A DNA stretch of 43,556 nucleotides from a virus. Where the stretch lies: the IMG/VR virus record IMGVR_UViG_3300023174_000290, positions 1 to 43,556 of that record; one strand, written 5' to 3'. Under the pieces are notes generated by a model. It worked only from the letters and a program-made list of their open reading frames with translations, did no database searches and was not told the origin of the DNA. This document shows, in pieces, positions 1 to 43,556 of this stretch (positions within the stretch are counted from its first letter, which is position 1; each line of letters starts with the position of its first letter). A program made the position numbers and the translations under genes.

Positions 1-357
1 CCCCGCTTTCACAAGGAATTCTGAATCAATGGCGGATTCGGAATCAAAATATACCACATCGATTCCCATCTTTTGCGCATTTGCAGCTACTTGTGCTGCC
101 ATGTATGACTTACCAGAGCCTTCCAGACCAGCAAGTTCTGTTAACTTACCTACAGGAATACCTGCTAATTTTCCACGGCAAACAATAGAATCTAACCAGC
201 GACTTCCAGTTGGAATCCAATCGGTAACATCTGTTGGATTTTCTTCTGCTAAATCATAAGCAACTTCTCTACCACTCTTTTTATTTAAGAGAGTACGCAA
301 ATCATTAATAGAAACTTTTCCCGCTTCGTTTTTTTCAGTTTTTTTAGCCATTGCCAT
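1..357 (-). CDS. uvsX: RecA/UvsX-type recombinase, N-terminal part
   Basis: Only the first 119 codons are inside the window; the gene runs off the left edge. The visible part carries a RecA-like core: a G-I-P-V-G-K-L-T-E-L-A-G strand leading into the Walker A loop GLEGSGKS (about residues 77-84), then a YFDSESAIDSEF segment (about 103-114) resembling the second core strand of RecA/UvsX, where an acidic residue follows the adenine pocket. By family knowledge it would form filaments on single-stranded DNA and drive strand exchange in phage recombination and replication. The ATG at 357 is preferred because GGAG lies about 6 bases upstream; a second in-frame ATG follows two codons later. It lies directly downstream of the SSB gene, its expected functional partner, after a terminator hairpin. 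It could be another RecA-fold ATPase, but the DSESAID signature favours a recombinase. Confidence 0.82.
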   Translation of the reverse strand, partial: MAMAKKTEKNEAGKVSINDLRTLLNKKSGREVAYDLAEENPTDVTDWIPTGSRWLDSIVCRGKLAGIPVGKLTELAGLEGSGKSYMAAQVAANAQKMGIDVVYFDSESAIDSEFLVKAG

Positions 358-376
358 GTTATCTCCAGATAGAAAA

Positions 377-404
377 GAAGGCACAGAATTTCTCCTGTGC
401 CTTC
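377..404 (-). terminator. Intrinsic terminator after the SSB gene
   Basis: A perfect 10-bp inverted repeat (377-386 and 395-404) with an 8-base loop is followed, in the minus direction, by TTTTCTAT. It sits between the SSB stop codon (431) and the recombinase start (357), so it should reduce transcription from the abundant SSB gene into the recombinase gene. Confidence 0.75.
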
Positions 405-430
405 AGTGTAACTCAGATCAGCCGTTTTGT

Positions 431-1201
431 TTAGTTGCCAGTAAGTTCTTCAAAAGCAGCATCTACTGCACTTTTAGACTTCATTGGTACAGCAGCTGCA
501 AACTTTCTTGTTTCTGAAGAAACTGCCTCTGCTTCTTCGTCTGTATCTGCACCGGCAAGATATGCATCAAGAATTGTGCCAACTTCTTCAGAAGTCTTGC
601 GTTGATGAAGAGTTTCGAAATCTGGAAGAGTCTCCAGAAGTTCCTTGCACTCTACATCTGTACCTTGGCAAAGCTTGCTGGTCTTACGAGCAGGAGTTAC
701 CTTTGTTGTTGGGAAAGATTGACCCGGAGCCTTGCTGGCTGCAATAGTCAAATCAGTACCAGCTTCTGGATCTGTGATATCGCCGTAATCTGGATTTAGA
801 ACGAGATTGATAAGATCTTGATAGACAAGCTTACCATAGCCCCAAATCTTCAATCCTTCCTTTTCTTCACCACGAACCAATACTGGTGAGAAGAAACGCT
901 GGCGTGGCAAAAGCTTCTTAGCCATCTTTGCACTCTCTTCGTTCTTTTCCTTATAGAGCTTGCTTGCAAAATCACATGCTGGGCATGAATCCCCGTAGTT
1001 CTTCTTTGGACATAGGAATCCGCCTGTTGTCCCTAGCTCATAATGGAACCATGATTCCTTGAATGGATCACCGTCTGGTGTTGGAACGATACGGATAGAA
1101 TATGATTGTCCTTCCTTTGGACTCCAAAAATTTGTCTTGTTTCCACCCTTGTTGTTTAGTGCGTTAAGCTTTGCCTTCATCTTCTTTAGATCAATACCCA
1201 T
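431..1201 (-). CDS. 32: Single-stranded DNA-binding protein, T4 gp32-like
   Basis: 256 residues. The N-terminal region includes a zinc-binding set H53-C64-C73-C76 (H-X10-C-X8-C-X2-C), close to the H-C-C-C set of T4 gp32, inside a stretch typical of the gp32 OB-fold (KEGQSYSIRIVPTPDG just before, KLVYQDLINLVLNPDYGDI after). The extreme N-terminus is basic (KKMKAKLNALNNK), as expected for the cooperativity arm. The C-terminal tail is only moderately acidic. It would coat ssDNA at the replication fork and recruit the recombinase and polymerase. The start is supported by AAAGGAG 7 bases upstream. The leader contains hairpins that may permit autogenous translational control as in T4 (see separate entry). 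It is followed by a terminator and then the RecA/UvsX gene. Confidence 0.9.
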   Translation of the reverse strand: MGIDLKKMKAKLNALNNKGGNKTNFWSPKEGQSYSIRIVPTPDGDPFKESWFHYELGTTGGFLCPKKNYGDSCPACDFASKLYKEKNEESAKMAKKLLPRQRFFSPVLVRGEEKEGLKIWGYGKLVYQDLINLVLNPDYGDITDPEAGTDLTIAASKAPGQSFPTTKVTPARKTSKLCQGTDVECKELLETLPDFETLHQRKTSEEVGTILDAYLAGADTDEEAEAVSSETRKFAAAVPMKSKSAVDAAFEELTGN

Positions 1202-1220
1202 TTTACTTCTCCTTTATATG

Positions 1221-1277
1221 TCAGCGCGGTAAATCTCCCGGCTGATGGTTAGACTCTAACACGGTTTGTATCAGAGT
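1221..1277 (-). promoter_or_regulatory. Structured leader of the gp32-like mRNA
   Basis: Two inverted repeats lie in the 75-base gap upstream of the SSB start. The proximal one (1221-1245) pairs TCAGC-CGG with CCG-C-GCTGA around an 8-base loop with one bulged C. The distal one pairs 1253-1257 with 1273-1277. The proximal hairpin ends about 20 bases before the ATG and has no U tract, so it is not an obvious terminator. In T4, gp32 represses its own translation by nucleating on a pseudoknot in this position; similar control here is inference only. Confidence 0.35.
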
Positions 1278-1516
1278 TACAACACAAACATTTCTTCTTT
1301 CTTCTTTACTTCGCCTACCACCGTATTCCAATTAAAGATACGGAAATCCTGTGCTTCTAAATCCCATACTACTTCCATTCCTTCTACAAGTCTAGTGTTC
1401 TTTGACTTCCGAATCTTTTCTGGGACAAATTGACTAGGTAGATCCTTTAGCTTTGCAAATTGCATGCTACGGAATTGTCCATTCTTTTTTCTATAAAGCG
1501 CTTTATAGGTTTTCAT
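1277..1516 (-). CDS. Small conserved phage protein of unknown function
   Basis: 79 residues, basic N-terminal half and mixed beta-like composition. It begins MKTYKALYRKKNGQFRSMQF and contains L-K-D-L-P, then an EGMEVVWDLEAQDFRIFNWN segment (about 45-64). I recall similar small proteins (a positively charged strand, KDLP, VWD and FRxFNW) from large phages, but no function can be named. The start is supported by GAGG 4-5 bases upstream of the ATG. The gene sits 7 bases after the FtsZ-like gene and just ahead of the SSB gene, in a replication/recombination cluster. A perfect palindrome overlaps codons 4-9. Confidence 0.72.
   Translation of the reverse strand: MKTYKALYRKKNGQFRSMQFAKLKDLPSQFVPEKIRKSKNTRLVEGMEVVWDLEAQDFRIFNWNTVVGEVKKKEEMFVL
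1491..1508. repeat. Perfect 18-bp palindrome near a start codon
   Basis: CTATAAAGCGCTTTATAG reads identically on both strands. It lies inside codons 4-9 of the small gene at 1277-1516, some 10-25 bases after its start codon. As DNA it could be a dimeric-protein site; as RNA it could fold into a short hairpin with a GCGC loop next to the ribosome binding site. Chance occurrence cannot be excluded. Confidence 0.4.
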
Positions 1517-1523
1517 ATATCCT

Positions 1524-2351
1524 CTATTGTTGAATAAATTTACTATATGCTACAACATAACAAAAGCTTTGTTCAGCCTTAGTGCCTCTTATAGTATAAG
1601 AACATTTTGTATTGTCAACATTTTTATTTTTGATTTTTTCTTTTATTTTTTTATGTAATGTTTTATCGTTTTCTAATGTTTCTTCGTTGATATAGAAATT
1701 GTATATTTTATTATCTGAATGTTTTATTGGATAAAACATATTCTCAATATCAGAATTAATATCGTAATAGCCAAAGCTTATTATTCTACTAATATCATTA
1801 GGCTGATACGAATTATCTATTAATGCGTCTATAACATCTAATTTAATGTAGTTTGTCAGCGAATTAAATATTAGATTATAATATTTGTTATCAAATTCAT
1901 TTATAGAAGTATCAGACATTAAAGTTTCTATAGAATTATCATCGAACAAAAATATCTTTTCAAATACACCAGATCTAGCATATTGTTGAAAGACATTAAA
2001 AGCTAATTTATCTTGCAACTGGCCTTTAGAAGTCAAAAAATCAACCGTTGGTCTTATGTATACAATTGATATTTTTTTATCTTTTATCTGTTGAAGAATT
2101 CTTAAAGCACTTGAAAGAACTTCTGCATCGCCGCTAGTTACAAATAATACTTCTTCTGAAATATCAGAGAAAAATTCTGACATGTCTGGGGTTTTGCTTT
2201 CATATTCTTCAGGAGTTTTTTGACGTTTTAAACTAAAACAGTTATCCCCTTCAATATCTTTATCTATTAATTTAATATTATATTCTTTGGAGTTTTCAAA
2301 GACTTCTCCAAGATCGCACGCTTTTGGTCCTAAACAAATAACTGTTAACAT
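1524..2351 (-). CDS. Possible divergent FtsZ/tubulin-fold protein
   Basis: 275 residues with no clear signature, but the order of elements recalls the FtsZ/tubulin GTPase domain: an opening hydrophobic strand with a glycine (MLTVICLGPKACDLG), a second strand ending in acid residues (YNIKLIDKD, 24-32), a strand-loop-helix (VLFVTSGDAEVLSSALRIL, 68-86) where FtsZ has its glycine-rich tubulin signature, then ISIVYIRPTVDFLTSKG (94-110) like the FtsZ strand ending in a conserved proline, and KIFLFDDNSIE (132-142) like the FtsZ 'Nd.L' strand. The GGGTGT/S loop itself is absent, so GTP hydrolysis is doubtful. The start has AAAGG upstream and the gene follows the DNA polymerase by one base. It could instead be another Rossmann-like protein. 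Seen: the order of motifs. Inferred: the fold. Confidence 0.4.
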   Translation of the reverse strand: MLTVICLGPKACDLGEVFENSKEYNIKLIDKDIEGDNCFSLKRQKTPEEYESKTPDMSEFFSDISEEVLFVTSGDAEVLSSALRILQQIKDKKISIVYIRPTVDFLTSKGQLQDKLAFNVFQQYARSGVFEKIFLFDDNSIETLMSDTSINEFDNKYYNLIFNSLTNYIKLDVIDALIDNSYQPNDISRIISFGYYDINSDIENMFYPIKHSDNKIYNFYINEETLENDKTLHKKIKEKIKNKNVDNTKCSYTIRGTKAEQSFCYVVAYSKFIQQ

Positions 2352-2352
2352 A

Positions 2353-3564
2353 TTATGCCTTTAGATTTAGTTTCTTCATTTCACCAAAGTTTTTACCTGC
2401 TTTTATATTAACAGTAAATTTTCCATATGATGTATCTTGCAAAATATTAATTATATTTAATATTTCGTCTTTCTCATCATCGCTCATATCCAATACAAAT
2501 TCATCATGTATCATGAAAGATACAAATGACTTTTTGTTTTGTAAATAATCATCTACTTTAATTATTTGACGATGAAATAAATCAATAAAAGTTGATTGAT
2601 TTAAATAGGATATAGCATGATGTTCGTCTGATTCTATCTTTCTATCATACGGCGTATTAACGTAGCCGTCAACCCAATATTTATTTTTCAAGCCATTCTT
2701 ATCATAATATTTTCCAAGAACAGAATCATACTTCTGCGCTAATGGAGAATTAGAGTTGTACAACCAAGAAGTTGCTACCTCCTTAGCCTGCGTTCTTGTT
2801 AGCTCCTTGTTAAACAAGTTTTCTGAACACCATAAATGTAAATCGCCTTCTGGCTGTTCTTTACCCATAAGAGCTAAGGCTGTTCTTAATTCCGCTGCGT
2901 TCATGTCGAAGCAAACAAACCAATCGTTCTTAGGCTTCAAAATGCTTCGATATTGTTTTGGAAATGTTAAAATAGGAAAGCTATCTTTTTTAACGGTCAA
3001 TCTGCCAGTGATACTTCCAAACATATTATAATTTATGTTATTATTTCCATTTACGATTTTACGATAAAAATTCATTGCTTCTTTTTTATAAAGAATATTT
3101 TGTATATTATCGACATCAATATTTAACTCACGATATTTAATGTCGTGGATAAGCTCCGTGAATCTTTTAAAGAAATCGTATTGCTTTGGCTTAGTATTAT
3201 TTTTAAAGATATCTTCACAAATTTTATTTTTTAATTCACAATAATCAATTAAAAATTTCTTTGGCGTTAAATCATAGAAGCAATTTTCCTTAAGAGAAAT
3301 TTTAGCTTCAATAAATGAATTGATAAATGACTTTAATTTATTATTAACATCATTCCATTCTTCTTTTAAATGCTCTGGGCAGCAATCATCTAGCGACTTA
3401 CCATTCGCATAAATAGACGCATATTGAACATCCATGTTCTTTAAAAAGGCAGAATAACTCCACGTTTTATTCATGGAGTTATTGAGGGGAGTATTAAATA
3501 TTAAATTTTTATCACTGTATACTGCGACACAATCTTTTTTATCGTCAAGTGTTTGAAATAACAA
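2353..3564 (-). CDS. Compact family A DNA polymerase
   Basis: 403 residues with a recognisable Pol I palm and fingers: TGRL at 186-189, motif A FDMNAAELR (catalytic D220, E225, R227), a shortened motif B RTQAK...WLYN (R257, K261), a YVNTPYDRKIES segment (301-312) matching the 'T..GR.R' loop, and motif C IHDE (352-355). It would extend DNA primers on the phage genome. No 3'-5' or 5'-3' exonuclease domain is visible and the thumb region is small, so it is well below the usual length of family A replicases. Motif A departs from the normal DYSQIELR. The start appears to be TTG at 3564 with GAGG 6 bases upstream; the next in-frame ATG is 30 codons later. T4 itself uses a family B enzyme, so this phage either replaced it or carries this one in addition. 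Confidence 0.85.
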   Translation of the reverse strand: MLFQTLDDKKDCVAVYSDKNLIFNTPLNNSMNKTWSYSAFLKNMDVQYASIYANGKSLDDCCPEHLKEEWNDVNNKLKSFINSFIEAKISLKENCFYDLTPKKFLIDYCELKNKICEDIFKNNTKPKQYDFFKRFTELIHDIKYRELNIDVDNIQNILYKKEAMNFYRKIVNGNNNINYNMFGSITGRLTVKKDSFPILTFPKQYRSILKPKNDWFVCFDMNAAELRTALALMGKEQPEGDLHLWCSENLFNKELTRTQAKEVATSWLYNSNSPLAQKYDSVLGKYYDKNGLKNKYWVDGYVNTPYDRKIESDEHHAISYLNQSTFIDLFHRQIIKVDDYLQNKKSFVSFMIHDEFVLDMSDDEKDEILNIINILQDTSYGKFTVNIKAGKNFGEMKKLNLKA

Positions 3565-3572
3565 ATTAACCT

Positions 3573-4844
3573 CTAGAATTTTATGCTTCTCACTGTATAA
3601 TTTGTTGCATCGTCTAACTGCTCTTCGTGAATAATATTTTTAGATTTATAGAACAAAATATTATTATAATTTTTAAAATATTTATTAATATATTTTAAAG
3701 CTTTATCATTTTTATTTATTCTAACGTACTGTATTGATTCTCTTACTATATTATCAAATTCGTCTTGTGTCAAGTTCCTTTTAAATTCATAATTTTTAAA
3801 AAAAGTATATAATCTTATCCAATATTCATCCGTGAAATCTTTAAAAAACATTGATTTAGACGGTTTATCTCTTTTAAACACTGTATTATGTTGAGAATTT
3901 TTTTCACATAATAGTTTATAAGATTTTTGATAATATTCATTGTTTTCTAAATATTTTTCATAAAATTCATAATAAACATTCTTTAATTCATCTAATTCTT
4001 TACTATAAAGTTTTTGGTAATATTTATCAAATAATTTTTTAGAATTAATAATATCATATTTTTTTAAATAAGGTGCCATGGCTGGAGAATTGATATCTGC
4101 TATCAATCTCCAAGGAACATTAACGTCGATTCTGAATCCAAATCTCAAACAAGCTTCTGCAAATATTATAAATTGTTTTGTATTTAAAAATTGATCATAT
4201 TTTTTTAGATCATCATCGGTTTCTACGTTAGCAATATCAAAAATCAATCCGCTAGCGAATCCTAGAAAGTTACTTGATAATATTGTAGCGCCACGGGTTA
4301 TATAAGATTCTTTTATTATTGTAAATAGATAATTATTAAACTCATTCACGAAAGTTTTATGATTTGTGATTTTAGAATTTAATTCATAATCTTTTAAAGA
4401 TGTATTTTTAAAATCTTTTATTAAATTATCTTTTGTAACCGCTGAATAAATATCTAAATCTATATATGCTCTATGTATTTGTAAAGTAGTCATTGGATTG
4501 TTGGCTTCTACTTTGCCAATTAATAAAGCTTTTTCCATGTAGCTTTTCATAGCTAAATATGCATCAGCAACAAAGTTTAATAATTTAAATTGTTTACCAT
4601 TAAAACCAGTAACTGATACTAGATCTGCTTTTGGATTTTTTAATTCTACTAAATTAGCATCAAAGTCTATCAAACCATACATAGAATTATCTAAAAATAA
4701 ATCTGCGAATGGAATTGCATTACCATAATCTTCTAGTGTCTGTACGTTTTTAATAAAATATTCGTAATAAACTTTTCTATCTTCAAATAAAACACCAGTT
4801 GAAGGTACTCTGTTATTACCAAATGGTTTTGAAGTTATATTCAT
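3573..4844 (-). CDS. Large protein of unknown function, probably tail-associated
   Basis: 423 residues, rich in Lys, Tyr, Phe and Asn, without a signal peptide or membrane segments. Readable features are an N-terminal part with FIKNVQTLEDYGNAIPFADL and YGLIDFD (about 35-65), a middle with FRIDVNVPWRLIADINSPAM, and a long charged, predicted helical C-terminal half. I do not recognise a family with a known function, although similar proteins occur beside baseplate genes in large myophages. I chose ATG 4844, just after the stop of the upstream baseplate gene; an upstream ATG at 4874 would add a poor MIIIMLADKN extension inside that gene. Context at the end of the tail module suggests a virion or assembly role. 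Codon use is very AT-rich, like its two downstream neighbours. Confidence 0.65.
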   Translation of the reverse strand: MNITSKPFGNNRVPSTGVLFEDRKVYYEYFIKNVQTLEDYGNAIPFADLFLDNSMYGLIDFDANLVELKNPKADLVSVTGFNGKQFKLLNFVADAYLAMKSYMEKALLIGKVEANNPMTTLQIHRAYIDLDIYSAVTKDNLIKDFKNTSLKDYELNSKITNHKTFVNEFNNYLFTIIKESYITRGATILSSNFLGFASGLIFDIANVETDDDLKKYDQFLNTKQFIIFAEACLRFGFRIDVNVPWRLIADINSPAMAPYLKKYDIINSKKLFDKYYQKLYSKELDELKNVYYEFYEKYLENNEYYQKSYKLLCEKNSQHNTVFKRDKPSKSMFFKDFTDEYWIRLYTFFKNYEFKRNLTQDEFDNIVRESIQYVRINKNDKALKYINKYFKNYNNILFYKSKNIIHEEQLDDATNYTVRSIKF

Positions 4845-4848
4845 ATTT

Positions 4849-7554
4849 TTATCCGCAAGCATTATTATTATCATCGTCTATACGATCACGATACTTATGT
4901 GCTTTAAATACAGAATTCAAAGTTGTATTAAATACATTTTCATTGATATTTGTTTCAACATCAACAACTAAATAATAACCACCTATTCCTACATTATCTT
5001 GTAAATCAACAGTTCGAACTTCTTGTTTATTATCTTTTAAATAAAAAGTTCTTTTATGTTCAATAAAAGAGGCATATGGCTCAATATAGATAATATCACC
5101 GGGTCTATATATATTATTTCCAAACATTTCTATTTTTGCATCATACACTTGTTTAATTAATGAAACATTATCTTTGCCTTCTTGCGCAGCAACAGCTTCT
5201 CTATAAAAAGGAGAATCTACTTTAGAAAATGTTATTTTTTTAACGATTCCACTGTCAGTGCCTATTCTAAAATGAAAAATGCCTTCGTTATTGTCTGTTT
5301 TCTCATCTCCAATTTTTTTACCATTAAATTGACTAGAGCAATAAACAAAAAGATAACTTGCAACATCATGCGATAATGGTGATTCATAATCAATATTTAT
5401 TTTAGAAAGCAAGTTTTTTTTATCAAGATCAGATATATTTTTTATTGGCATTTTTGAATTTTCGTCTTTAGATAAAGACGAAAAAATAGAACTATCAATA
5501 TTTAATATTGGATCTTTTTTGTTGCTATCTAATGGAGCAGCTAAGTGTATAGTAGATATTCTTAAAGTACTATTAATCTTAGTACTTTGACCAAAGTGCT
5601 TTGGTGAAACAGAAGATATTACTAATTGTGATATAATATCTTTTAAAAAATTTAATACAGGATATGTACTTTTACCTTGGCGAATAATTTTATCAATTAA
5701 AAAAGAATATAAATTTTCAAATGCGATAGGCACATCAGCAAGATTAATCGTTATGTTTTTTGTTAATGCCTCTGTTGATCCGCCAGAACCTATATAATCC
5801 ACTGGTATTTCTAAATTTATATTTCCTAAAATAATTTTAGGAATATCATTTAATGGTCGCAAAAGTCTTATACATTCTAACGCCGCGTCCAATACATCAC
5901 CAAGAAAAACAAACTTAACATTTACAAAACCATCTTTATCTACTTTTGCTTCTTCATTATCGCTTGTTTGTCTTTTTTGTGCGTTTTCTGCAACTTCTTT
6001 AGATTTTTCTGGCGTTGTGCCGAATGTTTTTGATTTAGTGCCTAAATCTTTTTCTAATTGTTCTTTTTCTTTTTTTCTTTGTTCGGCATTTAACAGTAAA
6101 ATACTATTAACTTTTCTTGAATTTTTTAAATTCTCTATTCTGATAAAATCGGCTGCCTCTAAAGCTTCACCGCCAACGTTAAAAAAAGAACCAAAAGATC
6201 CATAATCATTTCCAGTAACTCCAATTGCGCTTGGGTCTAGTTGAACTTTAAAAATACCCGTGTAAGAACTTTCTACATTAATATTTAATATAGACTGTAT
6301 AATACCGGAATATAGATCTTTTGTTGCAGCTTGATATTTTTTTTGTAGTTCTTCTAATTTTCCTTTATATCTTTCATCTGTTTCATCTTTTTGTTTTTTA
6401 GTTAATTCTTTAGGATTCTTTCCATCTTTACATTTTTGTTTTTTAATATCTTTTTCTTTAGTATCAACAAGCACTTGATATTCTTTTTTAACAGCTATGT
6501 ATTCTTTATAATTATTTGATATTTTAAATACATCTGCTTCTTTTGAAGTTAACAATCTATCGATTGACGCATGATATTCAATTTTTAAAACTATATTTCC
6601 ATTTTCGCTAAAATCAATAGAATGAGAATAGGGAGTTAATAATAAAATAACTTTTGCTGTACTGATAGCTGTTTTTATTTCTTTTAAATCATTTCCAGTA
6701 ATACCTAAATTTTCAAAATAATGCTCCGGTGGCATAGCATATCCAACAAGAGCTTTAATTCTATAATAATGCAAATTTGGTTCTAATTCTTTACTTTCTG
6801 TTGTTAAATTACTTTTAAATCTAGAAGACTGATTAACTAAATCAGAATATCCAAAAGTTAAATCTTCAGGTAATCCATGAATGGTATTAGCAGGTTGCGC
6901 AAATCTAACATCGTCTGGTCTAATATTAATTGTTCTTAAGAGATCATCAGGCGATTGAATATGTAATTCTAAATTAGCTACTATATTTGTATTGACTTCG
7001 GCTGGATTTGTTCCTTTATACGAATAAGAGAATGATTTAATTCCTACGCCATTTAATCGTCCGCTACCTTTTAAAACATTATCTAAAGTGTCATTTATGT
7101 AATCTGGTGAGTCTTTTGAACCGCTAAACCCAACAGACATATCATCAAATGGGATTCTCCAATCATATCCCTGCAAAGAATTAGCAGGTGCCGTTTCTCC
7201 ACTTTGCTTAGATGGGGCGGCATAAAATGTTTTATATAATTTTATAGACGGTTGCAGCAAAGATAAAACAGTTGGAGGGATTTTGTAAAAAAACCTACTC
7301 ATCGCAGGATTTTTTGTTATTAAACTTGTTATACTGTATATGTCATCTGAATCTGGGATTGCGCTTTGACCGCGCATGGTTGAAAAATTTCTATACGTGA
7401 CTAACTTTCTGTCTCTGCCGCCAACTTCAATAAGTTTGTCTAAAATAAGATCAACATTTAGCATTAATGCAGCTTGTTCGCCAAATATAATTTGTTTAGC
7501 AGCTGTGGCATCATCGCTTATTGTCGCTGACGTATCAGGTCTTTCAGTGGCCAT
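4849..7554 (-). CDS. Large baseplate/tail-hub structural protein
   Basis: 901 residues. The N-terminal third contains mixed beta sequence, the middle has a highly charged Lys/Glu coiled region (about 355-400), and the C-terminal part ends in an element typical of tail hub proteins: FGNNIYRPGDIIYIEP followed by GYYLVVDVETNIN. The 'N.f.PGd.iyi.P' pattern resembles loops in gpD/gp27/VgrG-like hubs, which fits its place right after a LysM/gp53-like gene and behind the tape measure gene. It has AGGAT upstream of the ATG. It is much longer than T4 gp27 (391 residues). Exact baseplate identity is uncertain; structural role by context. Confidence 0.6.
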   Translation of the reverse strand: MATERPDTSATISDDATAAKQIIFGEQAALMLNVDLILDKLIEVGGRDRKLVTYRNFSTMRGQSAIPDSDDIYSITSLITKNPAMSRFFYKIPPTVLSLLQPSIKLYKTFYAAPSKQSGETAPANSLQGYDWRIPFDDMSVGFSGSKDSPDYINDTLDNVLKGSGRLNGVGIKSFSYSYKGTNPAEVNTNIVANLELHIQSPDDLLRTINIRPDDVRFAQPANTIHGLPEDLTFGYSDLVNQSSRFKSNLTTESKELEPNLHYYRIKALVGYAMPPEHYFENLGITGNDLKEIKTAISTAKVILLLTPYSHSIDFSENGNIVLKIEYHASIDRLLTSKEADVFKISNNYKEYIAVKKEYQVLVDTKEKDIKKQKCKDGKNPKELTKKQKDETDERYKGKLEELQKKYQAATKDLYSGIIQSILNINVESSYTGIFKVQLDPSAIGVTGNDYGSFGSFFNVGGEALEAADFIRIENLKNSRKVNSILLLNAEQRKKEKEQLEKDLGTKSKTFGTTPEKSKEVAENAQKRQTSDNEEAKVDKDGFVNVKFVFLGDVLDAALECIRLLRPLNDIPKIILGNINLEIPVDYIGSGGSTEALTKNITINLADVPIAFENLYSFLIDKIIRQGKSTYPVLNFLKDIISQLVISSVSPKHFGQSTKINSTLRISTIHLAAPLDSNKKDPILNIDSSIFSSLSKDENSKMPIKNISDLDKKNLLSKINIDYESPLSHDVASYLFVYCSSQFNGKKIGDEKTDNNEGIFHFRIGTDSGIVKKITFSKVDSPFYREAVAAQEGKDNVSLIKQVYDAKIEMFGNNIYRPGDIIYIEPYASFIEHKRTFYLKDNKQEVRTVDLQDNVGIGGYYLVVDVETNINENVFNTTLNSVFKAHKYRDRIDDDNNNACG

Positions 7555-7557
7555 TTT

Positions 7558-7896
7558 TTATCCTAACAAATAATTTAATACTTTTGGTAGAGGTAAAGGG
7601 ATATATATTATATCACCTATTTTAACATGAGATTCGGTAGGCTTATTGTTAAATTTTGCTATAACCCACCAAGCAGTAGAATCACCATAAAAATGATAAG
7701 CTAATTTATAATAGCTATCACCAGTTTGCCAAATATAAGTAGAAATATCAAATTTATTTAAATCATCTTTAGAAGGATATTTAAAATTTGGTGTTTCAAA
7801 TTGACGAATAAATTTTACATTACGATTTCTAAAAACTTCTTTATATATTTCATTATTATTTTTTAATATATCTCTATCTTTATATCTATCGGCCAT
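7558..7896 (-). CDS. 53: LysM-type baseplate protein, T4 gp53-like
   Basis: 112 residues. The C-terminal two thirds form a LysM-like pattern: WQTGDSYYKLAYHFYGDSTAWWVIAKFN followed about 15 residues later by IGDIIYIP. In this family (gp53 of T4, gpX of P2 and relatives) the module joins baseplate components or the hub to the tube rather than digesting cell wall. No catalytic motif is present. The start has AAGG upstream. It lies 18 bases after the preceding tail gene and 3 bases before the 901-residue hub protein, consistent with co-assembly. Confidence 0.72.
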   Translation of the reverse strand: MADRYKDRDILKNNNEIYKEVFRNRNVKFIRQFETPNFKYPSKDDLNKFDISTYIWQTGDSYYKLAYHFYGDSTAWWVIAKFNNKPTESHVKIGDIIYIPLPLPKVLNYLLG

Positions 7897-7914
7897 ATAA
7901 ATTTACCTTAAAGT

Positions 7915-8862
7915 TTATAATACTGATATTGGCGATTCAGCATTGTTAAATTGCACAACGGCGCTTCCACCATTAGCTGATGGTATAATTACCTTTTCAC
8001 CAGTTACTTTATTTCTTAAAGTTAGTTTGCCATCTGTCATGCCTTCACTTACATATACTTCTTTTGTATTAGATTCGGCAGCAGTGAAAGGATTTTTAGA
8101 AATATGTGATATTCGGCCTATTTTACCTCCCGGTAAAGCTATGCCTGATTGTAAAATTCTAGCAGTGTATAATTCTAATTCAGTTCCAGCTGCTCTAGCA
8201 TCTGGTGGTCTAGGAGTGGCTGATGGTGTAGGTTTAGAAATAGTTTTATCAAATAAATGCGCAAAGCCATAAGTAGCAGAACCATTATTTAATGTAATTC
8301 TTGGAATTGGTTTTCCGCCTTGCATTTTAGAACCAAGCGGATGTTCATGTAATACATTAAAAGTAAAAGAAGCTTTGAGCAATTTAGGATATATTATTCC
8401 TTCATTCACAAAATGCCCAGAATTCATATCTGGTTTAAAATCGAAACCATTTAAATATCCTAAAAGCGGCAAACCTGTAGCTGCATTACAGATATAATTA
8501 GCAAATTTTATTTTAAATAATGGCGGTGCTGCTATAGTTGCTATGCCTTGAAAACCACTATCATTATATATTGGATATAGACCCTTAATCAAGGCATCAA
8601 TAGAAGTCATATTATTAATTGCCATTGTTAGATCTGCACTTGGTATATCAAATGATATTGATATAGATCTTGATGTATTTTTAAAAGTGCTAACAGGATC
8701 CATTTTTCCATATATTTCTTGTGTTGTCCAATTAGATTTAAAAGAGTCATTAAAGTCAGTAACAAATGCAGGAAATGAAAAATTCATATTCATGCTAAAT
8801 GAATACATATTTATTTTATTGTACGAATCTTTTGTAAGATTATCGTAACCAAGGTATTCCAT
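7915..8862 (-). CDS. Tail/baseplate structural protein
   Basis: 315 residues. The first 215 contain alternating hydrophobic beta-strand-like sequence, including TTQEIYGKMDPVSTFKNTSRSI, a segment I associate with tail hub/cap proteins of large contractile phages ('YgrMDPi.ty..T.Rsi'). The last 90 residues are a separate module: a proline/alanine linker around 208-220, then small beta repeats. The gene lies between the tape measure gene and the LysM-like gene, where T4 has tube-cap and hub genes (48, 54, 27). Good GGA-type ribosome binding site upstream. The specific T4 counterpart cannot be named. Confidence 0.6.
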   Translation of the reverse strand: MEYLGYDNLTKDSYNKINMYSFSMNMNFSFPAFVTDFNDSFKSNWTTQEIYGKMDPVSTFKNTSRSISISFDIPSADLTMAINNMTSIDALIKGLYPIYNDSGFQGIATIAAPPLFKIKFANYICNAATGLPLLGYLNGFDFKPDMNSGHFVNEGIIYPKLLKASFTFNVLHEHPLGSKMQGGKPIPRITLNNGSATYGFAHLFDKTISKPTPSATPRPPDARAAGTELELYTARILQSGIALPGGKIGRISHISKNPFTAAESNTKEVYVSEGMTDGKLTLRNKVTGEKVIIPSANGGSAVVQFNNAESPISVL

Positions 8863-8872
8863 AATTTATTTC

Positions 8873-11449
8873 CTATCCGCCACCAATTAAATTACCAGCT
8901 TTTTGTAAACCAAATAATTTTCCATCTAATGTTTGGCCATCATTTAATACTAATTTAACAGTTATTGGCTCATTAGACTGTTGTTTAGGGGCAAACATAG
9001 CTTTTAATTCTTTTAATGCATTAATTAATGGATCTTTATCGCTTTCTTTAGAATCTTTTTGTGCTACATAATAATCTTTAACTGCCTTAACAAAATCTTT
9101 GCTTGGCTTAATTTCTTCTTCTGTTATTGCTCTAGCTGTTGTAAGAGTTTGATTTAAAGCATTAAGAGTTATTGTTTTTCCTTCCGGTACTTCTTTCAAC
9201 TCTTTTGTTATATCTGCTATTGCCGATGTGACCGCCGAAAAACCAGCTGCTGGGAATGAACCTAGTTTAACTAAAGAATCTATTAGTTTTGCCATCGAAT
9301 CAACAAATAATGACATTCCATAAGCGGCAACTGCTATAGCACCACCAAATAATAAAACAGCGCCTCCAATTGCCAACAAACCATAAGAAGCAATAGCGCT
9401 AGCAGGTGCTAAACCAACTAAAGTGATCATTAAATAACTTAATGCTATAGTGAAAGCAACCATACCCAAGGCAGCAGGTATTGCGGCATCTCCTAAGCCT
9501 TTAAACGATTCTACGAGCTTTGCTACGCCTGTAGCAGCAAGCATGATACCAAGCCCTATTCCAGCTGCCGCAACGCCTATAGAGGCTATTGCAAGGGCCA
9601 TAGAAGTAAATACGGCTGCTAATATAAGTAATCCAAGAGCGGCTACTGGTTCTGCTGCGGCAGCACCAACGACTGTTATAGCAGATGCAACCGCTGCTGC
9701 CATAGTGCCTATTGAAGCTGCAAAAGGCGCTGCTGCTGCTGGTGCTGCTGCTGCTTCACCTAAAAATGTTCCTAGACTAGTGGCTGCTGTAATTAATGGT
9801 GCCGCCAAAGACGCCACTGTTACGCCGAAAAATATAAACCCAGCTATAACTGCCGCTATGATAGCAGGTGCTCCAAGAAAGAAATCATTAACGATAGTAA
9901 AGACATTAATTAATGTTTCTATAATGGAAACAATTGGTCTTATAGCAATTAATAAAGCATTGAAGATTTGTTCTACTTTTTTAGTAACTTCAACAGCTTC
10001 TCTTTGAACTTCAGCGAGTTTTTCTTGAGTTGCTGCTTGCTTTTGCATATCTTCCGTCATATCAGCTGTAGAAGTACCCAAAAGCTTGCTTGCTTCATTT
10101 AAATCACTTATACCTAATGAAGCAGCAATAGCTTTCTTTTCATATTTATCTAGGGAATCAAAGTTTTTTCCGCTCATGTCAAATGAACGTTTCAACAACT
10201 CTACACGTTCACTTTCTGTTGCGTTCAACATTTCAACGGAATTCAAATAATCGCCACCCAATATTGCATTTAACTTTCCAGCTGCACGGGCACCACCTTC
10301 AAATGTATCAAATGTATCTCCAACGATACCCATTAGGGTATTCATTTCCATACCAAGGCTTTTAGCTTGTTTTTGTAATTGTGCAAATACTTCAACACCT
10401 TGCTTGCCATAAGCCTGAAGTTTTGGCATAGCAGCAGCAAAATCTGCTGCCATTTTACTTGGTGCAACTCCAATACCAATTGCTACTTTGGCGATATATT
10501 CATTTGTCCGACTGGCTTCTTGCGCAGTCATACGCATGCCTTTAGTTAAATCATTTAATATTTTACCAGTGGTTGCTGTATTGACGCCTAACAATTCCAT
10601 TCTAGCAGCAGACTCTGCTAAATCTTTTTGTGTTGATTTATTTAGATTTGAAAAATCTGACATTGTTACATATAATTGTGCTGCTGATTTATTTAACTCT
10701 TGAAAACCAATGCCAAATTGCGATAAGCCATAACCAAAATTAATACTACGTTCTGCTATTTGTCCTGTTGTTCTAGCAAATTCGGCGTTTCCTGCGTTTA
10801 CTGTAGTCAATAACTTACCGGCATTTTCTGCAAACTGCGCAAAAATAGCACCAGAAATGCTACCTTTGGCTTGAATATTATTCATTATACTGCTAGTGCC
10901 TGTTAAACTACCTAGCTGTTGCTCAAAGCTTGTTTGAATTTTATTATTAAGAGCTAGTTCTCCTTCTAATAACTGTTTATTTTTTTCAAGAGAATCTCTT
11001 TTAGATTTTAGTTGCTCTAACTCTATTGGTATTCCCGATAATCTTTTTTTATCTAATTCTAATTGTTTTTTTTCTTCTTCTGTTAGTTGTTGAGAAGTAT
11101 CTTTTAATTTTTGCTCTAAGATTAATACACGTTTTTTTACTTGTTCTTCTTCCTCAAGAAGTTTTTTACTTTTTTCTAAATATTCTTGACGCTCAGCATT
11201 ATATTGTGCTGTTTCTTTGTTTAATCTTGTATTAACTCTCTCTTGATCAACGCTTAATTGAAGAGTATCTTGATATAATTTTTTATTTTTTTCTAACGCA
11301 GAAAAAGATTCTATTAAAGCAGCTGCAACTTCTTTAGAAGAACTATTTATGCTTTTTAATAATTTATCAATTTCAGCAGAAGCAATTCCAGATGCTTCTA
11401 GTCCTTTTTTGATTTCTTCTAATTGTTTGTCATTTATTTTTTCAGCCAT
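8873..11449 (-). CDS. Tail tape measure protein
   Basis: 858 residues. Residues about 1-175 are charged predicted coiled coil (many Lys/Glu/Gln heptads), followed by a globular alpha-helical part, then a long hydrophobic Ala/Gly/Ile-rich stretch (about 520-720) with several membrane-compatible helices, and a short polar C-terminus ending GNLIGGG. This arrangement is that of tape measure proteins, which set tail length and are ejected before DNA. At 0.15 nm per residue it would specify a tail near 130 nm. It lies directly downstream of the tail chaperone pair and upstream of baseplate genes. Its ribosome binding site is weak (TTGGT), and a strong terminator lies just upstream, suggesting controlled dosage. 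A long alanine-rich open frame on the opposite strand is a composition artefact. Confidence 0.88.
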   Translation of the reverse strand: MAEKINDKQLEEIKKGLEASGIASAEIDKLLKSINSSSKEVAAALIESFSALEKNKKLYQDTLQLSVDQERVNTRLNKETAQYNAERQEYLEKSKKLLEEEEQVKKRVLILEQKLKDTSQQLTEEEKKQLELDKKRLSGIPIELEQLKSKRDSLEKNKQLLEGELALNNKIQTSFEQQLGSLTGTSSIMNNIQAKGSISGAIFAQFAENAGKLLTTVNAGNAEFARTTGQIAERSINFGYGLSQFGIGFQELNKSAAQLYVTMSDFSNLNKSTQKDLAESAARMELLGVNTATTGKILNDLTKGMRMTAQEASRTNEYIAKVAIGIGVAPSKMAADFAAAMPKLQAYGKQGVEVFAQLQKQAKSLGMEMNTLMGIVGDTFDTFEGGARAAGKLNAILGGDYLNSVEMLNATESERVELLKRSFDMSGKNFDSLDKYEKKAIAASLGISDLNEASKLLGTSTADMTEDMQKQAATQEKLAEVQREAVEVTKKVEQIFNALLIAIRPIVSIIETLINVFTIVNDFFLGAPAIIAAVIAGFIFFGVTVASLAAPLITAATSLGTFLGEAAAAPAAAAPFAASIGTMAAAVASAITVVGAAAAEPVAALGLLILAAVFTSMALAIASIGVAAAGIGLGIMLAATGVAKLVESFKGLGDAAIPAALGMVAFTIALSYLMITLVGLAPASAIASYGLLAIGGAVLLFGGAIAVAAYGMSLFVDSMAKLIDSLVKLGSFPAAGFSAVTSAIADITKELKEVPEGKTITLNALNQTLTTARAITEEEIKPSKDFVKAVKDYYVAQKDSKESDKDPLINALKELKAMFAPKQQSNEPITVKLVLNDGQTLDGKLFGLQKAGNLIGGG

Positions 11450-11502
11450 AATAGTTTACCAATATACAAACTTCACAAGTTAATTAGATGCAAAAATAAA
11501 AA

Positions 11503-11528
11503 TTGAGCAGATATCTCTATCTGCTCAA
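11503..11528 (-). terminator. Intrinsic terminator between tail chaperone and tape measure genes
   Basis: Perfect 11-bp stem (11503-11513 with 11518-11528), TCTC-type 4-base loop, followed in the minus direction by TTTTTATTTTTGC. It begins 3 bases after the stop codon of the chaperone extension and lies 54 bases upstream of the tape measure ATG. It should lower tape-measure mRNA relative to chaperone and tube mRNA. Confidence 0.85.
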
Positions 11529-11530
11529 CA

Positions 11531-11719
11531 TTATTTACGATTAGCTTTCTTTATTGCATCATTTTCTTCTTTTAATTGATCTATAAGTTTTTTAACAAAC
11601 CATTGTCTCAAGCCTATTGGTAAATTATAGCTTTCAAAAAGACTGAAACCGCCATAGTATTTCAAATAAAAGAATTGTTCATATATATTTTCTTGATATT
11701 CGTTACTTAACCCAAAAAA
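11531..11719 (-). CDS. Start-less chaperone extension reached by ribosomal frameshift (gpT-like)
   Basis: After the upstream gene runs through a seven-T run (11714-11720), a second frame continues for 60 residues from GGG (11711-11713) to a TAA at 11531. It contains YLKYYGGFSLFESYNLPIG and then LRQWFVKKLIDQLKEE, a sensible helical, charged protein; similar 'LP..lR.WF.k' segments follow tail chaperones in other large phages. This frame has an in-frame TGA just upstream of the T run and no ATG or GTG before the coding part, so independent initiation is unlikely. Reaching it needs +1 or -2 slippage, both of which keep full Phe-codon pairing on TTTTTTT. Position immediately before the tape measure gene is that of lambda gpG/gpGT-type frameshift products. 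Inference from sequence only; a sequencing indel in the T run is the alternative. Confidence 0.6.
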   Translation of the reverse strand, partial: FFGLSNEYQENIYEQFFYLKYYGGFSLFESYNLPIGLRQWFVKKLIDQLKEENDAIKKANRK

Positions 11720-12575
11720 AGTCTGCCGTCAGCGGCACCACCATTTCTGCTTCGTGTGAGCATGAGGAACAAACGAAAGTTTTGTTTAAATCTACCCCTT
11801 TAACAGTAGCTTGATATTGCTTACGAAGATATCTTGAATCAGCGGCAGGTAACGCAGATAATACTCTTATGATTGTTTCTTTATCTTCCACTCCTTGTAT
11901 AGATACAACCGTACAGCGCAATTGATCTAATAAAGTGGAATCGCCAGCAGTTCCCTTCTTTTTAGCTTCTGATAGGCGCATTAATTCTTTTTCATCCATG
12001 CCATTCAATGCACGACAAACAACTGAATATTTACTTACTGGAAGAGTAACCGTAAAAAGACCATTTTCATTCAATGTTGATGGTTGCTCTTGCTCTTCTA
12101 AAGATTCTAGTTTTTCGTGTAAATCAAAAGTGGATTTAACTTTTTGTTCACAAGAAGGGCAGGTAACTTGTGTTACATATTCTGAGCCATAGGCAGATAT
12201 ACGCGCTGCAACAATAATTGCGTTTCTATCTTCGATGGTCAAAGTGTCTGTATTGATATTTTTGTCAACGACCAAAGATTGAATTAGCTTATCTAGCGCA
12301 ACACCTTTTTTAAGAAGATTCCTAGAAGTAAGGATATCTTCTTCTTTAGCAGTCATCTGTTTTATCTCAATGCTATCCTTGCCGTATAAAGGGTGATGAT
12401 GGGGATATAGCAACCCTCTTGATGGTAGCGGTACATATTCAGTTGGCACCATAAAATCTAATGGCGTGGCTTGCAGAGGGGTTGCAGAGGATTGTGGTTG
12501 ATTAGTTATTTGTTGAAACGGCGTGGCATCTTGACGAATTTGATTTGTTCCCAAACGATCTTCATTGTTTCGCAT
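11703..12575 (-). CDS. 26: T4 gp26-like baseplate/tail assembly protein with zinc ribbon
   Basis: 290 residues. After a disordered Gln/Pro/Thr N-terminus (1-42), a PTEYVPLPSRGLLYP segment leads to MTAKEEDILTS (74-84), a hallmark of the T4 gp26/gp51-type baseplate family. Two CXXC pairs, C139/C142 and C269/C272, probably bind one zinc. The family is needed for hub assembly, and its location before the tape measure gene suggests a tape-measure chaperone role. The reading ends FFWVK just after a TTTTTTT run from which a second frame continues (separate entry), so two products, short and extended, are likely. Ribosome binding site is modest. Confidence 0.75.
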   Translation of the reverse strand: MRNNEDRLGTNQIRQDATPFQQITNQPQSSATPLQATPLDFMVPTEYVPLPSRGLLYPHHHPLYGKDSIEIKQMTAKEEDILTSRNLLKKGVALDKLIQSLVVDKNINTDTLTIEDRNAIIVAARISAYGSEYVTQVTCPSCEQKVKSTFDLHEKLESLEEQEQPSTLNENGLFTVTLPVSKYSVVCRALNGMDEKELMRLSEAKKKGTAGDSTLLDQLRCTVVSIQGVEDKETIIRVLSALPAADSRYLRKQYQATVKGVDLNKTFVCSSCSHEAEMVVPLTADFFWVK

Positions 12576-12600
12576 TTTTTACCTAGCTTTCTTTTCATAA

Positions 12601-13164
12601 CTACTGCGTAGTCTCACTGCTTGCATCAGTTGTTGTTAATGTAGCGTAATCATAATTAATTGTTACAGTTATTTGCACCATATCTTCACTTGAATAATTA
12701 AGTGTACCATAATTTATATTAGTTATTAAAGGATTATTAAGACTCCACTGCTCTATTTCTTTGCCTGTTTCATCAACTTGTATAATATAAATTGTTGGAG
12801 AAATAGAAGATACCATATCATTTTTATTGATATGATTTTCTTGTGATTGATCAGGAGTTCTATAACCTGAATAGTTTATTATTGTGTCAAAAGTTTTAGA
12901 AACGTCATCGGCTGATTTATCGCCTCTAGCGGAAACAAATTTAACTGTAATTGGCTTCCATTTGACTATTAATGGATATTTAAAAGTGTGATTTAATAAT
13001 AAATGCTCTGACATAGTAACTTCCATTTCTGGTTTGGAAGCCTCCATCAGAGCAAATCTTGAATTATTTAAATTGCCTGTTTTTTGATCACTAGCAAATA
13101 ATATATACCAGCGATATTGGCGTAATGGTTCGGGTGTGTTAGTTATGTCTGACCAAAACGCCAT
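12601..13164 (-). CDS. Tail tube protein (second paralogue)
   Basis: 187 residues. It shares a pattern with its upstream neighbour: MAFWS at the start, RQYRWYI at about 16-22, then KP, LNH.F.YP, NSGY-type and SSE.MVQI.VTINYDYATL near the C-terminus. The beta-rich composition and length fit contractile-phage tube proteins of the gp19 type. Two tandem copies may mean one main tube protein plus a terminal tube ring (baseplate- or neck-proximal), or a mixed tube. The ribosome binding site is weak (AGTAAGTGATAT), perhaps giving less product than the other copy. Confidence 0.75.
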   Translation of the reverse strand: MAFWSDITNTPEPLRQYRWYILFASDQKTGNLNNSRFALMEASKPEMEVTMSEHLLLNHTFKYPLIVKWKPITVKFVSARGDKSADDVSKTFDTIINYSGYRTPDQSQENHINKNDMVSSISPTIYIIQVDETGKEIEQWSLNNPLITNINYGTLNYSSEDMVQITVTINYDYATLTTTDASSETTQ

Positions 13165-13174
13165 ATATCACTTA

Positions 13175-13747
13175 CTATATATTAGTACCTTGTGGACCAC
13201 TTAAATCATTTGCTATGTCGCTAGTGCCCAATGTGGCCCAATCGTATTTCATTGTGCATTGGATTTCTACGATTTCTTCGCTACTATAATCTAAACCGCC
13301 AAATTGCACATTTATAAAAAATGGATTATATAATTCCCATACTTCAATTTCGGCACCAGATGGATTAATTTGCGCTATTTTCACACTGTTACCTATTGCC
13401 TTAACTGCACCAGTTTTTGATATTGTTTTTAATGGTGGTTCAGCAATATTTCCTTGAGTTGGAATCTGATATCCAGAATTTAACAAAACATCATTTAAAA
13501 CTTTAGTAGCATCTGGGTCTGTTATGGAGGCAAAAGTTAAGTTGATATCTTCCCATTCAAGACGACCGGGATAATTGAAAAAATGATTAAGATATTTATG
13601 TTGAACAGTGTTAACTTTAGCTTTTGGCTTATCAACCTTTTTTAATGCATATCTTAAATTATCTAAACCGGCTGTTTGTGAACCGAATTGGATATACCAT
13701 CTATATTGTCTTTTTGGTTCTGGTCCTGCGTTGCTCCAAAATGCCAT
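13175..13747 (-). CDS. 19: Tail tube protein (first paralogue)
   Basis: 190 residues, starting MAFWSNAGPEPKRQYRWYIQ and containing LNHFFNYPGRLEW (about 52-64) and YSSEEIVEIQCTMKYDWATL near the end. It lies directly after the sheath gene, the normal place of the tube gene, and has a good AGGAG site 7 bases upstream of the ATG, so it is the better candidate for the abundant tube subunit that lines the DNA channel. The second copy starts 10 bases after it. Identification rests on gene order, length and beta-rich pattern. Confidence 0.8.
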   Translation of the reverse strand: MAFWSNAGPEPKRQYRWYIQFGSQTAGLDNLRYALKKVDKPKAKVNTVQHKYLNHFFNYPGRLEWEDINLTFASITDPDATKVLNDVLLNSGYQIPTQGNIAEPPLKTISKTGAVKAIGNSVKIAQINPSGAEIEVWELYNPFFINVQFGGLDYSSEEIVEIQCTMKYDWATLGTSDIANDLSGPQGTNI

Positions 13748-13775
13748 TTTTTTATTCTCCTAAAAGTGTTTCTAT

Positions 13776-13785
13776 AATATATAGT
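13776..13785 (-). promoter_or_regulatory. ACTATWTATW motif before tube gene
   Basis: Minus-strand ACTATATATT directly follows the sheath stop codon and lies about 29 bases before the tube ATG. The same pattern occurs upstream of the sheath gene and of the peptide gene at 30819-30890, so it may be a phage promoter -10 element. Weak evidence in an AT-rich genome. Confidence 0.25.
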
Positions 13786-16458
13786 CTAGTCGTTGAAACT
13801 TGCGCCAGTATTTGTGATAACGAAATCAAGAGCGATGAATTCGATTGCACGGGTTGGCTTCAACAAAATCTTGGCATATACTATGTTACGATCTACCAAG
13901 TCAGCAGTTGTTGTTGTTTCGTCAAGAATTAAACGATATTCAGATAAACCAAATCTTGACTTAACGCTTGCTAGGAATGGTTCTGCTTGATTTGTGAAAC
14001 GCTTCCAAGTAACTTGAACGTTTGGATCAAATAATACAATTGAAGCAAAGCGACTAATTTCTTTCTTCAAGTAAATCATCAAGCGACGAACGTTAACACG
14101 GTCTAGAGCACTTGGTGTTACTTGTAAGGTCTTTTGACCAAAGATTACGATACCTTCTGATGGGAAGGTTGCAATTGGATTGATGTTTGATTCGTAAAGA
14201 GCATCACGGTCTTTAGAATTTAAGCGTAATGCTGTTTGAACGATTGGTAAACCTGCTGAACCGTTTGACAAACCGCCACGATTAAAGCCTGCTGGTGCAA
14301 ACCATAATTCTGTGGTACGTTGTGCGCTTGAGAAAGTACCAAGAGCAGCAATAGATGGAGGCAACCAAACTTGTGCATTGTTGATGCTATCTTTTGCTAA
14401 TACCCATGGGAAATATGCACAACCATAGCTTGTGTTTAATGCGCGGTCTTTCATATTGGTTACAACTGTATCAACACTTGGACGACCAGCTTGAGTATTT
14501 CTAGAAGCTGCGTCTGGTTCATAATCGCCATCCAAATCTACGATTGCCAATGCATCACCACGCATTTCACACTTTTCAATTAATAGGTTTGTTAAGGCTT
14601 CGTTAGCAACACCGGGAATAGTTGCAAGATTCATTTCTACTACTTCTGGATCGCTTAAGCTATCGATAGCTACTTTGATGCTGTTATAGGCATAGCTGGT
14701 ATCTGCGCTCTTTCCTTCTAATACGCGATAGTTGAATGGATCTTTTTCAAGAACATTTAAGCCATCAAAGCCGCCCAACATTGGCAAGGTAAACTTGTTG
14801 TGAACGGTCAATACGCTTGAACCAGATAATCTACCGCCAGTTGTTAATGAAGAGCCAGATACTCTTGAACCTTCAACCCAAGCAGAAACAGTTGCTGTAC
14901 CGCTTAATTCATCAAGAGTAAACATAAATGATGGATTACCGTAATCTACCGCTTTCACTCTTACTAAATCAACTAAATCTTCGTTGTATCTCTTGCTATT
15001 TGCTACTACAGTATCCAAGCCCCAAGTTACTGATGAGAGTGATGGAGAAACGCTTGATGTAGAATTTAATAACATTGGCAATTCTGGCATTGAAGCTGTT
15101 AATGCAAATGCTGTATTACCGCTTAGTGCAATTGTTGATAATTGGGAACCCATATTATCGCCATTTGCTGTACCGGATACTGCTAATACGTTTGGACCGT
15201 AGAAGCCATATGGCAATAAAGATGCTTCAACAAGGCTCGTGTCAACATCTGGGTTCATTACTACTCTGATGAACTTAGAGTTGTTATCATAATTGCCATA
15301 TTCTAAATATGCTTGCTTTTCATAGCTCCAAGAGCTATATTTATCACCGATTCTTCTAGCAATATAATTTTCAGAACTTGGATCCAAAGTCAAACCAGAG
15401 AATCTTTCAACATATATTGGAGCATTGTCATTATCTTCCATCTTTCTGATAGAAAGAGTGAATGTTCCATAGCTTGTATACTTATTAGTTGGTTCTTTGA
15501 TATCTTCAATGGTTACTTTCAAATTCTTGCTGAACCATTCGCCTTCTGTTAAAGAAACAGCCTTAAACAAGTTGGTTACTGGATATACGCCGTTTACTGG
15601 GGTGAATGAACCAGAATCGCCTAAGTGTTGTGATACTACCCAACCTGATTCTGCATATTGAGCTTGTCTTTCAAAATTAGAATAATCTGCGTCTAATGGA
15701 ACAACAAATGCTGCATAGTCGTTTCCATTTATTTCGCCTAATTTGCTTTCTACCCAAGAATTATAAGTTTCGCCTAAGAAATAGGTTAATGTACCAGAAG
15801 TTGCTAAATCTGCATTAGCTCTTGCAGGATTTGTATTTAAAACCTTGCGAATATATTTTGAAGAGTCTGGGTTGAAGTTTACGCTAGCAGTTGTAGAACC
15901 TAATACTAATCTTAATTGTAAATCTGCTGCGTCTACTTGTACTAATGTGCCAGTTACGTTTTCTATAACAGTTGAACCGCTTAATTCCTTACCTGTCAAA
16001 CCAACGCTACCGGTAGAATAAATGATTGCTGCTAAAGGAGCTTGTGCATCAGCTACTGTTGTGCTACCGCTTGTTTTTACAACGAACAAACCGTATGCTG
16101 TACCATAACTCCACCCAGCTACACCTGCGTCGGAATTTTGTTGATAACCGCCCAAACGAACGAAAGTCAATGGTGAAGAGTTTTTCAAGTATGCTTGTGC
16201 AGCGTATGCACCATAAGTTGGTGCAGTAGGAGCGCCGCTTCTCCAGATATCACCAGAAGCATTTCCGGGTTTTGGCTCACCGAAAACATCTACGAAATCG
16301 GAGAAAGAATCAACTTTAACAGGACGCATCATTGGACCGCGCAATGAACGACCGATAACTACAGGACCAATTGCCTCTGGCAATCTTGGAATTTGTGAGT
16401 TGTCTATTTCAGCAACTTGAACACCGGGTGATACGAATCTAAACTTGGTAACTGACAT
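13786..16458 (-). CDS. 18: Contractile tail sheath protein
   Basis: 890 residues (T4 gp18 has 659). The N-terminus SPGVQVAEID and GRSLRGPM (about 10-42) and the C-terminal domain are typical of sheath proteins: TTELWFAPAGFNRG, then INPIATFPSEGIVIFGQKTL, DRVNVRRLMIYLKKEI and a final domain ending NTGASFND. The C-terminal half builds the contractile cylinder around the tube; the extra middle sequence probably makes surface-exposed insertions. A strong AAAGGAG site precedes the ATG, fitting high expression. It follows the neck genes and precedes the tube genes. It is the best single proof that the phage is a myovirus. Confidence 0.95.
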   Translation of the reverse strand: MSVTKFRFVSPGVQVAEIDNSQIPRLPEAIGPVVIGRSLRGPMMRPVKVDSFSDFVDVFGEPKPGNASGDIWRSGAPTAPTYGAYAAQAYLKNSSPLTFVRLGGYQQNSDAGVAGWSYGTAYGLFVVKTSGSTTVADAQAPLAAIIYSTGSVGLTGKELSGSTVIENVTGTLVQVDAADLQLRLVLGSTTASVNFNPDSSKYIRKVLNTNPARANADLATSGTLTYFLGETYNSWVESKLGEINGNDYAAFVVPLDADYSNFERQAQYAESGWVVSQHLGDSGSFTPVNGVYPVTNLFKAVSLTEGEWFSKNLKVTIEDIKEPTNKYTSYGTFTLSIRKMEDNDNAPIYVERFSGLTLDPSSENYIARRIGDKYSSWSYEKQAYLEYGNYDNNSKFIRVVMNPDVDTSLVEASLLPYGFYGPNVLAVSGTANGDNMGSQLSTIALSGNTAFALTASMPELPMLLNSTSSVSPSLSSVTWGLDTVVANSKRYNEDLVDLVRVKAVDYGNPSFMFTLDELSGTATVSAWVEGSRVSGSSLTTGGRLSGSSVLTVHNKFTLPMLGGFDGLNVLEKDPFNYRVLEGKSADTSYAYNSIKVAIDSLSDPEVVEMNLATIPGVANEALTNLLIEKCEMRGDALAIVDLDGDYEPDAASRNTQAGRPSVDTVVTNMKDRALNTSYGCAYFPWVLAKDSINNAQVWLPPSIAALGTFSSAQRTTELWFAPAGFNRGGLSNGSAGLPIVQTALRLNSKDRDALYESNINPIATFPSEGIVIFGQKTLQVTPSALDRVNVRRLMIYLKKEISRFASIVLFDPNVQVTWKRFTNQAEPFLASVKSRFGLSEYRLILDETTTTADLVDRNIVYAKILLKPTRAIEFIALDFVITNTGASFND

Positions 16459-16505
16459 TCTAATTTCTCCTTTGGGAGCCTACATAACTGTAGCCAATAA
16501 CTTAA

Positions 16506-16515
16506 TATAAATAGT
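16506..16515 (-). promoter_or_regulatory. ACTATTTATA motif before sheath gene
   Basis: Minus-strand ACTATTTATA lies 47 bases before the sheath ATG in a 91-base gap, a plausible place for a promoter of the tail structural genes. Its complement TATAAATA equals the T4 late -10 element but would point away from all genes. Confidence 0.3.
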
Positions 16516-16549
16516 AGTTCTTTTTTTGAAAATGCTATAAATGTTTGTT

Positions 16550-17065
16550 TTATTTGGCATTAAATACACTTTCGCGTGCTTTTATGCATTTTGCAATAAT
16601 TTCAAATTTATTATCTACTTGACCAAACAAATTTTTGGTTTCTGCAATCGTTACAATTTCATAAAACACATCGCCATATAGAACAAAATCGCCTTCACGA
16701 ACATATAACTCTTGATCTTCTACTAAACGTCTACGATGAAACTTAACTGTAATAGAAGTAACACGGTCTATGCCAAAAGTTTGTGTAGAAGTTTTGCTTC
16801 CTTCCCATTCTACCAATGCTTGAACTTTTATTGGAGATAAAAATGTTTTTTGTACTGCCTCACCATAGAGATTATAGTTAGTATGTTCACGACTCATGGG
16901 ATAATAAGTAATTGTTTGACCTATTACGCGCTCTATGATTTCATCATTTATTTGTTTAACAAGATTACGTTCTTTTTCACCCAAAAAGAGTGGTGGCGGT
17001 GGGGCTTCTGGCTGTTTTGCAATATTTTCTGCAATGCTAGCTTTTGTTTTTTTCTTTCTTGCCAT
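16550..17065 (-). CDS. Neck/head-closure protein, possibly gp14-like
   Basis: 171 residues. A basic N-terminus (MARKKKTKAS) and short PPPP tract precede TITYYPMSREHTNYNLYGEAVQKTF (about 51-75) and a beta-rich part with GDFVLYGDVFYEIVTI (about 124-139). The 'YYp.S.eht...LYGEA..Ktf' segment is one I know from neck or head-closure proteins encoded between capsid and sheath genes of large myophages. Neighbours fit: a gp13-like protein 5 bases upstream and the sheath downstream. T4 gp14 (256 residues) is the likely functional match; tail terminator gp15 is an alternative. Confidence 0.6.
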   Translation of the reverse strand: MARKKKTKASIAENIAKQPEAPPPPLFLGEKERNLVKQINDEIIERVIGQTITYYPMSREHTNYNLYGEAVQKTFLSPIKVQALVEWEGSKTSTQTFGIDRVTSITVKFHRRRLVEDQELYVREGDFVLYGDVFYEIVTIAETKNLFGQVDNKFEIIAKCIKARESVFNAK

Positions 17066-17070
17066 TTATT

Positions 17071-18363
17071 TTAACCCACAAATATAATGTTTGGCACAAA
17101 TGAATTTGTTTTGCTTACATCATCCATTAATTTAGCGCTTTCTTCGTTAATCTTAATATAAGTCATATCAGCAAGCTGTGTCTTTAATTCTTCACGAAGC
17201 TTTTCTTTCTCTTCTTTAGCTTCGGCAATTAATTTATCGCCATTTAATGTTACGCTATCGCCGGGAATTGGAACTTTATCAAACTTATTACGAATATATC
17301 CCAACATTTCTTTAGCTAATGCCAAAGCAAAGCGACGAATCCATTGTTTACCTATACTATTGATTTTATCATATGGTAAATTTTGGAATGGCAATGTATT
17401 CATATTGTTTATGCCGTTAACTCCACTATTAACGGTCGAAGAGCCGGATAAACTTGGAGTTTCCACCCAAGAATTACTTGGGATTGAAAAATCAAACCAG
17501 AATTTTACTGGTGATGATTCGTTTGGAGTTGGGAATATACGCAAAACGTTATTACGTATTTGGAATGACCAATCGCTAACACGGGTTTTTATTGCATCTT
17601 CATATGCCATTGCTTGTAATTTATTTTGCCAAGCTGGTATAACTTCAAATGTGCTATCATCAGAATATTGACCGTATGTAGATAAATTTCCTACTACGTT
17701 AAGACCGCCGAAATAACCATAGAAATTCCAAGATGCACCAGCGGTTTTGTAATATACTTTATGAATTAATATACGCTTATTATCAAGGCTCCAGCCATTT
17801 GCTGCTGCCGATGAAGATACAACTGCTTGTAAATCATAGTCTTGTGTTCCGGCCAATCTATCAAACGAAGCAGAATATATAGGCTCGTTGCCATTAACAG
17901 CAACTTGGTTATTAACATAATTTGATACATTTTTAGCAAAAATAAATTGCATTTTTGGAAATGCTAAGTTTGCGTTGGCTAAATCTGTTGCATTGCTACC
18001 TGTCAATTGACCATCGCTATCAAAAGAGCCAGTTTCTTGACCCAAAGCAGAAGGAAGTGCGTTTTTTGATTGATGTAAATTAATTAAATATGAATATTCT
18101 AATACAGCCTCTTCATATGCTGCGTGTACTTGTGTTTCAACTAATTCAATATCTAATACATCACCGCCAAGTTTTTTGTATGTAAATGCTACTTGTTCAG
18201 AAGAACCTGTTTGATAAGCTGCTATTTGTTCTGGACTCCAGTAATCACTATTTACATATACTCCAAATGGTAAACTAGATGTTGTAACATTTGCTACATT
18301 ACCAGTTGCAGGTAATATAACTTTGCTCATTTTTGATAATGGAGAAAAGTCTGGTAATGACAT
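17071..18363 (-). CDS. Neck / head-completion protein, gp13-like
   Basis: 430 residues. The N-terminal part has FTYKKLGGDVLDIELVETQVHAAYEEAVLEYSYL (split: residues about 59-93), and the C-terminus has KVPIPGDSVTLNGDKLI followed by a Lys/Glu helix and an MTYIKINEESA...PNIIFVG ending. This 'P.PGd.v.LNG..L...A..Ek..L' end is common to neck proteins located between the capsid and tail genes in large T4-related phages. It would close the portal after packaging and join head to tail. Good GGA-type ribosome site. Function by position and family resemblance, not by a catalytic motif. Confidence 0.65.
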   Translation of the reverse strand: MSLPDFSPLSKMSKVILPATGNVANVTTSSLPFGVYVNSDYWSPEQIAAYQTGSSEQVAFTYKKLGGDVLDIELVETQVHAAYEEAVLEYSYLINLHQSKNALPSALGQETGSFDSDGQLTGSNATDLANANLAFPKMQFIFAKNVSNYVNNQVAVNGNEPIYSASFDRLAGTQDYDLQAVVSSSAAANGWSLDNKRILIHKVYYKTAGASWNFYGYFGGLNVVGNLSTYGQYSDDSTFEVIPAWQNKLQAMAYEDAIKTRVSDWSFQIRNNVLRIFPTPNESSPVKFWFDFSIPSNSWVETPSLSGSSTVNSGVNGINNMNTLPFQNLPYDKINSIGKQWIRRFALALAKEMLGYIRNKFDKVPIPGDSVTLNGDKLIAEAKEEKEKLREELKTQLADMTYIKINEESAKLMDDVSKTNSFVPNIIFVG

Positions 18364-18376
18364 TAATGTTTATTTC

Positions 18377-19543
18377 CTATAATAGACCGGCAAGTAACTT
18401 AAAACGCTTAACTTGTTGTTCACTTAAAGAATTATTCTTACGAGCAATTAGATTTTCCTTTAATGCTTCTTCCATTCTTTTGCCACCTTTAACAAATATT
18501 TTGTTTCCGTCAGGCAATGTGACTTGGCGTTGTTTGCCAGCAGGAATTTTTCCTAGCGGAACATCAGGAAATTTTTTTCTAAACTCATCTTCATAAACAT
18601 CTGTTGGATCTTGTTGAATTTTCTTTAATAGATCATTCTTTTGCATAAAATCAACAAGTTTTTTTACTTTTTCTAATGATACCTTAGAAGCAGTGGCAAT
18701 ATTATTTAAATTTAATTGCTCTGATAAAATATCAGTGCCGCCCATAGCAGAAACGATATTAGCAAATTCTACTCCTGAGATATCTTCTGGAAAGCCTTGA
18801 GTTTTTCTAACTACGTTATAATATGGCATAAGACCAGTACGATTTGATGTAGAATATTTTACTGGTTGTGGTAGTTCTTCCATTGCCGCTTGCACAGCGT
18901 CAGAATCTGATTTATCTTCTGGTGGTGGCGGTGGAGGAGCAGCAGGTGTAGCAGCTACGATTTTTGGTTGTTCTGGTTGTTTAACCGAAGGAGCGCCACC
19001 TAATGAAGTTGGACCTTCACCAGAACCAACTGGTTTTAAACTTTGAATAAATTTATCTAATGCTCTATTTTGCATTCCAAGAATTTCTTCAATTTTCTCT
19101 TGTTCTTGTAAATCTTTTGATTCAGCAAATTTGCTTATTGAATGTGTTTTTGCAAAATTAGCAATTTTTGCAATGCCTGTAATTAAATTGTTGGCCTCTA
19201 CGGCAGATATTTTTTTAGTTTTATGCTTTTCTAATATATCTTTATATTCTTCACTTAATAAATTTATAAGAGCTTGAACTTTGCTCATGCTAATGGTTTG
19301 CAAACTTCCTATTTTTCCAGTCGCTATGCCAAGCGTTTGTTCAACTAAGTGCATCAAATCAGTTAAAGATAAACCAAGATCTTTTAATTTCTTTTTATCC
19401 ATCTTATCTTCTATCTGTGTTAATTGTGAATAAAGTCTGAATTCATCCATTGGTTTTGTGGATTTTGACTTACCAGTTGTCCCAAGACCAAAAAGCTCAT
19501 TAACTGCTTCTTTATTCTCTTTAACTATTTTCACACGTATCAT
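18377..19543 (-). CDS. Unknown head-associated protein
   Basis: 388 residues if the ATG at 19543 is used (AAAGGAAA lies 7 bases upstream); an ATG at 19570 would add MYLIKRKIS. The protein is helical and charged at the N-terminus (IVKENKEAVNELFG), has a poly-proline/alanine linker (PAAPPPPPPEDKS, about 216-228), then a second helical part with a winged-helix-like look (ATASKVSLEKVKKLVDFMQ) and ends QQVKRFKLLAGLL. I do not recognise the family. It lies between the major capsid gene, from which it is separated by a terminator, and neck genes, so an internal head or assembly role is likely but unproven. Confidence 0.6.
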   Translation of the reverse strand: MIRVKIVKENKEAVNELFGLGTTGKSKSTKPMDEFRLYSQLTQIEDKMDKKKLKDLGLSLTDLMHLVEQTLGIATGKIGSLQTISMSKVQALINLLSEEYKDILEKHKTKKISAVEANNLITGIAKIANFAKTHSISKFAESKDLQEQEKIEEILGMQNRALDKFIQSLKPVGSGEGPTSLGGAPSVKQPEQPKIVAATPAAPPPPPPEDKSDSDAVQAAMEELPQPVKYSTSNRTGLMPYYNVVRKTQGFPEDISGVEFANIVSAMGGTDILSEQLNLNNIATASKVSLEKVKKLVDFMQKNDLLKKIQQDPTDVYEDEFRKKFPDVPLGKIPAGKQRQVTLPDGNKIFVKGGKRMEEALKENLIARKNNSLSEQQVKRFKLLAGLL

Positions 19544-19608
19544 AGATATTTTCCTTTTAATAAGATACATTAATTAGTACACAACATCATGTTTCTACTA
19601 ATAAAAAA

Positions 19609-19632
19609 CCCCGCTACCTTTCGATAGCGGGG
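19609..19632 (-). terminator. Intrinsic terminator after the major capsid gene
   Basis: GC-rich 8-bp stem CCCCGCTA/TAGCGGGG with an 8-base loop, followed in the minus direction by TTTTTTATTAG. It lies 26 bases after the major capsid stop codon and 66 bases before the next ATG, as expected for a highly expressed structural gene. Confidence 0.9.
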
Positions 19633-19657
19633 CAGAGATTTTACTCTCTTTTAATTA

Positions 19658-21424
19658 CTATCCTTCTAAGTCTTCGACTACTACGAGGCCGTACATGTCT
19701 GGGCGAACCATAGCCTTACCATAACGGGTCAAAACAGCCTTACGTGGTGCGAAGGTGTTTGGATCGAAGATGGTTGGTGTGGATTGTAGTGGTACGTATG
19801 GTGCATATACGTAACCGCTTTCAAGGAAGCTGCCACCCTTACGACCTACGAGAATTACGTTACGGAGGAAGTATGGGTGAACGATAACGTCCCACTTCTT
19901 GTTCATATCGCCAACCTTAACTGCGCCTACTGCGCCCTTCTCTGCATCGTTTGTTACAGATGCGCGGAAGCCGCTGGTGAATTCAAGAATATTAGCTACT
20001 TCTGGGGAGCAAACTAGGAAGTTTGCACCACCGCGAAGTGTCTTACGGTGAATTGCTGCGGATACATCGTTGATTGTTTCAACGAGTGTTTCATACCACA
20101 TGCTTACGTTACCAGTGAAGTCTGGTGGAGCAGTGTAGTTACCGGCACCGATATCTTCGCCAGTTGCACGGTTTACGAACTTACCGGGACGACGGCTCCA
20201 GTACTTGGTACCTGCTGTTGCACCCTTAACAAGATCGTTCAAGATTTCTTGGTCGATTTCAAGACCGATTTGTTCAGAAAGGATGCTGGTTAATTCTACT
20301 TCTGCATCCAAGTTGTGATAAGCGTTCAAGTCTTGGCCTAATTCTGGGGTCCAAGCTGCCTTGAGCTTACGGGTACGGGCAGTGATAGAGAAGCTGTCAA
20401 CCTTTAATTCTACTTCTGGGATTGAGCCGCTGTTTTCAAATGTCCATGGTTGTGCGCCTACGATTGCACCAAGGGCAGAATCACCAACAGTTTGAAGATT
20501 GTCCTTGATTGGGTAAGACATTAATACGTGTGAACCGGTTACGATTGCTGCTAATGCTGGTGAAGCAGATGGGGAACCTACAACGAATTGTAGATACTTA
20601 GTGCCGCTTACATCAACGATTTGTGTTAAACGACGAACAACGCCTACGCTGTTTTCTAATGCAGAACCAGTTGCATCACCTGCTGCTGCACCACCGTCTG
20701 CTGCTGCTTGTGCTACGGACAATGCAAATACATCTTGGTTTGCCAAGAGGCTGCTTTGTGAAAGAGCACTTAATGCAACGCGGAATACAGATACCTTAGT
20801 GTATGGATTAGCAGAAAGTAAATCTGGATCCCAACGGAGCAAGGTCTTTTGTGCATCGGTTAATGCACTTACTGCTACGTTTTCAATTACGTATGGGGTT
20901 ACGCTTGCAGTTGGTACGAATGTGTGATAACGTGAGGTGTTATAGCCGTTTGCTAAGTTATAGAAACCCTTTTCTGTGTATGCGCCATCCAAACGAACGC
21001 CACCAGTGATTTGTACGCCCAAACGATCACCGAAGAAGGAAGATTGTGAGGAGAATACCTTGTCACCTGTGTTACCTACGTCTGTACCACGCTTGAAATC
21101 CATGAAGAATACAAGACCGGATGGTAAGCTCATTGGTTGTACGCTAACGAGATCGTTTGCGATCAAGCCAGCGAATACGCGGCGTACTATTGGGAAAGCT
21201 ACAGCTGCGAAACCTTGAACATCACCTCCTGCCATTGTGGTTGCTTCGCGGAGAAGTTCTTTTGCTTGGTTTTCTAACAAGATTGCCATTGTTGCTTGAT
21301 CGCGGCCTTCTTTTAGACCTTCCAAAAGACCGGACTTTTGCCACTTACCTACGATTGATTGTGTTTCTACTAACATGTTGCGTTCTACGACGCCTTCTGT
21401 TAGACGTTCTAATACGTTACTCAT
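19658..21424 (-). CDS. 23: Major capsid protein, T4 gp23-like
   Basis: 588 residues. After an N-terminal helical propeptide, the mature part reads AAVAFPIVRRVFAGLIANDLVSVQPM and SGLVFFMDF, aligned with the gp23 'MVRRAIPNLIAFDICGVQPM..P.G.VF' core. A candidate prohead-protease site LLRE|ATTMAGG falls after residue 60, near the T4 cleavage point after residue 65, and fits the L/I-X-E rule for gp21 enzymes. The C-terminal half carries the HK97-fold regions (KAAWTPELGQDLNAYHNLD, then DLVKGATAGTKYWSRRPGKF). It forms the hexamers of the head. No separate gp24-like vertex protein is in the window. The AAGGAGATATAAA leader is the strongest long-gene ribosome site seen, and a terminator follows. Confidence 0.95.
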   Translation of the reverse strand: MSNVLERLTEGVVERNMLVETQSIVGKWQKSGLLEGLKEGRDQATMAILLENQAKELLREATTMAGGDVQGFAAVAFPIVRRVFAGLIANDLVSVQPMSLPSGLVFFMDFKRGTDVGNTGDKVFSSQSSFFGDRLGVQITGGVRLDGAYTEKGFYNLANGYNTSRYHTFVPTASVTPYVIENVAVSALTDAQKTLLRWDPDLLSANPYTKVSVFRVALSALSQSSLLANQDVFALSVAQAAADGGAAAGDATGSALENSVGVVRRLTQIVDVSGTKYLQFVVGSPSASPALAAIVTGSHVLMSYPIKDNLQTVGDSALGAIVGAQPWTFENSGSIPEVELKVDSFSITARTRKLKAAWTPELGQDLNAYHNLDAEVELTSILSEQIGLEIDQEILNDLVKGATAGTKYWSRRPGKFVNRATGEDIGAGNYTAPPDFTGNVSMWYETLVETINDVSAAIHRKTLRGGANFLVCSPEVANILEFTSGFRASVTNDAEKGAVGAVKVGDMNKKWDVIVHPYFLRNVILVGRKGGSFLESGYVYAPYVPLQSTPTIFDPNTFAPRKAVLTRYGKAMVRPDMYGLVVVEDLEG

Positions 21425-21444
21425 TTTATATCTCCTTAAGATAG

Positions 21445-22779
21445 TTATTTAGTGTGTTTGATACCCGCTAGGGCTTTCATTCGTTCTGCCATAACATCAT
21501 TAATGCTATTTGCAGATGACTTCTTTACTACAAATGGCGATTGTGCTCTATTAATGGCTTCGTGGAGAGATTGAGGAACGGTTTTTTCCTTCTTTGTGCT
21601 CTCTACCGCATTTTGAAGTGTTTCATAGATTGTTTTCGCCGCTAATACACTATCTGCTTTGGAAATGGATTCAACAATTTGTGATTTTTGTCGCTCATTC
21701 AAGGAGATATTTCCTAATGCTTTGTTAGTGTATAACAATTTGGCATTTGAAACGTTAATTTTTTCTAATTGCTCTTTTAACATTTCAAGAGTTTCAACTA
21801 ATTTACTGCTTGTTGCCTTTAATTCTGCATTTTCTTTAACGAGATCGCCCATTTTCTTCATTTCTTCTTCACGTTGCGCTACTGCTTTATCATCACGGGC
21901 TGCTGCCAATTCTGCTTCTCGTTGTAATTTGGTTTCTGTTGCTGTGGAACCCATGTAACCACGTCCCATGCTTCCAACTTTAATATCAACCGCTAGACGT
22001 TCAGCTAATTCCATCAATTCTTCTTCAGTTATTGCAATTTCTTCTGCAACCGCAACTGATTTTTCAGCTTCAGCTTCGGCTTTAGCTTCTTGGTCTTGAG
22101 CAGCTTGTAATTTTTGTTGTGCTACTGCTTCTTCTTTGCCCATTTTAGCTTTAACGCCAGTTAAATTAGCAGTAGCGGCTTGAACGGCAGCGCCTTCTCC
22201 TAAATCTACTTCTTCTAAAGCTTCAACAGCTTCTACGGCACCACCAGAAGAAGTATCTTCTTCCATTTCATCCCAACCTTCTAATTCTAATTCGAATTCT
22301 TCTTCTAATTCATTCTTAGATTTATTAGGAGCGCCGGGAGCAACTGCATCCATGCCAGTTGTTTCGTGAGCACTTGTCATATCTACTTCTTCTAAGCTTT
22401 CAGTATGGCCCAACATTTCCATCATTGTGCTTTTGATTTGATCAAAATTAATTGTGATCATTTCATTTTCATCACCATCTAAGAATGAAGAAGGAACACT
22501 GTCAAATGCACTACCGCCATCTTGTTGTGGCTCGGCACTTAAATCAGCTTGTGGTTCTGTCGTTGCAGACGCATCTGGCACTGGACTTGCTGCCATTGCG
22601 GCAGGAGCGGCTGCTGTTGCGTCGGCAACTGATGCAGCTTGTTCTTGTTCTAATAATCTTTGAACAGTGTCTTTGAACTCTTGAGAATATTTCTCAATAA
22701 GTGTGTTTTCTGCGTTTTTGATTGCTGCTTCTTTCAAAGCGGTGGCATCAATGATAGCTTGTTGCAATAATTCTGACAT
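21445..22779 (-). CDS. 22: Prohead core scaffolding protein, gp22-like
   Basis: 444 residues, extremely acidic and alanine/glutamate-rich, with long predicted coiled coils (about 1-48 and 225-360). It begins SELLQQAIIDATALKEAAIK, then has low-complexity Ala/Pro/Gln and Glu/Gly stretches, several L-E-E segments usable by a gp21-type protease (SLEEVDM, ALEEVDL), and a basic C-terminus (RMKALAGIKHTK) like scaffold tails that contact the capsid. It lies immediately upstream of the major capsid gene, as in T4. It is longer than T4 gp22 (269). Expected to assemble the prohead core and then be degraded. GGAG ribosome site present. Confidence 0.85.
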   Translation of the reverse strand: MSELLQQAIIDATALKEAAIKNAENTLIEKYSQEFKDTVQRLLEQEQAASVADATAAAPAAMAASPVPDASATTEPQADLSAEPQQDGGSAFDSVPSSFLDGDENEMITINFDQIKSTMMEMLGHTESLEEVDMTSAHETTGMDAVAPGAPNKSKNELEEEFELELEGWDEMEEDTSSGGAVEAVEALEEVDLGEGAAVQAATANLTGVKAKMGKEEAVAQQKLQAAQDQEAKAEAEAEKSVAVAEEIAITEEELMELAERLAVDIKVGSMGRGYMGSTATETKLQREAELAAARDDKAVAQREEEMKKMGDLVKENAELKATSSKLVETLEMLKEQLEKINVSNAKLLYTNKALGNISLNERQKSQIVESISKADSVLAAKTIYETLQNAVESTKKEKTVPQSLHEAINRAQSPFVVKKSSANSINDVMAERMKALAGIKHTK

Positions 22780-22805
22780 TAAATAATCTCCTGTAAGCAG
22801 GAAAA

Positions 22806-22838
22806 AGCCTAATACTTTTACTTAATTAGTATTAGGCT
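22806..22838 (-). terminator. Intrinsic terminator after the bS21-like gene
   Basis: Perfect 11-bp stem (22806-22816 with 22828-22838), 11-base loop, followed in the minus direction by TTTTTCCTGC. It lies 15 bases past the bS21-like stop and 27 bases before the scaffold ATG, separating the two. Confidence 0.8.
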
Positions 22839-22852
22839 ACCCGAAATGACAA

Positions 22853-23158
22853 TTAATGTGCTGATTCTGAGCGTTTAGCTACTTTTTTCTTCTTCTTTTT
22901 TGGAGTTTGTTCAGGATCTTTTAATAAAGCAGCATTGGCCAATCTTGCATTACGCTTATATTTTAATTGACGTTGACGTTCCAATACGCTTGGCTTATCA
23001 AAACGTCGATTGTATGCTGAATAATCATAAAGATACTGTGTTAGGGATTCCTTGCTGCATGCTTTTAAGAATCTGTTTATGATTAATTCATTATTTTCTA
23101 ATGATGGTTGCATTCCCTTTGGGAGTTTTGTTTCTAAATTTACAGGACGCTTACTCAT
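22853..23158 (-). CDS. rpsU: bS21-like ribosomal protein
   Basis: 101 residues, very basic. The core from about residue 21 to 75 follows bacterial ribosomal protein bS21: E-N-N-E then INRFLKACSKESLTQYL (27-43), then AYNRRFDKPSVLERQRQ (48-64) and KYKRNARLANA. This matches E. coli features N-E...RRFKRSC.K and FYEKPT..RKR.K, including the cysteine after RF, with about four extra residues between RF and KP. The C-terminus is a lysine-rich tail (KKKKKKVAKR). In bacteria bS21 sits by the anti-Shine-Dalgarno end of 16S rRNA and helps initiation, and large phages are known to carry versions. It starts 3 bases after its upstream neighbour and is cut off by a terminator before the scaffold gene. Alternative: a basic DNA- or core-binding head protein. 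Confidence 0.7.
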   Translation of the reverse strand: MSKRPVNLETKLPKGMQPSLENNELIINRFLKACSKESLTQYLYDYSAYNRRFDKPSVLERQRQLKYKRNARLANAALLKDPEQTPKKKKKKVAKRSESAH

Positions 23159-23161
23159 TTG

Positions 23162-23530
23162 TTACTCTTTTACTTTCTTGCCATTCATGGCATTTAATGT
23201 TTGTTTCCAAACTTGTTTGTTTTCTAATAATTTGCTAATATCTACGCCGGTATCTCCGGTCATAATTTCTTTATCTTCTTTTAATGGTTGAGTACCAGCA
23301 AAAGCATCGAATCCAGTGCTTCCAATCGCATCTAACATTTTCTTTTTTGCTTCCATCAACGAAGCTGGTTTATCTTGTTGAAGCATTTGATTTTTAATTT
23401 GCTGAACTGGTTGTGGGGTCACACGGACAGTTTCAGAAATTAATTTTGTAAAACCTTCTTCTACAAGAACTTCCATAAGGCATTCTTTGATTAATGGTTT
23501 AATTAAAGCTTTTAAATCTTGTTTTTTCAT
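23162..23530 (-). CDS. Small head-module protein with capsid-targeting-like N-terminus
   Basis: 122 residues from the ATG at 23530, which has GAGGA five bases upstream; a TTG at 23542 is in frame but lies before that site. It starts MKKQDLKALIKPLIKECLME, an amphipathic helix followed by VLVEEG, which contains L-M-E and L-V-E steps. T4 internal head proteins start with a short capsid-targeting peptide that is removed at an L/I-X-E site, so this could be an internal or core protein, though that is inference. The rest is helical and polar, ending in a basic WKQTLNAMNGKKVKE. Not recognised by family. It sits just before the bS21-like and scaffold genes. Confidence 0.6.
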   Translation of the reverse strand: MKKQDLKALIKPLIKECLMEVLVEEGFTKLISETVRVTPQPVQQIKNQMLQQDKPASLMEAKKKMLDAIGSTGFDAFAGTQPLKEDKEIMTGDTGVDISKLLENKQVWKQTLNAMNGKKVKE

Positions 23531-23602
23531 ATATCCTCGCAATAAATAGTATTTTATTATGAAGTTTCTTTAATGTTTAATGAATTTATAAATTTTAATA
23601 TT

Positions 23603-24607
23603 TTATGAGCTTGTATAATAATCAATGCTGAAATATATAGTTGCATTATTCGTTAAATCTGTTACGCTCATACTTAAAGCCGATCCAGATGATTGCTTGT
23701 GCAATCGTATACTTGTTCCTTGTGGATAACCAAACGGCAAAGTTATCACACTTGAAGTATTAAAACCTGAATAGTAGCCTATATTGAGACTATTATAATT
23801 AGATGTTATAGCAAACGGCAAACCACCAATATTTACTGAATTAGCAGTAACGCTGCCCGTAGAAGATATTCCAACTGCTCCATTAAGAAAAACTCTACGT
23901 CCTATTTTAAAATATTCAGCAGCTGCTAAGGAATATGTATATGTGCCGGGAAGAAGAGTTGGCGACCAAGTTCCTTCTTCGTAATCATCTAATGTATTTA
24001 CATCCGATGAAGCAATTTGCGTTGCAGGAAATTTAATATTATTAAATACATTTAAACTTCCACTCGTTGTTAAAGTATTTTGCGAAATAATACCGCTTGT
24101 TGCTATTAAACTACCACTAATTATTTGATTAGCGGTGAATATATTAGTGGCAGATAATCTTGGATAAGAAGAAGAAACACCAATAAGAGTGGCATATGTA
24201 GAACTTGCATTTGTTATTGTTAAATAATTACTTAAAGCGCCAGTAATTTGCGCTTTAGTGGCAAAAGACGATGAAACATCTGAGGATTTGGCATATGCTA
24301 GCAATGCTCCGCTTACTTGTTGTTCGGTTAAACTACTAGAAGTAGTAATTTCTATTCCATTAACAATTAAATTACCAGAAACATATAAACCACTAGAAGC
24401 AGTTAATTTGCTATTGACTAAAGTATTATCTACTACACTAGAGCCTAATATAACGTTATTTTTAAAATCAGCATTTGCCCAGACAGTAAGATTATCTACT
24501 GCTACATCATTATTTTCTGTGTTAACGCTACCTAATTTGATAGTATCGCTACCAGTTGATGACACGTCTAATCCACTTGATGCTGATATGGGTGTTAAAA
24601 TTTTCAT
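23603..24607 (-). CDS. Short fibre-like protein
   Basis: 334 residues, rich in Ser, Thr, Asn, Leu and Val, with collagen-free beta-solenoid-like phrasing: TSSSLTEQQVSGALLAYA and similar 'ITGALSNYLTI' elements (about 93-135), then SGSLIATSGIISQNTLTTSG, and a distinct C-terminal domain with EEGTWSPTLLPGTYTYS (about 209-225). The 'DYEEGTWTP' start of a C-terminal beta domain is common in phage tail fibre and tailspike tips. Likely a virion fibre protein. No clear ribosome binding site; it lies 37 bases behind the long fibre gene, so it may be translated by re-initiation or from its own weak site. Confidence 0.7.
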   Translation of the reverse strand: MKILTPISASSGLDVSSTGSDTIKLGSVNTENNDVAVDNLTVWANADFKNNVILGSSVVDNTLVNSKLTASSGLYVSGNLIVNGIEITTSSSLTEQQVSGALLAYAKSSDVSSSFATKAQITGALSNYLTITNASSTYATLIGVSSSYPRLSATNIFTANQIISGSLIATSGIISQNTLTTSGSLNVFNNIKFPATQIASSDVNTLDDYEEGTWSPTLLPGTYTYSLAAAEYFKIGRRVFLNGAVGISSTGSVTANSVNIGGLPFAITSNYNSLNIGYYSGFNTSSVITLPFGYPQGTSIRLHKQSSGSALSMSVTDLTNNATIYFSIDYYTSS

Positions 24608-24644
24608 AAATTATATTGCATAATAAAATTTTATATTTTTATTA

Positions 24645-27488
24645 TTAGCCATAAATAGCGCCATCTATTACGTTATTGTTATATCCATCTACTCTAGATG
24701 CGCGAACCCAACAACCGGGATAAATATATATTTTTGGAGAATTGGTAGCTGATAAATTAGTATATATATTCAAATATACATCGCCAGCTAATTTATTGGC
24801 TGTTATATATCCTTTAATATCAATAATAAATAATCTTGTTATATTTGATCCTAAAGCTACGTTAAGACTAGAAGTAACAGAAACACCTGTATTTAAAGAA
24901 GTAATAGTTTGCTGTACTGTACTAGGATATAAATATATTAAACCACTCGCATAACCATCGAAAGGAGAAAAACTACCACTAATAGAACCGTTAGAGCCAC
25001 TTAATTCTGCTATAAAAGAAGCAGTTACAGTATTACCTTCAAGACTGGAAGATAAAGAAAATGGTATATAATAATCAAAATTAATTATACTGTTACTAGA
25101 AGATAGTGAATCAGTGAAAGTCTGTGAACCTAGATTAGTAGTTAATATTTTAATATTTGTATTTTTTAATGAAGAGCTAAAGAAATTTCTGTTAGGAGAA
25201 CTAAAAGAATATTTATCTATCATAAAACTGCCATGCGATACGGCAGTATTAAGCTTGGTTCCATCTTGGAATAGAACATTATCACCTTTTGACGATTCCC
25301 CAAACGCCACACCATCTTGTGTTGCTATGTTAGTAATGATTAATGGTTTAGTACCATTATTATTAGCATCCGTCGATAGTGTTAATTGACCAGTTCCACC
25401 ATCGTTACCATCAGCATAAATACTTGCTGAGTTATTATTGGATGTTATGGCTATAGCGGCATGGCCAGAGGAATTTATTTCTAGTTTTTCATTCGGATTT
25501 TCTGTTCCGATACCAACATTAGAAGAAGATATATATACACGCTCACCTCCAGCATTAGAAAATAACGCTATACCTTTTCCAGAAGGAGCATATATTCCAT
25601 ACCAATCTGTTTTACCAGTGCCAGCACTTGGACCAAATTCTGTTTGATAATTAGAGGAAGAATGATATAATCTTGTGCCTCTAATAGTTTGTTGGCCATT
25701 TACATCCAATGTAGTAGAAGGAGAAATAGTACCAATGCCAATTCTATTTCCAATATATAAATTATTAGTTCCACTAATGTTAGAACCAGTAACTTGTGTA
25801 CCACTAATAAACGATGCTGTTATTTGGCTAGCACTTAGTGAAGTTAATATTTTAGCATTAGTTCCTGATAATTGTGAACCACTAACAAAAGTTCCAGAAA
25901 CAGTTGTAAATTGAGCAGTAGAAGAACCAGTAATGCCACCAGATGCTGTAATAACGCTGTTAAATGTTTTGATTCCGGCAAATGTTTGAGCGCCAGTATT
26001 AACAACACCCACTAAAGTATTGCTTGCTTCTTGAATGCCAACTGTTGTTCCAGATTTAGTTAGAGGTGTAGCAACTGTAACTGCACCACCAACGCTTGAT
26101 GTAAACGCTGTTCCGTCTAAACTAATAACGTTATTAGAATATTGAACAGGGCTTGTTGCACTTAAACCAATGTAATTTGATGACGAAATAGAAGATGCGG
26201 TAATTTGGCTTGCGCTTAAAGATGTTAATATTTTACCATTTGAAGCAGATAAAGTAGTAAATTGAACGGTAGCACCTGTTACGTTTGTACCGGTTAATGT
26301 TGTAAATAATCCTAACGCACCAGATATACCAGTTGTTCCAGTTACGGCAGTTGTAGATACGCTAGAGCTTAATGATATTACACCACCTGCACTAATGCCA
26401 ATATTACTACCTGCTGTAAATTGCGCTCTTACATCACTTGCAAAATTAGGAAAGTTAGCCGATGAACCAGTTAAACCAATATAATTTGATGATGAGATAG
26501 AAGAAGCAGTAATTTGACTTGCACTTAGTGAAGTTAATACTTTTTCATTTGAAGCCGTTAAAATGGTAAAAGTTCCCAAAGAACTAGAGATACCAGTAGT
26601 TCCTGTAATTGCAGTAGAGGAAAGGTTTGTCAATCCTGTAAGGCTTGGTACTGTTGTTCCAAGAACTACTGCTGTAGAACCTATAGTTGAACCAGAATTA
26701 GCTAAGGAAGAATTAGGTACATTTGTTACAGATATTTGACCAAGTAATATGCTAATACCGGTTCCTTCTGTAAATTGACTACGTACATCTTCTTGGAAAT
26801 GATAAATATGTGAAGCGGTTATATCGTCTATTAAAGCACCAGAACCACTAAATGCACCGCTAACTGTTGTTGCGCTAATATTTGTAGAGTTTAAAGTATT
26901 TATTGTTGCAGAACCAAATTGTCCGCTTGTTCCACTAATGGAACCGGTTACTGTATTTGAATAAATATTTGAACCAGTTAAGGTAATAAACTGTCCAGAA
27001 GCACCGCTAACTGAACCGGTTAAAGTACTTGATGAAATATGTGAAGCTGTTAAGTTGGTAAATTGTGCAGAAGTACCACTAACGGAACCTGTTAGAGTAG
27101 TTGTATTTATATCGGTAGCAAATATATTAGTTCCGGTTACTGCATTTGAACTAATATTTGTTAATCCAGTTATGCTAGTTAATCCACTTGTTATATTTCC
27201 AGTAAGATTTAATACAGGGTCTGTTGAAGTACCAGAAGCAGAAAGATTTGTTCCTGCGGTTACAGATGTTACAGTACCCCCACCAACAGTTATTGAACCA
27301 CTTGCACCAAGAGCAATAGTAGTGCCATTGATGTTTATTGAGCTATTAGCTAATGCACTGTTCGGAACGTTAGAGGCAGAAACAACAATTTTATTTGGTG
27401 AACCAACTGCTAATGCAACACCAATACCATTACTTCCCGATAATGTGGCGCATGTTAAATTATCTGCACAATCTGTAAAAGTACTCAT
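24645..27488 (-). CDS. Long repeat-rich tail fibre protein
   Basis: 947 residues of Ser/Thr/Gly-rich beta repeats. Three classes of internal repeat are visible: TLTGSVSG-type (about 131-190), F..DVR.QFT.G modules (about 231 and 349), and ILTSLSASQITAS modules (about 317, 419, 547). Residues 581-600 (NRIGIGTISPSTTLDVNG) and a later VGIGTENPNEKLEI match the 'GIGT..P...L.v' element seen in T4 gp37-type long fibres. The C-terminal 200 residues are a separate non-repeat domain that could hold the receptor-binding tip or an adhesin trimerisation unit. AGGA lies before the ATG. Repeats make length variation by recombination likely. Exact fibre type (tail or head fibre) is unknown. Confidence 0.8.
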   Translation of the reverse strand: MSTFTDCADNLTCATLSGSNGIGVALAVGSPNKIVVSASNVPNSALANSSININGTTIALGASGSITVGGGTVTSVTAGTNLSASGTSTDPVLNLTGNITSGLTSITGLTNISSNAVTGTNIFATDINTTTLTGSVSGTSAQFTNLTASHISSSTLTGSVSGASGQFITLTGSNIYSNTVTGSISGTSGQFGSATINTLNSTNISATTVSGAFSGSGALIDDITASHIYHFQEDVRSQFTEGTGISILLGQISVTNVPNSSLANSGSTIGSTAVVLGTTVPSLTGLTNLSSTAITGTTGISSSLGTFTILTASNEKVLTSLSASQITASSISSSNYIGLTGSSANFPNFASDVRAQFTAGSNIGISAGGVISLSSSVSTTAVTGTTGISGALGLFTTLTGTNVTGATVQFTTLSASNGKILTSLSASQITASSISSSNYIGLSATSPVQYSNNVISLDGTAFTSSVGGAVTVATPLTKSGTTVGIQEASNTLVGVVNTGAQTFAGIKTFNSVITASGGITGSSTAQFTTVSGTFVSGSQLSGTNAKILTSLSASQITASFISGTQVTGSNISGTNNLYIGNRIGIGTISPSTTLDVNGQQTIRGTRLYHSSSNYQTEFGPSAGTGKTDWYGIYAPSGKGIALFSNAGGERVYISSSNVGIGTENPNEKLEINSSGHAAIAITSNNNSASIYADGNDGGTGQLTLSTDANNNGTKPLIITNIATQDGVAFGESSKGDNVLFQDGTKLNTAVSHGSFMIDKYSFSSPNRNFFSSSLKNTNIKILTTNLGSQTFTDSLSSSNSIINFDYYIPFSLSSSLEGNTVTASFIAELSGSNGSISGSFSPFDGYASGLIYLYPSTVQQTITSLNTGVSVTSSLNVALGSNITRLFIIDIKGYITANKLAGDVYLNIYTNLSATNSPKIYIYPGCWVRASRVDGYNNNVIDGAIYG
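25800..26555 (-). repeat. Three direct repeats inside the long fibre gene
   Basis: The segment coding A-S-N/T-x-K-I/V-LTSLSASQITAS occurs near 26510-26555, 26200-26245 and 25815-25860; the first two continue into SISSSNYIGL, while the third diverges into FISGTQ. Nucleotide similarity is high but with synonymous changes, so the copies are not recent duplicates. Confidence 0.75.
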
Positions 27489-27504
27489 TTATTTTTCCTA
27501 AATA

Positions 27505-29334
27505 TTAAACGCTTGTAGAAGTATTAAAGAACATTTCTATCCAACGAGTTCCATCATATATTAATTGTAAAGAACCGCCAGAACTAATCTTTCTTGTATT
27601 TGAACCAAGTGCTAAATTTGGTCCTTTGTTAAATGTTACAGAACCAGCTTGACCAATTGGTACTTGGATAAACAATATTTGTCCTAATGTGGCACCAACA
27701 TAATTGATATTACCTGCATTATAATTACCTGATGATAGTAACCTCCAATAAGCTGATGTTGGAAGAACTGTTTGACCATTTGCGCTTATTGTTTGTGGCG
27801 AATCAGAAGTTAAAGTTAATGATCCAACTGCGACTGTAGCCGCAACAGGAGCGGGGAACCAATCAGTACCGCCCCATTTTAAATATTCACCGGGATTCGG
27901 TGGAGTAACCACTGGACTTCTTACGGGATTTGTGTATAATCCTTTAACTGTAGCAACGCCGGTTGAATTTATTGTAACATCTTGTGATAATGTACGAGAA
28001 GCAAAATTAGTTCCATCAGAAACCAATATATTTGCCGATGCGCCAGAGCTAGATAATCCAGTTCCTCCATTCGCTATGGGTAAAACACCAGAAAATGCTA
28101 TTGTTCCAGTAGTAAAATTAATATTTTGTCCGGCTCTTAATTGCGCTCTGACATCATTTGTAAAATTAGATATGCCAGATGCAGTTAAGTTATAAAGTCC
28201 TACACCAGAACCAGTATGTGAGCCAGTAATTTGTGAGGCTGAGACGGCACACGTTACTTTTAACGAGCCGGTAATTAAAGCACTTCCGCTAATATCTAAT
28301 TTGGATTTTGGTTCGTTTCCTAATCCTAAATTACCACTATTGTCAACAATTAATTCTTGTGTAGAATCAAGCTTATTTTGTAAATATAATGGATATCTTT
28401 TAACACCAACTTCCAAAGGAGAAAGCAATATGCCATAATTATTTAATATGTTATTTCTTCTATTTTCATTACCGGGATCATAAAACGAATCGGCAATTCT
28501 CAATAATGATGAAGAATTAATAATTCCTATATTTTCACTATAATTATTAGCAATAGTTGTACTTTCTATTATATTTATGTTGTTTTTATTTTTTATATTA
28601 TTTGATAAATATAATATATTTGCATAATCTAAAACAGAAGAATTTTCTAAAGTTAAACCGAAAGCTCCACCAAAGAAATATGGCAAAGTCAAAGAACCGG
28701 TTGCTTTAGCAAATGTAAACCAACCATCCGGATTTTTAGTATAAGCGGAAAAAGGATAAGAAAAATTATTTATATAATATTGAAAATCTGGATCATCTGT
28801 GTTTTCATCAACTATCACTAATTGTGATGCACTAATGCTAGTTCCACTTATTCTTGTTGATTCTAAATTTAAAACTCCTGTAACGCTTGAACTTAATGAT
28901 AGGGTTTTTATATTACTATCAATTGATTGAGTTAGATTTGCACCGGGAATTATTTTTGATATTACATTAGCACTGAAATTGGTAATATTTGATGTAGATA
29001 TGTTATATATCTTACAACCATCTCCATAAAAAGAAGAAGTTATTTTTGAAGAAGAAAGATTTGTTTTTACAGAAACATTTGAAGCGGTTACAACACCAGA
29101 AGCAGATATGTTATTTGTATGCACATCTAATACGGTTATTAAATCGTTTAAATATAATGGAGAAAGCGTTTGACCATTGCCACTAAAATTAGAACCGCTA
29201 GTGGAAACAGCTATTAAACCTATGCCGCTTGGCGAACCGCCAACTTCAGCAATGACTTGAACAACATCGTTAAAGAAATTTCTTATATTTGAAGCGGTTA
29301 ATACTGATGTAGAGAAACCGTTATTAAATGGCAT
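27505..29334 (-). CDS. Tail fibre/adhesin protein
   Basis: 609 residues. It opens SVLTASNIRNFFNDVVQVIA, and later repeats the 'I..F..DVR.Q...G.nI' module (ISNFTNDVRAQLRAGQNI, about 381-398), which it shares with the 947-residue fibre. A middle part (about 175-320) is non-repetitive and rich in aromatic residues and Asn, possibly a carbohydrate-binding head. SKLDISGSALITGSLKV resembles the 'L.I.GS' fibre shaft element. The C-terminus is a separate small beta domain (GSLTLTSDSPQTISANGQ to the end). GGAT ribosome site. Probably a structural fibre next to the long one; host-receptor role inferred from the domain style. Confidence 0.72.
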   Translation of the reverse strand: MPFNNGFSTSVLTASNIRNFFNDVVQVIAEVGGSPSGIGLIAVSTSGSNFSGNGQTLSPLYLNDLITVLDVHTNNISASGVVTASNVSVKTNLSSSKITSSFYGDGCKIYNISTSNITNFSANVISKIIPGANLTQSIDSNIKTLSLSSSVTGVLNLESTRISGTSISASQLVIVDENTDDPDFQYYINNFSYPFSAYTKNPDGWFTFAKATGSLTLPYFFGGAFGLTLENSSVLDYANILYLSNNIKNKNNINIIESTTIANNYSENIGIINSSSLLRIADSFYDPGNENRRNNILNNYGILLSPLEVGVKRYPLYLQNKLDSTQELIVDNSGNLGLGNEPKSKLDISGSALITGSLKVTCAVSASQITGSHTGSGVGLYNLTASGISNFTNDVRAQLRAGQNINFTTGTIAFSGVLPIANGGTGLSSSGASANILVSDGTNFASRTLSQDVTINSTGVATVKGLYTNPVRSPVVTPPNPGEYLKWGGTDWFPAPVAATVAVGSLTLTSDSPQTISANGQTVLPTSAYWRLLSSGNYNAGNINYVGATLGQILFIQVPIGQAGSVTFNKGPNLALGSNTRKISSGGSLQLIYDGTRWIEMFFNTSTSV

Positions 29335-29338
29335 TTTT

Positions 29339-29728
29339 TTATCCTACCCCTACAGAACCAGACCAGCTATTTGGCAATCTATCAATGTCTATGCCAGTTA
29401 GACCAGCTACTATATTTACTTGTACAGTATTAGCATCTGCACCTACTAAATAAAGTTTAGTTATTTTTACATCTAATGAAATACTTTCATATTGTGTTAG
29501 AGTAAAATAATTTGTTCCTAATACACCATTTTCACTAAAACCAACTTTAACCGGATGGTTTGTACTATCGACATTTTTTACAACAATAAACTTTGTAACA
29601 CTTGGAAATGTTACTTCTAAAGGAGGATCAGAGTTTACAGGAGCTAAAGCGCTTGTAACATATGGAATACCACTTGCTTGATAATTACCAACATTATTTA
29701 ATCCTGCTTTATATTGAAATTCTGACAT
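29339..29728 (-). CDS. Small virion protein, paralogue B
   Basis: 129 residues. MSEFQYKAGLNNVGNYQASG begins the protein, followed by P-Y-V-T-S and a beta-rich body (FPSVTKFIVVKN, VGFSENGVLGTNYF) and the ending WSGSVGVG. It is clearly paralogous to its upstream neighbour. I have met this 'YKAGL..VG.YQ.SG.P...VGFS..G..GTNYF' pattern in large environmental myophages, where it is usually annotated only as structural or hypothetical. A small beta-sandwich decorating head or fibre is a reasonable guess. AGGAT ribosome site; five bases from the next gene. Confidence 0.68.
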   Translation of the reverse strand: MSEFQYKAGLNNVGNYQASGIPYVTSALAPVNSDPPLEVTFPSVTKFIVVKNVDSTNHPVKVGFSENGVLGTNYFTLTQYESISLDVKITKLYLVGADANTVQVNIVAGLTGIDIDRLPNSWSGSVGVG

Positions 29729-29733
29729 TTCTT

Positions 29734-30150
29734 TTATCCTATGCCTATATTACCAGAATAGGCGCTTGCTAAATCATATCCCGTAATACCTGTTAATTCT
29801 GCAGAAACATATACGGAAGAAGTAATAGCTGCTGAATTGCTTAATAAGTATATTTTATTTGTTTTAATTTTTAAATCGCATGAATAAAAGACATTTTTTC
29901 CTGACGAGTCTTTATTTTCAATATAATAATAATTTGTTCCTAATGCTCCGCTAACACTAAGCGCTACTCTTAACCCATTAGCCGGATCAAGATTGATGAT
30001 GTGTATTTTTTGTGTAACGGAAGGAAATAATATTTCCAATGGCTGAGAAGACGACGCAGGAATAGATAAACTTGCAGTAAGATACGGTATTCCACTTACT
30101 TGATAACTTCCTACATGATTTAAACCAGCCTTATATTCAAATTCAGACAT
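29734..30150 (-). CDS. Small virion protein, paralogue A
   Basis: 138 residues, starting MSEFEYKAGLNHVGSYQVSG and ending SGNIGIG. It parallels its downstream neighbour throughout (FPSVTQKIHIINLD, then ALSVSGALGTNYYYIEN), with roughly 40 percent identity by eye and a short insertion (KDSSGKNVF). Such a tandem pair suggests either two rings/decoration sites or subfunctionalised subunits. It lies directly after the prohead protease gene, so a capsid surface role is as likely as a fibre role. AAGGATAACC precedes the ATG. Confidence 0.68.
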   Translation of the reverse strand: MSEFEYKAGLNHVGSYQVSGIPYLTASLSIPASSSQPLEILFPSVTQKIHIINLDPANGLRVALSVSGALGTNYYYIENKDSSGKNVFYSCDLKIKTNKIYLLSNSAAITSSVYVSAELTGITGYDLASAYSGNIGIG

Positions 30151-30157
30151 CTATTGG

Positions 30158-30769
30158 TTATCCTTTTACAATATCATTTAACAATCTGTTTAAACGATCT
30201 ACTTTTGTCCAAATAACTTTTGGATCAAGAGTGCGTTTTTTGCCTTCGCTCATCATGAATGCGCCGGGAGTGCTTGGTTCTTGAACGAAATCAAAACAAA
30301 TAAGTTGGAAATCGTCTTCTACTATTGTTTTTCCAGATTCTTTGCGCGTGCTACCCAAGCCTCGACTAGAAATTCCCAATCTAACTCCGCTTTCTACTAG
30401 AGAACGAAGAATTTTTCCTGATGGAGTATCTAGAACTTTAACTTTTCCCATTACTGCATCATTGTCCCACCAAATGCCTGTAACCATATGGGAAACATTT
30501 TTGAGATTAACTACTGAATCTTCTGGGTGGTCTAATTCGCCCAAAGCTCTACGGTCTTCAACAAGCTTTTTATAATTTTCTATTTCGCGTTCTAAAACTT
30601 TTTTACCATAAATGCGGCCATTGCCATTTTCTTTATCAGCACGCTGCATTACGCCAGTGAGCATCAAGCCGCCATTTTTAACGTGAAGTTTTTCTGCTTC
30701 TGTCAATAAATCTTGACAAACGCCACCTTCACATAATTCATACCATTCTCTAAGTAATTGTTTTGACAT
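30158..30769 (-). CDS. 21: Prohead maturation protease, T4 gp21-like
   Basis: 203 residues with the fold-specific motifs of the gp21 family: NGNGRIYGKKVLEREI (about 48-63), GELDHPE with candidate catalytic H81, and GVRLGISSRG with candidate nucleophile S134 or S135. The enzyme works inside the prohead, cutting core and capsid proteins after L/I-X-E. Its own N-terminus contains LLTE|AEK at 21-25, a possible self-cleavage point. No Shine-Dalgarno sequence is visible before the ATG, and a terminator-like hairpin lies just upstream, so expression may be held low or tied to the peptide ORF in front of it. Located between capsid-surface and portal genes as in T4 (20-21-22-23 order, here interrupted). 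Confidence 0.9.
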   Translation of the reverse strand: MSKQLLREWYELCEGGVCQDLLTEAEKLHVKNGGLMLTGVMQRADKENGNGRIYGKKVLEREIENYKKLVEDRRALGELDHPEDSVVNLKNVSHMVTGIWWDNDAVMGKVKVLDTPSGKILRSLVESGVRLGISSRGLGSTRKESGKTIVEDDFQLICFDFVQEPSTPGAFMMSEGKKRTLDPKVIWTKVDRLNRLLNDIVKG

Positions 30770-30790
30770 AATTTTTTATACAAAGGTTAA

Positions 30791-30814
30791 AGCCCCGAAT
30801 ATTTCATCGGGGCT
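30791..30814 (-). terminator. Terminator-like hairpin before the protease gene
   Basis: An 8-bp GC-rich stem AGCCCCGA/TCGGGGCT with an 8-base loop, followed in the minus direction by TTTAACCTTTG. The U tract is interrupted, so termination may be partial. It begins 5 bases after the stop codon of the tiny ORF and ends 22 bases before the protease ATG. Confidence 0.55.
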
Positions 30815-30818
30815 AAAT

Positions 30819-30890
30819 TCAGCTACCGCTGCAACAGCGGCGAACGGGTTGCAACATATAGCGTCTAGTATAGGTGATTTGTTGTTGCAT
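30819..30890 (-). CDS. 23-residue peptide gene or leader peptide
   Basis: ATG at 30890 begins a 23-codon frame ending TGA at 30819. It follows the strongest Shine-Dalgarno sequence in the window, GGAGGTG (30898-30904), at ideal spacing. The peptide starts MQQQITYTRRYMLQ, is basic, and ends PVRRCCSGS with adjacent cysteines. The 156-base gap holding it is the largest in the window and contains no other signal for ribosomes. It may be a leader peptide whose translation governs the two hairpins behind it, or a genuine small protein. Nothing in it identifies a family. Confidence 0.5.
   Translation of the reverse strand: MQQQITYTRRYMLQPVRRCCSGS
30826..30840 (-). promoter_or_regulatory. Hairpin inside the tiny ORF
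   Basis: CCGCTG-TTG-CAGCGG forms a 6-bp stem with a 3-base loop over the last codons of the 23-residue ORF. An upstream TGCAAC (within the same ORF) can pair instead with the GTTGCA that forms its loop and arm, so two exclusive folds exist, as in attenuators. Structural reading only. Confidence 0.35.
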
Positions 30891-30911
30891 AATTTTACAC
30901 CTCCAATCAAT

Positions 30912-30921
30912 TATAAATAGT
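30912..30921 (-). promoter_or_regulatory. ACTATTTATA motif before the tiny ORF
   Basis: Same minus-strand motif as before the sheath gene, here 8 bases ahead of the GGAGGTG ribosome site and inside the last codons region after gene 30926-31219. A -10 box here would give a very short leader to the peptide gene. Confidence 0.25.
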
Positions 30922-30925
30922 CATT

Positions 30926-31219
30926 TTAATTGCTTTTCTTCAATTTTATTAATATTCCATCATCATCTACAAGGCGACTGATAAAATATGAAGTTCCAGA
31001 GCTAATACAGCCAGCAGTAAACCAATTAAAACTTGTTGGTACAATAAACCAATTAAAAATTCCTACCCAAAATCCCATACACATACAGCATTTAATCATA
31101 TAAGACATTAGTTCGCTATTATAAGAATTAATTTTTACTCTTATAGATTCAAAAATCTTGCTATATACAAGAATCATTGTCATGCCATAACAAGCTAGAA
31201 TAAAAATTAATAATTCCAT
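30926..31219 (-). CDS. Small membrane protein with CCMCMGFW motif
   Basis: 97 residues with a hydrophobic N-terminal segment (about 1-20) and a second hydrophobic region (about 41-85) that contains KCCMCMGFWVGI and a Ser/Thr-rich turn. The 'C..C.GFW.G' pattern between membrane segments occurs in a group of small phage and bacterial inner-membrane proteins of unknown role (DUF1360-like, from memory). Ends with a basic tail LIKLKKSN. Weak ribosome site; two bases from the upstream gene, so probably translationally coupled. An odd passenger between head genes; a role at the membrane in infection or assembly is open. Confidence 0.6.
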   Translation of the reverse strand: MELLIFILACYGMTMILVYSKIFESIRVKINSYNSELMSYMIKCCMCMGFWVGIFNWFIVPTSFNWFTAGCISSGTSYFISRLVDDDGILIKLKKSN

Positions 31220-31221
31220 TT

Positions 31222-31743
31222 TTAATAATTGTAGCGATAAATACCGCGTGTTGGGAAACCATATTTTGGAATAGAACCCTTGAATGGTTCTTGAGGCACT
31301 TCTCCAAGTTCTGTACTGTCCTCGACAGGAGGTTGCAATAACTCTTTTTCAAGCTTATCTTCGAATTCTTTTTCGTGCCTATATTTTGGCATTTCTAATT
31401 CAATAAAATTAGCTAAGTTATATACAACTACTTGCAACGGATCTTCTCCACCGGGTGGTTGCTGTATAAAACCACCCTGTAATGAACCGTAAACATTACC
31501 GCTAACAACGCTTTCTGGTAATATTACGCCACGTTGAACCATATATTGGAATAATCTTTCCTGAAGCTTATAAACATGTTCAGTTTGTTCATCTTTGGGA
31601 AGAACTAATACTTTTTGTTTATCTGGGATGACGATTACATCGATTTCAGGATGTTCACGGAGCATATAATGACCTGCAAGAGTCTTTTTAATGTTAATCT
31701 CTTTAGTTACACCTTGAACATTTTTAATAGTTATCTTAATCAT
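31222..31743 (-). CDS. Conserved head-region protein of unknown function
   Basis: 173 residues. It begins MIKITIKNVQGVTKEINIKK, with a ubiquitin-like feel at the start, then VYKLQERLFQYMVQRGVILPE (about 77-97), SGNVYGSLQGGF, a GEDPLQVVVYNLANFIE helix, and a C-terminal STELGEVPQEPFKGSIP followed by G-I-Y-R-Y-N-Y. I recall close relatives in large T4-related environmental phages, always near portal and protease genes, but with no known function. GGAG lies 8 bases before the ATG. Likely a structural or assembly factor. Confidence 0.65.
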   Translation of the reverse strand: MIKITIKNVQGVTKEINIKKTLAGHYMLREHPEIDVIVIPDKQKVLVLPKDEQTEHVYKLQERLFQYMVQRGVILPESVVSGNVYGSLQGGFIQQPPGGEDPLQVVVYNLANFIELEMPKYRHEKEFEDKLEKELLQPPVEDSTELGEVPQEPFKGSIPKYGFPTRGIYRYNY

Positions 31744-31746
31744 GTA

Positions 31747-32553
31747 CTAATTCTCCACCTCATAAACAAATTGTTGTATTTTTAGTACATTTTCCAACAT
31801 CGCCGGGGATATTTCTTTATTTGATTTAAATTCTTCTAATAAAGCTAAAACTTTTTTAGTTTTTTGTTCCATGTAATTATCATTTTTGATTTCTTCACAT
31901 GTTAAAGCAGTATTTACTTTTTCGTTTAATCTATTTAATTCTTCGTTTAGATAAATTTTTAATTCTAATCCTTCATCAGCAAATGAACTAACATATTTTG
32001 TTAATAAATCTTTTTGCTCACTTAATAAATTAGAATATTTATCATTAAATTTCTTAGCAAATGTCTTGAAAACAATATTATCTATTGGTTTTAATTCTTT
32101 ATTTTCATTTAAACAATTAAATGTACTTAAAATTGATTGTTCAAGAAGAATTTTTTCTTGTATTGGTGTTGAATCATTAAAAATTTGAAAAATTGTAGCT
32201 AAATTTTTATAGTTTGGAACAAAATTATTATAGATGTGGGCACCAACGGATTTATTGATTCTGTTAATTAGATATGTTTGTTCATTAAACAATAAACGCT
32301 TATCTAATTTAGCGTGTCTATCTTTAACTTCTTGAAGATATCTCTCGGAAATATTTTTATCTATTGAAGGATTATCTAAAGCTTTATAAAGGGCTAATTC
32401 TTTTCCGAGTTCAGTCTCTGGATGAAATGCTCTAACGATAAATGTTTTTATGGTTTTTAATTTATCAAGATCTTTTTCTAAAGTTGCTTTTGTGCCTTCA
32501 CGTAAAAGAGATTCGTAAAGAAAAGCGGTATTTCTTTTCTTATTATGTTTCAT
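31747..32553 (-). CDS. Helical protein between portal and protease genes
   Basis: 268 residues, almost entirely predicted helical and Lys/Glu/Asn/Leu-rich. It starts MKHNKKRNTAFLYESLLREG, where LLRE again fits an L-X-E protease step, and ends KIQQFVYEVEN. Members in this position are common in T4-related marine phages and have no assigned function; a core or portal-assembly protein (comparable in position to T4 gp67/gp68) is a guess. It overlaps the portal gene by 11 bases, so the two are translationally coupled. Confidence 0.6.
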   Translation of the reverse strand: MKHNKKRNTAFLYESLLREGTKATLEKDLDKLKTIKTFIVRAFHPETELGKELALYKALDNPSIDKNISERYLQEVKDRHAKLDKRLLFNEQTYLINRINKSVGAHIYNNFVPNYKNLATIFQIFNDSTPIQEKILLEQSILSTFNCLNENKELKPIDNIVFKTFAKKFNDKYSNLLSEQKDLLTKYVSSFADEGLELKIYLNEELNRLNEKVNTALTCEEIKNDNYMEQKTKKVLALLEEFKSNKEISPAMLENVLKIQQFVYEVEN

Positions 32554-34519
32554 TTTTTTTGTTCTCCGTTGATACTTCTTCTTTAAGTAGTGTTTTAGAA
32601 AGTGATTTGAGTTTGTTTTCTACTTCTAACAACAACTTTTCATCATTTTCATAAACATCTTCTGTCTGTTCATTGAAAATACCTTTTGAAGCTTGAGTTA
32701 ATGTGCTTAAACCAGCAAACATGCTTCTATTGGTTTTTCCTGTAGTTGATTCTGGGGTATGTGTTCTTTTAAAATGCTTGGTTCTTGGACCACGACTAAT
32801 TCTTCCATCGGTAGCAGCTGGCTTATAGAATGTACCATTAGCTTTAGGAGTGGAATACGAACCGTCTTTTTTATACATTGTTTCTGAATTATCGGATCTT
32901 CTTGGTGGGGCTGCTAATAAGTTTGATTCTTCGCCACCAGCTTCTTCAGTTCCAGTCGTCTCTGCTCCCGCTGTCTCTGCTTCTCCCTCACCACCAGTTG
33001 CTTCGGGCGTTTCTCCACTTAAGCCGCCCAATGCACTTCCACCGCCAGAAGCCGTATCTCCGCTTTCTTCGCCAGCTTCAATAGCTTTTTCATATTGCTT
33101 ATCATAGAAAATATCTCTTTGAATACGCAAGAAGTCGCTATCTCCCATCTTGAATACGTTTTCAAAAATCCAACGCTTACTAAAACCAGCTTCTTTTGCT
33201 TCTTTGGCAACATCAATTTGTGCCTTGAAGTGTTCTAATTCTTGTAATTCGCTAATTTTAGAGGGATTATTTAACTTAAGTTTAAATTTAAGTAAATCTT
33301 CATTTCTATAACCAAGAGTATACAAATGAATGATTCCAATTTTTTCTAATTCAGACAATACAACTCTCTGTAGTCTCTGAACTGTTCTAGCAAAGCGAAT
33401 ATCTTTTTGTGCAAGTGTGCTTTTATCTTCTGCTGCTTTGTCCTTGCCGCTTGTAAGATAAGATTGTGGAAGCTTTAAGGCAGAAAATAGCTTATCACGC
33501 AAATATTGAACGTCATCAATATCACCAGTGAATGTGCCACCTTGCAAATTCTCTATTTTTGTTCCGCTTTGTGTGCCACGAACAGGAATATAAAAATCTT
33601 CATCAATACTCATTGGATTATAACGTAAATCAACACGACCTGTGTTTGGATCTACAATCATATTACGCTTTAAACCTGTGATAACCTTTTGAATATATTG
33701 TTCTACTTCTTGTGGAGCTACGTTACCAACGTCAATATAGAATACTCTGCGTTCTGGTGCGCGGACGATACGATAAGCCATCATTGCATCTTCCATCAAT
33801 TGCAATTGACGCCAAATACGACGAGCCGGTTCTAGAACTGAGGTGCCGTATGGTGTATATTTATCTTGTCCAAGAATTCTAAAGTGTGCGATTTGCCAAT
33901 TTTCAAATGTAACACCCGCGCTATTCCATTGATATTGAACGTAATTTGGATTACTTTCATCTTCACCTTCTAAACGTTCAATTTCTGGCGATGGTAATCC
34001 TAGACAGGTTTTAACTCCCAACTTTTCATCAATATCTAAATATAAAAAGAAATCGCCAAATTTGCACATGGTTCTGCACCATGAAAACAAATTAGATTCA
34101 ATATTTAAAACATTAAAATAAAGATTTTGTAAGATACCTTTTATTTCTTCATTTTTTGTATCAACAAATAATAAACTACGGAATTGATTGCTGGTTGTCA
34201 TTTCATCAGCGTAAATGTCCATTGCTGATGCAATTTCTGGCATGAATTCCATTTGATCGAAGTCGCTGTACCGTTCGGCACGACTTTGATTGGCCATAAT
34301 GTTGCTTTGAATGGCTTCAAATGGGTTATAGCTCTTCTTCTTAAAGCTCTGGCCACTAGCACTAGTAAACTTATAGCGATCTAAATCACGGCGTTTATAA
34401 CGTATTTGAGATTGTGCTCTAAAATTGCTTATTGGTCCTGAAAATAATCTTGTTAGCCCTGTGTATAGCGGGGATTCTCTATTCTTAGGATTATTATCTT
34501 TTATTCTGTTATTAGCCAT
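32543..34519 (-). CDS. 20: Portal vertex protein, T4 gp20-like
   Basis: 658 residues. The portal core runs to about residue 475 and includes FDQMEFMPEIASAMDIYADE (about 85-104), a FENWQIAHFRILG region, RIVRAPERRVFYIDVGN and KDKAAEDKSTLAQKDIRFARTV-like helices that in gp20 form the DNA channel. The C-terminal 180 residues are a Gly/Glu/Ala low-complexity stretch followed by a basic part and a coiled coil, absent from T4 gp20 (524 residues). The dodecameric portal nucleates head assembly and anchors TerL. AAGG precedes the ATG; the gene starts 7 bases after TerL. Confidence 0.93.
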   Translation of the reverse strand: MANNRIKDNNPKNRESPLYTGLTRLFSGPISNFRAQSQIRYKRRDLDRYKFTSASGQSFKKKSYNPFEAIQSNIMANQSRAERYSDFDQMEFMPEIASAMDIYADEMTTSNQFRSLLFVDTKNEEIKGILQNLYFNVLNIESNLFSWCRTMCKFGDFFLYLDIDEKLGVKTCLGLPSPEIERLEGEDESNPNYVQYQWNSAGVTFENWQIAHFRILGQDKYTPYGTSVLEPARRIWRQLQLMEDAMMAYRIVRAPERRVFYIDVGNVAPQEVEQYIQKVITGLKRNMIVDPNTGRVDLRYNPMSIDEDFYIPVRGTQSGTKIENLQGGTFTGDIDDVQYLRDKLFSALKLPQSYLTSGKDKAAEDKSTLAQKDIRFARTVQRLQRVVLSELEKIGIIHLYTLGYRNEDLLKFKLKLNNPSKISELQELEHFKAQIDVAKEAKEAGFSKRWIFENVFKMGDSDFLRIQRDIFYDKQYEKAIEAGEESGDTASGGGSALGGLSGETPEATGGEGEAETAGAETTGTEEAGGEESNLLAAPPRRSDNSETMYKKDGSYSTPKANGTFYKPAATDGRISRGPRTKHFKRTHTPESTTGKTNRSMFAGLSTLTQASKGIFNEQTEDVYENDEKLLLEVENKLKSLSKTLLKEEVSTENKKNET

Positions 34520-34525
34520 GGTTTT

Positions 34526-36103
34526 TTAGCCTTTTATTATCCAACTAAATTGTTTATATACTTGTTGTGCTTCACTATATTTCTTAACTCTGTCTTCTTG
34601 CATTATTGCTTTCTGCGAAGAATCTAAATAGCTACCACCTTTTGTTATTGACGTTAAGAATGCCTTAGAATACTCTAAATTTCTCTCATTGTTAATAACA
34701 GCCGTATCTCTTACCCAACAACCAATCGCTAATGACATAACTAAATCATCGTTATAGCCTTTTTGAGCTTCTGGTCTGCCATTGACCCATACGAAAGTAT
34801 CAAATTCATTTATTGTTCTTTGAGAATTTATTTTTATCATTTTATTACGAATAAATTCTTCAAGTTTTGCAACAATCAATGGGCGAGATTTCATTGTTGT
34901 ACTAAAGCCGGGAACAGTATTGCTTGTATATTGGGCGGAAGTACTATCAATAAAGTCTTGCGATCCTTTCATAGAATAAAAGACATTTGGATAGCGCATA
35001 TCAATTAATTTTGTTAATACAGCATATCCAACGTTATTATTCTCTACTACAACCATGCAATTACCGTACTCTGTTCCAACATCAAAGAGTAATTTAGCAA
35101 AATTATCTAAATCTGTTTTACCTTGATATTCTGCTACTTGTTCCATATTCTTAATATCTAATACATGGAATACAGAATAATCCTTACCATCTCCGCGAGC
35201 AACGTCAGCAGACAATAAATAAGAACCACCATTTTCAAATTCCTTCCAGATATGATAATTTCTGTCTATCCATGTACGATACTTTGGCTCAGAAACGGTT
35301 TTTTTCAGTTTTGCTAAATCATCTGAATTCATTACAGTTTCGCCAGAAGCATTGAAGTTACATTCAAATTCTTGAGCGATTTGACGCTTGCTCATGTTTC
35401 GCGTCATTCTGTCAAACCATTCTTGCGTATATTCTGGATGTATATTCCAAGGTAACTTTGTTGGTTTAAAGTTATTAGCGCCAACCTCAGAATCTACATA
35501 AGTTTTATGAAACCAATTTCCTACACCGTTTGGAGTCGAAAGAGCGATACAACGACCACCAGTAGAAATTGTAGGTAAAAGACCTGTCCATAAATCATCC
35601 ATGTCTTCAACGTGCGCAGCTTCGTCTAGAATCAACAAAGACAATGCTTGACCACGACCAGCATCTTTTGAAGTAGGTGTACCTTGAATCTTAGAACCGT
35701 TATCTAATTCAAGCTTGGTTTTGTTATTGACGCTAATTTCTGAAATGCGCAACCAATCAGGAATAGAATTTAAAATATCTTTAACTTTTTCAACGATTTC
35801 TATTGCTGTATTTAATTTTGTTGCCATGACAAGGATATTTTTTTCCTTGTAAAATAACATCATCCAAGCAACATATCCAGAAACGATAGTTGAAATACCC
35901 ATTTGACGGGATTTCAAAATAACGTTATATCTATGATCATGAAAATCGTTTAATAATTGTTTTTGGAATTTAAAAGTCTTAAAAGATATTAGACCTTTTT
36001 CTTGATGAACAATCTTGGCGTAATTATCTAAGAAGTAAGCAGGATCTTTGCCACACTTTAAGATTTCTTTAGTAATTTCCTCTTTAGATAACTTATACGC
36101 CAT
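34526..36103 (-). CDS. 17: Terminase large subunit, T4 gp17-like
   Basis: 525 residues. ATPase: Walker A-like SRQMGIST (65-72), Walker B LLILDEAAH (157-164; D160, E161), coupling motif ALSTPNG (187-193). Nuclease: D300 in LLSADVARGDGKDYS, E354 in VVVENNNVGY, D452/D453 in GYNDDLVMSL, the RNase H-like metal triad. It pumps DNA into the prohead and cuts the concatemer. The usual lysine of Walker A is replaced by isoleucine (G-I-S-T), a variant I have seen in relatives, where the arginine of SRQ or another residue must take over. No convincing small terminase is adjacent. Confidence 0.95.
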   Translation of the reverse strand: MAYKLSKEEITKEILKCGKDPAYFLDNYAKIVHQEKGLISFKTFKFQKQLLNDFHDHRYNVILKSRQMGISTIVSGYVAWMMLFYKEKNILVMATKLNTAIEIVEKVKDILNSIPDWLRISEISVNNKTKLELDNGSKIQGTPTSKDAGRGQALSLLILDEAAHVEDMDDLWTGLLPTISTGGRCIALSTPNGVGNWFHKTYVDSEVGANNFKPTKLPWNIHPEYTQEWFDRMTRNMSKRQIAQEFECNFNASGETVMNSDDLAKLKKTVSEPKYRTWIDRNYHIWKEFENGGSYLLSADVARGDGKDYSVFHVLDIKNMEQVAEYQGKTDLDNFAKLLFDVGTEYGNCMVVVENNNVGYAVLTKLIDMRYPNVFYSMKGSQDFIDSTSAQYTSNTVPGFSTTMKSRPLIVAKLEEFIRNKMIKINSQRTINEFDTFVWVNGRPEAQKGYNDDLVMSLAIGCWVRDTAVINNERNLEYSKAFLTSITKGGSYLDSSQKAIMQEDRVKKYSEAQQVYKQFSWIIKG

Positions 36104-36123
36104 GCCATTACCTTATTCCTTAC

Positions 36124-36633
36124 TTATTTAAGATATGTCTTTGGTTGCTTGATGTTCATTAACCAGCGTTTTGCAATATCAGCATAATTTTGTTCAGACT
36201 TGCTAGTTTGTTTATCATAACCTTCGACATTTCCTATCTGATATGTCTGAGAGGCGTTTACATAAGCTGTTCTACGATTTGCAGTTTGCACCATTACATC
36301 TACATCACCAAATTCAGTTAAGTCTAAAGACTTTTTAGTTACTTTTTTATATTCTGATTTGATGAAAGCAATGATATCCTTCATAGTTCTGCGAATGTCA
36401 GTTTCAAAATTCTTATCGTGTACTTTAATTAATGGCATTTCGCTGTGATATTTCAAAATCAACATATTTCCTTGGAATTGAACACCAAAGCCATCCATCA
36501 TTCTGGGGTCATAAATAGAAACACCTTGTACAAGATCTTCTGATTCACGCTTTAGACCAATTTCAGCACCACCATGATGTTTAGCGTGCAATGCTTGTGA
36601 AATTCCATTTACAACGTCTAGAATACTAGCCAT
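36124..36633 (-). CDS. Conserved protein upstream of terminase
   Basis: 169 residues. It reads DVVNGISQALHAKHHGGAEI (about 6-25), DPRMMDGFGVQFQGNMLILK (about 42-61), then a helix FETDIRRTMKDIIAFIKSEYKK and VMVQTANRRTAYVNASQTYQIG. A beta-helix-beta layout without a helix-turn-helix argues against a classical small terminase. Relatives with 'R.mDGF.v...GN.LI..Y.SE' occur in cyanophage-like T4 relatives as unassigned conserved virion genes. Starts after a GGAG site; one base after the zinc protein. A packaging or neck role is inferred from position only. Confidence 0.62.
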   Translation of the reverse strand: MASILDVVNGISQALHAKHHGGAEIGLKRESEDLVQGVSIYDPRMMDGFGVQFQGNMLILKYHSEMPLIKVHDKNFETDIRRTMKDIIAFIKSEYKKVTKKSLDLTEFGDVDVMVQTANRRTAYVNASQTYQIGNVEGYDKQTSKSEQNYADIAKRWLMNIKQPKTYLK

Positions 36634-37026
36634 TTATTTATCTCCGTTAGGACGCCAGCCTGACATCCATCTTTCTTCTCTATCTTCTATATGTTTAACA
36701 TAACAACTTTGGCAGGTAGAGAATTTATTTAAATATACATCATCAGATTTATTAAAACTATATTGATTACATATTGAACAATTCTTATGTTCATTTTTAT
36801 TAATTAGTTTCTTAGGTATTAAAATCCCTCCTAAGTCCACTTTTTCTCTGGATTGTTCATTAGTTAGCTGCTTTTTAACTGTTTCCTGAGTATCAGCTAC
36901 GTATTCTCGCTCTTTTTCTTGATTCCAGAAATATTTTGGATTCATAGTTGCTAATTCACCGTATTTTTCTTTAACTGCTTTTTCTAAAGCTGCAATATAA
37001 TTAGGATCTTTTTTATTGATTGACAT
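36634..37026 (-). CDS. Zinc-finger protein next to packaging genes
   Basis: 130 residues. N-terminal half helical and charged (NYIAALEKAVKEKYGELATM), C-terminal half with C83-X2-C86 and C105-X2-C108 (NCSICNQYSF, STCQSCYVKH), a treble-clef-like zinc site, then EERWMSGWRP. Zinc plus helical start could suit a DNA-binding packaging factor acting as small terminase, but I cannot establish that. Its ATG lies inside the last codons of the upstream coiled-coil gene (14-base overlap), so they are coupled. Confidence 0.6.
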   Translation of the reverse strand: MSINKKDPNYIAALEKAVKEKYGELATMNPKYFWNQEKEREYVADTQETVKKQLTNEQSREKVDLGGILIPKKLINKNEHKNCSICNQYSFNKSDDVYLNKFSTCQSCYVKHIEDREERWMSGWRPNGDK

Positions 37027-37510
37027 TTGTTATTTTTACTGCCGCATAAAATATAGTTACTGATAAAGCCATACCTAACAGCATTGAACCAAATAATTTA
37101 ACATCTTCCCATTTCTTACTATCTTCTAATTGTTCTATTCTTCTATCTTTTATTTGTATTACATTATCAAACAATTCTTTATTAAGATTTAATTCTAATT
37201 TATGTTGTTGTTTTAATGTATCTAATTCTATATTAAGTTTCTTTATTTCACTGTCTTTTTCTATTCTAAGTTTTTCTAATTCAAAAGACTTATTTGCCAT
37301 TATCTTTATAAGCCCCTCAGAATCAAATAAAAATCCATCATAAGGCGCAGCTTCGCCCTCTTTTACGACAGAGTAATCACCATCTTCATTATCATCTTCA
37401 GCCGTTACAGTATCGATTACTGATGGGGGTGAAGCATAGGCAATAGATGTATGTGTTGCTAGAAAAACTAGCAACACGAATACGGTAAACAAGGATTTAA
37501 TATTATTCAT
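37013..37510 (-). CDS. Secreted coiled-coil protein with C-terminal membrane anchor
   Basis: 165 residues. A signal peptide (about 1-26: basic MNNIKS, hydrophobic core FTVFVLLVFLAT, small residues AYA before SPP) leads to an acidic stretch, EGEAAPYDGFLFDSEGLIKIM (split over 52-72), a coiled coil (about 75-130), and a final membrane helix (about 139-160). The 'APydG.LFdseg' element followed by coiled coil is one I know from phage proteins near lysis genes. Together with two overlapping membrane proteins it may form a spanin-like or lysis-related set spanning the envelope, implying a Gram-negative host. No endolysin is present in the window. Confidence 0.55.
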   Translation of the reverse strand: MNNIKSLFTVFVLLVFLATHTSIAYASPPSVIDTVTAEDDNEDGDYSVVKEGEAAPYDGFLFDSEGLIKIMANKSFELEKLRIEKDSEIKKLNIELDTLKQQHKLELNLNKELFDNVIQIKDRRIEQLEDSKKWEDVKLFGSMLLGMALSVTIFYAAVKITNVNQ

Positions 37511-37901
37511 CTTTCTTGCGTTTACCTTTCTTTTTCTTTTCTTTGACTCCTAACTGTTCCTCTACTTGTATCTTGAATCCTTGAGGATCTCTTTTCACCG
37601 TTTCTTCTAATTTTCTTTTCTCTTCCTTTGCTTTTGCTACCACTTCCTTTAACTTTTGCTTCTTTTCTTCGTCTACTTTCTTTAGGTCTTCTTGTTTCTT
37701 CTCTTCCAATTTTGCTGTTTCTTCTTCTAGTTTCTTTTGTGCCGCTTCTTTTGCTTCGTTTTCCCGCTTGTATTGCTCTCGCTGTTGTTGTAGCCCATCT
37801 CCAACATGCTTTCTTAATACTAAAAAACTTAGTGTTGCTCCTGCAACAAAAAGACCAATCCAAAGTTTGAACTTGTTCCAAAATTCTTTTAACTTAACCA
37901 T
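37503..37901 (-). CDS. Membrane-anchored lysine/glutamate coiled-coil protein
   Basis: 132 residues from the ATG at 37901, which overlaps the upstream stop (TAATG) and has AAAGGGAG 9 bases before it; an ATG at 37922 is also in frame. A membrane helix at about 14-30 (WIGLFVAGATLSFLVL) is followed by a highly charged coiled coil, rich in EEK and KK repeats, and a lysine-rich end (KEKKKKGKRKKDE). The anchor-then-coil plan matches inner-membrane spanins (Rz-like), but composition alone cannot prove it. It overlaps the downstream secreted coiled-coil gene by 8 bases. Confidence 0.55.
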   Translation of the reverse strand: MVKLKEFWNKFKLWIGLFVAGATLSFLVLRKHVGDGLQQQREQYKRENEAKEAAQKKLEEETAKLEEKKQEDLKKVDEEKKQKLKEVVAKAKEEKRKLEETVKRDPQGFKIQVEEQLGVKEKKKKGKRKKDE

Positions 37902-38170
37902 TATTGTACTCCCTTTCTCCATTTAACCGCGAGATCTGCGAATCCTTCAATGCCTACATAGCCAAGAGTTACGGCTGTCCATTCTTCTGGGGTTACTTTG
38001 CCTACGCACAGTAAAACAGTGCCGGTAATCCAAACTAATAATTTACGAGAAACAAACTTTTCAGAAATAATATCTACTAATCCACGTCTTTGTTCTGGTG
38101 GTTTCTTCTGTTCTTTCTCTAGTTCTTGTTCAATTTCTTGAACTTCTTCTTTTAAACCCATATTAGCCAT
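37901..38170 (-). CDS. Small membrane protein, holin-like
   Basis: 89 residues. A charged N-terminus with a helical Glu/Gln run (about 6-28) precedes two hydrophobic segments (about 43-57 and 63-81: KLLVWITGTVLLCVGKV, EEWTAVTLGYVGIEGFADLA) and a basic C-terminus. The second segment 'w.avTlgYvgiqg..D' is seen in short phage membrane proteins often called holin-like. Good AGGAG ribosome site; stop overlaps the next ATG. Holin activity is inference; it could be a general membrane modulator. Confidence 0.55.
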   Translation of the reverse strand: MANMGLKEEVQEIEQELEKEQKKPPEQRRGLVDIISEKFVSRKLLVWITGTVLLCVGKVTPEEWTAVTLGYVGIEGFADLAVKWRKGVQ

Positions 38171-38179
38171 ATTTTTCTC

Positions 38180-41100
38180 CTATTGATATATATATGCGTA
38201 TCCATCTTTGCGGTCTATAACTATTTGACTATCTACGCAATCCTTTAGACTATCTAGGTGTGATATTAGTATCACAGTTTTGAAGTAGCTTTTAATTAGT
38301 TCTAAGATTCTTACAAAACCTTCTAGATTTTCTGCGTCTAATGCTGTTCCCGGTTCATCCATGATGAAGAAATCTGGTCGTGGCAATGTTGTAACGCTGA
38401 TTAAAGCTAGTCTAATAGCAGTTGATGCAAGAGTTTTTTCTGCACCGCTTCCCATTTCTAATGGACGAGCATCATATTTTGGATGTTTAATCATAATATC
38501 CAACTTATCATCATCATTCTCCAAATAAATAGAGAAATCTACGATATTAGACAATATTTTAGCTATTTCTTGATTAATCTCTGGTAGTTTACTCTTTATG
38601 ATTTCATATGAAAGTCCATTAGGATGCATACAAGCTTGAAAAAGATCATAAGCTGCATAATCTCTACGAATTTTTTCTAATTCTTCTTTTTGTTTAACAG
38701 AAATTTCATATTTTTGAGTAATGGAACCATGATTCTTATATAGCTCAAGCAAATCCCTCTCAGCTACTCTTAATTCATCATTAAGATTAGATAAAATCTT
38801 GTTTTTATTAGCTTTTTTACCTAATAAATCTTGATAATTTTGAATTTTTTGTTTATTTTCTTCATATTTACGTAATTTTTCTTCTAAAGTTTGGATAGAA
38901 GAATCAATAATATGTAATGCACTATTGTTTTTTTCTATATTTAATTCATTAGCAGCTATATCCTGCTTTAGATTGGTTACTTTAGCTGTAAAAGTATTCA
39001 AACGTTTACTAGAAGCAGTAACTTCTTCTTCTAAAGAAGATTTTTCTGTTGCTTTATCAGTTAATATTCTTTGAGCTTCTGTTAATTGCTCAACAATATT
39101 TTCATAATTTTCTTTTGCTGTAAAAGCATCTTTAATAAATTTGCAGTTTGGAAATGAATCTCCGCAAGGAATTTCATTCAATAGCTTTATTTTTTTATTT
39201 CTATTAGAAACATCATTATTTAATGAATCATATTTCTTTTCAAAAGAATTTATTTGATTATTTAATGAATCTAATTCTTCTTTTTTCTTAGACAATTCTT
39301 CAATATCTATTAAAGACAATAGTTTAGACAATTCATCTAATAGTGATGTCTTCTTAACATTATCTTCTAGCATATTTTTATTAGAAAGGATTAATTGTTC
39401 CTTTCTAGAAATATGCTTATTTAAATTTTCTTTTGTATTATCATAATCAATAATATCTGTTGGCATATTATTGATAGATAGCTGTAACTCAGCCATGCTT
39501 TGGTTGAGAGCAGAGATTTTTTCTTTTAGATCATCAACTACAATTTTTTTCTGTTCTAATTCAATTTCAATTTTTTCTATTTCTTCTTGGGCATTAGAAA
39601 TATCTTTTTCGTAATTAACACCTTCTAGCTTCTTAAGAATAGCCTTTAATTCAGAGCTTTCTTCTTTTGCTAATTTAAATTTCTTTTCAAATGTCTCTAG
39701 GTCAAGGAACTTAGCAAGAATCTGCTTACGATTCGTAGATCCTTCTGTAATGAAAGATAGATAGCCAAATTGACTGGCCATTGAAGTTAAAAAGAAATCA
39801 TCTACTGTACCAAAGAAACGACGGATGTTCTTGTCAGTATCATTACGTGCAAGACCATTTAGGGATTCTGAATCTGTTGTAAACTGAACGTCAGTTTTAC
39901 CTTCTATAACTTCTACGCCTTTTGATTTCTTAAGGTACTTTTCTGTCTTTCGATCAATTACGTATTCTTCGCCATTGATATCAATAATGGCTTTACCAAA
40001 ACCTCCTTCTGCATTTTGATTAATTACGTTCAAGTTCTTTCTATTATTTTTTGATGTTGTATTATAAACAGTATAAAGCAAGCTATCGACAACGGATGAT
40101 TTACCGGTATAATTTTTTCCAAAAATACCGACGATACCATTCATGGAAGCAAAATCTATTTTATTTCCTTCTCCATAATTGAAAAGATTATCCCATTCAA
40201 GAGATTTTAGCTTCCAGTTAATATTTCTATACGTCTCTTCACCCTCTTCAATTGCAGAAGAGAATTTTTTATTTAATTCAATAACTTTAACAATAATTTC
40301 TTCATCAGCCTTATAGTCTTTAAGATATTCACGAATAAGCTTTTCTTGAAAGCCAAGATCTCGTAAATTATCTTCATGTGTTATAGCAGAAGCGGTTTGA
40401 CTATTTTTATTTACATTCGCTTTATTAACGAATGTAACACTTTCTGGCTGAAATTTGTTTTTTACTATTTCCGTAGCCTTCTTGACTTTATCCAATGAAA
40501 CGCTTTTGTCGGCAATAATACGCACGCGAGCAGAAATAACAATATCGCACTCTGGAACATTTCCTTCATCGTCAAGAACAATATTAATATACGGCTTAGG
40601 ATTTTTGATTGCATGATGTTCGCAAGTAAAATCATTTTTTCCTTTTATATCCCAAATTAAAAAACCCTTATCGTCCGTTTCAGCAAAACCTTGCTGAACG
40701 GTTGAACCGGGATAACGAACTTTTCCTTCTTTATCTACAGCTTGATTAGTTTTATGAATATCGCCAAGAAATACATAATCATGTCCTTCATATACATCGA
40801 CAAGATGTACGTCGGATTCTAATTGATATCCTGTATCAGTCGTGATGCCAGAAATAGCTCCATGATAAAGACCTATGTTAATTTTTTCGGCGTTACTTGG
40901 CTTAACCCATTTGTCCTCATCAATAATGCTCAAAACATTTAAACTAAATTGATCATTAATTGAGATTTCGCCGGAATATTTGTGTAAAAAAAGATTAGAA
41001 AGATTAAGAGCTTTGATAATTGGAGAAATAGAATCTTGTCGTGAATCATTCTTTAGATTCACATCGTGGTTGCCAAGAATTACGTGGGTGGGAGCTATAG

Positions 41101-41305
41101 AAGCAAGATTCTTGAAGAACTCACTTGCCATATCAACAAACTCTGGGCTGATTTGTGTTTTTGTATGTGCAATATCGCCGCAATGAATAATTAATTCTAC
41201 CCTTTGTTCACGGGCAATACGATAAATTTCATTAAAAATCTGAGTATATTCATCGTGATGCTTTAAGTTTTTTACATGCGTGTCAGCCAAATGCAATATT
41301 TTCAT
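38180..41305 (-). CDS. Fused SbcD-SbcC (Mre11-Rad50) nuclease-ATPase
   Basis: 1041 residues in one frame. Residues 1-about 345 are a metallophosphoesterase of the SbcD/gp47 type (LADTH 6-10, CGDIAH 42-47, GNHD 78-81, YHG 147-149, GDIH 181-184). Residues about 366-1041 are an SbcC/gp46-type SMC-like ATPase: Walker A-like GKNYTGKS (396-403), about 400 residues of coiled coil, signature SGAEK (about 953-957), Walker B FFIMDEP (about 979-985), and H-loop LISHLD. The coil apex has C714 and C721 (CGDSFPNC, CX6C) instead of the usual CXXC zinc hook. In T4 gp46 and gp47 are separate proteins that process DNA ends for recombination-dependent replication. A GGAG site precedes the ATG, and a terminator lies just upstream. 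Confidence 0.92.
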   Translation of the reverse strand: MKILHLADTHVKNLKHHDEYTQIFNEIYRIAREQRVELIIHCGDIAHTKTQISPEFVDMASEFFKNLASIAPTHVILGNHDVNLKNDSRQDSISPIIKALNLSNLFLHKYSGEISINDQFSLNVLSIIDEDKWVKPSNAEKINIGLYHGAISGITTDTGYQLESDVHLVDVYEGHDYVFLGDIHKTNQAVDKEGKVRYPGSTVQQGFAETDDKGFLIWDIKGKNDFTCEHHAIKNPKPYINIVLDDEGNVPECDIVISARVRIIADKSVSLDKVKKATEIVKNKFQPESVTFVNKANVNKNSQTASAITHEDNLRDLGFQEKLIREYLKDYKADEEIIVKVIELNKKFSSAIEEGEETYRNINWKLKSLEWDNLFNYGEGNKIDFASMNGIVGIFGKNYTGKSSVVDSLLYTVYNTTSKNNRKNLNVINQNAEGGFGKAIIDINGEEYVIDRKTEKYLKKSKGVEVIEGKTDVQFTTDSESLNGLARNDTDKNIRRFFGTVDDFFLTSMASQFGYLSFITEGSTNRKQILAKFLDLETFEKKFKLAKEESSELKAILKKLEGVNYEKDISNAQEEIEKIEIELEQKKIVVDDLKEKISALNQSMAELQLSINNMPTDIIDYDNTKENLNKHISRKEQLILSNKNMLEDNVKKTSLLDELSKLLSLIDIEELSKKKEELDSLNNQINSFEKKYDSLNNDVSNRNKKIKLLNEIPCGDSFPNCKFIKDAFTAKENYENIVEQLTEAQRILTDKATEKSSLEEEVTASSKRLNTFTAKVTNLKQDIAANELNIEKNNSALHIIDSSIQTLEEKLRKYEENKQKIQNYQDLLGKKANKNKILSNLNDELRVAERDLLELYKNHGSITQKYEISVKQKEELEKIRRDYAAYDLFQACMHPNGLSYEIIKSKLPEINQEIAKILSNIVDFSIYLENDDDKLDIMIKHPKYDARPLEMGSGAEKTLASTAIRLALISVTTLPRPDFFIMDEPGTALDAENLEGFVRILELIKSYFKTVILISHLDSLKDCVDSQIVIDRKDGYAYIYQ

Positions 41306-41341
41306 TTTATCTCCAATAGAGACATTCTATATGATAGAAAA

Positions 41342-41367
41342 ATGCCCGTTAAGTGATTAACGGGCAT
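41342..41367 (-). terminator. Intrinsic terminator upstream of SbcCD gene
   Basis: A perfect 11-bp stem ATGCCCGTTAA/TTAACGGGCAT with a 4-base loop is followed in the minus direction by TTTTCTATC. It lies 29 bases after the cysteine-rich gene and 36 bases before the SbcCD start codon, so SbcCD probably has its own promoter or needs read-through. Confidence 0.85.
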
Positions 41368-41396
41368 ACTATAACTTCTATTCTTACTTACGTCAA

Positions 41397-41591
41397 CTAT
41401 CTTATATCAGTATTTTCAATATCGGTAGCTACATAATTCATGCATTTACAATCTACGTAACAACATCCATAATAATACATACTTGTATATTTATCAAACC
41501 ATTTTACTTGATGGAATGTACTGCTGTGCTTACACACACCACCACATCTTTTTCCTTCGCTCTTTCCGCCACTCTCTGGACGTTCTGACAT
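41397..41591 (-). CDS. Small cysteine-rich protein
   Basis: 64 residues with six cysteines: C16 and C20 (CGGVC), then C43, C44, C48 and C50 (GCCYVDCKC), separated by an aromatic-rich stretch (WFDKYTSMYYY). This could bind one zinc ion or be oxidised to disulfides. N-terminus is Gly/Ser/Lys/Glu-rich and likely disordered. AGGAAAATAAATTA precedes the ATG. A tight terminator follows the gene. No family recognised. Confidence 0.55.
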   Translation of the reverse strand: MSERPESGGKSEGKRCGGVCKHSSTFHQVKWFDKYTSMYYYGCCYVDCKCMNYVATDIENTDIR

Positions 41592-41603
41592 TAATTTATT
41601 TTC

Positions 41604-42077
41604 CTATGAATTTGATAGAGTCTTTCTATCTTTACGTACATCTTCTTGATCGTAAGCTTTATCATCTTTTGGAACACGCATAAAGCCGGGATCTGGGTCT
41701 TGTTTATTATAGACTTGATAAACGTTTTGTTCGTCGGGAGTTATAGACATCTCATAATTATCAAGTTTATCGCTTTGTGTTTTCATGTTTTTATCACGTA
41801 AAAGTATATCTTTGATAAATGAAAATAATTGACGATCAATTTTTCCTTGTAACATTTGAACAATTTCTTCTGGCTTATGTCCAGAAAGTATTTGTTTTAT
41901 TTTTGCTTCAAAAGCAGGTAACTCATTTTTGCTTTTTGTTGGATTTTTTGAAATATAATTACGGTATTGAACAAAAAGATTTATTAAATCTCGTTCAGAA
42001 TTACTATGATCTTCGTATATTACTTTCTTAATTTCTTCTTTTATAATCTGTGATAGAAAATCTCTGTTTATCTTCAT
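41604..42077 (-). CDS. Small protein with capsid-targeting-like N-terminus
   Basis: 157 residues. It begins MKINRDFLSQIIKEEIKKVI, an amphipathic helix closing on I-Y-E, reminiscent of N-terminal targeting helices of internal head proteins in T4-related phages. A helical body (FEAKIKQILSGHKPEEIVQM) and a polar C-terminus rich in Asp and Lys follow (DPDPGFMRVPKDDKAYDQED). Its start overlaps the end of the preceding gene by 50 bases, so one of the two starts may be wrong, but both frames look coding. Function unknown. Confidence 0.58.
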   Translation of the reverse strand: MKINRDFLSQIIKEEIKKVIYEDHSNSERDLINLFVQYRNYISKNPTKSKNELPAFEAKIKQILSGHKPEEIVQMLQGKIDRQLFSFIKDILLRDKNMKTQSDKLDNYEMSITPDEQNVYQVYNKQDPDPGFMRVPKDDKAYDQEDVRKDRKTLSNS

Positions 42078-42222
42078 AGTCTTTGTCCGATTTATTTAAT
42101 AATATTTGCATTGCTTCTATGATGTTCTGTTTTTCTTCTGATGTTATATCGTCGCGCACGGCTAACATCATTTTTAATAATTCCATTAATGTATTTTTAT
42201 CATATTTTGAATTATCAGACAT
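42028..42222 (-). CDS. Small helical protein
   Basis: 64 residues, charged and helical: KNTLMELLKMMLAVRDDITS (9-28), then QNIIEAMQILLNKSDKDYED. It sits one base after the primase gene. Nothing identifies a family. Weak ribosome binding site (TGAG); translation coupling to the primase stop is likely. Overlaps the next gene by 50 bases. Confidence 0.5.
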   Translation of the reverse strand: MSDNSKYDKNTLMELLKMMLAVRDDITSEEKQNIIEAMQILLNKSDKDYEDKQRFSITDYKRRN

Positions 42223-42223
42223 G

Positions 42224-43165
42224 TTATAGACTCATAATTTTATTAATTAAGAAATAATCTCTATCTTTAATTAGTTTCGCTCCGTTCTTACGTTCTAAAA
42301 ATTCTTCATGAGTCATATCGCCAACATCTTTACCAATTGGAATATCAATTTTATACACTTCGGCATCATAACTTAGCAAAGTATTGATTAGTTTTTCTGC
42401 TTTACGTTCCGCATCGGGGTCTAGAGCAATATATATTGCTGGATCATTACGAATTAGCTCACGAAACAGTCTTGAACCTTCTCTCAAAGTAGATCCAAGG
42501 ATAGGAATGGCATTCCTAGCTTTAACTGCGTCAAATACTCCCTCAACAATAGTAATATCGCTTGACCAATCAAGATAAAGCTCATTAAAAATGATATCTT
42601 TTGGAGTTGGCGGATTCATATACCGTTTCCAATCATTTTCATATGTTCTGGCAACAAAATAATCAACCTTACCATCTAAATTAAATGATGGAATAATAAC
42701 CCGACCAGAATATTCTCCTGAAACTGCGTATCCCATCTTCCAATATAGCATGTCTTGCTTAGAAATACCTCTATCGCGCAAGTATCTACGGGCAGGAAGA
42801 GAGGAAAGCCCTACATCTTTGTTGCAAAGCGTCTGAAACTCCGCTGGAAGATTGATTGATTCAATTTTTTCTTCAATATTTTGCTCTGCGAGGAATATCT
42901 TCTCGTATTCTGTGATTTCGATGATTCCAGAAAGCTCATTCCACGTCTTTTGTTGCACATAATTGCCATAACGTAATACCAATCTCCTGATTGATTTGCC
43001 TGACCAATCACAAATCCAGCATTTGAACTTATCTTTTGATAAGTTTACAGACAGTTTTTTCTTATGATGATTACATTTTATGCAGCGAAACAGCATTTCG
43101 CTACCTGAATTATAATAATCACCAAGAATTTCTTTTAAAATCGTTATTTTTTTGCTGTCTGACAA
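42224..43165 (-). CDS. DNA primase, zinc finger plus toprim
   Basis: 313 residues. A zinc finger C28-X2-C31...C49-X2-C52 (FRCIKCNHH, FKCWICDW) is followed by a primase core and a toprim domain: IVEGVFDAV (206-214, catalytic E208) and YIALDPDAE (245-253, D249/D251). It is of the T4 gp61/DnaG type and makes RNA primers for the lagging strand. The start appears to be TTG at 43165, overlapping the resolvase end by 22 bases, with CAGGG 10 bases upstream. The next in-frame ATG falls just before the zinc finger. The replicative helicase partner is not in the window. Confidence 0.88.
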   Translation of the reverse strand: MSDSKKITILKEILGDYYNSGSEMLFRCIKCNHHKKKLSVNLSKDKFKCWICDWSGKSIRRLVLRYGNYVQQKTWNELSGIIEITEYEKIFLAEQNIEEKIESINLPAEFQTLCNKDVGLSSLPARRYLRDRGISKQDMLYWKMGYAVSGEYSGRVIIPSFNLDGKVDYFVARTYENDWKRYMNPPTPKDIIFNELYLDWSSDITIVEGVFDAVKARNAIPILGSTLREGSRLFRELIRNDPAIYIALDPDAERKAEKLINTLLSYDAEVYKIDIPIGKDVGDMTHEEFLERKNGAKLIKDRDYFLINKIMSL

Positions 43166-43556
43166 GATAAGTACCCTGCTTTGGCTATAACATATGAGTC
43201 TGCACGATCAAACGATCCTGCGACTGGATTACCATGAGCAGTATACTCGACCTTAAATCCGCTTTCAAGCTCCATAACGCGCTTTAAAACGATTTCTTTT
43301 GCGTTTTCGCCCCGCTCTACCTTAATTGATAAAGCCTTTCTAGCGGTCGAAGCGCCAATATATTCAGGTTCAAAACCAAATATCTTATAACATATCCAAC
43401 TAACTATTCCATTAAATTTTCCAAGCGTTAATATAACTTGAGCGGAAGATAATCCGGGTCTAAATGCTTGTAAACTTTGTTCAATAAATATTTTATCTAT
43501 ATTATATTGACTTTTTAGTTGTGCCAGCCGCCGTTCTACAGCATCGGCTTTAAGGA
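43144..43556 (-). CDS. RuvC-like Holliday junction resolvase, C-terminal part
   Basis: The last 136 codons (frame from 43554) are visible; the start is beyond the right edge. IFIEQSLQAFRPGLSSAQV (about 22-40 of the visible part) has the second catalytic acidic residue (E25) and a helix typical of RuvC/RNase H-fold resolvases. IGASTARKALSIK (66-78) and the C-terminal FDRADSYVIAKAGY (D116, D119), the D-x-x-D of the family, follow. It would cut branched DNA before packaging or during recombination. T4 uses endonuclease VII for this, so this phage has a different solution. The stop overlaps the primase start. Confidence 0.72.
   Translation of the reverse strand, partial: LKADAVERRLAQLKSQYNIDKIFIEQSLQAFRPGLSSAQVILTLGKFNGIVSWICYKIFGFEPEYIGASTARKALSIKVERGENAKEIVLKRVMELESGFKVEYTAHGNPVAGSFDRADSYVIAKAGYLSCQTAKK

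Follow-up and report, generated by a model that had tools for sequence, protein, structure and literature searches.

The window analysed here, a 43,556-nucleotide stretch of viral DNA, carries a T4-like head module on its minus strand. Profile searches identify the genes for the portal protein (T4 gp20-like, 32543..34519; PF07230, E=2.3e-77), the prohead core protease (T4 gp21-like, 30158..30769; PF03420, E=3.6e-30) and the major capsid protein (T4 gp23-like, 19658..21424; phrog_138, E=1.2e-69). The gene directly upstream of the capsid gene (21445..22779, minus strand) matched no profile family, and its position and coiled-coil-like composition point to a gp22-like scaffold protein. Among the protease, scaffold and capsid genes lies a small minus-strand open reading frame, 22853..23158, running from ATG to TAA, whose 101-residue product (calculated pI 10.2) we assign through profiles and intermediates to a divergent part of the bS21 ribosomal protein family. 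It starts, at operon-like spacing, 3 bases past the stop of a co-directional ORF of 126 aa (23162..23542, minus strand) with the pattern MKKxxLKxxIKPLIKEC..., which is conserved beside this slot. Between this pair and the prohead protease gene are three large minus-strand genes (23603-29334; 334, 947 and 609 aa). The 609-aa product matches Phage_depo_C weakly, and the region resembles a cargo site, since relatives have different genes there. Elsewhere in the window a single 1041-aa ORF (38180-41305, minus strand) fuses Metallophos (SbcD/Mre11-like) and AAA_23 (SbcC/Rad50-like) domains, whose T4 counterparts are the separate genes gp47 and gp46.

The core of the protein reads NE...RFLKAC.K...RRFDKPSVLERQR, with a spacing from the cysteine to KP that exceeds that of bS21 by four residues, and a KKKKKK tail. 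An AlphaFold model built from 41 sequences (mean pLDDT 72.9, pTM 0.36), of moderate confidence, predicts helices at residues 20-33, 36-46, 48-52 and 56-79. An N-terminal extension of about 18 residues would thus be followed by helix 1 (20-33), a helix 2 holding the four-residue insertion (36-46 and 48-52), the KPS turn (55-57), the long basic helix 3 (56-79) and a lysine-rich tail (87-92). The order of the predicted helices agrees with helices 1-2-3 of bS21 as described (PMC9976891). Foldseek found no PDB match for the model and nothing significant among viral models, a search that was uncalibrated on a true bS21 model; bS21 itself lacks a compact fold. In these respects the first-pass annotation, made from the letters alone, was accurate: the limits and length of the ORF, the order of its motifs, the stretch from the cysteine to KPS with its four added residues, the lysine tail and the three-base gap behind a small head-region gene all stand.

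The same annotation placed a strong terminator between the bS21-like gene and the scaffold gene. There is indeed an 11-bp hairpin followed by a T-run (22806..22838, minus strand), and it may terminate some transcripts in the window phage. Its outer stem is not conserved in relatives. Alignment of 17 sequences instead reveals a conserved element with promoter-like spacing, made up of an upstream block, TTGTCATTT (22844..22852, minus strand), and a downstream half, ACTAwTTA..TAAAA (in full form ACTAwTTAAxTAAAA), represented in the window by ACTAATTAAGTAAAA (22816..22830, minus strand). Next comes a conserved hairpin, TTTCCTG-CTTA-CAGGAGA (22787..22804, minus strand), that includes the Shine-Dalgarno (SD) site of the scaffold gene. 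Its CCTG and CAGGAG columns are invariant, and since the pairs never vary among the 17 sequences they offer no covariation evidence. Because the putative terminator overlaps the conserved promoter-like motif, which is then followed by the conserved SD-covering hairpin, the terminator reading is probably wrong for the lineage. We also considered a general rule of SD-hiding hairpins in the window phage and rejected it, as real genes did not exceed shuffles and only the scaffold leader hairpin is conserved.

Searches that begin from the window protein alone do not recognise it as bS21. Pfam, NCBIfam and PHROGs gave no bS21 match, phmmer against the PDB and tblastn against 50,697 phage records gave no match, and PF01165, when run on the window record together with four relatives, likewise found nothing. 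The Pfam Ribosomal_S21 check that the first-pass annotation had itself proposed, the lack of a hit being named beforehand as grounds for refutation, yielded no direct match above the gathering score; taken at its word, that condition for refutation would apply. Twelve close homologues are present in IMG/VR. An hhalign comparison between this close family and a set of Bacteroidetes-type bS21s aligned no more than 14-17 columns, weakly (P=0.009 and 0.005), and we attribute the weakness of this profile-profile comparison to the uniformity of the close family. Against the PDB the close-family profile matched unrelated chains, and only a widened profile succeeded. Since no library recognises the protein directly, the link to bS21 requires intermediates.

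Such intermediates are provided by relatives of the phage. With the capsid gene as bait, 80 related loci were collected; these and two cultured phages supplied the 8,866 ORFs scanned. A gene occupies the corresponding slot in about 50 of the relatives reached in this way. The divergent type of slot gene is recognisable in 38 entries (37 loci and the window), with scores that slope smoothly from 191 to 55 bits, and below them the divergent profile next picks the very ORFs that an independent bS21 profile finds. Seven canonical slot ORFs were scanned against Pfam, and all seven scored above the PF01165 cut-off; on the divergent slot gene of two records PF01165 was the sole match, below its cut-off (E about 0.013-0.015). 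The canonical-bS21 profile, run on 8,867 ORFs, placed 15 canonical slot ORFs first and 26 divergent ones directly below, all ahead of the first unrelated ORF, the window protein (E=0.006) being one of these 26 insertion-bearing proteins. In the reciprocal direction, a profile built only from divergent sequences and run on 8,888 sequences filled its first ten places with bS21s, nine of them canonical ones from the slot and the other that of E. coli. The best bS21 reached 26.9 bits (E=1.8e-6), as against a best bS21 score of 14.1 bits over 100 column-shuffled profiles, and the reversed profile placed no bS21 within its top 20. At least one shuffled profile put equally many bS21s in the top 20, so that the score, and not the count, is the useful measure; and since these rankings are drawn from a collection enriched in relatives, they show kinship rather than genome-wide significance. 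Against 177,635 PDB sequences, six of the seven matches of the widened divergent-only profile were bS21 (E 0.033-0.74, each modest).

The reciprocal profiles with their controls, the canonical bS21s in the same slot and the conserved neighbour gene together give good support to descent, and homology to bS21 (PF01165) can be traced through profiles and intermediates. We therefore consider it very likely, as judged from sequence comparison, that the window protein descends from bS21, and would describe it as a remote, strongly altered and previously unannotated homologue of that protein. The identity proposed in the first-pass annotation thus survives as a statement of descent and fails as one of direct family recognition; the missed PF01165 threshold weakens the notion of a recognised member, not that of common origin.

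Of 36 divergent loci, 35 have the neighbour gene beside the slot, as do 11 of the 15 canonical ones. A tree of capsid proteins unites all 38 divergent entries in a single branch (aLRT 90), which also holds eight loci that end before the slot and no canonical locus. Only in this branch does helix 2 carry the four-residue insertion, and every readable slot there has it (38/38), a distribution that fits a single origin of the insertion and vertical inheritance. Selection on the divergent gene is purifying, with dN/dS of about 0.07-0.27 for pairs with measurable dS. Given this dN/dS, the 12 close homologues and the 38 insertion-bearing slot homologues found by synteny, the gene is far from a chance reading frame. 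A PF01165 search of large relatives carrying the divergent gene (fragments of up to 187 kb) found no second, canonical bS21. A 174-kb relative (G005) has 15 tRNA genes, of which 14 lie together in a cluster (L227 251-2814; the other at L225 19346-19416). In one divergent sub-branch (the slot genes of L161-L163, L166-L170 and L173) the KPS turn is replaced, for example by FETPRQKERRERR, which suggests further drift from bS21. The viral contigs L102-L120 carry a canonical bS21 that resembles that of Bacteroidota, in which KYKxKVIKTKQ often replaces the Flavobacterium helix 1.

By alignment (E. coli numbering), the divergent family largely retains the equivalents of R18, K25, K40, P41, T/S42 and R46; those of R18, K25 and R46, together with the F of RF, are near-invariant. 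Lost are the usually basic positions 22, 33 and 35, now mostly A/E/S, Y/F and N/K/Y, respectively; E. coli bS21 itself has Ser at 22. Helix 2 is remodelled, and a new N-terminal LPxxxxPS segment and a K-rich tail have been added. Since these usually basic positions are gone, ribosome binding may be changed or lost. The Bacteroidia-type aromatic at position 54, which stacks on A1534, is absent from the window protein: strict alignment places R69 there, with Tyr67 two residues off.

No other ribosomal protein is as common in phages as bS21, according to counts that depend on profile matches. The presence of bS21 genes in phage head modules is already published, and the window gene is a divergent variant of this known kind of gene. 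In jumbo phages of freshwater Bacteroidetes (Chen et al. 2022, PMC9723584) the bS21 gene likewise sits within a group of genes for portal, prohead protease and capsid, has a conserved neighbour gene and was proposed to act at a late stage; it lies on the strand opposite the head genes and keeps the aromatic at position 54, whereas the window gene is co-directional, sits 3 bp behind its neighbour, carries the four-residue insertion and escapes detection by Pfam. The cultured Microcystis phage Mel-JY01 (PP395634.1), whose capsid gene is only distantly related to that of the window phage, has an annotated RpsU between prohead protease and scaffold/capsid genes (PF01165, E=8e-12), but with canonical spacing and neither insertion nor lysine tail. 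Pelagibacter phage HTVC008M is another myovirus; its bS21 (Mizuno et al. 2019, PMC6375957) is 54% identical to that of its host, while for the window protein single-sequence searches detect no match. With bacterial bS21 (RpsU, PF01165) the window protein shares the order of helices 1-3, the RF...K motif, the KPS turn and the basic helix 3, and differs in its N-terminal extension, the four added residues of helix 2, the K-rich tail and the loss of usually basic residues at 22, 33 and 35. What is new is a divergent subfamily beyond the reach of the libraries, an insertion restricted to a single branch, and a graded link to canonical members; we found no description of this subfamily in the literature, our coverage of which is incomplete.

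How might such a protein serve the phage? The window phage and its relatives make use of SD sites: a 5-base SD precedes 24% of the genes in the window and 30% and 23% of those in two larger relatives (G002 and G005), where shuffled leaders gave 4-6% and internal ATGs 0-3%. Good sites are found at the capsid, sheath and scaffold genes and a weak one at the bS21-like gene. The simplest reading of this enrichment is an SD-using host; the cyanobacterial host marker psbA is absent. We favour, as somewhat the better bet, a scenario in which the gene is a bS21 orthologue acquired as an ordinary bS21, vertically kept, and now replacing the host protein to favour late phage mRNAs. An ancestor of this T4-like lineage would have taken up an ordinary bS21 and passed it down in the slot between prohead protease and scaffold, one branch then gaining the helix 2 insertion, the longer N-terminus and the lysine tail. 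Produced late, alongside the head proteins, the protein would occupy the exchangeable bS21 site on the platform of the host 30S subunit, beside the 16S 3' tail, where its altered helix 2, N-terminus and tail could shift start-site selection to the abundant SD-bearing late mRNAs (capsid, sheath, scaffold). Ribosome exchange late in infection is favoured because bS21 is exchangeable, because a phage bS21, that of HTVC008M, enters E. coli ribosomes (PMC6375957) and because phage bS21 is transcribed together with head genes (PMC9723584). The phage probably retunes host ribosomes through its divergent bS21 while particles are being built, and a bias toward phage mRNAs, which matches published proposals (PMC6375957, PMC9723584), is plausible. 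The only test so far published saw translation by E. coli ribosomes fall strongly with a viral bS21 (PMC6375957), which leaves the direction of the effect uncertain.

The main rival holds that this descendant of bS21 no longer works on the ribosome and has been exapted for head assembly, for instance as a small basic prohead-core protein or a DNA-binding internal protein that uses the lysine tail. The fixed place beside the scaffold gene in all 38 readable slots of the branch, the lost basic positions, the new N-terminal segment and tail, and the disappearance of the KPS turn itself from one sub-branch all speak for such a change. The near-invariance of the R18, K25 and R46 equivalents and of the F of RF speaks against it, as does the lack in the window protein of [LI]-x-E, the motif of the T4 prohead protease; and since sister phages carry canonical bS21s in the same slot with the same neighbour, the slot alone implies no structural role. 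We regard this alternative as rather unlikely. A second alternative supposes that the host is one of the Bacteroidota, with a bS21 that masks the anti-SD. The phage protein, lacking the stacking aromatic at position 54, would set the anti-SD free, so that SD-bearing phage mRNAs beat SD-less host mRNAs. R69 at that position and the SD sites of these phages would fit, as would the finding that Y54A or truncated bS21 raises translation of SD-strong mRNAs in F. johnsoniae (PMC9976891). However, the distant relative Flavobacterium phage immuto has an SD in 0 of 22 genes of the stretch examined, so that SD use more simply indicates a non-Bacteroidia host, and E. coli bS21 (13.5 bits) matches the divergent profile better than the Flavobacterium bS21s do; we find this version improbable. 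Finally, that an unrelated small basic helical head protein merely happens to have RF...K...KPS...R is already disfavoured and most improbable, for although every direct search (Pfam, NCBIfam, PHROGs, PDB) was empty and the profile-profile P only 0.005-0.009, the reciprocal profiles with shuffled and reversed controls, the graded intermediates and the positional homology with PF01165 members argue against chance.

The gene belongs to a divergent subfamily that all profile libraries miss and that is nevertheless present in every readable locus of its branch. With its graded intermediates it offers a natural series in which to ask what parts of bS21 determine the choice of mRNA. It is possible, if on balance doubtful, that this branch of large phages has remade bS21 into a dedicated specificity factor, remodelled by a longer helix 2, a new N-terminus and a lysine tail, or else has made a head protein of it; if true, a ribosomal protein would have taken on a new function as a core phage gene that defines its lineage. 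The window gene offers an example of how a borrowed host gene can turn into a core gene of the head operon.
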